From: Ruminiclostridium papyrosolvens DSM 2782
GTDB lineage: Bacteria; Bacillota; Clostridia; Acetivibrionales; DSM-1351
Direction: 5' to 3'
DNA: 64,000 bases
NCBI RefSeq assembly: GCF_029318685.1
Contig: NZ_CP119677.1
Span: 3,029,001 to 3,093,000, forward strand
The notes beneath the pieces were generated by a model, which worked only from the letters and a program-made list of their open reading frames with translations, had not been told where the DNA came from and made no database searches. The position numbers and the translations under genes were made by a program. Positions 1 through 64,000 of the stretch are shown one piece after another (the first letter of the stretch is position 1; each line of letters begins with the position of its first letter).

Positions 1-538
1 CTCCCTTCAAATGTCCGCCTTTTATAAGGACACTTCCTGCACCCATGCGGTATATGCTGACAGCTGCCTTTTTCATATCCTCTGAGGTAGTTATCTCCAT
101 TCCTGTTATTGCCTCCGCCTCAGGTATGTTAGGAGTAAGCATACCCGCCAGTGGTATCAATCTTTTTATAAAAAACTCCAAAGCATCTTCTTTCATCAGG
201 GCATGCCCGCCTTTTGCAATCATTACAGGGTCGATAACTACGTTTTCAGGCTTATAATTATCCAATTTTTCAGCAACAGCTTCCATACACTCTCTGCCTG
301 ACAGCATACCTACTTTTACAGCATCGGGTGTTATGTCTTCAAAAACTGCATCCATCTGTTTTTTAATCATATCAGGTGTTATGTCCTGAATATCAATAAC
401 CCGGCACGTATTCTCTGCTACCACCGACACAATAACACTCATTCCATAAACACCATGAGCAGCAAAGGTCTTTAAGTCTGCCTGAACTCCTGCTCCTCCG
501 CTGCAATCAGAACCTGCAACTGTTAGTACTTTTTTCAT
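1..538 (-). CDS. thiD: Hydroxymethylpyrimidine (phospho)kinase ThiD, 3' end cut off by window
   Basis: ThiD phosphorylates 4-amino-5-hydroxymethyl-2-methylpyrimidine to its pyrophosphate for thiamine synthesis in the cytoplasm. About 179 residues are visible, from the start MKKVLTVAGSDCSGGAG, the ribokinase-fold N-terminal motif of this family, to VLIKGGHLKG near the window edge, the family's anion-hole region; roughly the last third (family length about 265) is missing. PxxVKxGML-type and VxDPVMIxKGG motifs are present. The ATG at 538 follows an AAGGAGGTG ribosome binding site at 548-556. Two TPP riboswitches upstream (665-742, 839-914) independently support a thiamine role. A PdxK-type kinase of the same fold is the alternative, but the riboswitches make ThiD much more likely. 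Confidence 0.95.
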   Translation of the reverse strand, partial: MKKVLTVAGSDCSGGAGVQADLKTFAAHGVYGMSVIVSVVAENTCRVIDIQDITPDMIKKQMDAVFEDITPDAVKVGMLSGRECMEAVAEKLDNYKPENVVIDPVMIAKGGHALMKEDALEFFIKRLIPLAGMLTPNIPEAEAITGMEITTSEDMKKAAVSIYRMGAGSVLIKGGHLKG

Positions 539-603
539 TAATTGCTACACCTCCTTAATCTGAAAGGGGTATTTGTACCACTTGACCTTTGGAATGGTAA
601 AAA

Positions 604-640
604 CATACAAAAAGATGCCCTCAAACAGGAAAGCACCTTT
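604..640 (-). terminator. Rho-independent terminator of the thiD-proximal TPP riboswitch
   Basis: On the minus strand AAAGGTGC pairs with GCATCTTT (8 bp, one G-U) around a 14-nt loop, followed by TTGTATGTTTTT. It lies between the proximal aptamer and the thiD ribosome binding site, where the expression platform of a transcriptional OFF switch is expected. Confidence 0.6.
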
Positions 641-664
641 AACCTATACAATAATTAATCGTAT

Positions 665-742
665 TTGCTTCCCTACACCGGTATTAACCGACAGGTTCCA
701 AGGGTCAGGTTTTACCTTCTCAACCAAAAATTGGTCCCCCCA
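665..742 (-). promoter_or_regulatory. TPP riboswitch aptamer, proximal copy
   Basis: The minus strand contains the THI-box consensus blocks in order: a G-rich P1 strand, TTGAGAAGG, CCTGACCCTTGGAACCTG, and the closing GTGTAGGGAAGCAA. ACCCTTGGAACCTG and the AGGGAAGCA end are diagnostic of thiamine pyrophosphate aptamers. This copy is nearest thiD, with a terminator at 604-640 and thiD starting at 538. Confidence 0.95.
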
Positions 743-769
743 CAAGTCACTGCTATAAACTTTTCCAAT

Positions 770-799
770 AAAAAAACGCTCACCTTTGTAAGGTAAGCG
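770..799 (-). terminator. Rho-independent terminator of the distal TPP riboswitch
   Basis: On the minus strand CGCTTACCTT pairs with AAGGTGAGCG (10 bp, one G-U) around a 3-nt loop, followed by an unbroken run of seven T. It separates the two aptamers, so each aptamer has its own expression platform. Confidence 0.85.
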
Positions 800-838
800 G
801 CATTTATCAAAATCTCTTCTAAAATTTCTGATAATATT

Positions 839-914
839 TTGCTTCCCTACACCGGTGTTAACCGACAGGTTCCAAGGGTCAGGTTTTACCTTCTCAACCA
901 AAATGGTTCCCCCG
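839..914 (-). promoter_or_regulatory. TPP riboswitch aptamer, distal copy
   Basis: Near-identical to the aptamer at 665-742: GGTTGAGAAGG, CCTGACCCTTGGAACCTG and GTGTAGGGAAGCAA occur in the same order, enclosed by a GGGGGAACC / closing strand. It is the first element transcribed from the promoter at 931-959. The long ORF that can be read across 644-979 is only these two aptamers translated and is not a gene. Confidence 0.95.
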
Positions 915-930
915 CAACTGTTACTATTAA

Positions 931-959
931 ATTTTATCATAATATAATAAATGGGTAAA
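931..959 (-). promoter_or_regulatory. Promoter for the TPP-riboswitch/thiD transcript
   Basis: Minus-strand -35 TTTACC (954-959), 17-bp spacer, -10 TAAAAT (931-936). The predicted start is a few bases before the distal aptamer. It overlaps the end of the upstream gene. Confidence 0.55.
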
Positions 960-962
960 GAT

Positions 963-1940
963 TTAATTTTCCGTTTCAAATTGTAAGAAGTCCCCTGCCA
1001 GTTCCAATCCCGTATTATTACCCTTATCTGAAAAAATAATATTACCCTTTTTATCTTGCAAAATAACGTCTACCTGAGATGTTATACTTTCGGTTATATC
1101 TATATCCATCATACCGTTTTTCGGAGCCTTTAAAACTCCTCCCCTTGCTACTGAAGCTTTTATTGAAAGTATATTCTTTGAATCTTCCACAACAATTTCA
1201 AGAATGTTATTTACATAAGATAGCTTCTTAATTTTAGCTCCGGTATAAGTGGCAAACCTAAAAAAATCATCTCCAAACTTTAAAAATGAAATCAAACCGT
1301 CAAAACTTGAGGTCAACCATGGTATGGATGCAATAGAAAACATAAGACAAGTATTTTCCGATTTAAAATGATTGCATTGAAGCCAAATCCAAGACTTTGG
1401 AAAAGAAGTTCCCCAGTCCTTTTCAAGATACCCGTAACCTCCGGTAAAATCCGTATCCTTGCCATTGATACATAAAAATCCTTCAATCTCGCAATGTATG
1501 TTTACAATTCCGTGATAACATTCCATAAAGGGTATAAAAGAAAAAGGCCCCATAATACCCGGATTAAATATAGTTTTGGGAAACGGAACCACCTCTGTAT
1601 AACCTATTTTACCTCTTAAATTGAAGCCCTCATCCTTTATATTAATAGAGAAACCATTTCTGTCGAAGTGATTGTCTTTTATGGAAATATGAAAGTCTTT
1701 TACAGAATATGAAAAGTCACTGATTGAAAACCTTTTGTAAAGTGTTTTCCCTGAAACCCCATCAATTATCTGTATAAAAGCATGCTTGTCGCTTTTGGTT
1801 TTTGACACACCGGGAATAACCGCATAAATATTTTTAGCATTTTTATCAATTATTTTAAAATACCAGCCCTCAAAATAGCCTCTACGTCTATATCTTCCCT
1901 GATATATTTCGGGGTTAAAAATTCTGTTGATTAAATACAT
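963..1940 (-). CDS. Tocopherol cyclase family protein
   Basis: About 325 residues with the two motif groups of the tocopherol cyclase family (Pfam Tocopherol_cycl): YFEGWYFKI near the N-terminus and GYGYLEKDWGTSFPKSWIW in the middle. Plant members close the chromanol ring of vitamin E; bacterial members in heterotrophs such as this have no established substrate, so no reaction is claimed. No signal peptide or membrane segment is seen, and the composition is that of a soluble beta-rich protein. The ORF opens 14 codons earlier, but ATG at 1940 is preferred because a GGAGTG site precedes it at suitable distance. That site lies inside the hairpin at 1946-1977. The gene ends just before the thiD riboswitch promoter. 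Confidence 0.8.
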   Translation of the reverse strand: MYLINRIFNPEIYQGRYRRRGYFEGWYFKIIDKNAKNIYAVIPGVSKTKSDKHAFIQIIDGVSGKTLYKRFSISDFSYSVKDFHISIKDNHFDRNGFSINIKDEGFNLRGKIGYTEVVPFPKTIFNPGIMGPFSFIPFMECYHGIVNIHCEIEGFLCINGKDTDFTGGYGYLEKDWGTSFPKSWIWLQCNHFKSENTCLMFSIASIPWLTSSFDGLISFLKFGDDFFRFATYTGAKIKKLSYVNNILEIVVEDSKNILSIKASVARGGVLKAPKNGMMDIDITESITSQVDVILQDKKGNIIFSDKGNNTGLELAGDFLQFETEN

Positions 1941-1945
1941 AAAGA

Positions 1946-1977
1946 AACACTCCGTTAGTTGTATATAACGAAGTGTT
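1946..1977 (-). terminator. Hairpin between hydrolase and tocopherol-cyclase-like gene, terminator-like
   Basis: AACACTTCGTTA pairs with TAACGGAGTGTT (12 bp, one G-U, 8-nt loop) on the minus strand, followed by TCTTT. It sits 28 bases after the hydrolase stop at 2005 and contains the GGAGTG site used to start the next gene, so it could both end the upstream transcript and hide the ribosome binding site in read-through RNA. On the plus strand it is followed by CCCATTTTTTG. Confidence 0.5.
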
Positions 1978-2004
1978 CCCATTTTTTGAATTCTTAAGCT
2001 AGTA

Positions 2005-2841
2005 TTATTTCTTTATAAAGGCTGCAATGTCATTTATAATGTATTGTGGAACATTTCCTTTAACATAATATTCAGCAGGAGTGGATTGTCCTTCTCCCTC
2101 CATATACATATGATTCAGTTTGGGATAAAGCTTGAATTCTGCATTTGATTTACCTTCAAAAGCTTTTTTCCATCCTTCATAGTCCGTTTTCGTACTGACT
2201 TGATAATCTCTTTCACCTTGCAGTACAAGTACCGGTTTTTCAATTTGTCCGGCCATTCCAATAACATCATAGTTTTTCATATCATAGAAGTAATATGGAG
2301 TTCCGAGGCTATAGCCCTTAGGGGGATTTTCCGGATTAAAGCTCTTGTCCTGTATGAGAGCAGCCTGTGCCTTTGCAGCCTCGGCCTGCTCCTCAGTTGC
2401 CATACCAAGTCCTGCAAGATATTTATATTGCTCCGGCAGAAGCTCATATAAAGGTCTGGAACATCCGCTCATTATTATTCCGGCCTTGAATGTACCTGTT
2501 TTATCTGTGCCAAGTATCCTGGGCAAATCATATCCGCCCTCACTATGACCCAATACGGTAATATTTGAAGCATCTATACCATCTATTGTTTTGAGATAAT
2601 TTGCTGCAGCAAAAGCGTCCTCTTCAAATTCTTCAGTCATGGTCAGTTTCGGTAATGACTGTATTCTAACTCCATATTCCAAAGTTCTTTTCTCGTATCT
2701 CAAAACTGCTACTCCCTGACTTGCAAGACCCACTGCCAAATCTCGGAAAGGCTTTAAGGGGCCCAAGGTTTCATCCCTGTCATTAGGGCCTGAACCGTGT
2801 ACCAATATAATTGCCGGAAACGGGCCTTTCCCCTTTGGCAT
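2005..2841 (-). CDS. Alpha/beta hydrolase (3' fragment of the split gene)
   Basis: 278 residues from the first in-frame ATG: oxyanion HGSG followed by DRDET, nucleophile motif GHSEGG, and a C-terminal acid/His region with VLQGERDYQV and LNHMYMEG. This is a complete dienelactone-hydrolase/esterase-like catalytic domain. No ribosome binding site precedes the ATG at 2841, which supports it being the interior of the larger gene rather than a separate start. The substrate is unknown. Confidence 0.75.
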   Translation of the reverse strand: MPKGKGPFPAIILVHGSGPNDRDETLGPLKPFRDLAVGLASQGVAVLRYEKRTLEYGVRIQSLPKLTMTEEFEEDAFAAANYLKTIDGIDASNITVLGHSEGGYDLPRILGTDKTGTFKAGIIMSGCSRPLYELLPEQYKYLAGLGMATEEQAEAAKAQAALIQDKSFNPENPPKGYSLGTPYYFYDMKNYDVIGMAGQIEKPVLVLQGERDYQVSTKTDYEGWKKAFEGKSNAEFKLYPKLNHMYMEGEGQSTPAEYYVKGNVPQYIINDIAAFIKK

Positions 2842-2843
2842 TG

Positions 2844-3593
2844 TCAGAGTACCGGGAAGCTTCCATTCTCCTTCTCCGATTGCAACCTCTTTTTCAGTAT
2901 ATTTGCAGAATTATCATATGAAGGTTTTGAGTATGTAAATTGTGATGAATCAGCTGCCTGATTAAATTCATCTATTTTTCCGTTATAGTCAAATCTCATA
3001 ATAAAATTGTATTTGGCCGTCTGAATTGTAAATGGTATAAAAACATTCTGGTGTACGGTATTTTTAGCTAAAGTCATTGTTTTAACATCAGGCTCAATAA
3101 CTGAAAACGCAGGAGCCAATGCAGAATTTATAAATTCCGTAGTCGCATATTTTGAAAAACTTTTGCTGAGTAAAAATGAAGCATCTGCGGTTTTTCCGGC
3201 TTTAACCATACCTATGAACTTCATGGAAATAAGTTTAATATAGTCATCGCATGTAAGCTTTAGTCCAAGCTGGGAATTTAAAACACTTAATGGTAAAATT
3301 GTTCTTCCCTCTTCAACCTTAACTTTTTCTTTTAAAACCTTCGCCTTTCCGTTTAATATAATATCACAACGGTTGACAAAAAGTTTTAATTCATTACTTC
3401 CCAGCTTAACTGTAGTAATTTGTTTTTTACCGTCCCAGGAAACTTGTCCTCCCATTGCTTCACAAGCAAGCTTGACAGGGACATATATATCCCCTGACAC
3501 TGACTGTTTGTTTTCTGAAGCGGCATAAGCTGCTGTTCCGCCCAGAATGAGAATTATCAGCATTAAGCTGATTAATCTTGTAACTTTTTTCAT
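2844..3593 (-). CDS. Copper amine oxidase N-terminal-like and DUF3887-like domains (5' fragment of the split gene)
   Basis: 249 residues. A signal peptide (MKKVTRLISLMLIILILGG, cleavage near AYAA) is followed by a copper-amine-oxidase-N-like domain at about 35-115 (VPVKLACEAMGGQVSWDG, GRTILPLSVLNSQLGL), which in Firmicutes is a non-catalytic cell-surface module. A DUF3887-like region at about 118-215 includes AKYNFIMRFDYNGKIDEF. The last 18 residues or so are out of frame relative to the hydrolase that follows. Confidence 0.75.
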   Translation of the reverse strand: MKKVTRLISLMLIILILGGTAAYAASENKQSVSGDIYVPVKLACEAMGGQVSWDGKKQITTVKLGSNELKLFVNRCDIILNGKAKVLKEKVKVEEGRTILPLSVLNSQLGLKLTCDDYIKLISMKFIGMVKAGKTADASFLLSKSFSKYATTEFINSALAPAFSVIEPDVKTMTLAKNTVHQNVFIPFTIQTAKYNFIMRFDYNGKIDEFNQAADSSQFTYSKPSYDNSANILKKRLQSEKENGSFPVL

Positions 3594-3676
3594 TATTTTC
3601 CCTCCATTTATTGTAAATTCAAGCTTAATTATACTCTGACCTATAATATAAACTATATTAATTTAAATAAATTTAA

Positions 3677-3720
3677 AGGCACAGTAGGTAAATAATTTTG
3701 TTTATTTTTCCACTATGCCT
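3677..3720 (-). terminator. Possible terminator after the Fur-family gene
   Basis: AGGCATAGT pairs with ACTGTGCCT (9 bp, one G-U) around a 26-nt A/T-rich loop, then TTTAAATTTATTT. It lies 23 bases after the stop codon at 3743. The long loop and weak T run make this tentative. Confidence 0.4.
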
Positions 3721-3742
3721 TCTATAAATATAGTTATATAAT

Positions 3743-4183
3743 TTATTCCCTGCACTTTTTACATAATCCATAGAACTGTACTCTGTGGTCTTTTACCAGA
3801 AAACCGTTCTTTCTGAGAATTTCTTCCTCCAGATTATCCAGTAAGTCCTCCTCAACTTCCGAAACACCACCGCAGGAACTGCAAATAAGATGATGATGTC
3901 TGTGATCCTCATTGGGTTTGACCAACTCATATCTGCTAAAACCGTCATCAAAATCAAGTTTATGAACAAGATTAAGCTTATCCAGCAAAACCATAGTTCT
4001 GTACACTGTTGCAAGTCCAATTTCAGGATGCTTGGCTTTAACCATATTGAACAGCTCCTCAGTACTTACATGTTGTCCGGAACACTGAACCAATGTATCA
4101 AGGATTGCCGCTCTTTGCCCTGTAAATTTATATCCGCATTCCTTTAATTTTTCTTTTAAAAAGCTGCTATCGCCAGTATTCAA
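3743..4183 (-). CDS. Fur family metal-dependent transcriptional regulator
   Basis: About 146 residues: winged helix (YKFTGQRAAILDTL, GLATVYRTMVLLDKL) followed by the metal/dimerisation domain with HRHHHLICSSCG and a C-terminal CKKC, giving the two CxxC pairs of the structural zinc site. It represses metal uptake or stress genes. Sequence alone does not separate Fur, Zur and PerR here. The longest ORF begins 6 codons upstream, but those codons contain the AAGGAGGAC ribosome binding site, so the TTG at 4183 is the likely start. It follows the 61-residue Cys protein after a 116-bp gap and may have its own promoter. Confidence 0.9.
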   Translation of the reverse strand: MNTGDSSFLKEKLKECGYKFTGQRAAILDTLVQCSGQHVSTEELFNMVKAKHPEIGLATVYRTMVLLDKLNLVHKLDFDDGFSRYELVKPNEDHRHHHLICSSCGGVSEVEEDLLDNLEEEILRKNGFLVKDHRVQFYGLCKKCRE

Positions 4184-4317
4184 AAGATAGTCCTCCTTCA
4201 ACTATTTCGCAGGTTTTCCACAATGAACATCCTTTACAATTTTCACATTCCCGCTTTTCTATAAATATTTTACCACATCTTGGGCGCTTTGTATTTTCTT
4301 TTTTCCCTTAATTATAT

Positions 4318-4503
4318 TCAAGGTTTATTTTGTTTGTCCTTTACATCATAACCCTGACAATTCTTCCCCGATGACTGGCGAACGGAAACAGAAGGCATCT
4401 GTCTGCCTTTAAAGCCAAAAAGCCTACATCCGTAAGGCATTCTGGCTTCATAAGTTATAAAGTAATGCTTGCATTTCAGGCAATTGACTTTTTCCTGTTC
4501 CAT
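4318..4503 (-). CDS. Small cysteine-rich conserved protein
   Basis: 61 residues with four cysteines arranged CLKC...YGCRLFGFKG...NCQGY, which could hold a zinc or an iron-sulfur cluster. Small proteins of this pattern recur in clostridia, sometimes misannotated as uracil-DNA glycosylase; I do not know their function. ATG at 4503 follows GGAGGTTTT. It sits 12 bases after the DUF1667 gene and is probably its last operon partner. Confidence 0.7.
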   Translation of the reverse strand: MEQEKVNCLKCKHYFITYEARMPYGCRLFGFKGRQMPSVSVRQSSGKNCQGYDVKDKQNKP

Positions 4504-4515
4504 AAAACCTCCAGT

Positions 4516-4896
4516 TTACATTTTTTCTAATCTAGCAACCTCCTTGGTGGATATGAGCTGTGCTCCCGTTTCCAAAAGGTCATTCATAATTATCTGATGA
4601 AATTTTACCGGGGCTTCAAGTCGGATTTTTCTTATTTCCTCCAAAGCCGCGGCTATCTTTTCTTTAGGAACAGGTTTGTCAGTTCTGACACTTACCAAAG
4701 GCAACGCACCGTTAATTACACCTACAGTTGATGTAATGCTTCTTTTTGGGCATTGGATTTCGTTTACAGCGTATTCCTCACCTTTTTTGCATGAAGCATT
4801 TTCTACTTGTGTTACTTTGTTATTTTCATCATAGGAAACATTCATTCTGCAACCATTTGGACAAACTATGCAAACTATTTCACGGCTTTTATTCAT
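4516..4896 (-). CDS. DUF1667 domain protein
   Basis: 126 residues with CIVCPNGCRM at the N-terminus plus further cysteines in ASCKKGEEY and EIQCPKR, a pattern fitting a metal or Fe-S site. DUF1667 genes are regularly found with GlpA- and GlpB-like FAD oxidoreductases, and here the gene overlaps the GlpB-like gene by 8 bp. By context it is likely a third subunit or electron-transfer partner of that enzyme. Its start follows GGAGGTATACATAG. Confidence 0.85.
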   Translation of the reverse strand: MNKSREIVCIVCPNGCRMNVSYDENNKVTQVENASCKKGEEYAVNEIQCPKRSITSTVGVINGALPLVSVRTDKPVPKEKIAAALEEIRKIRLEAPVKFHQIIMNDLLETGAQLISTKEVARLEKM

Positions 4897-6127
4897 CTAT
4901 GTATACCTCCAGACCTCTTATATCCTTGAGTTCATGGGATTTTAGCTCAATTCTTACCATTTCGGCAGGATTCAAAGCCATAAAGAATTTTTTCTTTAAT
5001 TGTTTTTCCCCGTCTTTAAAAACTATTGTTTTTCTTTTTGAAGGAATAGTAACCCTCATTGAGAAAGTAATATCCTTATCTGCCGAAATTGTCTGTGGGA
5101 GAACATATCTGATACCCTTGCCGGCTTTAACCGTAATCTCTGCCTCTCCGGTCTTAATGCTCTTTATATAGGAAACTGCACTTTTAGCCGCAAGTTCGCC
5201 TTCAGCAGAAACATAGTCAACCAAATCATGTACCTGTAAAACATTGCCGCATGCAAATATTCCGGGTATACTGGTTTGAAGGTTTTCGTCCACGGACGCA
5301 CCTCCTGTAACATTATCCAGAATAATTCCTGCATTTAGTGCAACCTCATTTTCGGGTATCAATCCAACTGATAAAATTAATGTATCACAGTCAAATTTTA
5401 TAGATGTCCCACGTACAGGGTCTTCCTTTTCATTTACTTTTGCTACAGTTACGCTTTTAACCCGCTCATGGCCCTCTATATTTGTTACAGTATGACTTAA
5501 CAAAAGCGGTATGCCAAAATCTTCAAGGCACTGGGTTATATTTCTTTGCAGACCGCTGGAATAAGGAAGTTTTTCTACAACGGCCAAAACCTCAGCACCT
5601 TCTAGGGTTAACCTTCTTGCCATTATAAGTCCTATATCCCCTGAGCCAAGTATCACTATTTTTTTTCCTACCATTATATTTCTGATATTAACCAGATTTT
5701 GAGCTACCCCTGCTGTAAAAACACCTGCCGGACGGGTTCCCGGTATGCATATTGCACCCCTTGTCCTCTCCCTGCACCCCATTGCAAGTATTATAGCCCC
5801 TGCCTTGTAGGTTCTTATTCCCTCAGGGCTTATGGTTGTAACTTCTCTGTTGCTGCTGATATCCTGAACCATGGTGTTTGTGGCTATTTCTATTTGAAGT
5901 CTTTCAGCCTCGTCTATATATTTTCTGGCATACTCAGGGCCGGTCAGGGCTTCATTGAACTTTACAATTCCAAATCCATCATGAATACATTGGTTTAATA
6001 TACCTCCGGCAACAGGCTCTCTTTCAACCACAAGAATATCTTCTATCCCATTCTCTTTAGCCTCTATAGCCGCAGCCAGTCCTGCCGGGCCTGCACCAAC
6101 TATAACTAAATCTTTATTTATTATCAT
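4889..6127 (-). CDS. NAD(P)/FAD-dependent oxidoreductase, GlpB/NoxE-like
   Basis: About 412 residues: N-terminal FAD dinucleotide fold VIVGAGPAGLAAAIEA, a second nucleotide fold IVILGSGDIGLIMARRL, and a C-terminal FAD motif GIFACGNVLQVHDLVD. It lacks a CxxxxC redox disulfide of the thioredoxin-reductase kind. With the GlpA-like gene upstream and DUF1667 downstream it forms a three-gene set attributed to anaerobic glycerol-3-phosphate oxidation in Firmicutes, so the substrate is an inference from context. The ATG at 6127 is preferred over a GTG three codons upstream because AGGTGAGG precedes it. Only 19 bp separate it from the upstream gene. Confidence 0.85.
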   Translation of the reverse strand: MIINKDLVIVGAGPAGLAAAIEAKENGIEDILVVEREPVAGGILNQCIHDGFGIVKFNEALTGPEYARKYIDEAERLQIEIATNTMVQDISSNREVTTISPEGIRTYKAGAIILAMGCRERTRGAICIPGTRPAGVFTAGVAQNLVNIRNIMVGKKIVILGSGDIGLIMARRLTLEGAEVLAVVEKLPYSSGLQRNITQCLEDFGIPLLLSHTVTNIEGHERVKSVTVAKVNEKEDPVRGTSIKFDCDTLILSVGLIPENEVALNAGIILDNVTGGASVDENLQTSIPGIFACGNVLQVHDLVDYVSAEGELAAKSAVSYIKSIKTGEAEITVKAGKGIRYVLPQTISADKDITFSMRVTIPSKRKTIVFKDGEKQLKKKFFMALNPAEMVRIELKSHELKDIRGLEVYIDE

Positions 6128-6146
6128 ACGCCTCACCTATACTTTT

Positions 6147-7613
6147 TTACTTTACCTGTCCGGTAAACAGTTTTGAATTTTTACCCCGCAAAGTTATTTC
6201 TTCAGGATTTAACCCTTTTTCATTTTTCAATATATCTACAATTCTGGTCAGGCAGTAACCACCCTGACATCTTCCCATCATTGCTCTGGCTCTGTATTTA
6301 ATTCCTGCAAGAGTTGTAACCCCAAGTGGATTATTTACTGCGTCCAATATTTCTTTTTTTGTGATTCCCTCGCATCTGCAAACTATCTCTCCATACTCGG
6401 GACATTCTTTTATTAACGTCTCCTTTTGCTCCTCAGGTAATTCTCTGAACTGAACAATGCCTTTTCTTTCAGCCGTAAAGTCCTTTTTAGATATCAGATC
6501 TTCTTTGTTTGCAATAATATCCCTAACCATACGGCTGATTGGCGCTGATGATGTAAGTCCCGGTGATTCAATTCCTATAAGGTTTATAAGGTTTGGTACC
6601 ACCTTTGATTCCTCTATAACGAAATCCCCGAAACCTCCTGTTTTAGGCCCTACAATTTTTGACCTGATACCGGTATAGCTTCTTATAATATGTTTCATGC
6701 TCAGAGGCGGAAGAAGTTCCTTTGCCTCTTTAAAAAGCTTGTCCATTACGGTCTTTGTAGCACTGTAGTCATTTTTTGTTTTAATATACTCTGCACTCGG
6801 GCCGATAAGTATGTTTCCTTCCATTGTAGGTGTCAGGTGAACCCCAAGTCCTCCGATTCCGGGCCTTGGAACAGGGTAAACAGGCATATTCAAATACTGG
6901 CTTGTACGTTTGTCCAATATGAAGTACTCTCCACGGCAGGGATAAATCTTGTAGCCTGTTTCTCCTGCCATTGAAGCTATCCTGTCTGAATAGAGTCCTG
7001 CACTGTTAATGACGTATCTGCTATAGTAATACGTTTCTCCTGCCTTTATACGAAAGAGATTATTTCTTTTTGAAATTCCCTTTACCTCGGTTTCCAGAAA
7101 GAACTTAGCTCCGTTTTGCGCTGCATTTTCGGCAAGAGCTACCGTATACAGAAATGGGTTTGTTATTGCCGTATTTGGAGATAGCATCGCTCCAACCCCT
7201 CCCACGTGAGGTTCCAGCTTCTTAACAACGTCTTCACCTACAAATTCAAGACCTTTCACACCATTTTTTTTACCGTTTTCTATTAACTTGTCTATCCCCG
7301 CAAAATCGCTTTCATCAAAAGCAACTATTAGCTTTCCTGTTTTTTTATATGGAACATCCAGCTCTCTGCACAGACTTTCAAAGCCCTCATTTCCTTCCAC
7401 ACAAAACTTTGCCATAAGACTGCCGGGCTTATTGTTAAAGCCTGCATGTACTACAGCACTGTTTCTTCCGCTGGTTCCGGCTGCCACATCGCTTTCCTTT
7501 TCAAAAACCGCAATTTTAAGTTGATATCTGGAAAGCTCTCTTGCTATTGCGCAGCCTACTGCACCTGCACCAACTATTACAATATCAAATTGATTTTGAG
7601 TATTTATTTCCAT
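6147..7613 (-). CDS. FAD-dependent dehydrogenase with BFD-like [2Fe-2S] domain (GlpA-like, glycerol-3-phosphate dehydrogenase family)
   Basis: 488 residues. DAO-type FAD fold FDIVIVGAGAVGCAIAREL at the N-terminus, SGRNSAVVHAG typical of this family, and a C-terminal BFD-like cluster domain with VCRCEGIT and GRCQGGYCL supplying four cysteines. Members oxidise glycerol-3-phosphate or L-2-hydroxy acids and pass electrons through the Fe-S domain. ATG at 7613 follows TTGGAGG. It heads the operon with the GlpB-like and DUF1667 genes, and a likely promoter is at 7666-7693. No glpK or glpF lies nearby, so the physiological substrate is not fixed. Confidence 0.88.
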   Translation of the reverse strand: MEINTQNQFDIVIVGAGAVGCAIARELSRYQLKIAVFEKESDVAAGTSGRNSAVVHAGFNNKPGSLMAKFCVEGNEGFESLCRELDVPYKKTGKLIVAFDESDFAGIDKLIENGKKNGVKGLEFVGEDVVKKLEPHVGGVGAMLSPNTAITNPFLYTVALAENAAQNGAKFFLETEVKGISKRNNLFRIKAGETYYYSRYVINSAGLYSDRIASMAGETGYKIYPCRGEYFILDKRTSQYLNMPVYPVPRPGIGGLGVHLTPTMEGNILIGPSAEYIKTKNDYSATKTVMDKLFKEAKELLPPLSMKHIIRSYTGIRSKIVGPKTGGFGDFVIEESKVVPNLINLIGIESPGLTSSAPISRMVRDIIANKEDLISKKDFTAERKGIVQFRELPEEQKETLIKECPEYGEIVCRCEGITKKEILDAVNNPLGVTTLAGIKYRARAMMGRCQGGYCLTRIVDILKNEKGLNPEEITLRGKNSKLFTGQVK

Positions 7614-7665
7614 TTATTACCTCCAAGAGACATCAATACCTAATTTCTTACAAAAATATATTTGA

Positions 7666-7693
7666 ATTATAGCACAATTCCATTCTTAAAAAA
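7666..7693 (-). promoter_or_regulatory. Putative promoter of the GlpA-like operon
   Basis: Minus-strand TGC-TATAAT extended -10 (TATAAT at 7666-7671) with a weak TTTTTT -35 at 7688-7693 and a 16-bp spacer, about 50 bp before the start codon. Confidence 0.4.
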
Positions 7694-7715
7694 ATGCTTA
7701 GAACTTATGTGATGA

Positions 7716-7811
7716 TTATTTCCGAAAAAAATGTACATTCTCAGATTTTTTACATATACTTAATATAAGCAAGGAATTTGGAGCTATAATACAAGCTTGC
7801 CATTTTTTCAT
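7716..7811 (-). CDS. Possible 31-codon ORF with strong ribosome binding site
   Basis: Minus-strand ATG at 7811 is preceded by AAGGAGGTGTC and opens a 31-residue ORF (MKKWQACIIAPNSLLILSIC...). The peptide is moderately hydrophobic with a KK start. It lies between the divergent promoters of the 74-residue gene and the GlpA-like operon, upstream of the latter's promoter. No family is recognised. The spacing of 4 bases from GGAGG to ATG is short, and the ORF may be chance. Confidence 0.25.
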   Translation of the reverse strand: MKKWQACIIAPNSLLILSICKKSENVHFFRK

Positions 7812-7840
7812 GACACCTCCTTGTACACGAACATAAATAT

Positions 7841-7862
7841 GTCAGTTTCAAGGATAACTGAC
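7841..7862. promoter_or_regulatory. Inverted repeat next to the -35 of the repeat-protein gene
   Basis: GTCAGTT and AACTGAC are separated by 8 bases and end two bases before the -35 box at 7864. The position would suit a regulator binding site, but no regulator is indicated. Confidence 0.3.
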
Positions 7863-7863
7863 T

Positions 7864-7892
7864 TTGGCTATTTTCGAGCAATATGGTATAAT
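7864..7892 (+). promoter_or_regulatory. Promoter of the 74-residue repeat protein gene
   Basis: -35 TTGGCT (7864-7869), 17-bp spacer, -10 TATAAT (7887-7892), with TG one base before the -10 (extended -10). The predicted start lies about 27 bp before the TTG start codon. Confidence 0.7.
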
Positions 7893-7925
7893 TCTTTTGA
7901 TTATTAAAAGAAAGAGTGATGAGTT

Positions 7926-8150
7926 TTGTATTCCCGTAAGGAAAAATATTATGATGGCCGGGGAATTTTAAGAAATCCCGGAGACAGTTTCTTTGATAAA
8001 GAAGGAATACTGAGGGATCCGGGTGAAGATTATTTCGATTATTTCAGTATATTAAGAAAAGCTGATGAAAACTTTTATGATAGTCAGGGGCTATTAAGAA
8101 ATTATGATGAAAGTTTTTATGATGGTGCAGGTAACATGTGTGAAAGATAA
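7926..8150 (+). CDS. Small tandem-repeat protein (14-residue repeats)
   Basis: 74 residues, no signal peptide or membrane segment. It is built of a strict 14-residue period: [YF]-D-x-x-G-[IL]-L-R-x-x-x-[DE]-x-[FY], with the aromatic at residues 9, 23, 37, 51 and 65, Asp one place later each time, and Arg at 16, 30, 44 and 58; the fifth unit is cut short as YDGAGNMCER. The upstream frame closes with TGA at 7920, so TTG at 7926 is the only usable start; the ribosome binding site (AAAGAG) is weak. It has its own promoter and terminator and is monocistronic. Function unknown. Confidence 0.65.
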   Translation: MYSRKEKYYDGRGILRNPGDSFFDKEGILRDPGEDYFDYFSILRKADENFYDSQGLLRNYDESFYDGAGNMCER

Positions 8151-8151
8151 T

Positions 8152-8183
8152 AAAGGATGTCTCTTAATCGAGGCATCCTTTTT
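8152..8183. terminator. Bidirectional terminator between repeat-protein gene and corA
   Basis: AAAGGATGTCTC / GAGGCATCCTTT stem (one G-U type mismatch) followed on the plus strand by TTTATATTT; on the minus strand the stem is followed by ATTATC after TTT. It separates two convergent genes ending at 8150 and 8188. Confidence 0.75.
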
Positions 8184-8187
8184 ATAT

Positions 8188-9117
8188 TTAAAATAATTTT
8201 TTCTTGTAAAGTGTGTATCCCGTAACCATGCACATTACCACAGCAATGATTACTATAAACCAGAATGAGTGTCCTCCTCTTAAAGGCAAATCAACATTCA
8301 TACCAAAGAAGCTTGAAATCATTGTAGGTATTGCCATAACAATAGTTACTGATGTTAAAAACTTCATTACTATATTGAGGTTGTTGGATATAACGGAAGC
8401 AAAAGCATCCATGGTTCCCGACAGAATACTGCTGTATATATTGGCCATCTCAATAGCCTGCTTGTTTTCTATGATAACATCCTCAAGAAGTTCTTGGTCT
8501 TCAGGGTAATTCTTTATATATTCAAACTTCATTAATTTTTCAAGAACTACTTCATTTGATTTCAATGCTGTTGAAAAGTATACAAGACTCTTTTCAAGTT
8601 TAAGCATTTGAATTACTTCCTTGTTTTTCATAGATTTGTAAACTTCCTGCTCCACTCTGCTGCTTGTTTTGTCTATATGCTTGAGGTACTGTAAGTACCT
8701 TGTTGCATTCCTGTAGAGTATCTGCAGCACAAACCTTGTCTTAAATTGAGTTAAAAAAGATTTAACTCTGTTATTTGCAAAATCATTAAGTATTGTGTCT
8801 TCTTTCAGACACACTGTAATAATCATGTGCTTTATAAGTATAATTGCAAGAGGTATGGTTGTGTATACATTCAACTTAGCCTCTTTTTCTACAATAGGCA
8901 CGTCAACAATTATAAGGGTTTGGCCGTTATCGCTCTCAATACGCGCCCTTTCCTCTTCATCAAGTGCAGCCTTAAGAAAGTCCATTTCCACACCCAATGT
9001 ATTGTGCACCTTTACAATTTCTTCTTCAGTAGGATTAATGAGATTCACCCATACTCCATCCTCAAATGTTTCTGTACGCACTATTTCATTGTTTACTGTC
9101 TTATAAATTTCAATCAT
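8188..9117 (-). CDS. corA: CorA family divalent cation (magnesium) transporter
   Basis: 309 residues. A long N-terminal cytoplasmic domain is followed by two C-terminal membrane segments (about 255-278 and 285-303). The signature is GMNVDLP after the first segment, matching the GMN pore motif of CorA proteins that line the Mg2+ pore as pentamers. The start at 9117 follows AGAGGG. Transcription passes through an M-box at 9361-9508, so expression should rise when Mg2+ is scarce, which strengthens Mg2+ as the substrate over Co2+/Ni2+. Confidence 0.92.
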   Translation of the reverse strand: MIEIYKTVNNEIVRTETFEDGVWVNLINPTEEEIVKVHNTLGVEMDFLKAALDEEERARIESDNGQTLIIVDVPIVEKEAKLNVYTTIPLAIILIKHMIITVCLKEDTILNDFANNRVKSFLTQFKTRFVLQILYRNATRYLQYLKHIDKTSSRVEQEVYKSMKNKEVIQMLKLEKSLVYFSTALKSNEVVLEKLMKFEYIKNYPEDQELLEDVIIENKQAIEMANIYSSILSGTMDAFASVISNNLNIVMKFLTSVTIVMAIPTMISSFFGMNVDLPLRGGHSFWFIVIIAVVMCMVTGYTLYKKKLF

Positions 9118-9168
9118 AGATATCCCTCTTCTCTATATAGTCTTACATTAAGGGATTATTTGCATACA

Positions 9169-9261
9169 TTACTTTGTTGATAAAGTAAACGGCACAGCAA
9201 ACAAGCCCTTACAAATTATTGAATTACGTATGTGATATTTACTATCAGGGTCGCAATCCAT
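9169..9261 (-). CDS. Unannotated 30-residue ORF between the M-box and corA
   Basis: Minus-strand ATG at 9261 preceded by a consensus AGGAGGTG with 6-base spacing. The reading frame gives MDCDPDSKYHIRNSIICKG... and ends in TAA at 9169-9171, 52 bp before corA. It lies after the riboswitch terminator, so it is transcribed only with corA when Mg2+ is low. The acidic Cys-containing peptide matches nothing I recognise. It could be a leader peptide, a small transporter-associated protein, or chance. Confidence 0.4.
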   Translation of the reverse strand: MDCDPDSKYHIRNSIICKGLFAVPFTLSTK

Positions 9262-9304
9262 ACCGTTCACCTCCTAAAGAAATTAAAAAAGAAATTAAAA
9301 GCAA

Positions 9305-9365
9305 TAAAAAAACCCATCGCAAAACGAGTGACGGATTTATGTCATAAAAATAACCTTCACTCGTT
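9305..9365 (-). terminator. Expression platform of the M-box: terminator and alternative hairpin
   Basis: On the minus strand AAATCCGTC can pair with GATGGGTTT and is followed by a T run (9306-9312), a terminator. The overlapping AACGAGTGA (9357-9365) can instead pair with TCACTCGTT (9323-9331), which uses bases of the terminator stem. The two structures exclude each other, as expected for a switch. Confidence 0.6.
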
Positions 9366-9508
9366 GAGTTTTAGCACTATACAGCTTTGGACCACTTCTC
9401 TCCAGCTACATTAAGTAAAACCTTATTTCGGTAGTACCTGTTGACCCATTGGCATCTCTCGATGTTTCCGGGCAGCAGCATATATCTGTATAGGAACCTC
9501 ACCTAACG
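9361..9508 (-). promoter_or_regulatory. M-box (ykoK) magnesium riboswitch
   Basis: The minus strand carries the M-box landmarks in order: CGTTAGGTGAGGTTCCTA, ATGCTGCTGCCCGG, ATGCCAATGGGTCAACAGG, ACTACCG, and AGCTGGAGAG...TAGTGCT. These define the Mg2+-sensing aptamer that switches off transporter genes when Mg2+ is ample. It precedes corA, the expected target. Confidence 0.93.
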
Positions 9509-9528
9509 AATATTTAATTAACAAAGTA

Positions 9529-9557
9529 ATTATATACCTCTATTGTTCTTTTTTCAA
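9529..9557 (-). promoter_or_regulatory. Promoter of the M-box/corA transcript
   Basis: Minus-strand -35 TTGAAA (9552-9557), 17-bp spacer, -10 TATAAT (9529-9534), about 20 bp before the aptamer. Confidence 0.75.
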
Positions 9558-9600
9558 TATCTATAGATAATTAAATTTTTTAGAATTTTTTCTGGAGTTT

Positions 9601-10068
9601 CTAAAGCTGTTTAAGCAGGTTTGCCATTTCTATTGCCGTTACGGCTGCATCATATCCTTTGTTCCCTGCTTTGGTGCCTGCACGTTCAATGGCCTGCTCA
9701 ATGGTATCGGTAGTAAGTACTCCGAAAATAACCGGAACCCCTGTGTCAAGTGATATTTTGGCTATACCTTTTGACACCTCACCCGCCACATAGTCAAAGT
9801 GCGGTGTAGAGCCCCTGATAACTGCTCCTGCACAAATTACTGCTGAATACTTGCCTGAATTAGCCATTTTTTGAGCCGCTATTGGTATTTCAAAGGCGCC
9901 GGGAACCCAGGATACAGTGATATCCGATTCGTCAGCCCCATGCCTTACCAATCCGTCTATAGCCCCGGACAAAAGCTTGCTGCTAATAAACTCATTAAAT
10001 CGCCCTACAACAATCCCAAACTTTAAACCCCTTGCAATAAGATTACCTTCATTTGTTTTAATGGACAT
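9601..10068 (-). CDS. ribH: 6,7-dimethyl-8-ribityllumazine synthase
   Basis: About 155 residues, the family's usual size. It condenses the ribityl-pyrimidinedione with dihydroxybutanone phosphate. Motifs: [42 protein letters not shown] (substrate loop with the catalytic His region) and [16 protein letters not shown]. The start at 10068 is chosen because AGGAGG lies just before it; the ORF extends 15 codons upstream without support. It overlaps ribBA by 11 bp and is the last gene of the rib operon. Confidence 0.97.
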
Positions 10069-11320
10069 TTCTATTTTCCTCCTGATGCACTGTTGTATTT
10101 TCCTGACTTGCATTATTGTTCAAGCCTTCAAATAAATGGCCCATTTTTTCTTTTTTAGTTCTAAGATAAAATTCATTTTTTTCATTTTCTTTTATTTGTA
10201 TAGGCTCCCGTCCAACTACCTCCAGACCATAACCATTTAGCCCAACCAGTTTTTTGGGGTTGTTAGTCAGCAGCTTTATTTTCTTTATTCCTAAATCGTA
10301 CAAGATTTGAGCACCTATGCCGTAATCTCTCAAATCTGCCGGAAAGCCCAGTTTTATATTTGCTTCAACAGTATCCATCCCTTGGTCCTGAAGCTCGTAT
10401 GCACGTATTTTATTTATAAGACCGATGCCCCGTCCCTCCTGACGCATATAAAGCAAAACTCCTTTTCCTTCACGGTTGATTCTGCTCAATGCCGCTTCAA
10501 GCTGTTCTCCGCAGTCGCACCGTTTGGAATGAAAAGCATCCCCTGTGAGACATTCGGAATGTACTCTGACCAGAATGGGGTCTGTTGAGTCTGCTACATT
10601 CCCCTTTACAAGTGCTACATGGTGTTCACCATTTGTAGTGTTCTCATATCCGATTATTTTAAATTCTCCATAAGCCGTGGGCATTTTTGCTTCGGCAGCT
10701 CTTTTAATCAACTTTTCATTTTTTCTTCGATACTCAATAAGCCCTGCTACCGTTATTACCTTTAACCCATGCTTCCGAGAAAATTCCAATAATTGTGGAA
10801 CTCTTGCCATTCTTCCATCATCATTCATTATTTCACATATTACTCCCGCCGGATAAAGTCCCGCCATTCGGGTCAGGTCAACTGCAGCTTCGGTATGTCC
10901 GGCGCGCTTGAGAACTCCTCCCTCCCTTGCTATAAGCGGAAATATATGCCCCGGTTTTTTGAAATCTCCCTGACGAGCATTCATATTTGTAAGCTCAATT
11001 ATTGTATGTGCTCTTTCAAAAGCCGAAATACCAGTTGTTGAATCCTTGTGGTCCACAGTTATGGTAAATGCTGTACCGAGACGTTCCTCATTGTGGTTTA
11101 CCATAGGAAAAAGTTCCAGTTCCCTTGCTCTGTCCGCTGTAAGCGGAACACATATCATGCCTTTTCCATAGGTAGCCATGAAATTTATACTTTCAGGGGT
11201 AGTCTTTTCGGCTGCCATAAGGAGGTCTCCTTCATTTTCCCTGTCTTCATCATCCACCACTATAATTATCTTGCCTTGGCGGATATCTTCTATTGCCTCT
11301 TCTATTGAACTAAAATTCAT
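10058..11320 (-). CDS. ribBA: Bifunctional 3,4-dihydroxy-2-butanone-4-phosphate synthase / GTP cyclohydrolase II
   Basis: About 420 residues. The N-terminal RibB half shows [19 protein letters not shown] and [11 protein letters not shown]; the C-terminal RibA half shows [20 protein letters not shown] (zinc cysteines of GTP cyclohydrolase II) and [13 protein letters not shown]. It supplies both precursors for lumazine. The ATG at 11320 is preferred to a GTG three codons upstream, with AGGAA nine bases before it. It follows ribE by about 27 bp in the operon ribD-ribE-ribBA-ribH. Confidence 0.97.
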
Positions 11321-11347
11321 GAAACTCACTTCCTTTTTTATTTTATA

Positions 11348-12004
11348 TTACATAAATCCGTGTTCCCTGAGAAATTCAGCCGATAAATTACTTCTGGAAG
11401 GTTCTGACTCCAAGGGTTCACCTTTTAACATCTTTTCTACGTACTTGCCTATAATGTCACATTCTATATTTACTCTGTCACCAATACTTTTGGAGCCAAG
11501 TATGGTGAATCCCCGGGTCAGCGGTATGAGGGAAACCGTAAAAGTACTTGAAGTCAGCTCCGCTATAGTAAGACTTGTACCGTCCAGAGACACCGAACCC
11601 TTTTGAACAATATATTTCATAATCTGTTCAGGTGCAGTAATTGTAATAAGAACTGCATTATCCTCTTTTTTTAACTCGGTAATAATCCCCGTTCCGTCAA
11701 TATGACCGCTGACTATATGGCCTCCCAGTCTGTCAGCAAGTCTTAAAGCCCTCTCCAGGTTCACCTTTTTACCGGGTTTCAGCTTTTCAAGTCCTGTTTT
11801 CCTCATAGTTTCCGGCATTACATCTGCCGTAAACCAGTTTCCTCCCAATTCAGTAACCGTAAGGCATATACCGTTTACAGCTATGCTGTCCCCTTTAACA
11901 GTGCCTTCAATTACAGTTGTACATTCTATGGAAAGCTTAATTGAGCTGCTGCCGTATACAATGTTTTTTACACTTCCCATTTCTTCAACAATCCCCGTGA
12001 ACAC
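11348..12004 (-). CDS. ribE: Riboflavin synthase alpha chain
   Basis: About 218 residues with the internal duplication of riboflavin synthase: MFTGIVEE at the start, the two lumazine-binding barrels (GICLTV and VSGHID in the first, [10 protein letters not shown] in the second). It dismutates two lumazines to riboflavin. A GTG three codons earlier touches the AGGAG ribosome binding site, so the GTG at 12004 (AGGAGG with 7-base spacing, giving MFTGIVEE) is the real start. It is 20 bp downstream of ribD. Confidence 0.96.
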
Positions 12005-12024
12005 ATATGTCACCTCCTAAATCG

Positions 12025-13128
12025 CTATTCGTCTGCAATATATCCCTCTATAAGTACATCCCTGTCAAACCCCTCAACTCTGATATCCGACAGAGCTATG
12101 GCATCCTTCATTTCTTCTATTCCCTCGCCTCCTACAGGCGTTACAGCCGAACTTCCGCCTATTATCTTGGGTGAAACAAAAGTCATTACCTTATTCACTA
12201 TACCTGCCTCAAGTGCCGAAAAGTTAAGGTTACCCCCTCCCTCCAAAAGAACACTGTCAATTTCAAGCTTATACAATTCCCTCATAAGCTCCCCGAGATT
12301 CACCTTACCACTTTTCTCAATGGTTTTTATAATCCTTACCCCACGTGATAAAAGCTGAGTTTCCTTGTCTTTATTGATTCTATCTGTAGTTGCGAGTATA
12401 AGTCCTGCATTTGAATCACCGTTAATTACCCTGCTATCCATCGGAATCCTTCCTCTACTGTCAACTACGATACGGACAGGGTCAATGCCATCTCCGGAGG
12501 ATGGTCTTGCTGTCAATGATGGATTATCCTTTATTATTGTGTTTACCCCTACCATAATTGAAGATACTCTGTTACGTATTTTATGGACATACTCTCTTGA
12601 GGGTTCACTGCTTATCCATCTGGAGTCTCCTGTAACCGATGCAATTTTACCGTCTAAAGTCATTGCCGTTTTCATAATTACAAAGGGAAGTTGTTTTGTT
12701 ATATAGTGTATGAATATTTCATTCAGCCTTCTTGCCTCTTCCTCAAGGACTCCCACTATTACATTAATATTGGCATCTTTTAGTATCTGTATGCCCTTTC
12801 CTGATACCTTTGGGTTTGGGTCCACCATCGCTACAACTACTTCCTTGATTCCAGACTCCGCAATGGCTTTTGCACACGGAGGCGTCCTTCCGTAGTGTGA
12901 GCACGGCTCAAGATTTACATAAATAGTCGCACCCGAAATATCAGAGGTAGCATTCTGAAAAGCACAAACTTCGGCGTGGGCACCCCCCAACGCTTCATGG
13001 AAACCTTCAGAGATTATTTCGCCATCCTTTACTATAACAGCTCCAACCAATGGATTCGGATTTGTTCTCCCCCACCCTCCTTTTGAAATTTCAAATGCCC
13101 TTTTCATATAAAACTCATGTATATTCAT
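12025..13128 (-). CDS. ribD: Bifunctional riboflavin biosynthesis deaminase/reductase RibD
   Basis: About 367 residues. The deaminase domain has HAEVCAFQNA and PCSHYGRTPPC (zinc His/Cys set); the reductase domain (from about 145) has KTAMTLDGKIAS, GDSRWISS and LLEGGGNLNF. It carries out the second and third steps of riboflavin synthesis. The ORF reaches 33 codons further upstream into the riboswitch terminator, which is spurious: ATG at 13128 follows AAGGAGAACAAG. It is the first gene of the rib operon. Confidence 0.96.
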   Translation of the reverse strand: MNIHEFYMKRAFEISKGGWGRTNPNPLVGAVIVKDGEIISEGFHEALGGAHAEVCAFQNATSDISGATIYVNLEPCSHYGRTPPCAKAIAESGIKEVVVAMVDPNPKVSGKGIQILKDANINVIVGVLEEEARRLNEIFIHYITKQLPFVIMKTAMTLDGKIASVTGDSRWISSEPSREYVHKIRNRVSSIMVGVNTIIKDNPSLTARPSSGDGIDPVRIVVDSRGRIPMDSRVINGDSNAGLILATTDRINKDKETQLLSRGVRIIKTIEKSGKVNLGELMRELYKLEIDSVLLEGGGNLNFSALEAGIVNKVMTFVSPKIIGGSSAVTPVGGEGIEEMKDAIALSDIRVEGFDRDVLIEGYIADE

Positions 13129-13162
13129 CTTGTTCTCCTTGCTTTTATTTCCCTTAAAATGC

Positions 13163-13194
13163 AAAAATCCCCAGAGGCAGACAACCCCCGGGGA
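13163..13194 (-). terminator. Terminator of the FMN riboswitch
   Basis: TCCCCGGGGG pairs with CCTCTGGGGA (10 bp with two G-U) around a 7-nt loop, then TTTTTGCATTTT, between the FMN aptamer and ribD. Confidence 0.85.
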
Positions 13195-13218
13195 CAAAAT
13201 AGCAAAATTAAATACACT

Positions 13219-13333
13219 ATCTTTCATCCAGACTGTACTGTCGGCTCCGGAGTTTGACCGGATCTGCTTTCGCTCGCGGGCTTATAGCTTGTGCTATCTA
13301 CCGCCGGTAAGGATTTTCACCTATCCCTGAAGT
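13219..13333 (-). promoter_or_regulatory. FMN riboswitch (RFN element)
   Basis: The minus strand shows the RFN blocks: CTTCAGGGATAGGTGAAA, ATCCTTACCGGCGGTAGATAG, AAGCCCGCGAGCG, GCAGATCCGGT, and GAGCCGACAGTACAGTCTGG with ATGAAAGAT closing the structure. It controls the rib operon by FMN-dependent termination. Confidence 0.96.
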
Positions 13334-13368
13334 GTCATTATCATTATTAATATATTTTATTAAAGTAA

Positions 13369-13397
13369 ACTATAGCAGTATTGGATGCTTTAGTCAA
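13369..13397 (-). promoter_or_regulatory. Promoter of the rib operon
   Basis: Minus-strand -35 TTGACT (13392-13397), 17-bp spacer, -10 TATAGT (13369-13374), about 30 bp upstream of the FMN aptamer. Confidence 0.8.
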
Positions 13398-13468
13398 GGT
13401 ATAATTTTATTCCCAGAACACAGAAAATAAAAATGAGTTATTGAGTTTATACTACACAATTTTACCTC

Positions 13469-13518
13469 TTTACAAGAACATTTGTTCGGATTTATAATGA
13501 ATGTACGAACAAATGTTC
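13469..13518 (+). promoter_or_regulatory. SOS promoter with two LexA/DinR boxes before dinB
   Basis: -35 TTTACA (13469-13474), 18-bp spacer, -10 TATAAT (13493-13498). GAACATTTGTTC at 13476-13487 lies inside the spacer and GAACAAATGTTC at 13507-13518 just after the -10. Both are perfect 12-bp palindromes of the Gram-positive LexA box type, 31 bp centre to centre (about three helical turns), so bound LexA would cover the promoter. Confidence 0.88.
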
Positions 13519-13534
13519 TGACTGGAGTGACTTT

Positions 13535-14776
13535 ATGGATAAAGTAATTTTACACTGTGACCTGAATAATTTTTATGCTTCCGTTGAATGTCTATACAAT
13601 CCACAATACAGGGATTATCCTTTAGCAGTGTGCGGAAGTCAGGATTTACGTCATGGAATCGTCCTGGCCAAAAACTATATTGCAAAAAGTTTTGGGATAA
13701 AAACAGGTGAGGCTATCTGGCAAGCAAAACAAAAGTGTCCAAACCTCGTTATTGTTAATCCTAATTACGCTTTATACCTGAGGTTTTCAAAGGAAGCCCG
13801 AGAAATTTATTCCCGATATTCCAACCTTGTTGAGAGTTTTGGCATAGATGAGTGCTGGATTGACGTTTCTGAAAGCACCAAGCTTTTCGGGGAAGGAGAA
13901 AAGATTGCAAATGAAATACGTGAACTTATTAAAACAGAGCTTGGTGTTACTGCTTCAGTAGGAGTGAGTTTTAATAAAATATTTGCAAAGCTCGGGTCCG
14001 ATTTAAAAAAGCCGGATCATACTACTGTTATCAGTCAAAATAATTTTAAGGAAATGGTTTGGAATTTAAATGTTGGTGAATTGCTTTATGTGGGCAGGTC
14101 AACCCGCAGGAAACTTAATCAGGTGGGCATAATGACTATCGGAGACCTTGCAGGGACGCCTCTCTCTTTCATTAAAAGGTATCTTGGAAAATGGGGCGAA
14201 ACTCTCTGGAATTTTGCTAATGGCATGGACTATTCCGAAGTAACTGCAACAGAGTACCACGAAACTATAAAAGGCATAGGAAACAGTATGACAACCGCAA
14301 GAGATCTTGTAAACACCGAGGATGTCATGCTTACTTTTACCGTATTGGCTGAAAGTGTTGGTGAAAGGCTTAGAAAACATAATTTGAAGGGTTCTACAAT
14401 ACAGATTTCCATTCGTGATAATGAGCTTGCATCAATTGAGCGACAAGCAAAACTCCCGGTTCCCAGTTATATATCCGGTGAAATTTCACGTAAAGCTATG
14501 GATATTTTTAATGCAAATTGGGGTTGGCATAAACCTATACGTTCTCTTGGTATACGTTCAACGGATTTGGTTACGGCGGATACTCATACCCAGCTTTCTT
14601 TTTTTGAGGATTATAATAAACGTCCACAATTGGAAACTCTGGAATTCAGTATTGATGCCATTCGTAAAAGGTTTGGACATTATTCTGTTCAAAGGGCGAT
14701 TTTGCTTAAAGATAGTGCTCTTAATGCCAACCCCGTTGAAGACAATATTATTCATCCTGTTTCATTTTTTAGGTAA
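13535..14776 (+). CDS. dinB: Y-family DNA polymerase (DinB/UvrX type), SOS-regulated
   Basis: 413 residues. Error-prone lesion-bypass polymerase. Palm metal ligands: HCDLNNFYASVE (Asp near residue 8) and FGIDECWIDVSE (Asp-Glu near 105), followed by TASVGVSFNKIFAKLGSDL of the palm/thumb and a C-terminal little-finger domain. The catalytic box reads GIDECWID rather than the usual SIDEAYLD, but Asp-Glu are kept. ATG at 13535 follows GGAGTGACTTT. Two LexA boxes cover its promoter. It is followed by the 77-residue gene after 9 bp. Confidence 0.93.
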   Translation: MDKVILHCDLNNFYASVECLYNPQYRDYPLAVCGSQDLRHGIVLAKNYIAKSFGIKTGEAIWQAKQKCPNLVIVNPNYALYLRFSKEAREIYSRYSNLVESFGIDECWIDVSESTKLFGEGEKIANEIRELIKTELGVTASVGVSFNKIFAKLGSDLKKPDHTTVISQNNFKEMVWNLNVGELLYVGRSTRRKLNQVGIMTIGDLAGTPLSFIKRYLGKWGETLWNFANGMDYSEVTATEYHETIKGIGNSMTTARDLVNTEDVMLTFTVLAESVGERLRKHNLKGSTIQISIRDNELASIERQAKLPVPSYISGEISRKAMDIFNANWGWHKPIRSLGIRSTDLVTADTHTQLSFFEDYNKRPQLETLEFSIDAIRKRFGHYSVQRAILLKDSALNANPVEDNIIHPVSFFR

Positions 14777-14785
14777 GGTGATATT

Positions 14786-15019
14786 ATGAAGAAAGTTTTT
14801 GTACAATTAGACGCAACTTTTTCTCCCAGTGGTGAGCTGATACCTGTTTCTTTTGTTTGGGAGGACGGCTCAAAATATATAATAGACAAGGTATACGACT
14901 ATAAAAAAGCGGCAAGCTTAAAGGTAGGAGGTCAAGGTATCCGCTACCGTTGTAGAGTTATGGGAAAAGAAGTATTTATTTTTTTTGAGGAAGGACGTTG
15001 GTTTGTGGAAGGCAAGTAA
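14786..15019 (+). CDS. Small protein of SOS operon, resembling DUF6504
   Basis: 77 residues: P-x-x-F-x-W-x-D-G-x-x-Y core (PVSFVWEDGSKYIIDKVYDY) then GIRYRCRVMGKEVFIFF and W-F-V-E-G at the end. The order of these aromatic/Arg motifs resembles DUF6504, which in actinobacteria accompanies mutasome genes; this relationship is my inference. The ATG follows AAGGTGATATT, 9 bp after dinB, so it is co-transcribed in the SOS unit. No catalytic residues are evident. A decayed partial copy lies directly downstream. Confidence 0.75.
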   Translation: MKKVFVQLDATFSPSGELIPVSFVWEDGSKYIIDKVYDYKKAASLKVGGQGIRYRCRVMGKEVFIFFEEGRWFVEGK

Positions 15020-15039
15020 CTCTTACAACCTCGTCATCC

Positions 15040-15163
15040 ACGGAAAATAACTAATTCCCTCATTGACCTTATCACCATCACCAACCCATTTACCTTTTAT
15101 AATACCTATTTTTTTGTTTGGGAAGATGGAGTAAAATATATAGTAAATAAGGTAGGCCAATAA
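15040..15163 (+). pseudogene. Decayed partial duplicate of the 77-residue gene
   Basis: The stretch read as YFFVWEDGVKYIVNKVGQ then TAA (from about 15107) matches FVWEDGSKYIIDKV of the intact gene upstream, including nucleotide identity over TTTGTTTGGGA-GA-GG and AAAATATATA. The portion before it has stops and no start codon with a ribosome binding site. It is a remnant of a tandem duplication or an alternative C-terminus; its left edge is approximate. Confidence 0.6.
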
Positions 15164-15187
15164 GTAACTTTTAAGGAGCAACATTTT

Positions 15188-15808
15188 ATGTGTGGAAGAT
15201 ATGCTATTTTTACAGAGGAAGAAAATCAGGATTTAAGAAATATAGTTAATGATATTAATGAAAGACTTAAGGGAAAAGCTGCAACAATGAAAACAGGTGA
15301 GATTTTTCCCACTGATACCGTTCCTGTTATAACTGATATTTCTTCTAATGGCAAAAAATCAACTGATTTATTTAAGTGGGGGTTTCCCAATTTCAAGCAG
15401 TCCGGCGGGGTTATTATAAATGCCAGAAGTGAAACCGTTCATGAAAAACCCACCTTTAGAAACCTTCTGCAATCAGGACGATGCATTATTCCTGCAAGCG
15501 GCTTTTATGAATGGAGAAAAGCTGACGGTAAAAAAGAAAAGTATTTTATTCGCTCAGCATCAGGTAATGTAATATACATGGCCGGACTGTACAATAGGTT
15601 CATTGATAACATTGGAGATGTTAATAACAGATTTGTTATCCTTACTACCGATGCAAACGAGCAAATGTCATATGTACACGGCAGGATGCCCGTAATTTTA
15701 AGGCCGGAGGATTCTTCTGTATGGCTTGACTGCAAGAGTAACTATTTAATGGTTTCAAAGCTTTTTAAACCTTATGGTGAAAGTATTTTGTTAGATAAAA
15801 TTGGATAA
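15188..15808 (+). CDS. SOS response-associated peptidase (SRAP/YedK family)
   Basis: 206 residues starting MCGRYAIF. Cys2 becomes the N-terminal nucleophile after Met removal and forms a thiazolidine crosslink with abasic sites in single-stranded DNA. Further family motifs are present: NARSETVHEKPTFR, RCIIPASGFYEWR (catalytic Glu) and HGRMPVIL (catalytic His). ATG follows AAGGAGCAACATTTT. It is in the same direction as dinB, so lesion bypass and abasic-site protection are likely induced together. A strong terminator follows. Confidence 0.95.
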   Translation: MCGRYAIFTEEENQDLRNIVNDINERLKGKAATMKTGEIFPTDTVPVITDISSNGKKSTDLFKWGFPNFKQSGGVIINARSETVHEKPTFRNLLQSGRCIIPASGFYEWRKADGKKEKYFIRSASGNVIYMAGLYNRFIDNIGDVNNRFVILTTDANEQMSYVHGRMPVILRPEDSSVWLDCKSNYLMVSKLFKPYGESILLDKIG

Positions 15809-15818
15809 TGTATATAGC

Positions 15819-15854
15819 AAATAATGTGGCAAAGAAATCTTTACCACATTATTT
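15819..15854 (+). terminator. Terminator of the SOS unit
   Basis: AAATAATGTGG pairs with CCACATTATTT (11 bp) around a 14-nt loop, followed by TACTC; the T-rich 3' arm supplies the tract. Confidence 0.75.
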
Positions 15855-15907
15855 TACTCATCAACAATGTTTACGACAATATTTAGTGGGAAATTACTAA
15901 TTGTTGA

Positions 15908-18900
15908 TTATATTTGAACTGTAAAGAGTTTATAATCGGAAATGTTTCCGTATGCATCTTTTGCCCATGCATAATATGTTCCATTCGTATTTGTTGTCCA
16001 TGTTACTGTTGAGTTTACACTATTAGCAATATTATTCCATGAAGTAGGTATTGTTGCGTCAGAAGTAACCATCCAATATGAAACGCCCGAATAATTATCC
16101 GTGAATGATAATGTTACACAAACTGGCACAGTTGTTGTTTCTATATTTAAAACATTTACAGTAGGTGCTGTTTCATCGATTGCAGTCCAAGCATATACTC
16201 CGGTATAAAATGCTGATGCTGCTAACGCAACAGAATTCTCCGGGTAATAATAAACGCCCATGACTCTATAGAACGCGGAATCACCTATAAATTGTATATT
16301 CTTTGGAATGATGATTCTATTCGTGGTTGAGCCAAGACATGAACTAAATGCATAACTTTCAATTGTGGTTACTGTATATGGAATTGATATAAATTGCAAT
16401 TTCACACAATTATAAAATGAATATTTGGAGATTGTTGTTACAGAATAAGGTATTGTTATTGAAGTCAAACTCGAACAATTATAAAATGCATAGGAATCTA
16501 TATTTATTATAGAATTTGATAATGGTATAGACGTTATTTTTGTACATCCATAGAATGCTGAGTCACCAATTGATTTAACAGCATTAGTCATTTGTACAGA
16601 GGTTAATCCTGTACAGTTCTTAAATGCCGAAGCTCCAATGGACGTTATCGCCCCTTCAATACTTATTGATGTCAACCCTGTACACCCAGTAAACAGGTAA
16701 TCTGAGATTTTTTCTGTACCGTTTATTGTAATATTCCCATTTATTCCATAAAACGGTGAAGCGCTGCCTGAGTTTACGGATAGTGAACCATTTATTGTTA
16801 TATATCTTAAATTACTGCAATTGTTAAATGCGTAGCTATTTAACAAAGTAGATACTCCATTAAATTCAATGGACTGGAGATTTATACACCCGCTAAATGA
16901 ATATGTATCTATTGAAGTTACAGAAACCGGTATTGTTATTGTTGTCAACCCAGTACAATTAGTGAATGTATAAGAACCTATCAAGGTATTGGAACTTGGT
17001 AATGTTATCGACGTTATTCCTGTGCATCCATAAAAAGCATAATTATTTATAATGGTAACCGTACTTGGAATTGATATTGAGGTTATCCCCGAACAATTAT
17101 AAAATGCATAAGAACTTATATCTATTATAGAATTTGATAATTGTATTGACGTTATTTTTGTACATCCATAGAATGCTGAGTCACCAATCGATGTGACAGC
17201 ATTAGTCATTTGTACAGAGGTTAATCCTGTACAGTTCTTAAATGCTGAAGCTCCAATGGATACTATCGCCCCTTCAATACTTATCGATGTCAACCCTGTA
17301 CACCCAGTAAACAGGTAATCTGAGATTTTTTCTGTACCGTTTATTGTAATATTCCCATTTATTCCATAAAACGGTGAAGCACTGCCTGAGTTTACGGATA
17401 GTGAACCATTTATTGTTATATATCTTAAATTACTGCAATTGTTAAATGCGTAGCTATTTAACAAAGTAGATACTCCATTAAATTCAATGGACTGGAGATT
17501 TATACACCCGCTAAATGAATATGTATCTATTGAAGTTACAGAAACCGGTATTGTTATTGTTGTCAACCCAGTACAATTAGTGAATGCATAAGAACCTATC
17601 AAGGTAATGGAACTTGGTAATGTTATCGACGTTATTCCTGTGCATCCATAAAAAGCATAATTATTTATAATGGTAACCGTACTTGGAATTGATATTGAGG
17701 TTATCCCCGAACAATTATAAAACGCATAGGAACCTATATTTATTATAGAATTTGATAATGGTATAGACGTTATTTTTGTACATCCATAGAATGCTGAGTC
17801 ACCAATCGCTGTGACAGCATTAGTCATTTGTACGGAGGTTAATCCTGTACAGTTCTTAAATGACGAAGCTCCAATGGATGCTATCGACCCTTCAATACTT
17901 ATCGATGTCAACCCTGTACACCCAGTAAACAGGTAATCAGAAATGCTTCCTGTACCGTTTATTGTAATATTTCCACTTATTCCATAAAACGGTACAGCAC
18001 TACCTGAGTTTACGAACAACGAACCGTTTATTGTTAAATATCGAAGATTGCTGCAATTTTTAAATGCATAGCTATTTAACAAAGCAGATACTCCATTAAA
18101 TTCAATGGATTGAAGATTTAAGCACCCGCTGAATGAATATGTACCTATTGAAGTTACAGAAACAGGTATTGTTAGTGTTGTCAAACAGGTACAATTAGTG
18201 AATGCATAGGAACCTATCAAGGTAATGGAACTTGGTAATGTTATCGACGTTATTCCTGCACATCCATAAAAGGCATAGTCTCCAATTGACGTTACTGAAT
18301 CACAAATTGTAATTTTGCTTAGCATTGTACATCCATAAAAAGCATAAGACCCTATTTTTGTTATAGAACCTCCAATGTATACTGATTCCAAATTGGTACA
18401 ATCCTTAAATAGGTAGTTTGGTATTTGATCAGTACCGTTTATTGTAATATTTCCACTAAATCCAGAGAACGGTGCATAGGTAACATCTGTACCAGTTACT
18501 GAAATTTTCCCATTAATTGTAATAGAATTTAAACTGTTACAATTTTTAAAAATATAACTACTCAACACTGTAGAAGTTCCATTAAATTCAACTGATTGAA
18601 GACTTGTACATCCGTTGAACACATATGTACTTATTGATGTTACAGAACTAGGTATTGTTACTGTTGTCAAACCCGTACAATTAGCAAATGCGTAGGAACT
18701 TATTGATGTAATGGAATTTGGTAACGTAATTGACGTAATACCTGTACATCCATAGAAAACATAATTATTTATAATTGTAATAGTACTTGGGATTACTATT
18801 TTCGAAGTTATACCTGAGCATCCATAGAAAGCATAGGACCCTAAACTTGCAACTGAATCCGGAAGCGATATTGAGGTTATTCTAGAGCAATTATAAAAGG

Positions 18901-20230
18901 CTTTATTACCTATTGTAGTAACTGTAGACGGAAGATTTATATATGAGAGATTTGTACATCCATAAAATGCGGAAGCACCAATTGTTGCGACTGCGGATAT
19001 TTCTACGGAAGTTAAACCCGTGCACCCATAGAATGCAGAAGACCCTATTGCTGATATAGAACCTTCAATGCTGACTGATGTCAAGCTAGTACAATCCTTA
19101 AATAGGTAATTTGGTATTTTGCCGGTACCATTTATTGTAAGATACCCAATAAAACCTGAGAACGGGGTATATGTAGCATCCGTACCAGTTACGGAAAGAG
19201 TACCGTTTATTGTAATAGTGTTTAATTTATTGCAGCCTTTAAAAATATAGCTATTTAACGCTGTGGAAGTTCCGTTAAATTCAACCGACTGAAGACTTGT
19301 ACATCCGTTAAACACATACGAACCTATTGAGGTTACGGAACTGGGTATTGTTATTGTTGTCAGGCCCGTACAATTAGTAAATGCATACGAACCTATTGAG
19401 GTTACCAAACTGGGTATTGTTATTGTTGTCAGGCTCGTGCAATTAGTAAATGCATACGAACCTATTGAGGTAATTGAGTCGGGCAAAGTTACAGACCGTA
19501 TTTGTGAGCATCCGTAGAAAATATAGCTATTTATGACTTTAATAGTACTTGGAATCACTATTTTGGAAGTTATTCCTGAGCATCCATAAAAAGCATAGGA
19601 CCCTAAACTTGTAACTGAATTAGGAATCGATATTGAGGTTATTCTAGAGCAATTATAAAAGGCATTATTACCTATTGTATTAACTGTAGACGGAAGATTT
19701 ATATATGAGAGATTTGTGCATCCATAAAATGCAGAAGACCCTATTGATGTAACAGTACTGGGTATATCTACCGAAGTTATTCCAGTACATTGATAGAATG
19801 CACTAGAACCTATACTAGTTACAGTGTTACCTAAAGATACATAGTTTAATGCAGATAATTTATAGAATGCACTGCTATTTATTGTCTTTACGGTACTCGG
19901 TATTACTATGCCAGATACATTAGCCTTTGCTGTAGAGTTGGATATTACTGGATATGATGAACTAGCTCCGCCAACACTAATAACAGTATATCCTGCAACA
20001 GTAGTTGGAACAGTAACAGTTCCTCTAAGAGTGGAAGTTGTACAATAAACATTTGTGGCGTAACCATTTGAAAGTGTATATACCCAGGTCCCATCAGTAC
20101 CTCCAGTCTGAATTGTAGTAGATGCTGCATTTGCAGTGTCTGGGCAGATACTTGAACCTATCAGCAATAACATTACAATTATTGCTGATATCCACCATTT
20201 TGAAATCACCTTCTTAAATATAGCCTTCAT
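15908..20230 (-). CDS. BspA-like leucine-rich-repeat secreted protein
   Basis: 1440 residues. Signal peptide (KWWISAIIVMLLLIGSS, cleavage near TANA-A). From about residue 100 to 1340 there are dozens of LRR_5 / TpLRR repeats of about 23 residues of the form I-x-x-x-A-F-x-x-C-x-x-L-x-x-I-x-I-P. The C-terminal 80 residues look Ig-like (VTLSFTDNYSGVSYWMV, GTYYAWAKDAYGNISDYKLF). No LPxTG, SLH or dockerin is present, so it is secreted or held non-covalently. BspA relatives bind host or matrix proteins, but the ligand here is unknown. Residues coded by 16450-18270 form three 206-residue tandem copies. Its promoter is at 20272-20300; it appears monocistronic. Confidence 0.9.
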   Translation of the reverse strand: MKAIFKKVISKWWISAIIVMLLLIGSSICPDTANAASTTIQTGGTDGTWVYTLSNGYATNVYCTTSTLRGTVTVPTTVAGYTVISVGGASSSYPVISNSTAKANVSGIVIPSTVKTINSSAFYKLSALNYVSLGNTVTSIGSSAFYQCTGITSVDIPSTVTSIGSSAFYGCTNLSYINLPSTVNTIGNNAFYNCSRITSISIPNSVTSLGSYAFYGCSGITSKIVIPSTIKVINSYIFYGCSQIRSVTLPDSITSIGSYAFTNCTSLTTITIPSLVTSIGSYAFTNCTGLTTITIPSSVTSIGSYVFNGCTSLQSVEFNGTSTALNSYIFKGCNKLNTITINGTLSVTGTDATYTPFSGFIGYLTINGTGKIPNYLFKDCTSLTSVSIEGSISAIGSSAFYGCTGLTSVEISAVATIGASAFYGCTNLSYINLPSTVTTIGNKAFYNCSRITSISLPDSVASLGSYAFYGCSGITSKIVIPSTITIINNYVFYGCTGITSITLPNSITSISSYAFANCTGLTTVTIPSSVTSISTYVFNGCTSLQSVEFNGTSTVLSSYIFKNCNSLNSITINGKISVTGTDVTYAPFSGFSGNITINGTDQIPNYLFKDCTNLESVYIGGSITKIGSYAFYGCTMLSKITICDSVTSIGDYAFYGCAGITSITLPSSITLIGSYAFTNCTCLTTLTIPVSVTSIGTYSFSGCLNLQSIEFNGVSALLNSYAFKNCSNLRYLTINGSLFVNSGSAVPFYGISGNITINGTGSISDYLFTGCTGLTSISIEGSIASIGASSFKNCTGLTSVQMTNAVTAIGDSAFYGCTKITSIPLSNSIINIGSYAFYNCSGITSISIPSTVTIINNYAFYGCTGITSITLPSSITLIGSYAFTNCTGLTTITIPVSVTSIDTYSFSGCINLQSIEFNGVSTLLNSYAFNNCSNLRYITINGSLSVNSGSASPFYGINGNITINGTEKISDYLFTGCTGLTSISIEGAIVSIGASAFKNCTGLTSVQMTNAVTSIGDSAFYGCTKITSIQLSNSIIDISSYAFYNCSGITSISIPSTVTIINNYAFYGCTGITSITLPSSNTLIGSYTFTNCTGLTTITIPVSVTSIDTYSFSGCINLQSIEFNGVSTLLNSYAFNNCSNLRYITINGSLSVNSGSASPFYGINGNITINGTEKISDYLFTGCTGLTSISIEGAITSIGASAFKNCTGLTSVQMTNAVKSIGDSAFYGCTKITSIPLSNSIINIDSYAFYNCSSLTSITIPYSVTTISKYSFYNCVKLQFISIPYTVTTIESYAFSSCLGSTTNRIIIPKNIQFIGDSAFYRVMGVYYYPENSVALAASAFYTGVYAWTAIDETAPTVNVLNIETTTVPVCVTLSFTDNYSGVSYWMVTSDATIPTSWNNIANSVNSTVTWTTNTNGTYYAWAKDAYGNISDYKLFTVQI
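16450..18270 (-). repeat. Three tandem 618-bp repeats inside the LRR gene
   Basis: The same words recur at exact 618-bp steps: GGAACTTGGTAATG at 16991, 17609 and 18227; TTAATCCTGTACAGTTCT at 16603, 17221 and 17839. The two copies nearest the 3' end of the gene are almost identical. 618 bp is 206 codons, so the reading frame is kept. Two older, diverged copies of a related module lie upstream in the gene (about 18290-19720). Outer boundaries are approximate. Confidence 0.85.
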
Positions 20231-20271
20231 AGATTTCCTTCCATTTTATTGTATTTTTTGTATTTATTTAC

Positions 20272-20300
20272 ATTATAATATATTTTCTTTATTTTTGTAA
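20272..20300 (-). promoter_or_regulatory. Promoter of the LRR protein gene
   Basis: Minus-strand -35 TTACAA (20295-20300), 17-bp spacer, -10 TATAAT (20272-20277), about 40 bp before the start codon. Confidence 0.55.
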
Positions 20301-20371
20301 TAAATAGTTTAGAAGGAAAAGTATAATGAAAAACCTTGAAAGTGCTTTTGAAAAATATTAATCCCTACATA

Positions 20372-21325
20372 CTAAGTTTTAAATTCATCCAACCTGCAAA
20401 AGTTTTTTAAATAAATGATTTTATCAATGGCAACTCTGGCTTTCCACCAATTTTCACTTATGGCGAATTCCTTTGAAAATCTCTCATTGTTTTCAAACCA
20501 GCTCCATGTAATATTCCAAACGCCATACTGAGGCCTTGTATCAATTAGGTAATCAAGCTCTTTTGCTATAATATCCTTATTATCCTCATAAAAGATACTT
20601 TCAGGAGAATTTATATAATCTGAAGGTCTTCTGGTATAATAAAGCCATTTAGAGGTATCTCTTTCTATAGAATTATATACAAGCTTTTTTATTTTTTCTG
20701 TAAGGGATTTATGGTCAAATTGTAACGCCAGCCCTGTTTTTTCCAAAGTGTCAAGTAACACACAGTAACCCCCTATTCCCATTTCTCCATAATTGTCCGC
20801 TGTGCTGAGCTTGCCGATTATAAAGTCAGAAATCCTTAGAGCCTTATTGGATATTTCAGAGTCTTTATCTGCATTCAATAATATGAAACCTGCAATTTCA
20901 GCGGATAGTCCAATGCCTTCGAAAGCATTGGCTTCCATGCTGTATGTCCACCAAGGTGCATGGGCGTGGTCGTCATTGGACGGGATATTAAAATACCACC
21001 CGTTTTCAGAAAAATAAGCATCACTTCCCAGAAACTTAAATATTCCCTGTATTATCGGATGCTGCTTATCATTAAATCCAATTTCTTTTAAAATATTTAT
21101 TGCCTTTAAGGTTGTATACGGTGATGAATTTGGATTCCAGCTGTCTGCTTCAAGAGCATGACCAAATCCGCCATCGTCATTTTGATAAAACTCCAGAGCA
21201 GAAAGCACTGCCTCCTTACTGCCGTTTTCAAAGTAATACTGCCAAATTGCCAATTCAATAGTTCTTGCATTACGATATATCCATGACTTAATCTCTGTGT
21301 AGTCTTTTAATGTAAGTTTTTTCAT
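20372..21325 (-). CDS. Alpha/alpha-toroid protein (prenyltransferase / squalene-oxidase repeat fold), function unknown
   Basis: 317 residues. FYQNDDGGFGHALEAD matches the repeat of the terpenoid cyclase/prenyltransferase (alpha/alpha)6 toroid fold, and a weaker NGWYFNIPSNDDHAHAPWWT follows. The catalytic DxDD of squalene cyclases is not seen, so no cyclase activity is claimed; such proteins in clostridia remain uncharacterised. It starts after GAGGTGATATT. It lies about 33 bp downstream of the VOC gene, possibly in one transcript with it. Confidence 0.65.
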   Translation of the reverse strand: MKKLTLKDYTEIKSWIYRNARTIELAIWQYYFENGSKEAVLSALEFYQNDDGGFGHALEADSWNPNSSPYTTLKAINILKEIGFNDKQHPIIQGIFKFLGSDAYFSENGWYFNIPSNDDHAHAPWWTYSMEANAFEGIGLSAEIAGFILLNADKDSEISNKALRISDFIIGKLSTADNYGEMGIGGYCVLLDTLEKTGLALQFDHKSLTEKIKKLVYNSIERDTSKWLYYTRRPSDYINSPESIFYEDNKDIIAKELDYLIDTRPQYGVWNITWSWFENNERFSKEFAISENWWKARVAIDKIIYLKNFCRLDEFKT

Positions 21326-21358
21326 AATATCACCTCTCGAATATTTTATAACAAAGTA

Positions 21359-21745
21359 TTATATGAACAGGCACCACCATACACCGTACTTATCTATCAG
21401 TTCTACACCACATGGACTGAAAAACAGTTCACCAAAAGGAGTAATAATTTCACTACCATCTTGCAAGATTTCATATGCTTTACGTACCCGATTATCTTCA
21501 CCTGCTCCAAATTGAATACAAAACTGCATGGTATTGCCAGTAAGCCTTTTGTTTCCTCCGGCACGAGTAGTGTCATTAGCTTCACCAACTGCAATGGCTT
21601 GTCCGCAAACGTCAAGTTCTCTATGGATAACTATACCATTTTCGTCTACGTCCTGATAACCTATATTTGCATCAAACGCCTTCTTGTATAACTCGAAAGC
21701 CTCATCACTTCCCTTGACATAAATTTGAAGTATTGCTCTAAACAT
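21359..21745 (-). CDS. VOC superfamily (PhnB/glyoxalase-like) protein
   Basis: 128 residues with the beta-alpha-beta-beta-beta pattern of the vicinal oxygen chelate fold: VKGSDEAFELYKKAFDANIG near the start, MQFCIQF, and a C-terminal PFGELFFSPCGVELIDKYGVWW typical of PhnB-like members. Reaction unknown: families include isomerases, dioxygenases and antibiotic-binding proteins. The start follows GGGGAGGGTTATAT. It is downstream of the AraC regulator in the same direction. Confidence 0.85.
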   Translation of the reverse strand: MFRAILQIYVKGSDEAFELYKKAFDANIGYQDVDENGIVIHRELDVCGQAIAVGEANDTTRAGGNKRLTGNTMQFCIQFGAGEDNRVRKAYEILQDGSEIITPFGELFFSPCGVELIDKYGVWWCLFI

Positions 21746-21856
21746 ATATAACCCTCCCCAGTGTATTTTACACTTTTTACCTGATACTCAAGTACTTAAT
21801 ATTAAGTTTTTATATAATATCATTTTCAGTTTTTGTTGTATTGTAAAAATCCGACA

Positions 21857-22696
21857 TCATCTGTTTTTATATGCAAATATTCGTGCATCTGCAGTAGATA
21901 AGGTGTGATATTTTTTGAAATCATTAAGTAAATGCGATTGGTCTGTATACCCATATTTGCAGACACTATCGTGAATATTTAAATTTGTATTATATAAAAT
22001 ATCCTGCCAAAGGTATTGGTAACGAACAAGACCTGAAAGCTTTTTTGGGGAAACCCCTATATTCTCTAAAAACAACCTTTCAAGCTGTCTTTGACTTACT
22101 GCCGTGAAACCGGCAAGTTCCGAAATATTGGCTGTACCTTTAGATTTTAAAATTTTATATACAGAATTCATTATATTATTGTTCTGTTTGTCATGGTTTA
22201 TCTTCTTAATTAGGTATTGTTGAACCCTATCCGCTCTATCATGAAATAATTGATTTCTAATCAGTATATCATACAAGTCTCGCTTAAAGTTTTTAAAGTA
22301 GTCCTCAACTTCAACGAATGAATTAAGAACATGTTTCATGGATTTATCAGAAAATAATGGTACAGCCCAACAATAAAATCTAATGGCAAAGCAAGACATT
22401 GAGGATGAAACATTTTTTGTCTTATCTATAAATGTAGTATCACTTAGCCCTGCAAAAAAACCATCCAACTCATTTTTATCAGTATTAATGTTGAATATTA
22501 TATCCATGCATGTATCAGGTATTACAAGCTTGTCTTTTATTTTGATTGACGTAATATCTGAGTAAGGCTTCCGGGTACCCCAAAAACAACATATGTAGGG
22601 TTTTAGTGCTTCACATGGCTGAATTTCAGTATAATATTCGTCATATAAAAACGGCTGTGCAGTAATTGGTCGATAAATATTATTTAATTTAAACAT
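21857..22696 (-). CDS. AraC family transcriptional regulator
   Basis: 279 residues. The N-terminal sensing part begins with a DUF6597-like region (YTEIQPCEALKPYICCFWG); the C-terminal 100 residues hold two helix-turn-helix units of AraC type (NISELAGFTAVSQRQLERLF; IHDSVCKYGYTDQSHLLNDF). The ligand is unknown. Its likely targets are itself and the downstream VOC and toroid genes; this is context only. ATG follows AGGATTAGTAA, a modest ribosome binding site. Confidence 0.88.
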   Translation of the reverse strand: MFKLNNIYRPITAQPFLYDEYYTEIQPCEALKPYICCFWGTRKPYSDITSIKIKDKLVIPDTCMDIIFNINTDKNELDGFFAGLSDTTFIDKTKNVSSSMSCFAIRFYCWAVPLFSDKSMKHVLNSFVEVEDYFKNFKRDLYDILIRNQLFHDRADRVQQYLIKKINHDKQNNNIMNSVYKILKSKGTANISELAGFTAVSQRQLERLFLENIGVSPKKLSGLVRYQYLWQDILYNTNLNIHDSVCKYGYTDQSHLLNDFKKYHTLSTADARIFAYKNR

Positions 22697-22805
22697 TTAC
22701 TAATCCTTATATGTCTATTTATAGGTAGGTAAGATTACGCGGCAAATTTCTCCAAGATGTTAATCATATTATTACTTGTACAATGCCAAAAGTCAATATG
22801 GGCAA

Positions 22806-22846
22806 AAAACCAAGGGTTTCAGCTATTAGCTGAAACCCTTGGTTTT
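22806..22846 (-). terminator. Strong terminator after the dockerin-bearing hydrolase gene
   Basis: A perfect 19-bp stem (AAAACCAAGGGTTTCAGCT and its complement) with a 3-nt loop, followed by TTTTTT on the minus strand. It lies 26 bp after the stop codon. Confidence 0.93.
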
Positions 22847-22871
22847 ATATCAGAGGTTTACAATAGTACTT

Positions 22872-23780
22872 TTATTTGTAAGGTAAGGTTTTTACGATAC
22901 CTAACAAATACTGCTTCATAATTGCAAAATCGATTGAATCTACAGTGTTATCATCATTGAGATCCAATACTTTAGTATATGTACGTTCAGAATTCAACAA
23001 ATACATTTTAAACGCCAAGACATCCAATGAATCAACACTTCCGTCATTGTTATAATCCCCATATTTTATTTCAGGAGCACTAGTACCGAAAAAGTTAACT
23101 TTTTGCATTTCAGCCCACATAGCTTTTGCTGTTGCTACGCTTCCGGCTGTAGTAGGATGTATACCGTCAGATAGTGTATACTCTGATAAATGTCCGTCCC
23201 AGGTTGGTCTTATATCAAAGAAATATGTTTCCGGCTTTACTGCTGCGTTAGCTACTGTAGATTGCATTATAGGTCTTAACGCATCCAATTTTCCCTTTAA
23301 CCCATTGAGATCTCCGTTTGGATTAGGATAGAATAAATAAAATACTTTAACAACGCCGTCACCTTTCATTTGTTTCAATAGATTAGTAACTGCATCTGTT
23401 GCATTCTTAATAAAAGGTGTGCTTTCATTATATGGTGCAGGAGTCCAACCTTGCAGACAATCGTTCCCGCCACCATCCATTATTACATACTTAACTTTAC
23501 CGGAACTAATACCATTTGCGTACTGAGAAGGAATTCCATTATTTGCTAGTGTTGCTCCAGATACCGGATTGTTTCTAAATCTATCATTTGCACCTAAAAC
23601 ACCAGCATTTCTAGCTTCATTTTCCAAGGCTCTGACAATTTCACCGGACAAGGCAAAATAAGAATCGCCAATAATCATAACATCGCTTCCATTGATTTGA
23701 GGGGTTGCAGCAAAAATAGTTGCTGGTGCAAAACTTGTCAGAATAATAGCCATGATGATAGAAAATAAGAGTTTTTTCAT
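22872..23780 (-). CDS. SGNH/GDSL hydrolase with type I dockerin (cellulosomal esterase)
   Basis: About 302 residues. Signal peptide (MKKLLFSIIMAIILTSF...IFA). The SGNH catalytic domain has MIIGDSYFALSG (Ser block I), DGGGNDCL (Asn block III) and DGIHPT (Asp/His block V). A type I dockerin fills the last 65 residues with two calcium-binding repeats, GDYNNDGSVDSLDVLAFKMY and DLNDDNTVDSIDFAIMKQYL. The dockerin would attach the enzyme to scaffoldin cohesins, which makes a plant-polysaccharide esterase the most probable role; the exact ester is unknown. ATG at 23780 follows TTGGAGG; the ORF extends 5 codons upstream through that site. Confidence 0.93.
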   Translation of the reverse strand: MKKLLFSIIMAIILTSFAPATIFAATPQINGSDVMIIGDSYFALSGEIVRALENEARNAGVLGANDRFRNNPVSGATLANNGIPSQYANGISSGKVKYVIMDGGGNDCLQGWTPAPYNESTPFIKNATDAVTNLLKQMKGDGVVKVFYLFYPNPNGDLNGLKGKLDALRPIMQSTVANAAVKPETYFFDIRPTWDGHLSEYTLSDGIHPTTAGSVATAKAMWAEMQKVNFFGTSAPEIKYGDYNNDGSVDSLDVLAFKMYLLNSERTYTKVLDLNDDNTVDSIDFAIMKQYLLGIVKTLPYK

Positions 23781-24289
23781 GATTTTTACCTCCAAAAAAT
23801 TTTTTTATAGATGAATTCACTTTTATTCTAAAATTTTTATTGTGAGGTTTTTATAATTTATATAAATACATTCTGGGAATTCATTTTATTACATTATATT
23901 ACAAATTAATGATTATATAAAGAAAATATTGTAAGAATATACAAATTGATTCTACGGCAATAACTGATCGCATTTTAGGAAATAATTTACTTTTTATGTA
24001 AATTTAAGTTATAATTAATTGAAGTAAAATTTACAGACTTGAAAGTCCTATGTAATTCTATGGCAAGTTATGGTAAAAACAAAAAATTATATACCGTTCA
24101 CCTGAAATATGCAGTTAAACAGAAAGGTGGTGGTCTTTATGAACAATGATTATTTAATTCTTTCAGAGTAAAGCGGTATATGCTATATTATTAAATCAGT
24201 TATTCGCCTATAGTTTTACATTTTCAGGACAGGTCTAACATCTTTCATGGCATTAATTGCTAATCTCAAAAATTTCAGGAGGGTAATAC
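23781..24289. promoter_or_regulatory. 509-bp AT-rich intergenic region between two divergent secreted-protein genes
   Basis: Apart from likely promoters this contains no long ORF. On the plus strand TTTACT (23986-23991) and TATAAT (24010-24015) with an 18-bp spacer could start a leader of about 270 nt for the gene at 24290. In that leader a 10-codon ORF with a GGTGGTGG site starts at 24139 and ends in TAA. No known riboswitch consensus was recognised. Confidence 0.4.
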
Positions 24290-24757
24290 ATGATTAATAA
24301 TACTAGATTAAAAAGCAGGTTAAAAGCAACTATTGTTACATTAATTATGATAGTATCAATTATGATACCACAACTTACCTTTGCCCAAGGTACATACGAT
24401 AGCGTTTATGGACCGGAACCAACACCGGCTGGAGGATTCTTCTGGTGGAAGTATTCAAATGACGTGAATGTAAAGACTTACAACACCTTCGATGCTACAG
24501 AGTCTGTAGAAGCTAATGTGACTGCTGATGCCAAAGGTGAATTTTCATGGGCTGGTCAAAAATTTTCTATTGGCGTTTCTGGCACAGTTAAATGTATATT
24601 TACTCGAAGCCGCTACGATTCATGGAGAGAATATGATAGACGATGGATAGAATTGAGAGACAGTACTTACACTGGTCATGACTATCTCCAGCATTGTAAA
24701 GTTTGGCAGAACCATGTTTACAACGGCTGGGTTTTAGGAAACTATTCAAAAGTCTAA
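24290..24757 (+). CDS. Small secreted protein of unknown function
   Basis: 155 residues. Signal peptide to about 32 (TIVTLIMIVSIMIPQLTFA), mature part of about 123 residues rich in Tyr and Trp (FFWWKYSNDVNVKTY, RYDSWREYDRRW, HCKVWQNHVYNGW) with two cysteines. It has no transmembrane segment, dockerin or anchor. I recognise no family. ATG follows a strong AGGAGGGTAATAC. It is monocistronic and flanked by its own terminator, and it may belong to the cell-surface or extracellular accessory set here. Confidence 0.75.
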   Translation: MINNTRLKSRLKATIVTLIMIVSIMIPQLTFAQGTYDSVYGPEPTPAGGFFWWKYSNDVNVKTYNTFDATESVEANVTADAKGEFSWAGQKFSIGVSGTVKCIFTRSRYDSWREYDRRWIELRDSTYTGHDYLQHCKVWQNHVYNGWVLGNYSKV

Positions 24758-24881
24758 TTGCTATATAGTTTATGCAGTTAACAAAACGAGACTATAAATA
24801 ATTTTGTGTATAAAGCCTTTTAGACTCAATGATGGATAAGTATTTCCAAAGTATTAGCTCTCAAAAATTTAATATTTTTTC

Positions 24882-24929
24882 AATTATTGCCAGATTGTTC
24901 TATTATATAGATTATATCTGGCAATAATT
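24882..24929 (+). terminator. Terminator after the small secreted protein gene
   Basis: AATTATTGCCAGAT pairs with ATCTGGCAATAATT (14 bp) around a 20-nt loop, followed by TTTAATAG. There is no T run on the minus strand, so it serves the plus-strand gene. Confidence 0.85.
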
Positions 24930-24981
24930 TTTAATAGTTATTTCTGTGCTTATACTTGTATTTTGCGTATCGGTACCCGTA

Positions 24982-26535
24982 CTAATTCTCAAGTATGATT
25001 GAATTAATACCATTGATAAAAGCTAATGCACTTGCTTTAATAACATCTGTATCCATAGCACGAGCAGAATAAATTTTTTGATTATTATAGCCAATTCTTA
25101 TGCTTACTCTTCCAAGTGCTTCCTTTCCTCTGGACATGCTATTAATTTTATACTCTTTTAGGTCTATATCCAATCCAACTATGTTTTTAATTGCAGAGTA
25201 TAAAGCATCAATTGGTCCGTCTCCAACAGAACTATTTATAATAATTTCTTTTCCTTTCTTCATTTTTACTGTTGCAGTTGGAAAAATATCGTTACTGACT
25301 ACCTGAAAAGATATTAACTCATATAAGTCAATTCCTTCGAATTGATTTCCTGCGTTATTGGCTAATGCTTTTTCATTACTGTATTTTTCAATTAAGTAGT
25401 AAATATCATGGTCATAGACTTCCTTCTTTACGTCAGCTAATTCAAGGAATTTATTGAAAAGATACTCAAAGCTTTCATCATCTTTAAATTTGCAGCCAAT
25501 TTTTTCTGCTGCACTTTTGAATGCATGATGACCTGACCTTGCTGTCAAAATAATTTCCATATTTTCCACACCCACATCTTCCGGGGAAATAACTTCATAA
25601 ACATCCCTTGACTTTAACAATCCGTCTTGATGAATACCCGAAGAATGTGCGAAAGCATTATCACCAGTAATGGCCTTGTTTACCTGTATATCAAGACCTG
25701 TTAAATTACTAACCAATCGAGAAGCTTTACATATTTCCTTTGTAACAATATTTGTATATGCATTGTAGTATTCAGCACGAAGTTTCAGCCCCATCACAAC
25801 TTCCTCAAGTGCAGCGTTACCGGCTCTTTCACCAAGACCATTTATAGTACACTCTATCTTGTCTGCTCCATTTTTTATTGCAATTAGTGTATTCGCTGTT
25901 GCTAATCCTGTATCATTATGACAGTGAACACTTAGTATTACCTTATCATTCATATTCTTTAGACGATAGTTTATCTTTTTTACTAATTCTCCAAATTCCT
26001 CAGGTACTGCATACCCGACTGTATCAGGAATATTAATCATGGTCGCCCCAGCCTTTACAACCGCTTCAATCGTTTTCCAAAGATATTCAAAATCAGACCT
26101 TGAAGCATCTTCTGTTGAATACTGGACATCAGGCAAAAGTGTCTTTGCATACTTTACCGCACTAACTCCCATTTCTAAAACCTCGTCCTTTGACCTGTTG
26201 AACTTTTTCTCAACATGTACGGAAGAAGTACCGAGTACAATGTGAATTAATGGATTTTTAGCATACTTTATACTTTGATAGACTGCATCAATATCATTCT
26301 TTACTGCCCTGGCAAGTGCTGTTATAGTGCGGTCTTTACCAATACTCGCGACAATTTCCTTTACTGCGTTAAAATCCCCCTGTGAAGAGGCTGGAAAACC
26401 CGCTTCAATAATGTCTACATTTAAAGCTTTAAGTTGATGGGCCAACTCGAGTTTTTCATACAAATTCAGCTTTGCCCCCGGTACCTGTTCACCATCCCTT
26501 AATGTTGTATCAAGTACAAGTATTTTTCTACTCAT
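24982..26535 (-). CDS. leuA: 2-isopropylmalate synthase
   Basis: 517 residues, the length of bacterial LeuA. It condenses acetyl-CoA with 2-oxoisovalerate, the first committed step to leucine. HMGL-like barrel: LDTTLRDGEQVPGAKL, SVHCHNDTGLATANTL, NGLGERAGNAALEEV and SSGIHQDGLLK (metal ligands and catalytic His). The C-terminal LeuA regulatory domain (from about 390) includes FPTATVKMKKGKE and SVGDGPIDALYSAI. A T-box with a Leu specifier (26609-26860) supports LeuA over citramalate synthase. leuB/C/D are not adjacent. Confidence 0.95.
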   Translation of the reverse strand: MSRKILVLDTTLRDGEQVPGAKLNLYEKLELAHQLKALNVDIIEAGFPASSQGDFNAVKEIVASIGKDRTITALARAVKNDIDAVYQSIKYAKNPLIHIVLGTSSVHVEKKFNRSKDEVLEMGVSAVKYAKTLLPDVQYSTEDASRSDFEYLWKTIEAVVKAGATMINIPDTVGYAVPEEFGELVKKINYRLKNMNDKVILSVHCHNDTGLATANTLIAIKNGADKIECTINGLGERAGNAALEEVVMGLKLRAEYYNAYTNIVTKEICKASRLVSNLTGLDIQVNKAITGDNAFAHSSGIHQDGLLKSRDVYEVISPEDVGVENMEIILTARSGHHAFKSAAEKIGCKFKDDESFEYLFNKFLELADVKKEVYDHDIYYLIEKYSNEKALANNAGNQFEGIDLYELISFQVVSNDIFPTATVKMKKGKEIIINSSVGDGPIDALYSAIKNIVGLDIDLKEYKINSMSRGKEALGRVSIRIGYNNQKIYSARAMDTDVIKASALAFINGINSIILEN

Positions 26536-26608
26536 AAAAAATCCTCCATTCTCAATCTCATATTATATATTTGAATCAGTTTAATGGCTAAACCCGGAAT
26601 TTAACCAT

Positions 26609-26860
26609 TAAAAAAACCCCATCTCTGTTATAGAGACGAGGTTTACTCGCGGTACCACTCTAATTAATTAATTAATAACTCACTTTTCAATGGCAAATAC
26701 CATCTATCCTTATAACGGTGGAACTCCGGCTCACCCTACATTATCGGGCTGCAGTTCATGGATGAGTTCAAACCCTAAAAAACTATCGGTTCACACCAAC
26801 TACCGACTCTCTGAAAGTTTTTAAGACTTCTACTATTTCCAATCATTACTTTTAATATTT
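26609..26860 (-). promoter_or_regulatory. T-box leader (leucine) of leuA
   Basis: Minus strand: AATTAGAGTGGTACCGCG (the T-box, 26648-26665), stem I with AGAGAGTCGG and GGTGTGAACCGATAG, and a specifier loop GAACTCAT whose CTC (26764-26766) is a leucine codon. Uncharged tRNA-Leu binding would stabilise the antiterminator and switch leuA on. Confidence 0.95.
26614..26644 (-). terminator. Terminator of the leuA T-box
   Basis: AAACCTCGTCTCT pairs with AGAGATGGGGTTT (13 bp, two G-U) around ATAAC, followed by a T run. The T-box sequence just upstream can pair with the 5' arm to form the antiterminator. Confidence 0.93.
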
Positions 26861-26865
26861 ACTTT

Positions 26866-26894
26866 ATAATACCTATAAAAAATTTTTTAGTCAA
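26866..26894 (-). promoter_or_regulatory. Promoter of the T-box/leuA transcript
   Basis: Minus-strand -35 TTGACT (26889-26894), 17-bp spacer, -10 TATTAT (26866-26871). Confidence 0.75.
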
Positions 26895-26974
26895 TACCTT
26901 TTCAAAATTTATATTGTACTATGTTATAAATACCTTTCTAATATCAGTATTTATTATTGCTGAATCGTACAAAA

Positions 26975-27010
26975 TAAAAAAGGCTCCATAGACTAAAAAT
27001 CTACGAAACC
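26975..27010 (-). terminator. Terminator after tRNA-Leu
   Basis: GGTTTCGTAGA pairs with TCTATGGAGCC (11 bp, three G-U) around a 7-nt loop, followed by TTTTTATTTT. Confidence 0.8.
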
Positions 27011-27014
27011 CTCT

Positions 27015-27101
27015 TGGTGCCGAAGACCGGAATCGAACCGGTACGATATCACTATCGCTGGATTTTGAGTCCAGTGCGTCTGCCAGTTTCACCACTTCGG
27101 C
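27015..27101 (-). tRNA. tRNA-Leu (anticodon CAA)
   Basis: 87 nt including encoded CCA. Acceptor GCCGAAG pairs with CTTCGGC, discriminator A, long type II variable arm (GATAGTGATATC), T loop GGTTCGATTCC. The anticodon loop CTCAAAA in CTGGACTCAAAATCCAG gives CAA, reading UUG. A class II long-variable-arm tRNA with A73 and this anticodon is leucine. Confidence 0.97.
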
Positions 27102-27125
27102 ATACATAACATCTGCTGCTTGTAT

Positions 27126-27154
27126 ATAGTAACACAGAAAATCAGATAACGCAA
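27126..27154 (-). promoter_or_regulatory. Promoter of tRNA-Leu
   Basis: Minus-strand -35 TTGCGT (27149-27154), 17-bp spacer, -10 TACTAT (27126-27131), about 25 bp before the tRNA. Confidence 0.5.
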
Positions 27155-27190
27155 TACTAAAATTACAAAAAACCAATAAATTTTAACATG

Positions 27191-27718
27191 CTATTTAATA
27201 CCGCATATTTTCTTTACGAGGTAGTCTAAATCCTCATTTTTCTTAAACTTATATGTCCCCGAAATAATCTTTCTTGAAGCCTTGTAAGAATTAATAACAT
27301 TGGTAAAATCTTTTTCACTTGTTATAATTCCTTTATCAAAAAGTTGTTTCATAACATCTTCTGAAATATGACCGTCTTCAATTTTGACTACAATATTTCG
27401 TTCTTTAGCATCAGTACTTGTTTTGTTTTTATTTTCGGTGGATGTTTTATCTGCAACCTCTTTTGAAGGCTGAGAAACTGTACTCACTCCCGGTGATTTT
27501 TCACTTGTGGTATCTGCGGCTGTACTGTCTGCTGCAGAATTATTTTCATTTAGCAATTTAACCGGTTCAATTAAACCATAGCCCTTGGCACGACTGATTA
27601 TCTCATTTTTGGTTAAATCCTTTTGTGTCCCCCCGGAATAAATCATCCCTGTTATTGCGGTTATAATCATTCCGATACCGATACCCAACAAAATACTTTT
27701 CTCGTGGACTTTTCTCAT
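27191..27718 (-). CDS. MltG/YceG-like small membrane protein
   Basis: 175 residues. One N-terminal membrane segment (LLGIGIGMIITAITGMIYSG), a low-complexity Ser/Thr/Lys linker (about 58-105), and a C-terminal region with SEDVMKQLFDKGIITSEKDF and SGTYKFKKNEDLDYLVKKI that resembles the LysM-like module of MltG lytic transglycosylases. The MltG catalytic domain is absent, so it is not a full enzyme. It is the last gene in the flagellar-cluster direction, 46 bp after the SwrB-like gene, and may act at the cell wall. Confidence 0.65.
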   Translation of the reverse strand: MRKVHEKSILLGIGIGMIITAITGMIYSGGTQKDLTKNEIISRAKGYGLIEPVKLLNENNSAADSTAADTTSEKSPGVSTVSQPSKEVADKTSTENKNKTSTDAKERNIVVKIEDGHISEDVMKQLFDKGIITSEKDFTNVINSYKASRKIISGTYKFKKNEDLDYLVKKICGIK

Positions 27719-27763
27719 CTGTATACTCCTATGCGAATATCACTTCTATATTGTAAAATTGCA

Positions 27764-28396
27764 CTATTTACTGCCGCTTAAACCACGTATAAGTCCGATT
27801 TCACCTTTTCCCATTTTCATTTTCTCTGCAATTTCGTCATTACTAAAGCCCTGTTCAATTAGTTGCAGTACTTGTTTTCTTCTGCTGTTAAGTACTAATT
27901 TTGAAGGCTTTTCAATGTCTTCCCTTGTATCAATTATTTCATCGTTTGCCTCGTTTTGCTGCTTTATACCGCTTTGCATATTCCTATAGCTCTGGATATT
28001 TGTAAGCTTCTGAATATCCTGATTAATTTGCTGATTAATTTTATCTACTTCAGTTGACAGCTCCGGAGTTGAAATAATCGGTTCCTCTATCTGTATCTGT
28101 TGTTGAATTTGATTAACAGGTTTTTCTTCAACTTTATCTTGGTCATCCATATCTTTAACTTTTTTAAAAAATTCCTGATTTTTTTCAGAAATAACTGTTA
28201 CAACGTAATCAGACATTCTGTTAAGTTCATGTATCATTTCTTCTGAATCCTGAATTAGCCCAAACATCTCATCTTTTTTGCGATCAAATTCTTTAAAAAA
28301 GTCTTTACCGTTAGCCCTATCCATTAAAATAAGGAAAAGAGATACTGCTACCAAAATAACTCCCAAGAATATTATAGTAACGTAAAATGCTCCCAT
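27764..28396 (-). CDS. DUF6115 / SwrB-like membrane protein
   Basis: About 210 residues. One N-terminal membrane segment (FYVTIIFLGVILVAVSLFLIL), a long charged/coiled middle, and a C-terminal helix-turn-helix-like unit VLQLIEQGFSNDEIAEKMKM with GEIGLIRGL. The architecture and position after sigD match SwrB of Bacillus, which promotes flagellar type III export; function by analogy only. The ATG at 28396 is preferred to GTG two codons upstream because GAGG precedes it. Confidence 0.7.
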   Translation of the reverse strand: MGAFYVTIIFLGVILVAVSLFLILMDRANGKDFFKEFDRKKDEMFGLIQDSEEMIHELNRMSDYVVTVISEKNQEFFKKVKDMDDQDKVEEKPVNQIQQQIQIEEPIISTPELSTEVDKINQQINQDIQKLTNIQSYRNMQSGIKQQNEANDEIIDTREDIEKPSKLVLNSRRKQVLQLIEQGFSNDEIAEKMKMGKGEIGLIRGLSGSK

Positions 28397-28426
28397 ATCC
28401 ACCTCTAGAACTTATCCTTTGTTTTA

Positions 28427-28711
28427 TCAGACCCGAATGTCTATTGTGGGTCTGTCATCATCTTTATTCTGCCGTTTCTTTTTCTTTTCATTCTGCCTTG
28501 AACTATCTCTTTCCTGCTTTTCTTTAACACGATCATTTTGTACATTTTCTCTATTAACAACCTGTTTCAGCTTATTGTCTATTTTTGTCTGACCGGCTGT
28601 TTGTTGCTGCTGATGAATTGCCTGATTTTTATTAACATCATCGTTATAGATCTTTGATACTTCAGATGTCTTTGGAACTACCATCTGAAAATCTATAGGT
28701 TTTATTGACAA
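28427..28711 (-). CDS. Small charged protein of the flagellar cluster
   Basis: 94 residues, no membrane segment; Gln- and Lys/Arg-rich from residue 30, ending RPTIDIRV. The likely start is TTG at 28711 after a GGGGGCGG site; the first ATG is 9 codons in. It lies between fapA and the SwrB-like gene and is probably co-transcribed. Low complexity prevents a family call. Confidence 0.55.
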   Translation of the reverse strand: MSIKPIDFQMVVPKTSEVSKIYNDDVNKNQAIHQQQQTAGQTKIDNKLKQVVNRENVQNDRVKEKQERDSSRQNEKKKKRQNKDDDRPTIDIRV

Positions 28712-28799
28712 AAAAACCGCCCCCTATGCCGGATTTATTTAACTAATCCTTAGAAATACTTGTAATAAGCATATGGAAAGAGCATTAGCCAGCCTCTTA

Positions 28800-30191
28800 T
28801 TACTTGTCAATAGCTCCAACACGTACATCTGCTCCGTCTCTGTACAAGGTACAGTATTGAAGAGGTTCTTTTACATACATCATACATGTTCCTATTGAAA
28901 CCTTTACTCCGGGATAAATAAAACTTAGTGCACGTATCTTGCCATTGCCTTCCTGTTGCAACTTTTCATCCAAAATAGAAATTTCCTGTTTTACTTCCTG
29001 AATCTTTGTTGATAAATATACTTTTGTCCGGACACTCTTTGTTAAAATTTCCTGCTTATCCGGAGTCAATACACCCGCACTTTCCATTTTGCGTAATATT
29101 GTTATTGCCTGATCAGCCTTTTTTATGTCACTTTCCATTGAAACTATTTCTTCTCTTGCATTTTTATATCTTTCTCTTACAGAAGGATCTACACCTACTT
29201 CAACATCTGTAATTGTAGCCATATGTGATCCAATAACCTTTGCAACTACAATGTTGCCGACCTTACAGGTGCCTCCCACCAGAAGTCCCTTGTTTCCGGT
29301 AAGCTCAAGCTTGTTTCCGCATTTTACGTTACTGTGCATTATGGCTTCCGCCTGAATATTGTTACTTGCTTCTATGCTGCTGTATTCTATGTATCTGGCA
29401 ACTATATCACCGCCGGCAATGAGTGTTCCTTTACCCATACCCTGCATTCCTCGCCGTAATATAATATTCCCGCCTGCTTTTATTGTTGCACCTTCAACAA
29501 CCCCAAATACTTCAACATTTCCACCAGCTTCTACTGAGAAACCTGATAAAACATTTCCCTTTATAATAACGCTTCCTACAAAACTTACATTTCCTGTTGA
29601 ATTATCTACATCAGCAGGAACTTCATGGTTTGTATAAACGCTTACTTTCGTAGCATCCAGATATTCAACCTCTCCCGCTGTTGTTGCAACAAGACTTTGT
29701 CCATCCTCAGATATTGCAACATTTTTGCCTCTTGGGAGCACCGCAGGTTTACCGTTTACAGCAGAAACAACTCTCCCTTTAACGGTTTTTCCTTCTACTC
29801 CTTTTACAGGAGGAACCAATGAGCAAAGTACCTGCCCCTCCTTTACTGACTGAATGAGATTTAACTCTCTGTAATTTATCCTGCCATCCTCCATTAGGGT
29901 TGGAGTTTTATTAACATCAGTATTAAAATGATATGTAACCATTCCATTTTTGCCGTTTTGTGGTGCTATTCCTTCGGCTACACAAAAGGCTTCATTATAC
30001 AATGGGCTTTCAACAAGATATGATATTATATCTTCCTTGATTCCAAAAACTACTCTTTGACTGTCAAGAGCACCGATAATATCTTCTTTTTTAATTGCTA
30101 TATTATCTCCGGTGTTGTAAAGTGTTATAAAAGCTTTTAGCTCGTCTGGTGAAACTGTAACCAAAATTTTCAAGTCTTTTTGTTCTACCAT
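28800..30191 (-). CDS. fapA: FapA-like protein (DUF342, flagellar assembly protein A family)
   Basis: About 463 residues. N-terminal alpha/beta part, then the DUF342 beta-helix with glycine-rich turns (GNVSFVGSVIIKGNV, GGNVEVFGVVEGATIKAGG, GGDIVARYIEYSSIEASNNI), and a C-terminal coiled coil around 350-420. DUF342 proteins occur with flagellar, polar-growth and c-di-GMP functions; here position directly after sigD links it to motility. The ATG at 30191 follows AAAGGAG; the ORF extends 7 codons further, overlapping sigD. Confidence 0.85.
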   Translation of the reverse strand: MVEQKDLKILVTVSPDELKAFITLYNTGDNIAIKKEDIIGALDSQRVVFGIKEDIISYLVESPLYNEAFCVAEGIAPQNGKNGMVTYHFNTDVNKTPTLMEDGRINYRELNLIQSVKEGQVLCSLVPPVKGVEGKTVKGRVVSAVNGKPAVLPRGKNVAISEDGQSLVATTAGEVEYLDATKVSVYTNHEVPADVDNSTGNVSFVGSVIIKGNVLSGFSVEAGGNVEVFGVVEGATIKAGGNIILRRGMQGMGKGTLIAGGDIVARYIEYSSIEASNNIQAEAIMHSNVKCGNKLELTGNKGLLVGGTCKVGNIVVAKVIGSHMATITDVEVGVDPSVRERYKNAREEIVSMESDIKKADQAITILRKMESAGVLTPDKQEILTKSVRTKVYLSTKIQEVKQEISILDEKLQQEGNGKIRALSFIYPGVKVSIGTCMMYVKEPLQYCTLYRDGADVRVGAIDK

Positions 30192-30201
30192 ATTTTCTCC
30201 T

Positions 30202-30966
30202 TTACGATTCAAGCATTATCCTATGCCTAAACAGCTTTCCCTTCATTCTAAGAAGTGCTTTTGTATGCAACTGAGAAATTCTCGATTCAGTTACACTCAT
30301 TATAGCACTTATTTCCTTTAAAGTCAGTTCTTCAAAATAATAGAATGTAATTACTGCTTTTTCTTTCTCAGGTAATTTATCTATAGAATCTGCAAGAAGT
30401 TGCTTCATTTCATTAAATTCCAGAGAAGCTTCCGGTTTGTCCTCTGTACTTTCACTGAATATTTCCAGCCCTCTCTCGTAGTTCTGTTCCATGAACTCGT
30501 CAAGAGACATCATTGAGGACACATTTACATCATTTAATAATTTATAAAAATCGTCCATACCTAATCCCATTTTTTCGGCAACTTCTTTATCGGTTGCAGT
30601 ATGGCCTTTTTCATTTTCTATTTCAGCATATACTTTTTCGAGTTCCTTGTTTTTTTGCCTAAGTGATCTGGGAACCCAATCCATATCACGTATGCTATCT
30701 ATAATTGAACCTCTTATTCTTAAAGAGGCATATGTTTCAAATTTAACACCCTTAGCGAGATCATATTTTTCTATTGCATCAATAAGTCCAAATGCTCCGT
30801 ATCCAACTAAATCATCAAATTCCACATTGGAACCAAAATATATACTTAACCTTCCTGCAACATACTTTATCAGGTATGCATATTGAATTATTAGCTTTTC
30901 TTTTGCAGCAGCCTCTTTATTTTCAATATACTGTTTCCACAGCTGATTAGTACTTTCGCTAAACAT
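30202..30966 (-). CDS. sigD: RNA polymerase sigma factor for flagellar operons (SigD/FliA, WhiG family)
   Basis: 254 residues, full length for the family. Region 2: FDDLVGYGAFGLIDAIEKYD and FETYASLRIRGSIIDSIRD; region 3: TATDKEVAEKMGL; region 4: LKEISAIMSVTESRISQLHTKAL. RNA polymerase with SigD transcribes late flagellar, motility and chemotaxis genes. It starts after GGAGGACTAAC, 42 bp behind the small membrane-protein gene. No FlgM anti-sigma gene lies nearby. Confidence 0.97.
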   Translation of the reverse strand: MFSESTNQLWKQYIENKEAAAKEKLIIQYAYLIKYVAGRLSIYFGSNVEFDDLVGYGAFGLIDAIEKYDLAKGVKFETYASLRIRGSIIDSIRDMDWVPRSLRQKNKELEKVYAEIENEKGHTATDKEVAEKMGLGMDDFYKLLNDVNVSSMMSLDEFMEQNYERGLEIFSESTEDKPEASLEFNEMKQLLADSIDKLPEKEKAVITFYYFEELTLKEISAIMSVTESRISQLHTKALLRMKGKLFRHRIMLES

Positions 30967-31008
30967 GTTAGTCCTCCAATTAGTATCTTACTATAAATAT
31001 CACTAAAG

Positions 31009-31398
31009 TTACTCTTTCATTCTAGTCCTCACTGCCTGTGATAAATCTAGTGGAGTAAAGCCATCGTCTAGATTGCTATCTGCAACTAAATCCAGGTTTT
31101 TACCTAAATGTTGCTCTTTGCCCAATTTTTCTGCCTTTTCTCTTTCTATTCTTAATCTCTCCTGATTTTCCTTTTCCTTCTTTTCCCTTTCAGCTTGAGC
31201 CTTCAACTTGTTTTGTTCTTCTACAATGCCAGTAATAGTTGCTTTTAATAGTGTCCCTATGAAATAAAATATTACCATTGCAATCATCATATATATACAA
31301 GTCTGATTTACACTTCTGTTATTGCTAATACCGATTAATCCCGTTATAATAGCTGCAAGTAATGCAAATAGAAACGGTATTTTCATGATTGTCTCCAT
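31009..31398 (-). CDS. Membrane protein with charged coiled-coil tail, flagellar cluster
   Basis: 129 residues: two membrane segments (FLFALLAAIITGLIGI and TCIYMMIAMVIFYFIGTLL), then a Lys/Glu coiled coil (about 60-95) and a cytoplasmic tail. No known family. Either ATG at 31398 (GAGGTG) or at 31386 (GGAG) could start it. It sits between cheD and sigD with short gaps, so is likely part of the operon. Confidence 0.6.
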   Translation of the reverse strand: METIMKIPFLFALLAAIITGLIGISNNRSVNQTCIYMMIAMVIFYFIGTLLKATITGIVEEQNKLKAQAEREKKEKENQERLRIEREKAEKLGKEQHLGKNLDLVADSNLDDGFTPLDLSQAVRTRMKE

Positions 31399-31431
31399 TC
31401 TTACACCTCAGTTGTAAAACAAAATAGTAGC

Positions 31432-31920
31432 TTATATTTGTTTTATTCCAAAACCGATTGTTTTTATCATTAGTCTCCCATCATCGGAATACAGTTCTAT
31501 GGTGCGTCCGTAGTTTCCTCCCGTATCCTCCGATATGATGGGAATATTTAATAATTTGAGTTTTTCCTTTGATGCAACCACATTTCTGTATCCTATTCTC
31601 ATTAAGTCCGAACTTTGATTGAATACGAACATTTGGGCTCCACCTGCTAATTTTGCTACTATTCTGTCCTTCCTTGCTCCAAGTTTTATCATATCATCTA
31701 CTAATTTTACTATAGCCGTATCAGCAAATTTGGCAATATTACTGTTGTTCTTTGCCTGTTCGCTGCTTGGCAGCATAACGTGTGCTAATCCGGCTACTTT
31801 TGCTGTAGAATCATACAGAGCAACCCCCACACATGAACCAAGACCCAGTGTGGTTATCATACAAGGATGACGCGATGAATTAAGGTCAGCCATACCGACC
31901 TTTATAATTTCAATATCCAT
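31432..31920 (-). CDS. cheD: Chemoreceptor glutamine deamidase CheD
   Basis: 162 residues. It deamidates receptor glutamines and stimulates CheC. Cys30 in LGLGSCVGVALYD and His47 in GLAHVMLP form the catalytic pair, with LAGGAQMF and GGNYGRTIEL typical of CheD. The start overlaps the stop of cheC in TAATG, so the two are translationally coupled and their products interact. Confidence 0.96.
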   Translation of the reverse strand: MDIEIIKVGMADLNSSRHPCMITTLGLGSCVGVALYDSTAKVAGLAHVMLPSSEQAKNNSNIAKFADTAIVKLVDDMIKLGARKDRIVAKLAGGAQMFVFNQSSDLMRIGYRNVVASKEKLKLLNIPIISEDTGGNYGRTIELYSDDGRLMIKTIGFGIKQI

Positions 31921-32540
31921 TATTCTATAACTCCCAATGCTCTTAATAGTACCTCGTATGATTCAACATCAGGTATCAGTAGAAAGTCTCCAAAAACCCT
32001 TGTAATACCCTCACTAAACTCAGTCTCTATATATAATACCGAATCGCCGACCTTTCCAAACTCAATTGCCGGTACGCTCAGTATAGCACCTGCCATGTCT
32101 ATAGCCAGTTCCGGTACAGAAGGCAATATTTTTAAGTTTGTTAAGCCAGCCAATGCTGAAAGATATGATGCCGTTAGTATGTTACCGATTTCCTTTAGTG
32201 CAGATAACTCCAATTCATTAAAATCCAGATTAGTTTCATCATTGGAACCCAGTAATATATTTACCAGTTTTCTTGCAGCATTAATGTCCAAAATAAACAT
32301 CATATTACCCGTTAAATCTCCGGTTACATTAAGCAAGATTCCAACAACAAGCATTTCTTCACCGCCAAGAATCTGACTAACCCTGTCAAATCCCATTATT
32401 TTAACTTCGGGTACAGCCATATCCACTTTTTTGTCTATCATTTTGGCCAAAGAAGTTACTGCATTTCCTGCGCCTATATTTCCAATCTCTCTAAGCACAT
32501 CCATCTGAATATTGTTTAATTCATCAAAACTAATTGACAT
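31920..32540 (-). CDS. cheC: CheY-P phosphatase CheC
   Basis: About 206 residues with two phosphatase motifs, LREIGNIGAGNAVTSLA and LKEIGNILTASYLSALA, each with the Glu/Asn pair that attacks CheY-P. It adjusts chemotaxis signalling with CheD. The ATG at 32540 (GGAG with 8-base spacing) is preferred to the adjacent GTG. Confidence 0.95.
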   Translation of the reverse strand: MSISFDELNNIQMDVLREIGNIGAGNAVTSLAKMIDKKVDMAVPEVKIMGFDRVSQILGGEEMLVVGILLNVTGDLTGNMMFILDINAARKLVNILLGSNDETNLDFNELELSALKEIGNILTASYLSALAGLTNLKILPSVPELAIDMAGAILSVPAIEFGKVGDSVLYIETEFSEGITRVFGDFLLIPDVESYEVLLRALGVIE

Positions 32541-32571
32541 CACTCATACTCCTATTTTTATATTTAAACAA

Positions 32572-33018
32572 TTATATTTTAACAAGCTTATCGAAATTCA
32601 GAAGTGTTACAATTTCTCCGTCAACTTTACCAATTCCGAATATATAGTCCGCAATAGTACTATTCATCAAACTCGCAGCACTCTCAATGGAGTCACCGCC
32701 CAACTGTATTGTTTGAAGCACCTGATCAACTATAACCCCTATGGAAACTTCTTCAAGCTTCAAAATTATTATACGTGTTTCTTCCGTCTCTTCTGCTACC
32801 GGAAGATTGAATTTCAATCTTAAATCCATTACAGGAATTATATCTCCCCTTAGATTTATAACACCCTTAATATACGGTGGTGTTTTAGGTACTCTCGTTA
32901 TTGTTTTCATTCTGTCTATAGTAGTAATTTTTAAAGAGTCAATACCAAAACGCTCATCTCCGAGACTAAATACAATAAACTGTTTTGTTTCAAATTCTTG
33001 AAGTTGTAAATCAGCCAT
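32572..33018 (-). CDS. cheW: Chemotaxis coupling protein CheW
   Basis: About 148 residues, a single CheW domain: FIVFSLGDERFGIDSLKI, INLRGDIIPVMDLR, VGVIVDQVLQ-like stretch and a C-terminal LLNFDKLV. It links receptors to CheA. ATG at 33018 (ATGGAGATAAAT upstream) is chosen over an in-frame GTG 7 codons earlier. Confidence 0.96.
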   Translation of the reverse strand: MADLQLQEFETKQFIVFSLGDERFGIDSLKITTIDRMKTITRVPKTPPYIKGVINLRGDIIPVMDLRLKFNLPVAEETEETRIIILKLEEVSIGVIVDQVLQTIQLGGDSIESAASLMNSTIADYIFGIGKVDGEIVTLLNFDKLVKI

Positions 33019-33142
33019 ATTTATCTCCATTTCCGCCACAGACTAAGGTACCTGCATAGAGTATCTTTATGTCCGCGCCACTTTATTATTTTATTAGCGA
33101 ATTCCTGTCCAAAATTCTCATATACAAATTATAGTATTATTA

Positions 33143-35224
33143 TCAAGTAATGGAATTTACATCAACTATTAATGCCACATTTCCGTCTCCAAGTATTGTA
33201 GCTCCTGCTAAATACTTAATTCCGGTCAAGAGTTTACCCAAGGACTTAATAACTATTTCCTGTTGTCCTATAACGCTGTCAACAACAAGTCCTGTAAGCT
33301 TTTCACCTTTTCTGACAATTACAATCTTTAACTGCTTCTGGTTAGCCTGCTCATTGCGATTCGGAACCTCTAAAGAATCAGCAAGTCTTGTGATAGGCAC
33401 TACCATATTACGAAGCAATATAACTTCCTGTCCCTGAACAGTTTTAACATCCTCAGCAGACCAATTGTATATCTGATAAATTGCACCTAACGGTATAGCA
33501 TATTTCTCTCCGCCTACATTTACCAATAATGCCTGATATATTGCAAGAGTCAGCGGCAATTTAATAATAAATTTACTGCCTCTACCGCTTTGTGTTTCAA
33601 CTTCTACTGTACCGCCAAGCTGCTCAATCTTGGTTTTAACTACGTCAAGACCCACACCTCTTCCCGACAATCCAGTAATCTTGTCAGCAGTGCTGAAACT
33701 TGGTCTGAATAGAAGCTCTATAGCATCCTGCTGAGTCATGGAATTAGCAGCTTCTTTAGTGATTATACCGTTTTCTACAGCTTTATTTTTTATCTTATCA
33801 ATATTTATGCCGGCACCATCATCTTCAACCTCAATTAATACGTTATTTCCTGACTGATATGCTATAAGGTTGATTCTTCCTATTTCAGACTTACCAAGTT
33901 CTTTTCTTTTCTCGGCAGATTCCAGACCGTGGTCGCAGGAATTTCTGAGCAAGTGGATTAGAGGATCTCCGATTTCATCAATAACAGTTCTATCAAGTTC
34001 TGTCTCCTCACCCGACATTTTCAATTCTATTTCTTTTCCCAAATCCTTTGCAATATCTCTTATCATTCTAGGGAAACGATTAAATACAGTCTCAACAGGA
34101 ACCATTCTTACCTTCATTACAGCGTCATTGAGATTAGTTGTTATTCTTTCGAGGTATTCAAGAGTTTCATGGTATTCCTGAGGTTTTTGGGTTATATCAG
34201 TTCCTTCAAGTCTTGTCTTTGTTATTATAAGTTCTCCAACCAGATTCATTAAAACATCAAGTCTGTCTATATCAACTCTGACTGTTCTCTGTGTTTTTTT
34301 AGGAGCGTTATTGGCATTTGGTTTTGCAGCTTCCTGACTATCAGCCGCATGTTTTTGAGCATCTGGTACAGTTTCACTGGCTTTTGTCTCAGAAACAGGT
34401 TTATTTGCGTCTTCAACTGTAGAGGAAGTTTCAGAATCAAACTTATCAAGAGTTGTAATAATTACTTCATCAACCTCTGCTATGGAATTCAATTCCTTTG
34501 CAAAGAGCTGTTCATTTTCCTTCGATACCACAATCACTGTGAATTCATTATCAAATTTCTCATCTTCAATATCCTGTACTGAAGGCTGTGACTTAATAAT
34601 TTCACCATATCTCTCCAACGTCTGGAACAATATGAATGCTCTGGCTGATTTCAGCAAGCAACCGCTATTAAGTACCAGAGTAATCTTTAATGCATTGATG
34701 CCCATATCCTTTGCTTTATTGACTGCATTTTTCTCAAACTCATCCAGTTGCAATTGGGCAGTTATATATTTACCTTCATTTACAGGCTGTTCTGTCTTCT
34801 CTGCTGCTGTTCTTGTTTTCTCTGGAGTTTTTACAGTACCCTTATTTGCAAGTATCTCGTTAAGAGCGTCAATTACATTTTTATATTCCTTATCACCCTC
34901 GCCGCCGGTATTAACTACACTATTTACATAGTTCTCAAGGGCATCCAGACACTTGAATAATACATCGACAAGGTCTGAAGTAACCTTGATTTCATCGTTT
35001 CTGATAGCATGAAGAACATTTTCCATATCATGGGTTAACTTTGTCATTTTTGTATAGCCCATGGTTCCTGCCATTCCTTTAAGTGTATGTGCTACCCTGA
35101 AAATCTCGTTTAAGACATCTTTATCCTCAGGATCCTTTTCTATCTGCAAAAGACATTCATTCAAACTCTGAACGTGTTCTTTTGCTTCCTCTATGAATAT
35201 TTGTAAATACTGACTCATATCCAT
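33143..35224 (-). CDS. cheA: Chemotaxis histidine kinase CheA
   Basis: 693 residues. P1 phosphotransfer domain with RVAHTLKGMAGTMG (phosphorylated His46), P2 CheY/CheB-binding region around 155-265, a Ser/Lys/Ala linker, P3 dimer helices near 320-385, P4 kinase with N box LIHLLRNSCDHGLE and G boxes VEDDGAGIN and LSGRGVGLDVV, and a C-terminal CheW-like P5. It phosphorylates CheY (44423) and CheB (35226). It begins 1 bp after cheB ends. Confidence 0.97.
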   Translation of the reverse strand: MDMSQYLQIFIEEAKEHVQSLNECLLQIEKDPEDKDVLNEIFRVAHTLKGMAGTMGYTKMTKLTHDMENVLHAIRNDEIKVTSDLVDVLFKCLDALENYVNSVVNTGGEGDKEYKNVIDALNEILANKGTVKTPEKTRTAAEKTEQPVNEGKYITAQLQLDEFEKNAVNKAKDMGINALKITLVLNSGCLLKSARAFILFQTLERYGEIIKSQPSVQDIEDEKFDNEFTVIVVSKENEQLFAKELNSIAEVDEVIITTLDKFDSETSSTVEDANKPVSETKASETVPDAQKHAADSQEAAKPNANNAPKKTQRTVRVDIDRLDVLMNLVGELIITKTRLEGTDITQKPQEYHETLEYLERITTNLNDAVMKVRMVPVETVFNRFPRMIRDIAKDLGKEIELKMSGEETELDRTVIDEIGDPLIHLLRNSCDHGLESAEKRKELGKSEIGRINLIAYQSGNNVLIEVEDDGAGINIDKIKNKAVENGIITKEAANSMTQQDAIELLFRPSFSTADKITGLSGRGVGLDVVKTKIEQLGGTVEVETQSGRGSKFIIKLPLTLAIYQALLVNVGGEKYAIPLGAIYQIYNWSAEDVKTVQGQEVILLRNMVVPITRLADSLEVPNRNEQANQKQLKIVIVRKGEKLTGLVVDSVIGQQEIVIKSLGKLLTGIKYLAGATILGDGNVALIVDVNSIT

Positions 35225-35225
35225 T

Positions 35226-36296
35226 TTAACGCACCCCCAAATATTGGATTATTTCACTTGGAATTTTATCAAGTGATACTATTTTGTCTACTGCTCCGGT
35301 TTGTACTGCCATTTTAGGCATTCCATAAACTACGCTTGTTTCTTCGTCTTGGGCTATTATAAAACTTTTATTTACTTCCTTTAATTTTTTAATTCCTATA
35401 CTCCCATCAGCACCCATACCTGTCAGAATAACACCGATTATATTTTCTAGCCCGGTTTCCGACAAAGAAGTCATCATAACGTCTACTGATGGTCTATGTC
35501 CTCCAACAGGAGGAGATTTGTCCAAATTAATAATTATATCACCATTCGCAGCTGTTTGAATCTTCATGTGTGAGTCCCCAGGTGCTATATATGCATAACC
35601 CTCAAGTACTTTTTCTCTATGGGTTGCTTCTTTAACTATCAAGTCACTCTTACTATCCAATCTTTCTGCAAGAGACTTGGTAAAACCGGGAGGCATGTGC
35701 TGAACAACCAGAACTGCTATAGACATATCTCTCGGCAAATAAGGTATAACCGTTTGCAATGCCTTTGGTCCGCCTGTAGAACAGCCTATTGCTATAATAT
35801 TCTTTACAGGCCTTGTGCTTTTTGAGTTCACTCTTTTATCATTATCTATCGTCTTTTTCTGAATAGATTTTAGCTTAATATTTTTAGCTATAATAATTTT
35901 TTCTATTATTTCATTTCGTTTATAATCATTTTTAATTTCAAATATATTTTTTGGCTTTACAACAAAATCAACTGCACCTTCATCCAGTGCTCTTATGGTC
36001 ATTTCAGTACCATACTCTGTTTCACTTCCAAACATTATTACGGGTTTTGGAATTCTCTGCATAATTTGTCTTAAACAGTTAATTCCGTCCATAACGGGCA
36101 TGTCTACATCCAAAGTTACCACATCAGGATGCAAATGATGTATTTTTTCTAGTGCATCCTTACCATCGACAGCAGTACCAACAACAGAAATAGAATTATC
36201 TGAGTTAAGCATGTCTGATAACACTTTTCTCATAAATGCAGAATCATCTACAATCAATACCTTTATTGGATTGTTCTTTTTCAAATTTAAACTCAT
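35226..36296 (-). CDS. cheB: Chemotaxis response regulator / receptor methylesterase CheB
   Basis: 356 residues. Receiver domain with IVDDSAFMRKVL and TLDVDMPVMDG (phosphorylated Asp63), linker, and methylesterase domain with IGCSTGGPKAL (Ser), VVQHMPPGFT (His) and GMGADGSIG (Asp). It removes methyl groups from receptors. GAGGTAACCA precedes ATG. A 154-bp gap separates it from flhG, and no clear promoter could be fixed there. CheR is not in the window. Confidence 0.97.
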   Translation of the reverse strand: MSLNLKKNNPIKVLIVDDSAFMRKVLSDMLNSDNSISVVGTAVDGKDALEKIHHLHPDVVTLDVDMPVMDGINCLRQIMQRIPKPVIMFGSETEYGTEMTIRALDEGAVDFVVKPKNIFEIKNDYKRNEIIEKIIIAKNIKLKSIQKKTIDNDKRVNSKSTRPVKNIIAIGCSTGGPKALQTVIPYLPRDMSIAVLVVQHMPPGFTKSLAERLDSKSDLIVKEATHREKVLEGYAYIAPGDSHMKIQTAANGDIIINLDKSPPVGGHRPSVDVMMTSLSETGLENIIGVILTGMGADGSIGIKKLKEVNKSFIIAQDEETSVVYGMPKMAVQTGAVDKIVSLDKIPSEIIQYLGVR

Positions 36297-36450
36297 TGGT
36301 TACCTCAGCCTTTTATTAGAAGTTTTATTGCTGACCTACTACTATCCTATTATCTTCTTAATGTCTTTGTAGCCAATTTTTTTATTTTTTCCCCGTTAAA
36401 ATTATAAAACATACCAAAATAATCCTACCTAATTATAGTATACTCTCTTA

Positions 36451-37356
36451 TCAATGAGTAAACAACCCAACAAAACGGTTCAGAAAACCTTTAATGCCAG
36501 ATTGTGTATTTTTTTGCTGATTTATGTCGTTTTTTATAAGTGCATCAGCAAGTTCTATAAACAACTTGCTGGTATAATTTTTAGGATAGCTTAACAAATA
36601 TGGTTTCTGAAGCTTTACTGATTTTATTAACATCTGGTCAAAGGGCAAATAGCCCAAAGATTGAAGCTTCATACCTAAAAATTTTTCTGAAACCATTGCA
36701 AAGTTATTATATACATTCCTGGCCTCTTGCTCACTTTCAGCTCTGTTTATCAATACATTTATAGCGCAGTCCTTTTTAATATTTGATACAGTCTTTACTA
36801 ATGCATAAGCATCAGTAATTGACGTGGGCTCCGGTGTTACAACGAGAACAACTTCGTCCGCAGACATTACAAAATTCATAACAGTATCAGATAAACCCGC
36901 ACCTGTATCTATTAATATATAATCAGCAATATGATCAAGTAATGACATATTTGCCATAAAAATTTCCAAAGAACTTTTGTCAAGATTAATTAGTTCCAGT
37001 ACTCCTGACCCTCCGGAGATAAATTTTATATTTCCCGGCCCGTCGCACAGTATATCCAATAAACCCTTTCCATTTTTAATACAATCCAACATGGTGTATT
37101 TAGGTACTATTCCAAATATGACGTCTATATTAGATAACCCTAAATCAGCATCAATAATTACTACTCTATAACCTCTTTGACTAAGAGCTATTGCAAGGTT
37201 AACAGTGACGTTTGTTTTGCCAACTCCACCTTTTCCGCTGGTGACAGTAATAACCTTCGCACGCTTATGTTCTGCTAAGTTTTGAGGCTGCTGCGGGTTT
37301 TCCGTCTTATTAAGATTGTTAACTATCTGCCTTAACTTATCAGCTTGATCTATCAT
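36451..37356 (-). CDS. flhG: Flagellar number regulator FlhG (MinD-like ATPase)
   Basis: 301 residues. Deviant Walker A TVTSGKGGVGKTNVTVNLA, DADLGLSNIDVIFG (switch I region), DYILIDTGAGLS. FlhG controls position and number of flagella with FlhF and interacts with FliM/FliY. The C-terminus has a basic amphipathic stretch (IKGFLNRFVGLF) suited to membrane binding. It starts 1 bp after flhF ends. Confidence 0.95.
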   Translation of the reverse strand: MIDQADKLRQIVNNLNKTENPQQPQNLAEHKRAKVITVTSGKGGVGKTNVTVNLAIALSQRGYRVVIIDADLGLSNIDVIFGIVPKYTMLDCIKNGKGLLDILCDGPGNIKFISGGSGVLELINLDKSSLEIFMANMSLLDHIADYILIDTGAGLSDTVMNFVMSADEVVLVVTPEPTSITDAYALVKTVSNIKKDCAINVLINRAESEQEARNVYNNFAMVSEKFLGMKLQSLGYLPFDQMLIKSVKLQKPYLLSYPKNYTSKLFIELADALIKNDINQQKNTQSGIKGFLNRFVGLFTH

Positions 37357-37357
37357 A

Positions 37358-38527
37358 TTATGTTATACTCCCCAGTAGGTTTTTTGATATCTTATCTGTG
37401 TTTACCACTTCTATATCATCGGGTACATTTTGTCCGTTAGTTATATACGCCAGTGGTTTATCCGAATAGCATTTTGTATTTAGTATACTACCATAAACCG
37501 GCGTTTCATCAAGCTTTGTAAAGATAAGTCTGTAATTTGGTATAAATCCATAATTTTTTATAATATCTCTGCAGTTTTTTGAGCTTACCGTTGCACTAAG
37601 TACAAGGAATACTTCATCTGCATTGCAGACTTCTATTATTTTTTGTAATTCCTCAAACTTTTGCTTATCCCGGTAGCTGCAGCCCGCAGTATCTATAAGT
37701 ATTACATCCTTGTCACTGTAATTCTCTATCTGACTGCTAATTTCCTCTACAGAGTATGCAATTGATATCGGTATCCCAAGTATTTCCGCATAAGTCTTCA
37801 GTTGGTCAACGGCAGCTATTCTGTAAGTATCAGCAGTTATAAAACCCACATTTTTATTGTTAGTCAACATAAAAGAAGCAGCAAGTTTGGCAAGAGTAGT
37901 TGTCTTTCCTACGCCGGTAGGGCCTACAAACAATATTACTGTGGGCTTGCCGTCCTGTCTGAAGTTGATAGGCTCTGCCTTTCCCAATATTGAAGATATA
38001 ACAGATAACATAGCGACTGACGCATCATTAATATTTCTTGCATCACTCTTCTCAGCGACTTTTTCTATAATCTTCTGAGCAATATCCTGGTCTACTTCGT
38101 TTTTAAGCAGGTTATTGTATAATAACTGAAAAACCTGCGACAATTGTGCAGTTTCATCACTTTTAGCAACATCAGCACTTTTGTTTTCCGGTTTTATAAT
38201 GTCTAATATACGATCCAATAAAGTCTCTATTTTAGTTACTTTATTCTCTAGCTGAGTTATTTTTTCCTCTTTTTGTGACAGCATATTTTTAGGAATTACA
38301 TCGTTTACCAAGGAATTATCAGGTCTGGCTAACTCCTTTCTGGATGATTTTGCCGAATCATCATCTATTGCAGCCATTACCTCCATCATAGGACTGGTAA
38401 AGTACTTTTTAAAGCCTTTTTGCCTTACTTTTTTTGTGCTCAATATAATGGCATCATTTCCCAGATCCATTTTTACTTTAAGCAAAGCTTCCTGTGTATT
38501 TTTACCCATATAGCGCTTTATTTTCAT
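37358..38527 (-). CDS. flhF: Flagellar biosynthesis GTPase FlhF (SRP family)
   Basis: 389 residues. N-terminal B domain (MKIKRYMGKNTQEALLKVK), then the NG GTPase: VGPTGVGKTTTLAKLA (G1), DTYRIAAVDQL, DVILIDTAGCSYRD (G3), TKLDET (G4). It recruits early flagellar components to the membrane. ATG follows GGAGGTTAACAT. Confidence 0.96.
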   Translation of the reverse strand: MKIKRYMGKNTQEALLKVKMDLGNDAIILSTKKVRQKGFKKYFTSPMMEVMAAIDDDSAKSSRKELARPDNSLVNDVIPKNMLSQKEEKITQLENKVTKIETLLDRILDIIKPENKSADVAKSDETAQLSQVFQLLYNNLLKNEVDQDIAQKIIEKVAEKSDARNINDASVAMLSVISSILGKAEPINFRQDGKPTVILFVGPTGVGKTTTLAKLAASFMLTNNKNVGFITADTYRIAAVDQLKTYAEILGIPISIAYSVEEISSQIENYSDKDVILIDTAGCSYRDKQKFEELQKIIEVCNADEVFLVLSATVSSKNCRDIIKNYGFIPNYRLIFTKLDETPVYGSILNTKCYSDKPLAYITNGQNVPDDIEVVNTDKISKNLLGSIT

Positions 38528-38576
38528 ATGTTAACCTCCGGCTTTGTTTGCAATAGATTACTCTTATTAATCTCCG

Positions 38577-40601
38577 TTAAACACTGACTGTTCCTACTGA
38601 TTGTATTTCTACCCCAGAATCAACTTCATTATAAGATAAAACCACCAAACCTGGAATTACATTTTCTGTCATACGTTTAAAATATAGTCTTACAACAGGC
38701 GAAGCCAGTATAATGGGTTGACTTCCAAGTTGTATTAATCTTTGAACATTTTTTGAAACACTGTTTATTATTGTGTTTGATACAGCAGGGTCCAAAGCGA
38801 GATATGCTCCGAATTCAGTTTTTTGAATAGAATCCAGAATCATTTGCTCTACCTTAGGGTCCAGAGTAATTACATTTGTATTTCCATTAAGGAATTTCTG
38901 CGATATTGACCGTCCAAGAGCCTGACGCACATATTCTGTCAGCATATCAGCATCATGAGTGGCAGGAGCATAATCTGCCAAAGTCTCCATAATAGTAACC
39001 ATATCCCTTATTGTTACATTCTCTTTCAACAGGTTTGCAAGTACCTTTTGAATCTCACCGATGCTCATAATCTTAGGAACAAGTTCATCAACAATAGCCG
39101 GATAAGATTGCTTGATATTATCCACCAATGCCTGTACTTCCTGTCTTCCAAGCAATTCAAATGAATGTTTCTTTATAACTTCGGTAAGATGTGTTGCTAT
39201 AATTGATGGTGGATCGACAACCGTATATCCAAGCATTTCAGCTTTGTCTCTCTGATTTTCCTGAATCCATATGGCAGGCAATCCAAATGCCGGCTCTATG
39301 GTTTTTATTCCCTCAAGCTCCTCATCAACATCCCCTGAATTCATTGCAAGGAAATAGTCAAACAACAATTCTCCCCTTGCCACCTGAGTACCTTTTATCT
39401 TAATAATATACTCATTTGGCCCTATCTGAATGTTATCTCTTAATCTGATTACAGGTACAATCATACCAAGTTCAAGTGCCAGTTGTCTTCTGATTAGAAC
39501 AACTCTATCCAGCAAATCTCCCCCCTGATTTACATCTGCCAGAGGAATAATACCATAACCAAACTCAAGTTCTATAGGGTCGACTTGAAGAAGAGTGACA
39601 ACATTCTCAGGTTTTCTGATTTCCTCAACTTCACTTTCCTGAATTTGCACTTCTTCATCCTTATCAGCTTCTTGTTGAAGTTGTTTAATTTTATAAGCTA
39701 CTAAAAGTAAGACTGCAGAAAGGATAAGAAAAGGTACTGGGGTTAAAAACGGTGCCATACCTATACTGAGGAGAGCTGCTATAATAAGAACTTTTGGATT
39801 ATAGAATAACTGCTTTACTACATCTTTGTTAAGATCAGAATCTGCACCTGCACGTGTAACAATGAAACTTGTAGCCGTTGACAGCATAAGTGCAGGCAAC
39901 TGGCTTACCAGACCATCACCAATAGTCAGAATTGTGTATGCTTCTAAGGCTTCACCAATACCCTTACCAAGCATAACAACTCCTATGATGATACCGCCTG
40001 TGATGTTTATCAATGTAATAATAATACCTGCAATGGCATCATTTTTTACAAATTTACTTGCACCATCCATGGAACCGTAAAAGTCTGCTTCTCTTTGTAT
40101 CTTTCTTCTGCGTTCTTTTGCTTCTGAATCATTTATAAGACCTGTATTCAAATCGGCATCAATAGCCATCTGTTTACCGGGCATGGCATCTAACGTAAAT
40201 CTTGCTGCAACTTCTGCAACTCTTTCAGAACCCTTTGTAATTACAAGGAAGTTAACTATCATAATTATAAAGAATATAACAAAACCAACGACTAGATTAT
40301 TTCCTCCCACAAATTTTCCAAAGCCTCTTATAACATGGCCCGCTTCACCTTTTGACAATATAAGCTTTGTGGCTGTAACATTAAGTGACAGACGAAATAT
40401 GGTTGTAACGACTATCAATGTTGGAAACACTGATAGGTCCAGTGCCGTTTTGAGATATATTGTATTTAGCATTATAATAGCCGCAAGTATTATATTTACT
40501 GCAAGCAAAAAGTCCAACACACCTGTGGGTATTGGCAAAATAAGATTTAAAATTGCAAGTACAACGATTAATGGTACAAAAAAATTGTTAAGCTTTGCCA
40601 C
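38577..40601 (-). CDS. flhA: Flagellar export gate protein FlhA
   Basis: 674 residues. Seven to eight membrane segments in the first 320 residues, the FHIPEP region with FTLDAMPGKQMAIDADLN, then the cytoplasmic domain that binds export chaperones (about 340-674). It is the proton-driven core of the flagellar type III export gate. GTG start at 40601 after AAGGGGGACAAAAA. Confidence 0.97.
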   Translation of the reverse strand: MAKLNNFFVPLIVVLAILNLILPIPTGVLDFLLAVNIILAAIIMLNTIYLKTALDLSVFPTLIVVTTIFRLSLNVTATKLILSKGEAGHVIRGFGKFVGGNNLVVGFVIFFIIMIVNFLVITKGSERVAEVAARFTLDAMPGKQMAIDADLNTGLINDSEAKERRRKIQREADFYGSMDGASKFVKNDAIAGIIITLINITGGIIIGVVMLGKGIGEALEAYTILTIGDGLVSQLPALMLSTATSFIVTRAGADSDLNKDVVKQLFYNPKVLIIAALLSIGMAPFLTPVPFLILSAVLLLVAYKIKQLQQEADKDEEVQIQESEVEEIRKPENVVTLLQVDPIELEFGYGIIPLADVNQGGDLLDRVVLIRRQLALELGMIVPVIRLRDNIQIGPNEYIIKIKGTQVARGELLFDYFLAMNSGDVDEELEGIKTIEPAFGLPAIWIQENQRDKAEMLGYTVVDPPSIIATHLTEVIKKHSFELLGRQEVQALVDNIKQSYPAIVDELVPKIMSIGEIQKVLANLLKENVTIRDMVTIMETLADYAPATHDADMLTEYVRQALGRSISQKFLNGNTNVITLDPKVEQMILDSIQKTEFGAYLALDPAVSNTIINSVSKNVQRLIQLGSQPIILASPVVRLYFKRMTENVIPGLVVLSYNEVDSGVEIQSVGTVSV

Positions 40602-40636
40602 TTTTTGTCCCCCTTTTCATAAGTAAAACTTCGCCG

Positions 40637-41782
40637 CTATCCTGCCTTACCGCCGTTTTTTAAATTATATACAAACGCAAGTATCTCCGCAACAGCTTGG
40701 TATAAATCAGGCGGAATAGCCTGTCCGATGTCTACTGTACTGTACAAGGTTCTTGCCAATGGCTTGTTTTCAACAATTTGTACCTTGTTATCAGCGGCTA
40801 TTTGCTTTATTCTAAGTGCTATATAATCCTGACCCTTTGCTACTACAAAAGGTGCAGCCGACTTTTCCGAATCATACTTTAATGCCACGGCAAAGTGAGT
40901 AGGATTGGTTATAATTACATCAGCCTTTGGAATATCCTGCATCATTCGCTTCAGCGACATCTGACGCTGCTTCTGCTTGATTTTGGACTTAATCTCAGGA
41001 TTTCCTTCCATCTGTTTATATTCTTCTTTAACTTCCTGTTTAGTCATTTTTAAGTTCTTTTCGTAGTCATATCGTTGATACAGATAGTCGGCAAATCCGA
41101 GTAACACCATCGCCATACATATTCTTAAAGCCACGGTAAATGCTGCATCCGCTATAAATATCAGAACACTCATCAAATCAGTATCAATCAGGGTTAATAC
41201 CTGTTCGGTTTTTGATTTGAGATAGGAGTATGCTACCCACCCCACAATTATTATCTTAATAATTGACTTTAATAGCTCTACTACAGACCTTAAAGAAAAA
41301 ATTCTTTTAAAGCCGCTTAATGGATTTATTCTGTCTCCCTTGATTTTCAAGGTTTCCATAGTAAACAGAATTCCTACCTGTGCATAATTTACAATCAAAG
41401 CTGTTAGAAAAGCCACCAAAAGTAGAGGAAGCACAGTTTTTGCCAAGACCATTAAAACATCAATAAATAGATTTGCAAGTATATTAAAATCTATTGCATC
41501 CTTAATCGTGAGATATTCATTAAATGTCTTTTTCAAATACTGCGAAAGCTGTGCATAAATTGTACCGCCAAATATCCTCATTGCAACTACAGTTACAATA
41601 AGGATTAGTGATGCTGTTACTTCCCTGCTCTGAAATACTTGGCCCTTTTTTCTTGCATCACTTTTCTTCTTTGGAGTTGCTTTCTCAGTTTTATCCGCTG
41701 CACCACCGGATGCAAAAAGCTGATAATTTAATTCCAACCTACAATCTGCTTCAAATATATTGCTTGTTATGGGGTTTTTCAT
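40637..41782 (-). CDS. flhB: Flagellar export switch protein FlhB
   Basis: About 381 residues. An N-terminal extension with KTEKATPKKKSDARKKGQV, four membrane segments, and the autocleavage site TNPTHFAVALKY that switches export from hook to filament substrates. The ATG at 41782 follows GGAGGATGGA; a TTG 4 codons upstream overlaps that site. The first 25 residues or so before the KTEKATPKK motif are an unusual N-terminal extension. Confidence 0.96.
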   Translation of the reverse strand: MKNPITSNIFEADCRLELNYQLFASGGAADKTEKATPKKKSDARKKGQVFQSREVTASLILIVTVVAMRIFGGTIYAQLSQYLKKTFNEYLTIKDAIDFNILANLFIDVLMVLAKTVLPLLLVAFLTALIVNYAQVGILFTMETLKIKGDRINPLSGFKRIFSLRSVVELLKSIIKIIIVGWVAYSYLKSKTEQVLTLIDTDLMSVLIFIADAAFTVALRICMAMVLLGFADYLYQRYDYEKNLKMTKQEVKEEYKQMEGNPEIKSKIKQKQRQMSLKRMMQDIPKADVIITNPTHFAVALKYDSEKSAAPFVVAKGQDYIALRIKQIAADNKVQIVENKPLARTLYSTVDIGQAIPPDLYQAVAEILAFVYNLKNGGKAG

Positions 41783-41812
41783 TCCATCCTCCAATTTAGC
41801 GACAAATAATAA

Positions 41813-42619
41813 TTATGTTTTCAAGGAATTCCCCATATCCTGAAGGAACTTGAATATCTGTGTATTCATGTCATCAGTAATAACTGTCACTATATATACA
41901 AAAGCAGGTATTGTTATCATAACAATAAGTATACCTAAAAATATTTTCAAAGGCATACCAAGTATAAATACATTCATTTGAGGTATGGTCTTTGATATAA
42001 TTCCTAAAACTACATCGGTAATAAAAATTGCGGCTACTACGGGAGCGGCTATTTTGAAGCCCATACTGAAGACGCCCGATATTAAACCTATTACATCGTC
42101 CGTAAACTTGGGCCCTATCACTCCGCTTCCTAAGGGAACAAGCTGAAAGCTTTCAAATAATGCCTTAATCAGCATGTGATGCCCGTTAGTCACCAAAAAA
42201 ATTATCATTGCCAATATAAAATAAAGATTTGCAGTAACAGGAATCTGTATATTTGACATTGGGTCAAAAACATTTACCATTCCGAACCCAATCTGCATGT
42301 CAATAATCTGTCCTGCCAGATATATACATGTAAAAACTGCATAAGCTACAAATCCTATTATTATACCTACCAAAAATTCTTTTAATATATATAAAGCAAA
42401 AATTAAAAAATTATCAGTATTAATTATGTGATCTACCTTTATAACACTAGAAGCTAAAATAGCAGTTATAAAGGCAAATCCGACTTTAAAGTAAACAGGT
42501 ATGTTCCTTCTTCCAAAAATGGGAGCTGTTACAAACAGTCCTGTCATCCTTACAAATATAAGCAGAAATAATTCTACATTGTTAAGCAACATACCAAAAG
42601 GTATCTGCAATGACCTCAA
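41813..42619 (-). CDS. fliR: Flagellar export protein FliR
   Basis: 268 residues, about six membrane segments, with VRMTGLFVTAPIFGRRNIP and GMVNVFDPMSNIQIPV typical of FliR. It is part of the FliPQR pore. The start is a TTG at 42619 or nearby; the ribosome binding site (GGGAG) is close, so the start may be a few codons later. It is 8 bp downstream of fliQ. Confidence 0.95.
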   Translation of the reverse strand: MRSLQIPFGMLLNNVELFLLIFVRMTGLFVTAPIFGRRNIPVYFKVGFAFITAILASSVIKVDHIINTDNFLIFALYILKEFLVGIIIGFVAYAVFTCIYLAGQIIDMQIGFGMVNVFDPMSNIQIPVTANLYFILAMIIFLVTNGHHMLIKALFESFQLVPLGSGVIGPKFTDDVIGLISGVFSMGFKIAAPVVAAIFITDVVLGIISKTIPQMNVFILGMPLKIFLGILIVMITIPAFVYIVTVITDDMNTQIFKFLQDMGNSLKT

Positions 42620-42627
42620 CTCCCAAA

Positions 42628-42897
42628 TTACTTTATAAACTGATTAATGTTTATAAATATATTCTGTGTATATTCTATCAATACTCTCAACATCCATGAG
42701 CCGAAAAGTGCTATGGCAGCCACAACCGATAAAATTTTCGGAACAAAGGTCAAAGTCTGCTCCTGTATCTGTGTAGTTGCCTGAAAGATACTTATTACCA
42801 AGCCGACAACCATACTGATTACCAGAATAGGTGCGGATACATACAATATTACTTTTAAAGCTTCTTGTGCGATATTTATAATGCTGCTTTCGTCCAT
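42628..42897 (-). CDS. fliQ: Flagellar export protein FliQ
   Basis: 89 residues, two membrane segments, with PILVISMVVGLVISIFQATTQIQEQTL as the FliQ signature region (given here only as its beginning and end: PILVISMVVG...TQIQEQTL). Component of the export pore, always next to fliP and fliR. Confidence 0.96.
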   Translation of the reverse strand: MDESSIINIAQEALKVILYVSAPILVISMVVGLVISIFQATTQIQEQTLTFVPKILSVVAAIALFGSWMLRVLIEYTQNIFININQFIK

Positions 42898-42970
42898 TGA
42901 GAATCCACCCCTCTATACCCTAACGTAAAACTATTACTAATATTCAAGCCAAATTTATTCTCCCGGCTCA

Positions 42971-43771
42971 TCACCGGGCAAAACTAGTAATAATTGATTG
43001 TGTAAGCATGGACCATCCGTCCACCAGAACAAAAAGTAATATCTTAAAAGGCAGTGAAATCATTATTGGAGGAAGCATCATCATACCCATTGACATCAAT
43101 GCACTTGATACAACCATATCAATTATCAAAAAAGGAAGAAATATCAAAAATCCAAACTTAAATGCTACAGTAAGTTCACTTATTAAAAAGGCCGGAGCAA
43201 CCATGGTAAGTGACAACTTAGAAGCATCCTGAACCTTTACAGGTTCCTTCTGCCCCCCAAGAGTCATAAATAACTCCAAATCCTTTTCTCTTTTATTGCT
43301 GAAAATCTGTTTAACCATCCAGGTTTTAATACTTTGAGAACTTTTATCTATGGCTTGCTGCTGTGTAATTTTTCCGTTTGTATAGGGCTGAAATGCATTT
43401 TCGTTGATATCAGATAATACAGGACTCATAACAAACAGAGTAATAAAGAGAGCTAAACCTATTAAAACCTGATTAGGCGGCATCTGCTGCGTTCCAAGAG
43501 CATTTCGCAAAAAGGACAGAATAATTATTATTCTGGTAAAGCCTGTCATCATAATTAGTATTGAAGGTGCAATTGACAGAACCGTTAATGCTATCAGAAG
43601 CTGTATACTTGAAGAAACCTCTTTAGGATTAGTTGATGCACCTATATTTACTCCGTCTTTAGTAACTGATACTGTTGGTTCAGCGAGAGCTTGTCCGCCC
43701 ATTAAGCAAAAAATAACAACCAGAATTCCTGTAAATACTATTAACCTTTTAATTTTCCTTTTTTTATCCAT
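42971..43771 (-). CDS. fliP: Flagellar export protein FliP
   Basis: About 266 residues. A cleavable N-terminal segment (LIVFTGILVVIFCLMGGQALA), then TGFTRIIIILSFLRNALGTQQMPPNQV-type core (seen as MTGFTRIIIILSFLRNAL and QQMPPNQVLIGLAL) and C-terminal membrane pair with MGMMMLPPIMISLPFK. The ATG at 43771 follows GGAGTGAAA; it overlaps fliO by 8 bp. Confidence 0.96.
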   Translation of the reverse strand: MDKKRKIKRLIVFTGILVVIFCLMGGQALAEPTVSVTKDGVNIGASTNPKEVSSSIQLLIALTVLSIAPSILIMMTGFTRIIIILSFLRNALGTQQMPPNQVLIGLALFITLFVMSPVLSDINENAFQPYTNGKITQQQAIDKSSQSIKTWMVKQIFSNKREKDLELFMTLGGQKEPVKVQDASKLSLTMVAPAFLISELTVAFKFGFLIFLPFLIIDMVVSSALMSMGMMMLPPIMISLPFKILLFVLVDGWSMLTQSIITSFAR

Positions 43772-44234
43772 TTTCACTCCGATGATTATTCATACTATTA
43801 GACAGGTTTTTTAGCTTTTCTAAATTATTCCTGAATACCACATTATTCTCACTCTCATTTTCCTGTTGTGAGGATTCAGGAACTTTTTCTTTATTTTTTG
43901 CACCAAAAGTTAGCCCGTTAGTGTATTTTTTCAGTATTGATGTAAAATCAACAACTTCTGAAATTGGATTTTTTATTTCTTGCTCCTGATAATCTTTTAT
44001 ACTTACTTGTGATAATAATTCGATATTCTTATTTGAAGCAGCTACAATAAAAAATTCTTTATCGACTTTAATAAGATGAATCCTGTTACTGGTGCCAAGG
44101 TTAAGCGTCTCAATAATCTGCATGTAATTTCCTTTAAGCATTTTCTTGGACTTATAGGCCAGATACCTTGTAGTCAGAAGTAATAGAACCATAACTACTA
44201 TAAAAGCAAGTATAACAGTAAATACCTTCCCCAT
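43764..44234 (-). CDS. fliO: Flagellar protein FliO/FliZ
   Basis: 156 residues. One N-terminal membrane segment (VFTVILAFIVVMVLLLLTTRYLA) and a FliO core GNYMQIIETLNLGTSNRIHLIKV with EFFIVAASNKNIELLSQV. It assists assembly of FliP. The charged Asn/Ser-rich tail is variable. It sits between cheY and fliP as in other Firmicutes. Confidence 0.9.
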   Translation of the reverse strand: MGKVFTVILAFIVVMVLLLLTTRYLAYKSKKMLKGNYMQIIETLNLGTSNRIHLIKVDKEFFIVAASNKNIELLSQVSIKDYQEQEIKNPISEVVDFTSILKKYTNGLTFGAKNKEKVPESSQQENESENNVVFRNNLEKLKNLSNSMNNHRSENG

Positions 44235-44371
44235 AATTCATTAAGCCCCTCTGTAATTTTTGATATAAAATACTTACATGCTTTTCCAAGCCCGACTAAC
44301 CCATCCATTACAAAATATCCTGCTGTTATCAGTAAAAGTTGTATGGCAATAGAAACAAATTCCCTCAACAT
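44198..44371 (-). CDS. Possible 57-residue membrane peptide between cheY and fliO
   Basis: ATG at 44371 opens MLREFVSIAIQLLLITAG..., one likely membrane segment followed by a short amphipathic tail, ending in TAG at 44198 and overlapping the start of fliO by 37 bp in another frame. The ribosome binding site (GAGAAAG) is poor. It fills a 188-bp gap in an otherwise densely packed operon. No family recognised; it may be noise. Confidence 0.35.
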   Translation of the reverse strand: MLREFVSIAIQLLLITAGYFVMDGLVGLGKACKYFISKITEGLNELWGRYLLLYLLL

Positions 44372-44422
44372 ACAGCTTTCTCAGCACTCAGCAGGATATC
44401 ACAATTTAAAGCCTGTTTTTTA

Positions 44423-44785
44423 TTAACCAATAACTTTCTTTACTGCTTCAACAACACGATCTGCTTGGAATGGCTTAACTATAAAATCCCTTGCGCCTGC
44501 TTGAATTGACTCAATAACCATAGCCTGCTGTCCCATAGCTGAGCACATGATAATCTTGGCATCACTATGAATTTTTTTGATTTCTCTAACTGCTGTTACA
44601 CCATCCATTTCAGGCATAGTGATATCCATTATTACCAAATCAGGAGTAAGTTCCTTATATTTTTCGATTGCCTTTAACCCATTGTCAACATCTGCAGCTA
44701 TTTCATAACCGTTCTTTGATAAAATATCTTTAATCATCATCCTCATAAATGCTGCATCGTCAACAATTAAAATACTCTTCCCCAT
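44423..44785 (-). CDS. cheY: Chemotaxis response regulator CheY
   Basis: 120 residues, a lone receiver domain: ILIVDDAAFMRMMIKDIL, PDLVIMDITMPEMDG (phosphorylated Asp), CSAMGQQAMV, DFIVKPFQADRVV. CheY-P binds the FliM/FliY switch encoded just upstream. ATG follows AAGGAGAGATAAGTT. Confidence 0.97.
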   Translation of the reverse strand: MGKSILIVDDAAFMRMMIKDILSKNGYEIAADVDNGLKAIEKYKELTPDLVIMDITMPEMDGVTAVREIKKIHSDAKIIMCSAMGQQAMVIESIQAGARDFIVKPFQADRVVEAVKKVIG

Positions 44786-44821
44786 AACTTATCTCTCCTT
44801 AACAATTTGTTGATTTTATAA

Positions 44822-46024
44822 CTATAATCGTTTTGATGGATGAATTATATCTGTAATCCTTACACCAAAGCTTTCATCAATAACAACAACTTCTCCCTTG
44901 GCAATGGCTTTACCGTTGACTAATATGTCTACGGGTTCACCTGCCAGTTTATCAAGCTCAATTACTGAACCGGATCCAAACTCAAGTATATCTTTTATTA
45001 ATTTTTGAGTTCTTCCCAGTTCAACTGTTACTTGCAGAGGCAAGTCCATAATAAGGCTTATGTTCTTTTTCTCTGTTGCTGAAAGCCCATCATCAAAAGC
45101 CTGAAATTGCACAGGCTGAACACTTACAGGACTCCTTTGCCTTTGAGGCTCCTGATAACCTCCATCAAAGCCAAAGTTAGGCATAGCCTGTTGCTGCATC
45201 ACCGGCTGTTGCATTTGCGGTTGCATTACGGGCTGTACAGGTGGCTCTATGTATGAATTTTGATTACTGAACGATGGTACCTGTTGTGGCGGTTCAGGAG
45301 TTCTCGGAGGTTCAGGTATTGCTGAATCCCGTTTATCTTCTGTTGAATTTAATAATGATGACACAAGCTCCTTGGCAAACTTAATTGGAAGCAGCTGCAT
45401 TATTTCACTATCAATCAAATTTCCAACAACCATTTTAAAGGCTATTTTAACTAAATATTCATCCGGCCTAAACTCACCATATGGATCACTGCTGTCAAAA
45501 CTTACAGTATATGCCTTTGGCGGTGATATGTCAATCCTCTTGGAAAACATGGACGACATAGATGTCGCTGAGGACCCAATCATTTGGTTCATGGCTTCAC
45601 TGATTGCACTTAAATGAAGATCGGTCAGATCACCTTCTATTTTGACACCTTCTCCTCCCATCATTAAATCAGTAATGATTTTGACATCATCCTGCTTTAA
45701 GATTAAAAGATTAGAGCCAATCAATCCGTCTGTGTATTCCACTTTTACAGCAACGTACTGAGAAGAATAGCTCTTGGATAACTCTTCCCAAGTAGATAGC
45801 GTTACATTAGGAGTAGTTATTGTTACCTTCTGGGATAATAAAGTAAATAGTGTAGTTGCAGAAGTACCCATGCTTATATTCCCTATTTCTCCCAGTGCAT
45901 CAATTTCCTGTGATGTCAGTGTCTCAGTGTTACTGTTGCTGCCTGTTGCTTCGTCTGGTTCTTCTGAAGAGGAAGTACCATTCAATAGTGCATCTATTTC
46001 TGCTTGTGTGAGCATATCTCCCAT
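44822..46024 (-). CDS. fliY: Flagellar motor switch protein FliY (FliN with CheC-like phosphatase domain)
   Basis: 400 residues. N-terminal MLTQAEIDALLNG (CheY-binding type helix shared with FliM), a CheC-like phosphatase region with IDALGEIGNISMGTSATTL and LSAISEAMNQMIGSSATSM, a Pro/Gln-rich linker about 235-300 (QPVMQPQMQQPVMQQQ), and a C-terminal FliN domain (LPLQVTVELGRTQKLIKDIL, VDILVNGKAIAKGEVVVID). It removes phosphate from CheY-P at the switch. It overlaps fliM by one base. Confidence 0.96.
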   Translation of the reverse strand: MGDMLTQAEIDALLNGTSSSEEPDEATGSNSNTETLTSQEIDALGEIGNISMGTSATTLFTLLSQKVTITTPNVTLSTWEELSKSYSSQYVAVKVEYTDGLIGSNLLILKQDDVKIITDLMMGGEGVKIEGDLTDLHLSAISEAMNQMIGSSATSMSSMFSKRIDISPPKAYTVSFDSSDPYGEFRPDEYLVKIAFKMVVGNLIDSEIMQLLPIKFAKELVSSLLNSTEDKRDSAIPEPPRTPEPPQQVPSFSNQNSYIEPPVQPVMQPQMQQPVMQQQAMPNFGFDGGYQEPQRQRSPVSVQPVQFQAFDDGLSATEKKNISLIMDLPLQVTVELGRTQKLIKDILEFGSGSVIELDKLAGEPVDILVNGKAIAKGEVVVIDESFGVRITDIIHPSKRL

Positions 46025-47010
46025 TAATCTTCCTCCCTTCTAAGAACTTCAGTAATTTTAACTGCCACTTTATTCTTTTTAACACCCGGTTTAGCATTAA
46101 ACTTAGGCAAATCACCTACCAATATTTCAAGGTCTCCATTAACATTTGTATCAAGAGGCAAAACATCCCCGCTCTGCAAATCAAGAAACTCACTTATGCT
46201 TATAGATGTTTTTCCCAGCACTGCCCTCACAGGAACATATGTATGCTCAATCTTGAACTCAATATCGGATTTATTGTGTTCAATCTTTTCGTTCTCAACG
46301 TTGGTAAACCAAAGTTTTGTACTGAGTTTAGGCATTATAGGTTCAACCGTCATATGAGGAATACAAATATTAATCATACCCTTTACTTCCCCAACTACAA
46401 CATTCAATGTAATCAAAGCAACCATTTCATTTGGATGGATTATCTGTGCAAACTGTGCATTGGTCTCAATTTTTTCGAGTCTTGGTTTTATTGCAATAAT
46501 ACTTTCCCAAGGCTCCCTCATCAAATTGAGTATCTGAATGATAATCCTCTCTATAATAGCTAATTCTATCTCTGTAAATGAACGGACTCTCTCCATTGAT
46601 GCACCTCTGCCCCCAAGAATCCTATCAATAAGGGCATATGCAATGCTCGGGTCCATTTCGAATATTACTGAGCCATTTAATGGAGTAAAATCAACAATCC
46701 CAAGAATTATCGGGTTTGCCAGAGAGTTACTGAATTCACTATATTGAAGGGCATCCACCGATAAAACATCTACCTGTACCAATGATCTTAAATATCCAGA
46801 TAAAAACGACTGAACCAGTCGTGCATAGTTTTCATTGATAAATTGCAATGTCCTTTTGTGATCATTTGCAAACTTAGGCGGTTTCTTAAAATCATGAATT
46901 TTAACTTTCTTTTCGGTTTTAGTTGATTGAATCTGCTGTACATCTATATCCCCTGTTGTTAAAGCCTTTAACAGCTCATCAATCTCATTTTGAGAAAGTA
47001 TATCTCCCAT
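46024..47010 (-). CDS. fliM: Flagellar motor switch protein FliM
   Basis: 328 residues. N-terminal ILSQNEIDELLKAL (CheY-P binding), middle domain with GGRGASMERVRSFTEIELAI and C-terminal FliN-like part with LQSGDVLPLDTNVNGDLEIL. It receives CheY-P and changes motor rotation. ATG follows a GGGGTGG site; fliL lies 12 bp upstream. Confidence 0.97.
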   Translation of the reverse strand: MGDILSQNEIDELLKALTTGDIDVQQIQSTKTEKKVKIHDFKKPPKFANDHKRTLQFINENYARLVQSFLSGYLRSLVQVDVLSVDALQYSEFSNSLANPIILGIVDFTPLNGSVIFEMDPSIAYALIDRILGGRGASMERVRSFTEIELAIIERIIIQILNLMREPWESIIAIKPRLEKIETNAQFAQIIHPNEMVALITLNVVVGEVKGMINICIPHMTVEPIMPKLSTKLWFTNVENEKIEHNKSDIEFKIEHTYVPVRAVLGKTSISISEFLDLQSGDVLPLDTNVNGDLEILVGDLPKFNAKPGVKKNKVAVKITEVLRREED

Positions 47011-47022
47011 AAGTCCACCCCC

Positions 47023-47532
47023 CTATTGATATAACATGTAATCGAATACCAATGCGTGAACTAGAGGATTTGGCTTCTTTTCATTTTTTGTCAGTATTTC
47101 ATTTATCTTTTTTGTGAGATAATCAGAAGCTTTTTTACTGGCATCCACTTGGCTCACATCTTCTAAGGTTTGCCCCTTAAAGTATGTTCCTATGGCATCA
47201 TTAATCTCACCTGAATAGAAATCAATCTTAGCTGCTACTTCTTCTTCCTTCATGCCATCGACTTTTTTAAAATACTTAAGACTGGCAGTAACTGAAACTA
47301 CTGCAACTTGCTTGTCATTGGTCTTTTTTAGGTTGAAGTTTTTATTTTCAAAAAGTTTTTTAACAGCAAGCTCACTATCAGTTGGTGCCGTGTTTGTTAC
47401 AGCAACAGCCTCTTTCTCTCCTCCTGAACCATGATTTCCAAAAACGAAGAACCCAATTGCAAGGAAAGCAAGTGTAATCGATAAAAAAGCCACAATCACC
47501 AATAAAATAAAATAGCTGCTTTTTCCCTCCAA
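47023..47532 (-). CDS. fliL: Flagellar basal body-associated protein FliL
   Basis: About 169 residues. One N-terminal membrane segment (YFILLVIVAFLSITLAFLAI) and an extracytoplasmic domain with VVSVTASLKYFK and the family's C-terminal DVSQVDASKKASDYLTKKI. FliL surrounds the stator. The longest ORF begins at a TTG 6 codons upstream, but AAGGGGG seven bases before the TTG at 47532 favours this start. Stator genes motA/motB, often just upstream in Firmicutes, are missing here. Confidence 0.85.
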   Translation of the reverse strand: MEGKSSYFILLVIVAFLSITLAFLAIGFFVFGNHGSGGEKEAVAVTNTAPTDSELAVKKLFENKNFNLKKTNDKQVAVVSVTASLKYFKKVDGMKEEEVAAKIDFYSGEINDAIGTYFKGQTLEDVSQVDASKKASDYLTKKINEILTKNEKKPNPLVHALVFDYMLYQ

Positions 47533-47638
47533 ATCTATATCCCCCTTCAAGCTTATGTATCCAGCAAATAATTACATTAGCACAAAAAATGTCAACACAT
47601 TATTTATCTCTCTATATCTATTATCTGGGACTTCAGTG

Positions 47639-47836
47639 CTAACTCTCATTAGCGTATTTTAAAATACCAGCTTTGAATTGCATTACCTTTTCAACAACTT
47701 CGTCAATGCTCTCACAAACTACATATTTTTTACTGTTGGTAAGTGTTATAACAGTATCTGGTGTACTCTCAAAACACTCTATTAAATCGCTGTTCAAGAC
47801 AAAGGTCGTCTTGTTTAACCTAGTCAATCTTATCAT
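47639..47836 (-). CDS. flbD: Flagellar FlbD family protein
   Basis: 65 residues: MIRLTRLNKTTFVLNSDLIE, DTVITLTNSKKYVVCES, VVEKVMQFKAGI, matching the small FlbD family between flgE and fliL/motA in Firmicutes. Function not established. The ORF runs 20 codons further upstream without support; the ATG at 47836 has a GGAG site. Confidence 0.9.
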   Translation of the reverse strand: MIRLTRLNKTTFVLNSDLIECFESTPDTVITLTNSKKYVVCESIDEVVEKVMQFKAGILKYANES

Positions 47837-47908
47837 AATATTTTTACTCCAAAAACACAATAGATAAATCTCAACAAATTTACAAAACAGGACCAAAATC
47901 GATATTTT

Positions 47909-47948
47909 ACTACTATAGACTAGGCTTTAAGCCTTAGTCTATAGTAGT
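47909..47948. repeat. Long imperfect palindrome between flgE and flbD
   Basis: ACTACTATAGACTAAGGCT on the minus strand pairs with AGCCTAGTCTATAGTAGT with a single bulged base and almost no loop. There is no T run on either side, so it does not read as an ordinary terminator. It could be an RNA-processing or stability element inside the operon, or a protein site. Confidence 0.7.
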
Positions 47949-47965
47949 TATTATTAACTAACAAA

Positions 47966-49297
47966 TTACCTCTTCAGGTTTACAAGTTCCTGCAACATTT
48001 CATCGGATGTTGTTATAATTCTGCTGTTTGCCTGAAAACCTCTCTGTGTAACAATCATATCCGTAAACTCTCTAGAAAGGTCTACATTTGACATTTCTAG
48101 AGTACCGGGACTCAAGGTTCCTACTCCCTGTGAACCTGCCGGTACACCTTTATTAAAGTCACCGGAGTTTGTTGTAGGCATAAACAGGTTTCCTCCCACC
48201 TTTTGTAAACCGGCAGGATTATCAAAACCTGCAAGTGCTATAAGTCCCAGAGGCTGTTGCTGACCATTACTGTATACTCCTGTTATCATACCATCTGAAC
48301 CAATGTTAAAGGTAACAAGATTACCTGTTGTATAACCGTTAATATTGGATGGTTTTACAGAGCTGTCACCTGAAAACTGGGTAAGCTTCTTGAAATCAAG
48401 TGTAACATCAAATGGGTTTGCACCAGCAGTTGGTGTCATTGTTACTTTGATACTGTTGACAGTGTCGGAAGTCAGCTTACCTTCTCCATCGAATTTCAGT
48501 GTACCTGTAGTTGGAATAGGGACTGTTCCATCCCCTGCTTTAGCAGCCAGCGTATATGTCCATGTTGTCGTAGGAGGCGTTCCAGTAGGAGCAGCCTTTG
48601 TAAAGGTCAGTGTCATTTCGTGTGCATTTCCTAAAGAATCAAATACCGTGTATGGCATAATAAACTGTTCATCTGAAGCTGGTGGTGTTGCAGGTGGTGT
48701 TGCTACCGCTTTCTGAGCTGAATTCAGATTTCCTGAAAATTCTGCATAAGTAGTAGCCTTTGCAGCTATTATCTTTTTGTTTCCGTTTGTTGCATCTGAG
48801 TACAGATTTATCGGGCCAATCGGCGCTTCTGTATCAAACTTTACCGTACCATCACCTTGCTGTTCATATTTAGTCCAACCATACACATTCATACCGTCAC
48901 CTGATACCAGATTACCCAACTTGTCCAGACCAAAGTTTCCTGCTCTGGTAAATTTGAAGGTATCAGCAGCCGAGCCTTTAACTATAAAGAAGCCGTTTCC
49001 TGAAATAGACAAATCAGTGGGGTTATCTGTTCTTTGGGGACTTCCGCCTGTCATTTGGTTGTCGATTGAACCGACCGCAATACCCAAACCAATCTGCATA
49101 GGATTTGTACCGCCTCTTGCAGTGGCAGCATCTGGTGCTCCCGCACCTCTCAAGGTCTGGTTGAATATTTCCTGAAAGGTTACCCTTCCTGCTTTAAAAC
49201 CTAGTGTGTTTACATTTGCAACGTTATTACCTATAACGTCCATTTTTGCCTGGTGTGCCTTTAGTCCTGATACACCAGAAAACATAGATCTCATCAT
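47966..49297 (-). CDS. flgE: Flagellar hook protein FlgE
   Basis: 443 residues. N-terminal MRSMFSGVSGLKAHQAKMDV and GNNVANVNTLGFKAGRVTFQ of axial proteins; C-terminal LEMSNVDLSREFTDMIVTQR and FQANSRIITTSDEMLQELVN. The middle (about 195-300) is a variable Thr/Pro/Ala-rich hook domain. FlgD (upstream) caps its assembly. ATG follows GAGGGGGTCAAAAAATT. Confidence 0.97.
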   Translation of the reverse strand: MMRSMFSGVSGLKAHQAKMDVIGNNVANVNTLGFKAGRVTFQEIFNQTLRGAGAPDAATARGGTNPMQIGLGIAVGSIDNQMTGGSPQRTDNPTDLSISGNGFFIVKGSAADTFKFTRAGNFGLDKLGNLVSGDGMNVYGWTKYEQQGDGTVKFDTEAPIGPINLYSDATNGNKKIIAAKATTYAEFSGNLNSAQKAVATPPATPPASDEQFIMPYTVFDSLGNAHEMTLTFTKAAPTGTPPTTTWTYTLAAKAGDGTVPIPTTGTLKFDGEGKLTSDTVNSIKVTMTPTAGANPFDVTLDFKKLTQFSGDSSVKPSNINGYTTGNLVTFNIGSDGMITGVYSNGQQQPLGLIALAGFDNPAGLQKVGGNLFMPTTNSGDFNKGVPAGSQGVGTLSPGTLEMSNVDLSREFTDMIVTQRGFQANSRIITTSDEMLQELVNLKR

Positions 49298-49397
49298 AAT
49301 TTTTTGACCCCCTCATTTTAAGGTTATCTTATTGTTCCGTCCGTCGTTCGGGAACATTCTTTCAGCCTCCCGTTAGGGTCCAGCCGAATTTCACTTG
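49298..49397 (-). other. 100-bp spacer upstream of flgE
   Basis: Contains short GC-rich inverted words (CCCGAACGACGG, CCTAACGGGAGG) but no convincing terminator, promoter or ORF. The flgE ribosome binding site lies at its end. Confidence 0.4.
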
Positions 49398-49799
49398 CTA
49401 TGCAAAAATTGCACCATCAATGTTTGTAAATGCATTTTCTTTTAATTCACTATTATTCACTGCCGTCACAACCGTTTTACTGTTTACGTTAACAACAAAA
49501 GCCATGTCATCAAGTATTACCAGCGAGTCCTTAATTCCTTTTTGCTGAGCTTTTGAAACCGCATTACTGATCTTGTCCTTTTGAGTCTGGGTAAGATCAA
49601 TATTTCTTGCTTGCATTCTCATTTCAGCATGTTTTGAAAATTTAACTCCGGAACCCTTGTCAATTGCCTGCTGAAGAAAATTATCAAAATTAACTCCTGC
49701 AGAATTAGTGTTGACATTTCTGGGATTCCCCGTTTGAACCTTCCCGGTTGTTAATGGCGGTTTAATTATCCGGTTTGAATAATTATTATTGATTACCAT
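49398..49799 (-). CDS. Flagellar operon protein (flg_new / TIGR02530 family)
   Basis: 133 residues. FDNFLQQAIDKG and GVKFSKHAEMRMQARNIDLT are the signature of this small family located between flgD and flgE in Firmicutes; VNVNSKTVVTAVN follows. Cytoplasmic; the family has no defined role beyond its linkage to hook genes. ATG follows GAAGGTGAGTT. Confidence 0.92.
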   Translation of the reverse strand: MVINNNYSNRIIKPPLTTGKVQTGNPRNVNTNSAGVNFDNFLQQAIDKGSGVKFSKHAEMRMQARNIDLTQTQKDKISNAVSKAQQKGIKDSLVILDDMAFVVNVNSKTVVTAVNNSELKENAFTNIDGAIFA

Positions 49800-49838
49800 A
49801 ACTCACCTTCTCTCACTTAACAACTCCCAATCATATGC

Positions 49839-50699
49839 CTACGGCTTCTGTATGTTTGATACACTGTATACCGATATGTACATGTTATCAAGAACTGCAG
49901 TTATCTTACCTGTGTTTTCATCTATACTGTAGCTCTTCAAGGTTGCTGTAACAGGTACCTTTGCTCCTGTGGTGCTGTCCTTTATGGTTAACTTAACCTG
50001 TTTATCGGCTTCTGTTGTTCCTTTTACCCTTTGTTCAAGATAGTCCTTTATATAATTCGGATCTGCAGAAGTCGAGCCCGTTACTTCAGCAACTTCAACG
50101 TTTACACCATCCATAACTGCGTAGTCCTCGTTAGCACCTCTCTGAATCTGTTTTACATTTCCTGAGAGATAAATAACATTACCATTGGATGAGTCGTATA
50201 CAGCACCTTTTACTTTATAACCTAATAGAGTTGAATAGTCGGCCAGATTTCCATAAGAATTGTAAAGTGCGTCATCAACCTGTGTAATCCTGTCTACATC
50301 AACATCCTTGTTATTAACAACAACAAAGGTTTTTCCATCCTTCATTTTAACACTTGTAACTGTACCCTGTACCGAATTTACTTCAAGGGTTTTGTCATCT
50401 GTAGTTGTTGCCGTAATAACTTTACCTATTAACGTAAATGCCTGTGATTTAGTCATAGACCCGTTCATATTCTGCATTTGTTCTAATGAGCTGAATTGAG
50501 CCATTTGAGCTATAAACTCCTTGTCGTCTACAGGCTGCAATGGGTCCTGATATCTTAGCTGTGTTACCAATAGATTTAGAAAATCATTTTTTCCAAGTTC
50601 ACCGCCTGTTTTTCTGGCAGCAGCAGCCTGCTTATTCTTGGTATTTTCGATTATCTGATCAATTGTATACGGATTATTTATTCCGCTTGTTTGAGCCAT
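49839..50699 (-). CDS. flgD: Flagellar hook-capping protein FlgD
   Basis: 286 residues, longer than typical Bacillus FlgD. N-terminal export and core region with GKNDFLNLLVTQLRYQDPLQP and FIAQMAQFSSLEQMQNM; C-terminal FlgD domains include repeated beta segments (about 90-286) such as VTSVKMKDGKTFVVV. It is the scaffold for hook polymerisation. ATG follows AAAGGAGTTAATGTT. Confidence 0.93.
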   Translation of the reverse strand: MAQTSGINNPYTIDQIIENTKNKQAAAARKTGGELGKNDFLNLLVTQLRYQDPLQPVDDKEFIAQMAQFSSLEQMQNMNGSMTKSQAFTLIGKVITATTTDDKTLEVNSVQGTVTSVKMKDGKTFVVVNNKDVDVDRITQVDDALYNSYGNLADYSTLLGYKVKGAVYDSSNGNVIYLSGNVKQIQRGANEDYAVMDGVNVEVAEVTGSTSADPNYIKDYLEQRVKGTTEADKQVKLTIKDSTTGAKVPVTATLKSYSIDENTGKITAVLDNMYISVYSVSNIQKP

Positions 50700-50714
50700 A
50701 ACATTAACTCCTTT

Positions 50715-52244
50715 CTATGCAGTAAAATTAATTGTATTCAGGTCATCAGTATACTGCGCCAACCTCTCGGGAAGATTCTCCAAAAGACTTACTCCGGCAA
50801 CTGACCCTGTAACACCTTCTGCACGGTTCATTCCATTTTGTGAACTGTTATTTTTGCCTTGAGACAAACTCTGATTACGGTTTTCACTTCTGTTATCCTG
50901 TCCAACCTGAACACTCACACCGTCTATTGCTATGCCCTGTTTTTGCAGTGAATCTTTCAGCAACTGCATATTTGTTTCAATAATTTCTTTTACCTGCTGA
51001 CTTTCAGCGATAAATTTTGCAGCTACTATACCCTGTTCAGTAACAACCTTTAATTCAAGCTTTCCTAAGTGATCCGGCTTGAGCTGAATAACCATTTCTG
51101 TTTTATCCTGTCCCAGAATGACTTTAGCCTGTTCCATAACCTGATTTACAACATCTGCGGTTTTAATCGGTTGGCGAACTGAAAACACAGACTTTTCAGT
51201 ATTTATTTGGCTGTTATTTAGGACGGCCTTAACATCTCCTACTGTCTGAAAATTCTGAGCCAGATTCTGCTCATCTGTTGTTGCTGCTTGAGCTGATGTA
51301 TTCAAACCTTGCATACCCAACTGTGGCTTTGTTGACTCTGTACTTTCATGACTATTCTCCTTAGGCATCTCTTTTGCTTTAGTATCGGTACTAACTTTTT
51401 CAGTATCAGCCTTTTTACCATCATCTTCAAGAGATACTTCCGCTACAGCATCAGTATTGATATTCTGAGAAACGGCAGATACTGTCGGTTGCGCTTGAGA
51501 CTTCATTACAGCTATTATTTTTGCTGCTTCATCACTGATTAGCCCCAGATTATTCTTTCCGTTTTCAATAAGTGTATCCAGCTTGTCTTTAATCTTTGAA
51601 GCTACCATTGACAAATCAATAGCTGCCTTTCCTGCTTGATTAATACCTTCATCGGCCTGAGTGTTATTACTCTTTTCATTAACGCCTTCAGATTTAGGTT
51701 TTATCTGACTGGTAACTTCTGTTGCCAACTTTAACAGAATGTCCTTTTGCTTGTCATTGAGTTGAAGCAAATCAGATACCTTTTGCATAAAAACAGTCAA
51801 TTTTTCAACATTCTTGAGATCCTTCAACGAGAAACCAAGTTGTTTCGCCAGATCAGCCAACTGCCCGGGTGCAATCCCTAACATTTGTGCAAGAGCCATT
51901 AACTGCTCATCAAACTTGTCAGATGCTTGAGCTTTATCTGTATTTACATCTGCTGACTCTTTGTTGGAACCGGTTTGCACTACTGACTTTGTTGCCGCCG
52001 TCTTTCTGCTCATCTGAGCTTCTGCAAAGGACTTAAACTTTGTTTTACTGTCATTGTCCTGTTTGGGACTGTTGTTTACCACAGTATCATTACGTTTTGA
52101 ATAATTGTTTACAGTGGTATCAAGTACCGACTTAAATGATGTGCTTGGTGAACTCTGCGACGTTTTGGATTTCACATTCAAAATGTCATTACCGCTGTCC
52201 TGATTCAAATTAAGTTTTAGTAAGCTACTACTTGTCATTATCAT
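50715..52244 (-). CDS. fliK: Flagellar hook-length control protein FliK
   Basis: 509 residues. A long, low-complexity Lys/Ser/Thr/Gln-rich ruler region (about 1-360) is followed by the C-terminal Flg_hook domain VIQLKPDHLGKLELKVVTEQ with FIAESQQVKEIIETNMQLL and IDGVSVQVG. It measures hook length and switches FlhB specificity. ATG follows AAGGAGGTGAGAAT. Confidence 0.92.
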   Translation of the reverse strand: MIMTSSSLLKLNLNQDSGNDILNVKSKTSQSSPSTSFKSVLDTTVNNYSKRNDTVVNNSPKQDNDSKTKFKSFAEAQMSRKTAATKSVVQTGSNKESADVNTDKAQASDKFDEQLMALAQMLGIAPGQLADLAKQLGFSLKDLKNVEKLTVFMQKVSDLLQLNDKQKDILLKLATEVTSQIKPKSEGVNEKSNNTQADEGINQAGKAAIDLSMVASKIKDKLDTLIENGKNNLGLISDEAAKIIAVMKSQAQPTVSAVSQNINTDAVAEVSLEDDGKKADTEKVSTDTKAKEMPKENSHESTESTKPQLGMQGLNTSAQAATTDEQNLAQNFQTVGDVKAVLNNSQINTEKSVFSVRQPIKTADVVNQVMEQAKVILGQDKTEMVIQLKPDHLGKLELKVVTEQGIVAAKFIAESQQVKEIIETNMQLLKDSLQKQGIAIDGVSVQVGQDNRSENRNQSLSQGKNNSSQNGMNRAEGVTGSVAGVSLLENLPERLAQYTDDLNTINFTA

Positions 52245-52315
52245 ATTCTCACCTCCTTGCTTTTATTATATTTATGTAATGGGGTAGGGATTCTCCCTTC
52301 CCCCTATTACCTGAA

Positions 52316-53185
52316 TTATTTTTTCTGAATAGTTCCTGAAACACCTACATTGTATTCCTTAGCCAATTGTTCAGATACCTTTGCTGCAAACTCAGGTTTC
52401 ATTTCAGCCAGTATTGCACCTGCGGTATCCTTTTTAAGATTTTTCATTGTATCGATTAACAGTGCCATTTTACTGCTGCCCATCTGTTCCATTATTCCTG
52501 CAACTGCAGATGCGTCCATTTTCTCGTATATTGCGCAATATTTTTTAACATCGGCACTTGCCTTTTCTTCCTTCATAATGCTTTCATATAGTTCTTGAGC
52601 TTTTTGTGGATTAATTTTCTTAAAATAATTCTTATATTCGGTTGTGTCTCCGGCAGCTATAACTTGGGACAATTTGTCATAATCCTTTTGAAGACTGTCC
52701 TTTTGGGATTGCAATTTATTTTTTTCATTTTCAAGGGCGTCCTTCTGTTGTTGAAGTAAAGTGCTATTGCTGTCCTTGGCAGTTACCTGATTTTTAGAAT
52801 TATCTAACTGTTTTGTTAAGTCTTCTGCCCGCTTTTCCAATTCTTCTTTTTGTGTCTTAATCTCGTTATATTTCTTTCTTACCTGCTCTTCAGTCATATT
52901 TTTCTCGTCATCAGGCTCAGGTTTCTCCGGCAGAGACCACTTTAATACAGGTATTCCTCGTATGCTGTCTCCCATACTGTCTGCGACACCGTTTACATTA
53001 AATTTGACAGCAAGAAATAATGCGCCCCCAATTATTAAAACAACAAGCAGCAAAGCTGTTATTATTGATACTATATAAAAAAGGGCGCTGGTCTTCTTTT
53101 TTTCCTGTGATTTTGACGCTTCTGTCTTTTTAAAAAGTGTTTCAACTTTTTCATCTTGTTCTGTAATATTAATATTTTCCGGCAT
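52316..53185 (-). CDS. MotE / MgtE-N-like flagellar protein
   Basis: About 289 residues. One membrane segment (ALFYIVSIITALLLVVLIIG), a long coiled coil (about 110-190), and a C-terminal MgtE-N-like helical region with CAIYEKMDASAVAGIMEQM and AGAILAEMKPEFAAKV. MotE-like proteins follow fliJ in many flagellar operons and are proposed to help the stator or FliJ work. The ATG at 53185 (AGGAG) overlaps fliJ by 17 bp; an ORF 15 codons longer has no site. Confidence 0.82.
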   Translation of the reverse strand: MPENINITEQDEKVETLFKKTEASKSQEKKKTSALFYIVSIITALLLVVLIIGGALFLAVKFNVNGVADSMGDSIRGIPVLKWSLPEKPEPDDEKNMTEEQVRKKYNEIKTQKEELEKRAEDLTKQLDNSKNQVTAKDSNSTLLQQQKDALENEKNKLQSQKDSLQKDYDKLSQVIAAGDTTEYKNYFKKINPQKAQELYESIMKEEKASADVKKYCAIYEKMDASAVAGIMEQMGSSKMALLIDTMKNLKKDTAGAILAEMKPEFAAKVSEQLAKEYNVGVSGTIQKK

Positions 53186-53636
53186 TTTCTTCTCCTGAAC
53201 CATCCTTGAACTTAAAACTGTTAAGCTCATCTATTAATAGTTGTTCTGCTTTACTCTGTTCTTTCAAGAACTCGTTATATTTCTTTTCTCTTAATTTATC
53301 AAGTATCTTTCGTTCCTGCACTGCTTTTACCAGACTCTCTCTTCTTATATCGACCTGATTCTGAGCAATATTTACATTTTCTTTCTGTTCTGTTATTTTT
53401 TGTTTTAAGAAAGACAAATAGTTATTATAGCTTCTTATTTGACTAATGGAAATTCCTTGGTCTACCTTTGAATTAAGTTCACTGATTGAAGATTCTCTGG
53501 TTGTTTTCAAACCTGTCAAAAATTCTTTTTGCTTCTCTAACTCTCTTGAAGCTAAGGCCAGGTTATTTTTAGCATTGTCCTCCATCTGCACTTTAAGATT
53601 CCGCACAGATTCAAGTCTAAATCCGAACTTTTGCAA
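53169..53636 (-). CDS. fliJ: Flagellar export protein FliJ
   Basis: 155 residues, almost entirely coiled coil, with FRLESVRNLKVQMEDNAKN at the start. It is the central stalk of the FliH-FliI ATPase complex and a chaperone escort. It probably starts at TTG 53636 with AGGAGG about 10 bases upstream. Confidence 0.9.
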   Translation of the reverse strand: MQKFGFRLESVRNLKVQMEDNAKNNLALASRELEKQKEFLTGLKTTRESSISELNSKVDQGISISQIRSYNNYLSFLKQKITEQKENVNIAQNQVDIRRESLVKAVQERKILDKLREKKYNEFLKEQSKAEQLLIDELNSFKFKDGSGEENAGKY

Positions 53637-53655
53637 TCAATCCCAGCCTCCTTTA

Positions 53656-54966
53656 CTATTTCAGTAAACTAAGTACTTGTGAATGTATATCCTCAAAGGA
53701 AACCTTTTCATCTGTCTCCTGTTGAAGAAATGAAGTTATGTCATCAATATTCTCTATTGCATAGTCTATCTTATCATTACTTCCTTTTACGTATGCACCT
53801 ATATTAATTAAATCCTCTGCATCTCTATGCACAGCCATTATTTTCTTTATTTCATTGGCAGATTTTTTATGATCTTTATCAATAATATCACCCATAACCC
53901 TGCTGACACTTGCGAGAACATCAATGGCAGGATAATGATTTTTGTTTGCCATTGCTCTTGAAAGGACAATGTGTCCGTCCAGAATTCCTCTGGCAGTATC
54001 TGTTACAGGTTCCGTAAGGTCATCACCGTCTACCAGTACTGTATACAATCCTGTTATAGACCCTTTATCTGAAGTCCCTGCCCTCTCTAGTAACTTAGGA
54101 AATACAGAAAAAACCGAAGGTGTATATCCTCGTGACACAGGAGGTTCCCCTATGGAAAGTCCTACTTCTCTTTGCGCCATTGCATATCTTGTCAATGAAT
54201 CCATTAAAAGCAGTACGTCCTTGCCGCAATCCCTGAAGTATTCGGCTATGGCTGTGGCAACCATGGCTCCTTTAAGCCTTATTAACGCAGGCTGGTCAGA
54301 AGTAGCTACTACAACTACCGACCTTGCCAAACCTTCATCTGTTAAATCCTTTTCCAAGAACTCCCTTACTTCTCTTCCCCGTTCTCCAATTAAAGCAATA
54401 ACATTTATATCAGCTTTTGTATTTCTTGCAACCATACCCATCAAGGTACTCTTACCAACACCACTTCCGGCAAAAATACCAACTCTCTGTCCTTTACCTA
54501 TTGTCAAAAGTCCATCAATAGCTCTTACTCCCAAAGGTAAAGGCTCTGAAATCCTTTTTCTTGTTAAAGGGTTAGGAGGCTTATTGTCGGTTTTATAAAA
54601 ATGTTTGGATTGCAAGCTTCCCTTATCGTCTATGGGATTGCCCAAACCATCCAAAACTCGCCCTATCAATTCAGGCCCCACTGCAACCTTTAATATGTCG
54701 CCATTTGCTGAAACAGTGCTACCCGGCCCCATGCCCAACATTTCACCCAGAGGCATCAGCAAAACCTTCTCATCCTTAAACCCTACTACCTCTGCCTTGA
54801 GTTTATTGCCACCGGAAATATGTATATTACAAAGGTTCCCGATACTAACCTGAGGGCCATCCGACTCTATAGTAAGTCCCACAACCTTCGAAACCTTACC
54901 GATATAATCTATGTATTCTTTTGACTTTAATGCTTCTCTGTATTTTATTAGGTTAACGCCTGACAT
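53656..54966 (-). CDS. fliI: Flagellar export ATPase FliI
   Basis: 436 residues. P-loop GIFAGSGVGKSTLMGMVA, DVLLLMDSLTRYAMAQREV (Walker B), SRGYTPSVFSVFPKLLER, homologous to F1 beta. It forms the hexamer that energises flagellar export. ATG start; the gene is 33 bp from fliH. Confidence 0.97.
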   Translation of the reverse strand: MSGVNLIKYREALKSKEYIDYIGKVSKVVGLTIESDGPQVSIGNLCNIHISGGNKLKAEVVGFKDEKVLLMPLGEMLGMGPGSTVSANGDILKVAVGPELIGRVLDGLGNPIDDKGSLQSKHFYKTDNKPPNPLTRKRISEPLPLGVRAIDGLLTIGKGQRVGIFAGSGVGKSTLMGMVARNTKADINVIALIGERGREVREFLEKDLTDEGLARSVVVVATSDQPALIRLKGAMVATAIAEYFRDCGKDVLLLMDSLTRYAMAQREVGLSIGEPPVSRGYTPSVFSVFPKLLERAGTSDKGSITGLYTVLVDGDDLTEPVTDTARGILDGHIVLSRAMANKNHYPAIDVLASVSRVMGDIIDKDHKKSANEIKKIMAVHRDAEDLINIGAYVKGSNDKIDYAIENIDDITSFLQQETDEKVSFEDIHSQVLSLLK

Positions 54967-54998
54967 TTGACCTCCTGTAAAGAAAGCTGCAACGCACC

Positions 54999-55775
54999 TT
55001 AATTTGTTGATTCATTTAATATGTCCATAAAGTCATTTTCAATTTTTTCTATTTTAGTTGCTGCACTTGCATCAATGCTGCCGAAAGAAGTCTCTATTAT
55101 ACAGCCACCTTCTTTTAATGAAAGATCCTTTTTGATTTCTATTTCCTCAGACCTTTCAAGCATTGATTCTAACTCATTCTTATTGTCATTAACAAAATCA
55201 AAATCCTGCTCACTTAATTTGAGAATTGCCTTCCTGTCCTTTGAACACTTCTCAAAAGCATCCTTAACCAAGAGCAATATATTCTGCTTACATTCTAATT
55301 CTTTACTGATTACTTTTTTAGCAATATCTAAAATAGTATTTACCGAATCCTCTTCCAGAGAATCCAGAATCTGCTTGTAATCAATCCCTGCTTGCATCTT
55401 AATATCCTGAGCTTCCTTAATAAGCGCTTCATATTCCTGTTTGGCCTGAGCTAATCCCTGTTCATAGCCCTCTGTCCTTGCTTCGTCAGAAACCTGTTGT
55501 TTAAGATTTTCTACATCAGCAGACGCATTTTTTAAAATATCCTTAGCTTCAAGCAAGGCTTCCCTTATTATCATATCCGCTTCTGCTTTGGCCTTATATA
55601 TAATATCTTCACCCATAGAACTATTTTCGACTTGTTGCTGATCTTCTTCATCGCTTTGCTCAAAATCCAGTTTAAGTCCTATATTTCTTACGGGAGGCTG
55701 ATAGGTTACAGGAAACTTAACTTGAAACGGAACTCCGACATTTACCTGATTGTTTTTGTATATTTTATTAGACAA
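54999..55775 (-). CDS. fliH: Flagellar assembly protein FliH
   Basis: 258 residues. N-terminal charged region, a long coiled coil (about 60-135), and a C-terminal domain with VISKELECKQNILLLVKDA and EGGCIIETSFGSIDAS, as in FliH/YscL. It tethers FliI to the export gate. The probable start is TTG, overlapping fliG by 8 bp, with GGGGGAGG upstream. Confidence 0.92.
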   Translation of the reverse strand: MSNKIYKNNQVNVGVPFQVKFPVTYQPPVRNIGLKLDFEQSDEEDQQQVENSSMGEDIIYKAKAEADMIIREALLEAKDILKNASADVENLKQQVSDEARTEGYEQGLAQAKQEYEALIKEAQDIKMQAGIDYKQILDSLEEDSVNTILDIAKKVISKELECKQNILLLVKDAFEKCSKDRKAILKLSEQDFDFVNDNKNELESMLERSEEIEIKKDLSLKEGGCIIETSFGSIDASAATKIEKIENDFMDILNESTN

Positions 55776-56787
55776 TTATTTCGTCGCCTCCCCCTCTTGA
55801 AATAACTATCTCACCTGCATCCTCCAGCTTACGAATAATATTAACAATCTTCTGCTGTGCTTCTTCAACATCTTTGAGCCTTACAGGTCCCATAAATTCC
55901 AAATCTTCTCTGATCATTTCGCTCAGACGCTTGGACATATTAGCAAATATGAGCTTTTGTACATCATCTGTTGCACCCTTAAGAGCAACTGCAAGCTGGT
56001 TGTTATCAACTTCTCTGAGGAATCTCTGAATTGATCTTCCGTCAAGAGTAAGGATATCTTCAAATACGAACATACGTCTCTTAATTTCTTCTGCAAGATC
56101 GGTATCTTCGATTTCCAATGTTTCCATAATGAATTTTTCTGTTCCTCTGTCAACAGAGTTAAGTATATCAACAATAGATTGAACGCCACCGGCAGCAGTA
56201 TAATCCTCTGTAACCAAAGAAGAAAGCTTCTTTTCAAGTATTCGTTCAACTTCCTTTATTATATCAGGAGATGTTCTGTCCATAGTGGCTACTCTACGTG
56301 CAACATCTGCTTGCTTGTCCTGCGGAAGGGCTGATAGCACTACAGATGCCTGATGAGGCTTTAAATATGCCAGTATCAACGCTATTGTCTGAGGATGCTC
56401 CCCCTGAATAAAGTTAAGCAACTGTGACGGGTCAGTTTTTCGCACAAAATCAAAAGGCCTAACCTGTAAAGATACTGTAAGTTTATTTATTATGTCAACT
56501 GCCTTTTGAGAGCCTAAAGCCTTCTCAAGTATATCTTTTGCATATCCGATACCACCTTCGGCAATATACTCCTGTGCAAGACATATCTGATAGAACTCAT
56601 CAAGCACTCTTTCCTTTTCGTCGGGAGTTACAGCCCTAATGTTGGCAATTTCCAAGGTTAACTGTTCTATCTCATCTTCTTTTAAATGCTTGAATATCTC
56701 AGCTGACTTCTCAGGGCCGAGGGAAATGAGCAGCATTGCAGCTTTTTCCCTCCCACTGTATTCTGTCTTTGCACTTGCTTTAGCCAA
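55768..56787 (-). CDS. fliG: Flagellar motor switch protein FliG
   Basis: About 339 residues. N, M and C domains in order; LKEDEIEQLTLEIANI, FDFVRKTDPSQLLNFIQGEH, the EHPQ-type motif GEHPQTIALILAYL, and the C-terminal torque helix with RSIQRFLREVDNNQLAVALK. It couples stator to rotor. A TTG at 56787 (GGGGTG site) is the probable start; a GTG three codons before is the alternative. Confidence 0.96.
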   Translation of the reverse strand: MAKASAKTEYSGREKAAMLLISLGPEKSAEIFKHLKEDEIEQLTLEIANIRAVTPDEKERVLDEFYQICLAQEYIAEGGIGYAKDILEKALGSQKAVDIINKLTVSLQVRPFDFVRKTDPSQLLNFIQGEHPQTIALILAYLKPHQASVVLSALPQDKQADVARRVATMDRTSPDIIKEVERILEKKLSSLVTEDYTAAGGVQSIVDILNSVDRGTEKFIMETLEIEDTDLAEEIKRRMFVFEDILTLDGRSIQRFLREVDNNQLAVALKGATDDVQKLIFANMSKRLSEMIREDLEFMGPVRLKDVEEAQQKIVNIIRKLEDAGEIVISRGGGDEIIV

Positions 56788-56813
56788 GCTTTTCACCCCA
56801 CATATACATTTTT

Positions 56814-58388
56814 CTATTCATAATCATCTGTTAACCAATTACGTAACAACTGTGCAACAGCATCCGGTTTTTGCTTAACAAACTTATCAATCTGCTTTTT
56901 AACCTCAGATCTCTCTTCTGTATCAATTTCCGGAACAGGATCAGGTCTCATATCACTATATGCAAATTTGGAAGATGTAAGTGCAGTATCGTCATCAATT
57001 GCAAATGCAGGCTCCAGTTTCTGCTTTGATTTTTTTGGTAAAGCGATTATTACAAAAGCTATAGCCATCAATGCTAATAATGCAAGTAAACCATAACTGG
57101 AAATAAGACTCTTTAATGTATCTGCCGTAGATGGTTTTTCTACTACAGGAGGCTGAATCTTTAATTTAGATACTGCGATGTTTTCTACCGGAATACCTGT
57201 TGCCCTGCTTGTCAGATTCTTTACCTGAGTAATCATTTCATCATTTAGCTTTGAATCGTCAGCAACTCTGTTACCATATAATAAAGTAATGGCAGCAGAA
57301 GATTTCTCTGGAATAAGTTCTCCCAAAGACTTTTCACTTTGTTTATTTGTTTCATTGTATTGGAAATTCTCAGTCACATCTGATTTGTTATAAGATTTAG
57401 AACTATCGGAACCCGCCGGATAGGATGGCGTTGTGCCGGGATTTGAATTTACACCGGGAGTTCCTCCGGTATCCCCGTTTTTTAAATTTTCCTTTGTCTC
57501 TTGTCTGCTAGTGATGGCACCTGAGTCTGCACCATTAGGATTTGTATATTCCTTTGAGGACTGAGTCAAAGTATCAAAATCGAGAACTGGATTTACAACT
57601 ACTTTGGCTGTATCAAAACTGTCTAATTGACCAACCAATACTTCTTTTACATTTTTTTCAAGGTCATTTTTGTACTTCTTTTTCATGTCGTATTGAGTGG
57701 ATGTTTTTTCTATCCCGTCGCCACTGTCCGTATTAAGTACATTCCCTTTATTATCCACGACAGTTACGTTTTTAGGGTCCAACCCCTCAACACTGCTTGC
57801 AACTATTTTTACTATACTTTCAGCCTGCTTAGCACTTATTTCATCTTTCGGAGTAATAACCACCGACGCCTTTGCATCCTTACTGTTGTTATCATCAATC
57901 AAAAGAGTCTTTTCAGGTCTGACAATAGTTACATCAGCATTTTCAATGTTTTGAAAATGCATCAACTGTCTGGCAATATCTGATTCGTCAAGTTGCTGCC
58001 AGATGTGCTTTTTATCACTTTCAGTTGTGTTTATTTTTATATTGCTAAGCGCATCGGCAAAAGTTAAACCATTTTTAGAGTAACCAGTAGCCAATTCAAA
58101 ATGAGCTTCGTCACTATCCTTTTCGTTTACAATAATACCCGATTTATCCTCAGTAAGCTTGTATGAAATTCCTTTTTCTTTTAATATTTTCTGCATTGCA
58201 GCAACTTCTTCAGTACTGGCATTGTTAATAACGGTAGTATAAGTCGGCCTTGTAATTAAAAATAGTCCTATACTTACAGAGACTACAACAATGCCTGTTA
58301 TAATAAAAATACGCGTTTTTTGAGATTTATCTAATCCCTTCCAGAAGTCAAGAAGCGGTTTGAGCAATCGAGTTAAAAATTCTGGCAA
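56814..58388 (-). CDS. fliF: Flagellar MS-ring protein FliF
   Basis: About 524 residues. Membrane segments at about 26-46 (IFIITGIVVVSVSIGLFLI) and 436-458 (YGLLALLALMAIAFVIIALP), ring-building domains between with TFADALSNIKIN and ADVTIVRPEKTLLID, and a C-terminal FliG-binding tail. TTG at 58388 with GAGGTG five bases before it is favoured over a GTG three codons upstream. Confidence 0.95.
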   Translation of the reverse strand: MPEFLTRLLKPLLDFWKGLDKSQKTRIFIITGIVVVSVSIGLFLITRPTYTTVINNASTEEVAAMQKILKEKGISYKLTEDKSGIIVNEKDSDEAHFELATGYSKNGLTFADALSNIKINTTESDKKHIWQQLDESDIARQLMHFQNIENADVTIVRPEKTLLIDDNNSKDAKASVVITPKDEISAKQAESIVKIVASSVEGLDPKNVTVVDNKGNVLNTDSGDGIEKTSTQYDMKKKYKNDLEKNVKEVLVGQLDSFDTAKVVVNPVLDFDTLTQSSKEYTNPNGADSGAITSRQETKENLKNGDTGGTPGVNSNPGTTPSYPAGSDSSKSYNKSDVTENFQYNETNKQSEKSLGELIPEKSSAAITLLYGNRVADDSKLNDEMITQVKNLTSRATGIPVENIAVSKLKIQPPVVEKPSTADTLKSLISSYGLLALLALMAIAFVIIALPKKSKQKLEPAFAIDDDTALTSSKFAYSDMRPDPVPEIDTEERSEVKKQIDKFVKQKPDAVAQLLRNWLTDDYE

Positions 58389-58488
58389 AGCTACCACCTC
58401 ATCAAATAATTTATTTCATCATTAGTTTTCTTTATAGAACCCTAAAAATAAATTTACATAATTCTACATAATTAACATAAATTCCTGA

Positions 58489-58797
58489 CTATATCTGCAT
58501 TCTCATTATTTCTGAATATGCATCTAAAATCTTGTTTCTTATTTGCATGGTAAATTGTAGAGCAACACTAGCTTTTTCTCCAGCAATTAAAACTTCGGGA
58601 ATATTATCCGTTTTGCCTAAAGCAAAATCTTCTTGTAATTTATTAGATTGATTTTCCAGATCCGTAACCTTTGTAAGTGCTGATTTTAAATAATCTCCAA
58701 AACTTACTTCAGGTGTATTTTTATCATCATTAATTCCTTTAAGACTAAAATTATCAGGTATTAATCGTTGTACTTCCCCTATCTTGTCTACCGCCAT
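58489..58797 (-). CDS. fliE: Flagellar hook-basal body complex protein FliE
   Basis: 102 residues. SFGDYLKSALTKVTDLENQS and EVLIAGEKASVALQFTMQIR with a conserved C-terminus (NKILDAYSEIMRMQI). It links the MS ring to the rod. It stands 29 bp after flgC. Confidence 0.95.
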   Translation of the reverse strand: MAVDKIGEVQRLIPDNFSLKGINDDKNTPEVSFGDYLKSALTKVTDLENQSNKLQEDFALGKTDNIPEVLIAGEKASVALQFTMQIRNKILDAYSEIMRMQI

Positions 58798-58826
58798 GCC
58801 TTAACCCCCCTGATTAAAAACTACAA

Positions 58827-59270
58827 TTATTTACCAATTTCCAAAGCTTTCAGTGCCATGGATTTGGTAGCATTTACTGATGTAACATTAGCTTCATATG
58901 ACCTTGTTGCTGATATCATGTTAACCATTTCAGTAACAATATCTACATTTGGCATATTTACATATCCCTCTGCGTCAGCATCAGGATGCCCCGGATCGTA
59001 TACCTTTTTAAAATCAGTAGGATCTTCCACTATACTACTGACCCTGACTCCGTTACCTCCATTGAGTTTGCTTGATGCATTCTCTAAAGCCTGAGAAAAT
59101 GAATTTGAATCTGAACGTTCTTCAAATACTACTTCTCTTCTTCTATAGGGTGTACCGTCCGCGGTTCTTGTAGTATTTGCATTCGCAATATTCTGAGAAA
59201 TGGTATCCATTCGTACTCTTTGAGCAGTAAGTCCTGAAGCACTTATATCCAATGCACTAAAAATACCCAT
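58827..59270 (-). CDS. flgC: Flagellar basal-body rod protein FlgC
   Basis: 147 residues. N-terminal ALDISASGLTAQRVRMDTIS and NIANANTTR; C-terminal YVNMPNVDIVTEMVNMISAT and VNATKSMALKALEIGK. A proximal rod subunit. It begins 2 bp after flgB. Confidence 0.97.
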   Translation of the reverse strand: MGIFSALDISASGLTAQRVRMDTISQNIANANTTRTADGTPYRRREVVFEERSDSNSFSQALENASSKLNGGNGVRVSSIVEDPTDFKKVYDPGHPDADAEGYVNMPNVDIVTEMVNMISATRSYEANVTSVNATKSMALKALEIGK

Positions 59271-59272
59271 AA

Positions 59273-59686
59273 TCAGCGTCTCCCCTCTGAAATTACATTT
59301 TTAATCCTGCTATAATTGCTGTTAATCATTTGGATCAGCGAATTATACTGAATGGTGTTTTTAGCCAGATAAGCCATTTCACTGTCTATATCCACATTAT
59401 TTCCATCAATACGCATACTGGTATCTGAATTATCCTGAGTAATTTCAGGCTTTATCTTATCAGTATTCTTTGATTTTATAGGTATATGCCTTTCATCAGT
59501 TGTATTCCCCTCAAGCCTTTTGCTGTCAAGAGAATCATTCAGGTACTCTTCAAAAGTGACATCCTTTCTTTTATAATTTGGAGTGTCTACATTAGCCAAA
59601 TTTTGGGATATAACCTCATTTCTGGCCCATGAGGCATTTAGAGACTTTTCAAGTAAATTGTTTTTTTCATATAATTTTTCTATCAT
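59273..59686 (-). CDS. flgB: Flagellar basal-body rod protein FlgB
   Basis: 137 residues. LNASWARNEVISQNLANVDTPNYKRKDVTFEEY spans the rod-protein signature (start LNASWARNEV, end YKRKDVTFEEY), and DSEMAYLAKNTIQYNSLIQM closes it. First gene of the cluster; ATG at 59686 is about 50 bp downstream of the promoter at 59742-59770, with a G-rich ribosome binding site (GGGGGCGGGG). Confidence 0.97.
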   Translation of the reverse strand: MIEKLYEKNNLLEKSLNASWARNEVISQNLANVDTPNYKRKDVTFEEYLNDSLDSKRLEGNTTDERHIPIKSKNTDKIKPEITQDNSDTSMRIDGNNVDIDSEMAYLAKNTIQYNSLIQMINSNYSRIKNVISEGRR

Positions 59687-59741
59687 GATAACCCCGCCCC
59701 CAACTTATAGCATATAACCATATAACTCTTTTATTAGCTAA

Positions 59742-59770
59742 ATTCTAGCATATAAAGATTAAAAATACAA
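59742..59770 (-). promoter_or_regulatory. Promoter of the flagellar cluster before flgB
   Basis: Minus-strand -35 TTGTAT (59765-59770), 17-bp spacer, extended -10 TGC-TAGAAT (TAGAAT 59742-59747). This is a housekeeping sigma-A type signal; no SigD-type site was seen, as expected for the early operon that encodes SigD. Confidence 0.65.
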
Positions 59771-59826
59771 TAAATAAAGCTTATTATTGTACCATATTAG
59801 GACTAATTCCCCAGAATATAATAACC

Positions 59827-61137
59827 TTAAAGTTCTACTTTTTTGACAAAATTAACAGAATTTTTTGCAATTTCCATATTTCTCTTTTTCTTATCTCTTA
59901 TGGAAACAATCATCTCATCTATTCCACTAAATATTCCAAAATTAACATTCATTGGTTGAAAATTTCTTATACTTCCATCGGATATATAATTGCTCAATGC
60001 TCCAATTGCGGTATTTGGCGGAAATACAATCCTTTCGCCTCCTCTGCACTGAGCAGCTGCATTTATTCCTGCTACAAAACCTGATGAAGTTGATTCTATA
60101 TACCCTTCAACTCCGGTTATCTGCCCTGCAAAATACATGTTTTCATTGTTCTTTAGCCTGTATGTGTTGTCAAGGAGCTTAGGAGAATTGATATAGGTGT
60201 TTCTATGCATTACACCATATCTGACGAACTCTGCATTTTCAAGTCCGGGTATCAGACTAAAAACCCTTTTCTGCTCAGGCCATTTTAAGTGAGTCTGAAA
60301 ACCAACAATATTGTACAGAGTTGCATTTTTATTATCTTGTCTTAGCTGTACTACTGCGTAGGACTTTACGTTCGTTCTTTCGTCAACGAGACCTACAGGT
60401 TTCAAAGGCCCGAACCTCATGGTGTCTTTTCCCCTGTAAGCCATGCTTTCTATAGGCATACAGCCTTCAAAAACCATATTCTTTTCAAAATCTTTTACTT
60501 CAGCAGCTTCAGCATTGATCAAAGCATCATAAAATACTTCGTATTCTTCTCTGTTCATAGGGCAATTTATGTAATCTTCTGAACCCTTTCCATACCTTGC
60601 AGCCCTGAAAGCCTTGTTCATGTTTATTGAATCGAAGGTAACTATTGGGGCTGCAGCGTCAAAAAAGTGAAGATATTCTTCGCCTGTAATCCCTTTTATA
60701 TAATTAAACATCGGTTCTGATGTAAGAGGCCCTGTTGCAATAATAGTTATATTTTCATCTGGTACTGTATCCATTTCTTTATTGACTATCTCAATATTAC
60801 TATTTTCTTTAATTTCTTTGGTTATATATTGTGAAAATCCTTCTCTGTCTACAGCAAGTGCTCCTCCTGCCGGAACTCTGGTTTCATCGGCTGCTCTCAT
60901 TATCAGTGAGTCCATGGTTCTGAGTTCCTCTTTCAGCAGTCCCACTGCATTTTCAAGTTGAGCTGAACGTAGGGAGTTACTGCACACCAACTCTGCAAAA
61001 TCATTAGAATGGTGAGCAGGGCTACTTTTTTCAGGCTTCATCTCATAAAGAGTTACATTAATACCCCTTTTAGCCAGCTGATACGCCGCCTCACATCCTG
61101 CAAGTCCTGCTCCTATTACATTTACTTTCTTACCCAT
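59827..61137 (-). CDS. trmFO: Methylenetetrahydrofolate-tRNA-(uracil-5-)-methyltransferase TrmFO
   Basis: 436 residues. FAD fold VNVIGAGLAGCEAAYQLA, MKPEKSSPAHHSNDFAELVC, and a C-terminal FAGQITGVEGYIESTSSGF. It forms ribothymidine-54 in tRNA using methylene-tetrahydrofolate and FADH2. The ORF begins at ATG 61137 just after the topA terminator; neighbours topA and dprA are typical for Firmicutes. Confidence 0.97.
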   Translation of the reverse strand: MGKKVNVIGAGLAGCEAAYQLAKRGINVTLYEMKPEKSSPAHHSNDFAELVCSNSLRSAQLENAVGLLKEELRTMDSLIMRAADETRVPAGGALAVDREGFSQYITKEIKENSNIEIVNKEMDTVPDENITIIATGPLTSEPMFNYIKGITGEEYLHFFDAAAPIVTFDSINMNKAFRAARYGKGSEDYINCPMNREEYEVFYDALINAEAAEVKDFEKNMVFEGCMPIESMAYRGKDTMRFGPLKPVGLVDERTNVKSYAVVQLRQDNKNATLYNIVGFQTHLKWPEQKRVFSLIPGLENAEFVRYGVMHRNTYINSPKLLDNTYRLKNNENMYFAGQITGVEGYIESTSSGFVAGINAAAQCRGGERIVFPPNTAIGALSNYISDGSIRNFQPMNVNFGIFSGIDEMIVSIRDKKKRNMEIAKNSVNFVKKVEL

Positions 61138-61172
61138 CTAAAGTCTCCTTCAACTTATGTCAATAAATAAAA

Positions 61173-61207
61173 TTAACCGAAAGCAGACTTTTTTTACCTT
61201 CGGTTAA
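61173..61207 (-). terminator. Terminator between topA and trmFO
   Basis: TTAACCGAAGG pairs with CTTTCGGTTAA (11 bp, one G-U) around a 13-nt loop, followed by TTTTATTTATT. Confidence 0.75.
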
Positions 61208-61275
61208 AATTACAATTATAAGTATAAATAATTTTTTATAAATATACAATGTGAAAATTGTTCTATTTTTTAAAT

Positions 61276-63399
61276 TTACTTGGCAGTATCTTTTGAGGTT
61301 TCAGTATTACTGGAACACTTGTCATTGCTGCATTTAAGAACCTTCTTTTTACCGGAGGATTTTTGAAGCATAAATGCTCCGCACACAGGACACGTTTCCT
61401 TATTAGGACTAGGCATATCCCAGCTCATAAATGAACATTCCGGATTTCTTTCACAACCAATATACTTTTTACCTTTTTTAGTCTTTTTAATGAGTACCTT
61501 TCCCTTACAAAGCGGACACTCCACCCCAGCTTCTTCTACAATAGGTTTAGTATTTCTGCATTCAGGAAATCCCGGACAAGCAAGAAATTTTCCAAATCTA
61601 CCATGTTTTACCACCATAAACCTTCCGCACTTATCACATTGTACATCTGACACTTCCACAGGTAACTCAACATCGCCTATTGATTCTTCGGCCTCTTTAA
61701 GCACTCCTGCAAATGAAGAATAAAAATCCCTCATTACGGCCTTCCATTCTTTGTTACCGTCCTCAACATCATCCAGTTCGCTTTCCATCTGTGCAGTAAA
61801 TTTTGTATCAACAATGTTTTCAAAATGGTTCTTCATTATGTCATTTACAATTTTTCCAAGCTCAGTCGGTACCAGCAACTTCTTTTCCTTCAAAACATAA
61901 CCACGTGATAAAATAGTTGTAATTGTAGGGGCGTAAGTACTTGGTCTTCCTATCCCTTTTTCTTCCAAGGCCCTTACAAGGGTTGCCTCGGTGTATCTGG
62001 CAGGAGGTTGCGTAAAATGCTGCTTTGGCGTATTCTTTTTCAATTCAAGAATATCTCCTTCATTCAGCTGTGGCAGAGTGTTTTCCTTTTCATTCTGCTC
62101 TCCGTCTTCCTCCTTGCCTTCAACATCATTACCTTCAATGTACAACACCATAAAGCCCGGAAATTTTACTTTGGAGCCATTGGCTTTGAACATATATTTC
62201 CCTGCGGTAATATCAGCTGCTACAGTGTCGTATATGGCAGATGACATCTGACTTGATATAAATCTGTCCCATATAAGCTTGTAGAGCTTGTATTGTTCAG
62301 CACTTAGAAATTCCTTCAGTCCCTCAGGTGCCATATCCATATATGTCGGACGGATACCTTCATGAGCATCCTGAGATGCTGATTTATTTTTATATACCCT
62401 TGGATTTTCAGGTATATAATCCTGTCCGTACTTTGTCTTTATATATTCTCTGGCCTCGTTCTGTGCTTCAGTTGATATCCTTGTTGAGTCTGTTCTCATA
62501 TAGGTTATAAGACCCACAGAGCCATGGCCCTTTATTTCAATACCTTCGTATAGCTGCTGAGCAACCATCATAGTTCTCTTTGTTGTAAAGCCCAGTTTTC
62601 TAGAAGCTTCCTGCTGCAATGTACTGGTAATAAAAGGTGCTGCAGCTGCTCTTTTCTTTTCCTGTTCTTTAACTTTTTGTACAATATATTGGCTTTTATT
62701 TATTTCAGCTAAAATAGAATTAACCTGTTCCTCATTTGTTAACTCCATTTTTTCCTTGCCTATGCCATAGAATCTTGCTTCAAAATTCGGACTCGCTTTC
62801 GGTTTTGAAAGTTTTGCCGTTATTGACCAATATTCCTGCGACTCAAAATTTTCTATTTCATCTTCCCTGTCGCAAATCATTTTTGTAGCTACAGATTGTA
62901 CTCTACCTGCGCTCAAACCTTTTTTAACTTTCTTCCAAAGCAGAGGACTTATCTTATATCCCACTATTCTGTCCAGTACTCTTCTTGCCTGCTGTGCATC
63001 AACAAGGCCCATATCTATTGTTCTTGGCTGTTTTACTGCATTCTTTACAGCGTTTTGAGTTATTTCGTTAAAAGAAACTCTACACTTCTGCTTTTCATCA
63101 ATATTTAAAATTTTGGCCAAGTGCCAGGATATCGCCTCACCTTCACGGTCAGGGTCAGTTGCGAGAAACACTTTTTTTGCTGCCTTGGCTTCTTTTTTCA
63201 GCTTTGATATAACATCGCCCTTGCCTCTTATAGTAATATACTTGGGATCAAAATCATTATCAATATCAACACCCATCTGACTTTTAGGTAAGTCCCTAAC
63301 ATGCCCGACAGAAGCCTCTACCTTATATCCCTTACCTAAAAATTTGCTTATAGATTTAACTTTTCCGGGAGACTCCACAATAACCAGGTTATCAGCCAT
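61276..63399 (-). CDS. topA: DNA topoisomerase I (type IA)
   Basis: 707 residues. Toprim domain with VIVESPGKVKSISKFLGKGY and TDPDREGEAISWH, active-site GLITYMRTDSTRIS (Tyr), and three C-terminal four-cysteine zinc ribbons (CDKCGRFMVVKHGRFGKFLAC, CPLCKGKVL...C, CPVCGAFML...C). It relaxes negative supercoils. ATG follows GGAGGAATAAA. It is preceded by dprA, with a 149-bp gap. Confidence 0.97.
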   Translation of the reverse strand: MADNLVIVESPGKVKSISKFLGKGYKVEASVGHVRDLPKSQMGVDIDNDFDPKYITIRGKGDVISKLKKEAKAAKKVFLATDPDREGEAISWHLAKILNIDEKQKCRVSFNEITQNAVKNAVKQPRTIDMGLVDAQQARRVLDRIVGYKISPLLWKKVKKGLSAGRVQSVATKMICDREDEIENFESQEYWSITAKLSKPKASPNFEARFYGIGKEKMELTNEEQVNSILAEINKSQYIVQKVKEQEKKRAAAAPFITSTLQQEASRKLGFTTKRTMMVAQQLYEGIEIKGHGSVGLITYMRTDSTRISTEAQNEAREYIKTKYGQDYIPENPRVYKNKSASQDAHEGIRPTYMDMAPEGLKEFLSAEQYKLYKLIWDRFISSQMSSAIYDTVAADITAGKYMFKANGSKVKFPGFMVLYIEGNDVEGKEEDGEQNEKENTLPQLNEGDILELKKNTPKQHFTQPPARYTEATLVRALEEKGIGRPSTYAPTITTILSRGYVLKEKKLLVPTELGKIVNDIMKNHFENIVDTKFTAQMESELDDVEDGNKEWKAVMRDFYSSFAGVLKEAEESIGDVELPVEVSDVQCDKCGRFMVVKHGRFGKFLACPGFPECRNTKPIVEEAGVECPLCKGKVLIKKTKKGKKYIGCERNPECSFMSWDMPSPNKETCPVCGAFMLQKSSGKKKVLKCSNDKCSSNTETSKDTAK

Positions 63400-63548
63400 T
63401 TTATTCCTCCGTGTCGAATATCCATTTTCTGTATATTATATTATTAAACAACTACTAATTTAAACTGGTTTTTTCAATCTGTCAACCTTACATTAGTAAT
63501 TCTACATTAATTACTTGAAATTATTCTTATTTTTTTTATGTATTATGA

Positions 63549-64000
63549 CTATATTATAACCTCAAATGATTTACCGGGGTTCTGTCCGATTATCCCTTTC
63601 ATTTCAAGCATAAAGAGTATACTGTTTGCATCTTTTGCAGAAATATTACTTCTTACAAGTATTTCATCAATATTATGTGCTCCCATTAAAATTACCTTTA
63701 ATATTTTTATTTCGTCAGTTGTTAGTCCTTTAAACAGATTTAGGTATTCTTTACAGATTTCATTATTGGTATCCTCATGTATAGGTGTAAAATTTTGTAT
63801 TCCGCCGTATTCAAATTCTTCTAAAATATCTGAAGCATTTAATACCAGTTTAGCTCCTTCTTTAATTAATTGGTTTGTACCCATACTATAGGCACAGTCG
63901 ATATTTCCCGGAACGGCAAATACCTCTCTTCCCTGTTCCAAGGCACACCCTGCAGTAATAAGTGAACCACTCCTTTTAGCTGCCTCAACCACAAGTACTC
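63549..64000 (-). CDS. dprA: DNA processing protein DprA, 5' end cut off by window
   Basis: Only the last 150 codons are visible. [20 protein letters not shown] belongs to the Rossmann-like DNA-binding core of DprA, and the C-terminal winged-helix-like region follows ([19 protein letters not shown]...). DprA loads RecA on single-stranded DNA taken up by transformation. The reading frame continues past the window edge. dprA-topA-trmFO is a common Firmicutes order. Confidence 0.93.

Follow-up and report, generated by a model that had tools for sequence, protein, structure and literature searches.

Tandem TPP-class riboswitches of a short-J4-5 subtype in the thiD leader of Ruminiclostridium papyrosolvens DSM 2782

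The stretch of DNA analysed here, referred to as the window, comprises 64,000 nucleotides of the genome of Ruminiclostridium papyrosolvens DSM 2782 (contig NZ_CP119677.1, positions 3,029,001 to 3,093,000), and all coordinates are positions within it. Its edge truncates a thiD gene on the minus strand. The genes thiC, thiM and thiE come after thiD, beyond the window, each above its NCBIfam cut-off, and the order thiD, thiC, thiM, thiE (NCBIfam names) is kept in all nine genomes with a tandem leader. An earlier note, made from the sequence alone, had described two TPP aptamers in series ahead of thiD, each with its own terminator, and had proposed a covariance search with Rfam RF00059 that should give two matches on the minus strand. 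The search (cmscan, gathering threshold 54.3 bits) gave exactly two TPP matches in the window, both on that strand, here called U (upstream) and D (downstream), and each has its own predicted terminator; the positions reported earlier are correct within a few bases. The features of the leader are collected in Table 1.

Table 1. Features of the thiD leader in window coordinates
Feature	Position	Strand	Evidence or detail
Predicted promoter	931-959	-	-35 TTTACC (959-954), 17-nt spacer, -10 TAAAAT (936-931)
Upstream aptamer U (RF00059)	826-923	-	59.0 bits, E 5e-9
P1 of U	914-917 with 839-842	-	sequence
J5-4 of U (G76-U77-G78)	852-850	-	sequence
AGGGAAGC of U	841-848	-	aptamer 3' strand = predicted antiterminator 5' strand
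Terminator 1	770-799 (stem 799-777, 10 pairs; U-tract below 777)	-	tail TTTTTTTATT; -12.8 kcal/mol
GCTTACCT	791-798	-	within 5' arm of terminator 1; predicted antiterminator partner, one mismatch
Downstream aptamer D (RF00059)	652-751	-	59.1 bits, E 4.8e-9
P1 of D	742-745 with 665-668	-	sequence; contains a U.G pair
J5-4 of D (G76-U77-G78)	678-676	-	sequence
AGGGAAGC of D	667-674	-	aptamer 3' strand = predicted antiterminator 5' strand
Terminator 2	604-640 (stem 640-611, 12 pairs; U-rich)	-	tail TTGTATGTTT; predicted hairpin
GCTTTCCT	628-635	-	within 5' arm of terminator 2; predicted antiterminator partner
thiD (TIGR00097)	2-538, truncated by the window edge	-	profile match

A promoter scan around the leader found three promoter-like sites, with 1.6 expected by chance. 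The one upstream of U starts a few bases past the stop codon of the upstream gene, and hexamers like those of the predicted promoter precede U at the same place in all nine tandem genomes, as judged by eye. Terminator-like sites between positions 500 and 1100 number three on both strands together, against a mean of 0.4 after shuffling. An open reading frame reading across both aptamers (644-979) is without a Pfam match and was taken as mechanical.

Position numbers within the aptamers are those of E. coli thiM, and the list of conserved positions follows the relevant part of PMC3764141. Both window copies possess the UGAGA pyrimidine-binding motif (J3-2) as well as U59, G60, G78 and A80 of the pyrophosphate arm, and to this extent their description as complete aptamers holds; J4-5 is two nucleotides short in both, A61-U62 being missing, and the conserved C77 of J5-4 is replaced by U in both. 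The altered base at the pyrophosphate site had been overlooked, as had the repeated arrays before related thiD genes. Judged by sequence, the window aptamers are members of a short-J4-5 subtype with a variable position 77, found ahead of thi biosynthesis genes. A subtype model, R1, was used to score thiD relatives from named genomes (the best 80 of 94), and 24 of these loci reach at least 58 bits, the remainder at most 43 bits. The UGAGA motif and U59, G60, G78 and A80 are retained in all 36 subtype matches at or above 58 bits in the thiD loci, the short J4-5 to J5-4 spacing in 35 of them, and position 77 is C in 28, U in 5, A in 2 and G in 1, compared with C in all 15 weaker canonical matches. 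A sharp subtype boundary was considered and rejected: the gap between 58 and 43 bits is confined to the thiD loci, but scores in a sample of the class are continuous from 107 to 55 bits.

Across 391 genomes of the class, the pattern with any base at position 77 is found in 173 and with T there in 26. P5 can form in 27 of the 33 rows with T77, and 22 rows, 13 of them from within the genus, share the TCRG context of the window. Covariation in a chosen set of 29 supports the fold, with both partners altered in six pairs where shuffles give 2.8. That UGAGA, CUG and AGG do not vary in alignment A1 is partly an effect of row selection, which used a pattern containing them; the counts on the 36 model matches above stand in its place. 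The genes downstream of the subtype at 20 loci are thiC, thiM-thiE, thiD-thiC, thiG (PF05690) and, once, the precursor transporter gene thiW; members with C77 and with U77 precede the same kinds of genes. C77 is treated here as varying within the TPP class and not as class-defining, and for this reason TPP is kept as no more than the presumed ligand. The TPP aptamers of the thiC leaders L108 and L109, whose P3 arm is about 65 nt long, have low RF00059 scores (36.2 and 40.7 bits), where the match probably stops short of the true 5' strand.

It is possible, if unlikely, that in both aptamers the TPP-class fold serves to sense not TPP but thiamin or its monophosphate, via the changed pyrophosphate-binding junction. 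The junction is altered in both copies, position 77 is mixed in the subtype, and the one further TPP switch of the source genome, upstream of thiT (TIGR02357, PF09515), is canonical. The genome contains ThiN with no ThiL above the cut-off, and thiamin is therefore probably an obligate intermediate; the part of PMC9481103 on variants mentions unpublished members of the TPP class with a preference for thiamin or its monophosphate, some of them perhaps arranged in tandem. Against this, the binding residues listed above are kept throughout the subtype, C77 is still its commonest base, and a short J4-5 occurs together with C77 in many Clostridia. Members with C77 and U77 lie before like genes and occur together within single genomes (G327, G216) and within the array L128, and this speaks against position 77 as such switching the specificity. 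The relevant passages of two sources disagree on a direct contact between C77 and the pyrophosphate: PMC3764141 places C77 at the metal that holds the pyrophosphate, G78 alone touching the latter, whereas PMC7824784 reports direct contact. Among TPP, thiamin and thiamin monophosphate, TPP is the default ligand of the subtype. Ordinary TPP sensing is favoured by the retained G60 and G78 and by C77 and U77 members lying ahead of similar genes, while the altered junction makes the subtype a candidate variant. The wider claim, that short-J4-5 aptamers before thiD-thiC operons form a specificity variant reading thiamin or thiamin monophosphate and not TPP, is given the same small chance. If it were true, the end product would control thiT, and the synthesis genes would respond to an intermediate still in need of conversion by ThiN, through a switch repeated two or three times serially in lineages of Bacillota and Spirochaetota for full shut-off.

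With TPP retained as the ligand, the leader very probably starts at a single promoter and carries two serial TPP-class riboswitches, both of them OFF switches that act by transcription termination. Two RF00059 aptamers, two terminator hairpins and the conservation of both units across nine genomes point to this arrangement; the antiterminators of both units are predicted from folding, and we infer TPP as the ligand, termination in the living cell and a selective advantage in shutting off a costly pathway deeply. A ligand-held terminator with a competing antiterminator is the usual logic of termination OFF switches, and here it is found twice in series. When ligand is bound, AGGGAAGC would be kept within the aptamer (P4/P1) and the terminator would form, in each unit. 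When ligand is absent, AGGGAAGC would pair with the first terminator arm, in which its partner is GCUUACCU in the U unit (one mismatch) and GCUUUCCU in the D unit, and polymerase would read through. Transcription of thiD-thiC-thiM-thiE would require escape of the polymerase from both stops, and repression would thus be multiplied.

A hairpin with a T-rich tail is present in all 18 units of the nine tandem genomes, the shuffled control covering the window sites. Antiterminator probabilities were computed on transcripts cut at the first arm of the terminator. With a uniform cut, the probability of downstream pairing of AGGGAAGC has a mean of 0.76 over the 18 units, against 0.32 with shuffled platforms, and exceeds 0.5 in 16 of them. 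The window copies reach 0.76 (U) and 0.83 (D), values attained by 3 and 2 of 60 shuffles, respectively; two of the 18 units lie below 0.5, and across units the observed value is attained by as many as 15 of 60 shuffles. The choice of cut matters: with the automatic terminator cut, which is shorter for window D, 14 of the 18 units exceed 0.5 and window D has a value of 0.30. Covariation is no test of the antiterminator, whose 5' strand is already constrained by the aptamer.

By arithmetic, placing two independent switches in series, if they are equal in affinity, squares the maximal repression and shrinks the span from 90% to 10% expression from 81-fold to between 40- and 57-fold, for termination efficiencies of 1.0 to 0.8. 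Affinities tenfold apart give no steepening, and with affinities thirtyfold apart the response is broader than that of a single switch. The steeper response expected in the earlier note is thus obtained when the affinities of both copies are similar and not otherwise, and it would then be modest; deeper shut-off is the surer gain, because the narrowing of the span disappears when affinities differ tenfold. Tandem TPP switches are termed pseudo-cooperative in the part of PMC9481103 that deals with them.

The two copies differ in P1. Its 5' strand is UUGC in U and UUGU in D in each of the nine tandem genomes. The 3' strand is GCAA in all nine D copies and in six U copies, the exceptions in U being GCAG (G001, G010) and GCAC (G004); these changes weaken the outermost P1 pair of U in the first two genomes and abolish it in G004. 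Toy P1 hairpins for the window give -2.6 kcal/mol for U and -0.3 kcal/mol for D. The weaker P1 of D therefore predicts a higher ligand threshold for D in the window and in five other genomes, and window U, with the stronger P1 in this model, would respond at lower ligand than D. This order is not predicted in all nine genomes, because the P1 pair of U is weakened or lost in the three named above.

All 11 Ruminiclostridium genomes contain three TPP matches, and in nine of them the thiD leader is tandem with the same copy-specific bases; the leader of Ruminiclostridium papyrosolvens C7 is the multi-copy locus L121. The near-identity noted earlier between the window copies stands up with three substitutions and one 2-nt indel over 79 columns from P1 to P1, but the recent duplication of a whole aptamer-terminator cassette deduced from it does not. 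A recent event is ruled out by the presence of the pair in nine of 11 genomes, by the copy-specific 5' strands of P1 kept in all nine, and by the platforms of U and D, which in the window are 57% identical, compared with 59% when shuffled. The corresponding values in the other eight tandem genomes are 60-67% and 57-60%, and whole aptamers U and D are 79-96% alike across the nine. With aptamers alike while platforms are at about the shuffled level, the likeness is ascribed to constraint, perhaps with some exchange between copies, and not to a fresh copy. Of the eight variable core columns three vary in both copies, one of these in exactly the same two genomes, which is no more than suggestive of gene conversion between U and D. 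The thiD protein of the window is 75-76% identical to those of G001, G004, G008 and G010, and the pair therefore predates that split (thiD of G007, its start being mis-parsed, was left out of the thiD tree). On these comparisons the pair is old and not a recent duplicate. In the two remaining genomes, G003 and G009, the thiC leader has a similar promoter and a single aptamer, which bears the D signature and has a P3 arm about 65 nt long; their thiD is only 46-48% identical to that of the window and may not be orthologous. The tandem state needs two changes on a thiC tree that is too poorly resolved to decide between gain and loss of U.

A lone D-type aptamer, as in G003 and G009, would fit a reading in which only one copy still regulates and the other is a redundant remnant of duplication, and in the RNA-seq part of PMC12121620 only the upstream copy of the Bacillus anthracis pair is seen acting. 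Aptamer core and terminator are, however, kept in both copies in all nine genomes despite platforms diverged to or near the shuffled level, and a remnant is considered very improbable. Even less credence is given to a second promoter within the leader that would uncouple the units and let D act alone on some transcripts: a -10-like sequence precedes D inside the duplicated stretch in several genomes (by eye), the gap between units in G008 is 243 nt, and one of the three promoter-like calls (861-833), near chance level, lies inside aptamer U, but the gap from terminator 1 to aptamer D in the window is about 20 nt with no promoter called there, and a start at 833 would still run into terminator 1.

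Two OFF switches in series, both acting on one transcript, thus remain the preferred reading, and arrays of this kind recur before relatives of thiD. Locus L146, whose contig starts 17 nt ahead of the match, was dropped from the 24 subtype loci. Two or three copies are present in nine of the 23 judged (L121, L128, L131, L134, L136 and L143 with two, L123, L142 and L144 with three), some of which belong to Spirochaetota, compared with one of 15 loci having only canonical TPP matches (L156, with two). This contrast is not a firm one (Fisher two-sided p 0.056), the counts include close kin (L131/L136, L142/L144, L122/L124/L126), and in some canonical loci the TPP match is not adjacent to thiD. 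On a tree of 33 thiD proteins and that of the window, the multi-copy label needs eight changes, at least five of them forced by well-supported branches; L146 was scored as single, which may add one change, and L153, L164, L178, L179, L181 and L182 (six of the 39 loci with a TPP match) were left out. The label is not clearly clustered, 92 of 500 shuffles being as low. The duplications in L123, L142 and L144 are recent, since copies 1 and 2 there have platforms of 76-99% identity.

The idea that the whole subtype is prone to tandems was ruled out: among the 391 class genomes, with the best 11 candidates per genome scored by R1, close pairs (two matches within 1 kb) were found in none of the 53 matching genomes outside the genus, and the same scoring did recover both copies in the tandem genomes sampled. 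At the level of the order, a close pair of RF00059 matches was found only in the nine genus genomes among 58. In the Spirochaetota arrays L142 (2349 onward), L144 (710 onward) and L143 (2348 onward), earlier copies are followed by a hairpin and U-tract, and no such hairpin was seen for the last copy, near thiD, in the stretch viewed (both by eye); this layout suggests termination and then translational control in series.

Two same-class aptamers in one leader, each with a separate predicted expression platform, make the window pair a further example of the published tandem TPP architecture. The Bacillus anthracis tenA leader (Welz & Breaker 2007), aptly chosen for comparison in the earlier note, likewise has two serial TPP-class switches before thiamin genes (PMC9481103, PMC12121620, in the parts on this leader), each of which controls termination independently in vitro (PMC12121620). 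The operon here is thiD-thiC-thiM-thiE and not tenA, and the two window aptamers are of the short-J4-5 type with U77. Tandem TPP switches had been called uncommon, which is right for TPP switches at large, with less than 1% of TPP leaders in 2007 (PMC2258182, in the passage concerned), and fits less well for the thiD context. By 2022 there were 213 members and one three-in-a-row example according to the tandem section of PMC9481103, and PMC12452182, as far as its account of TPP-TPP pairs goes, places them before thiD, thiM and thiC in Bacillota, TPP-TPP being the main contiguous arrangement in front of thiD; architecture and target genes are those of the window pair. The short-J4-5 subtype is not described in the accounts of tandem TPP switches in these two sources. 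Single short-J4-5 switches of other Clostridia, before thiC, thiM-thiE, thiG and thiW, are of the same subtype and precede thiamin genes, with one copy per leader. A literature search (Ruminiclostridium TPP riboswitches; tandem riboswitch concerted evolution; Clostridium cellulolyticum thiamine riboswitch) found no paper on this pair.

One, two or three copies of one subtype before related thiD genes form a natural series for weighing what serial switches cost against what they gain, and the P1 strands of U and D add a predicted difference in threshold within one leader. The short J4-5 with a free position 77 provides a concrete candidate set for the unpublished specificity variants mentioned in the variant section of PMC9481103. 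Rfam at the gathering score recovered 24 of the 36 subtype copies that R1 found in thiD loci, and such arrays may therefore be undercounted in surveys.

The gene upstream of the thi leader in the window (963-1982, minus strand) encodes a tocopherol-cyclase-like protein (PF14249), as is the case in G000, G002, G006 and G007; a different small protein occupies this place in G001, G004, G008, G010, G003 and G009, and the stretch examined in G005 showed neither of the two. Further upstream (2005-3593, minus strand), an EstD-like hydrolase (2005-2841) abuts a Cu-amine-oxidase-N domain protein (2844-3593), which may represent a single broken gene or two neighbouring genes. Other RNAs above threshold on the minus strand of the window are an M-box (9349-9517), an FMN riboswitch (13212-13337) and a T-box leader (26629-26855).
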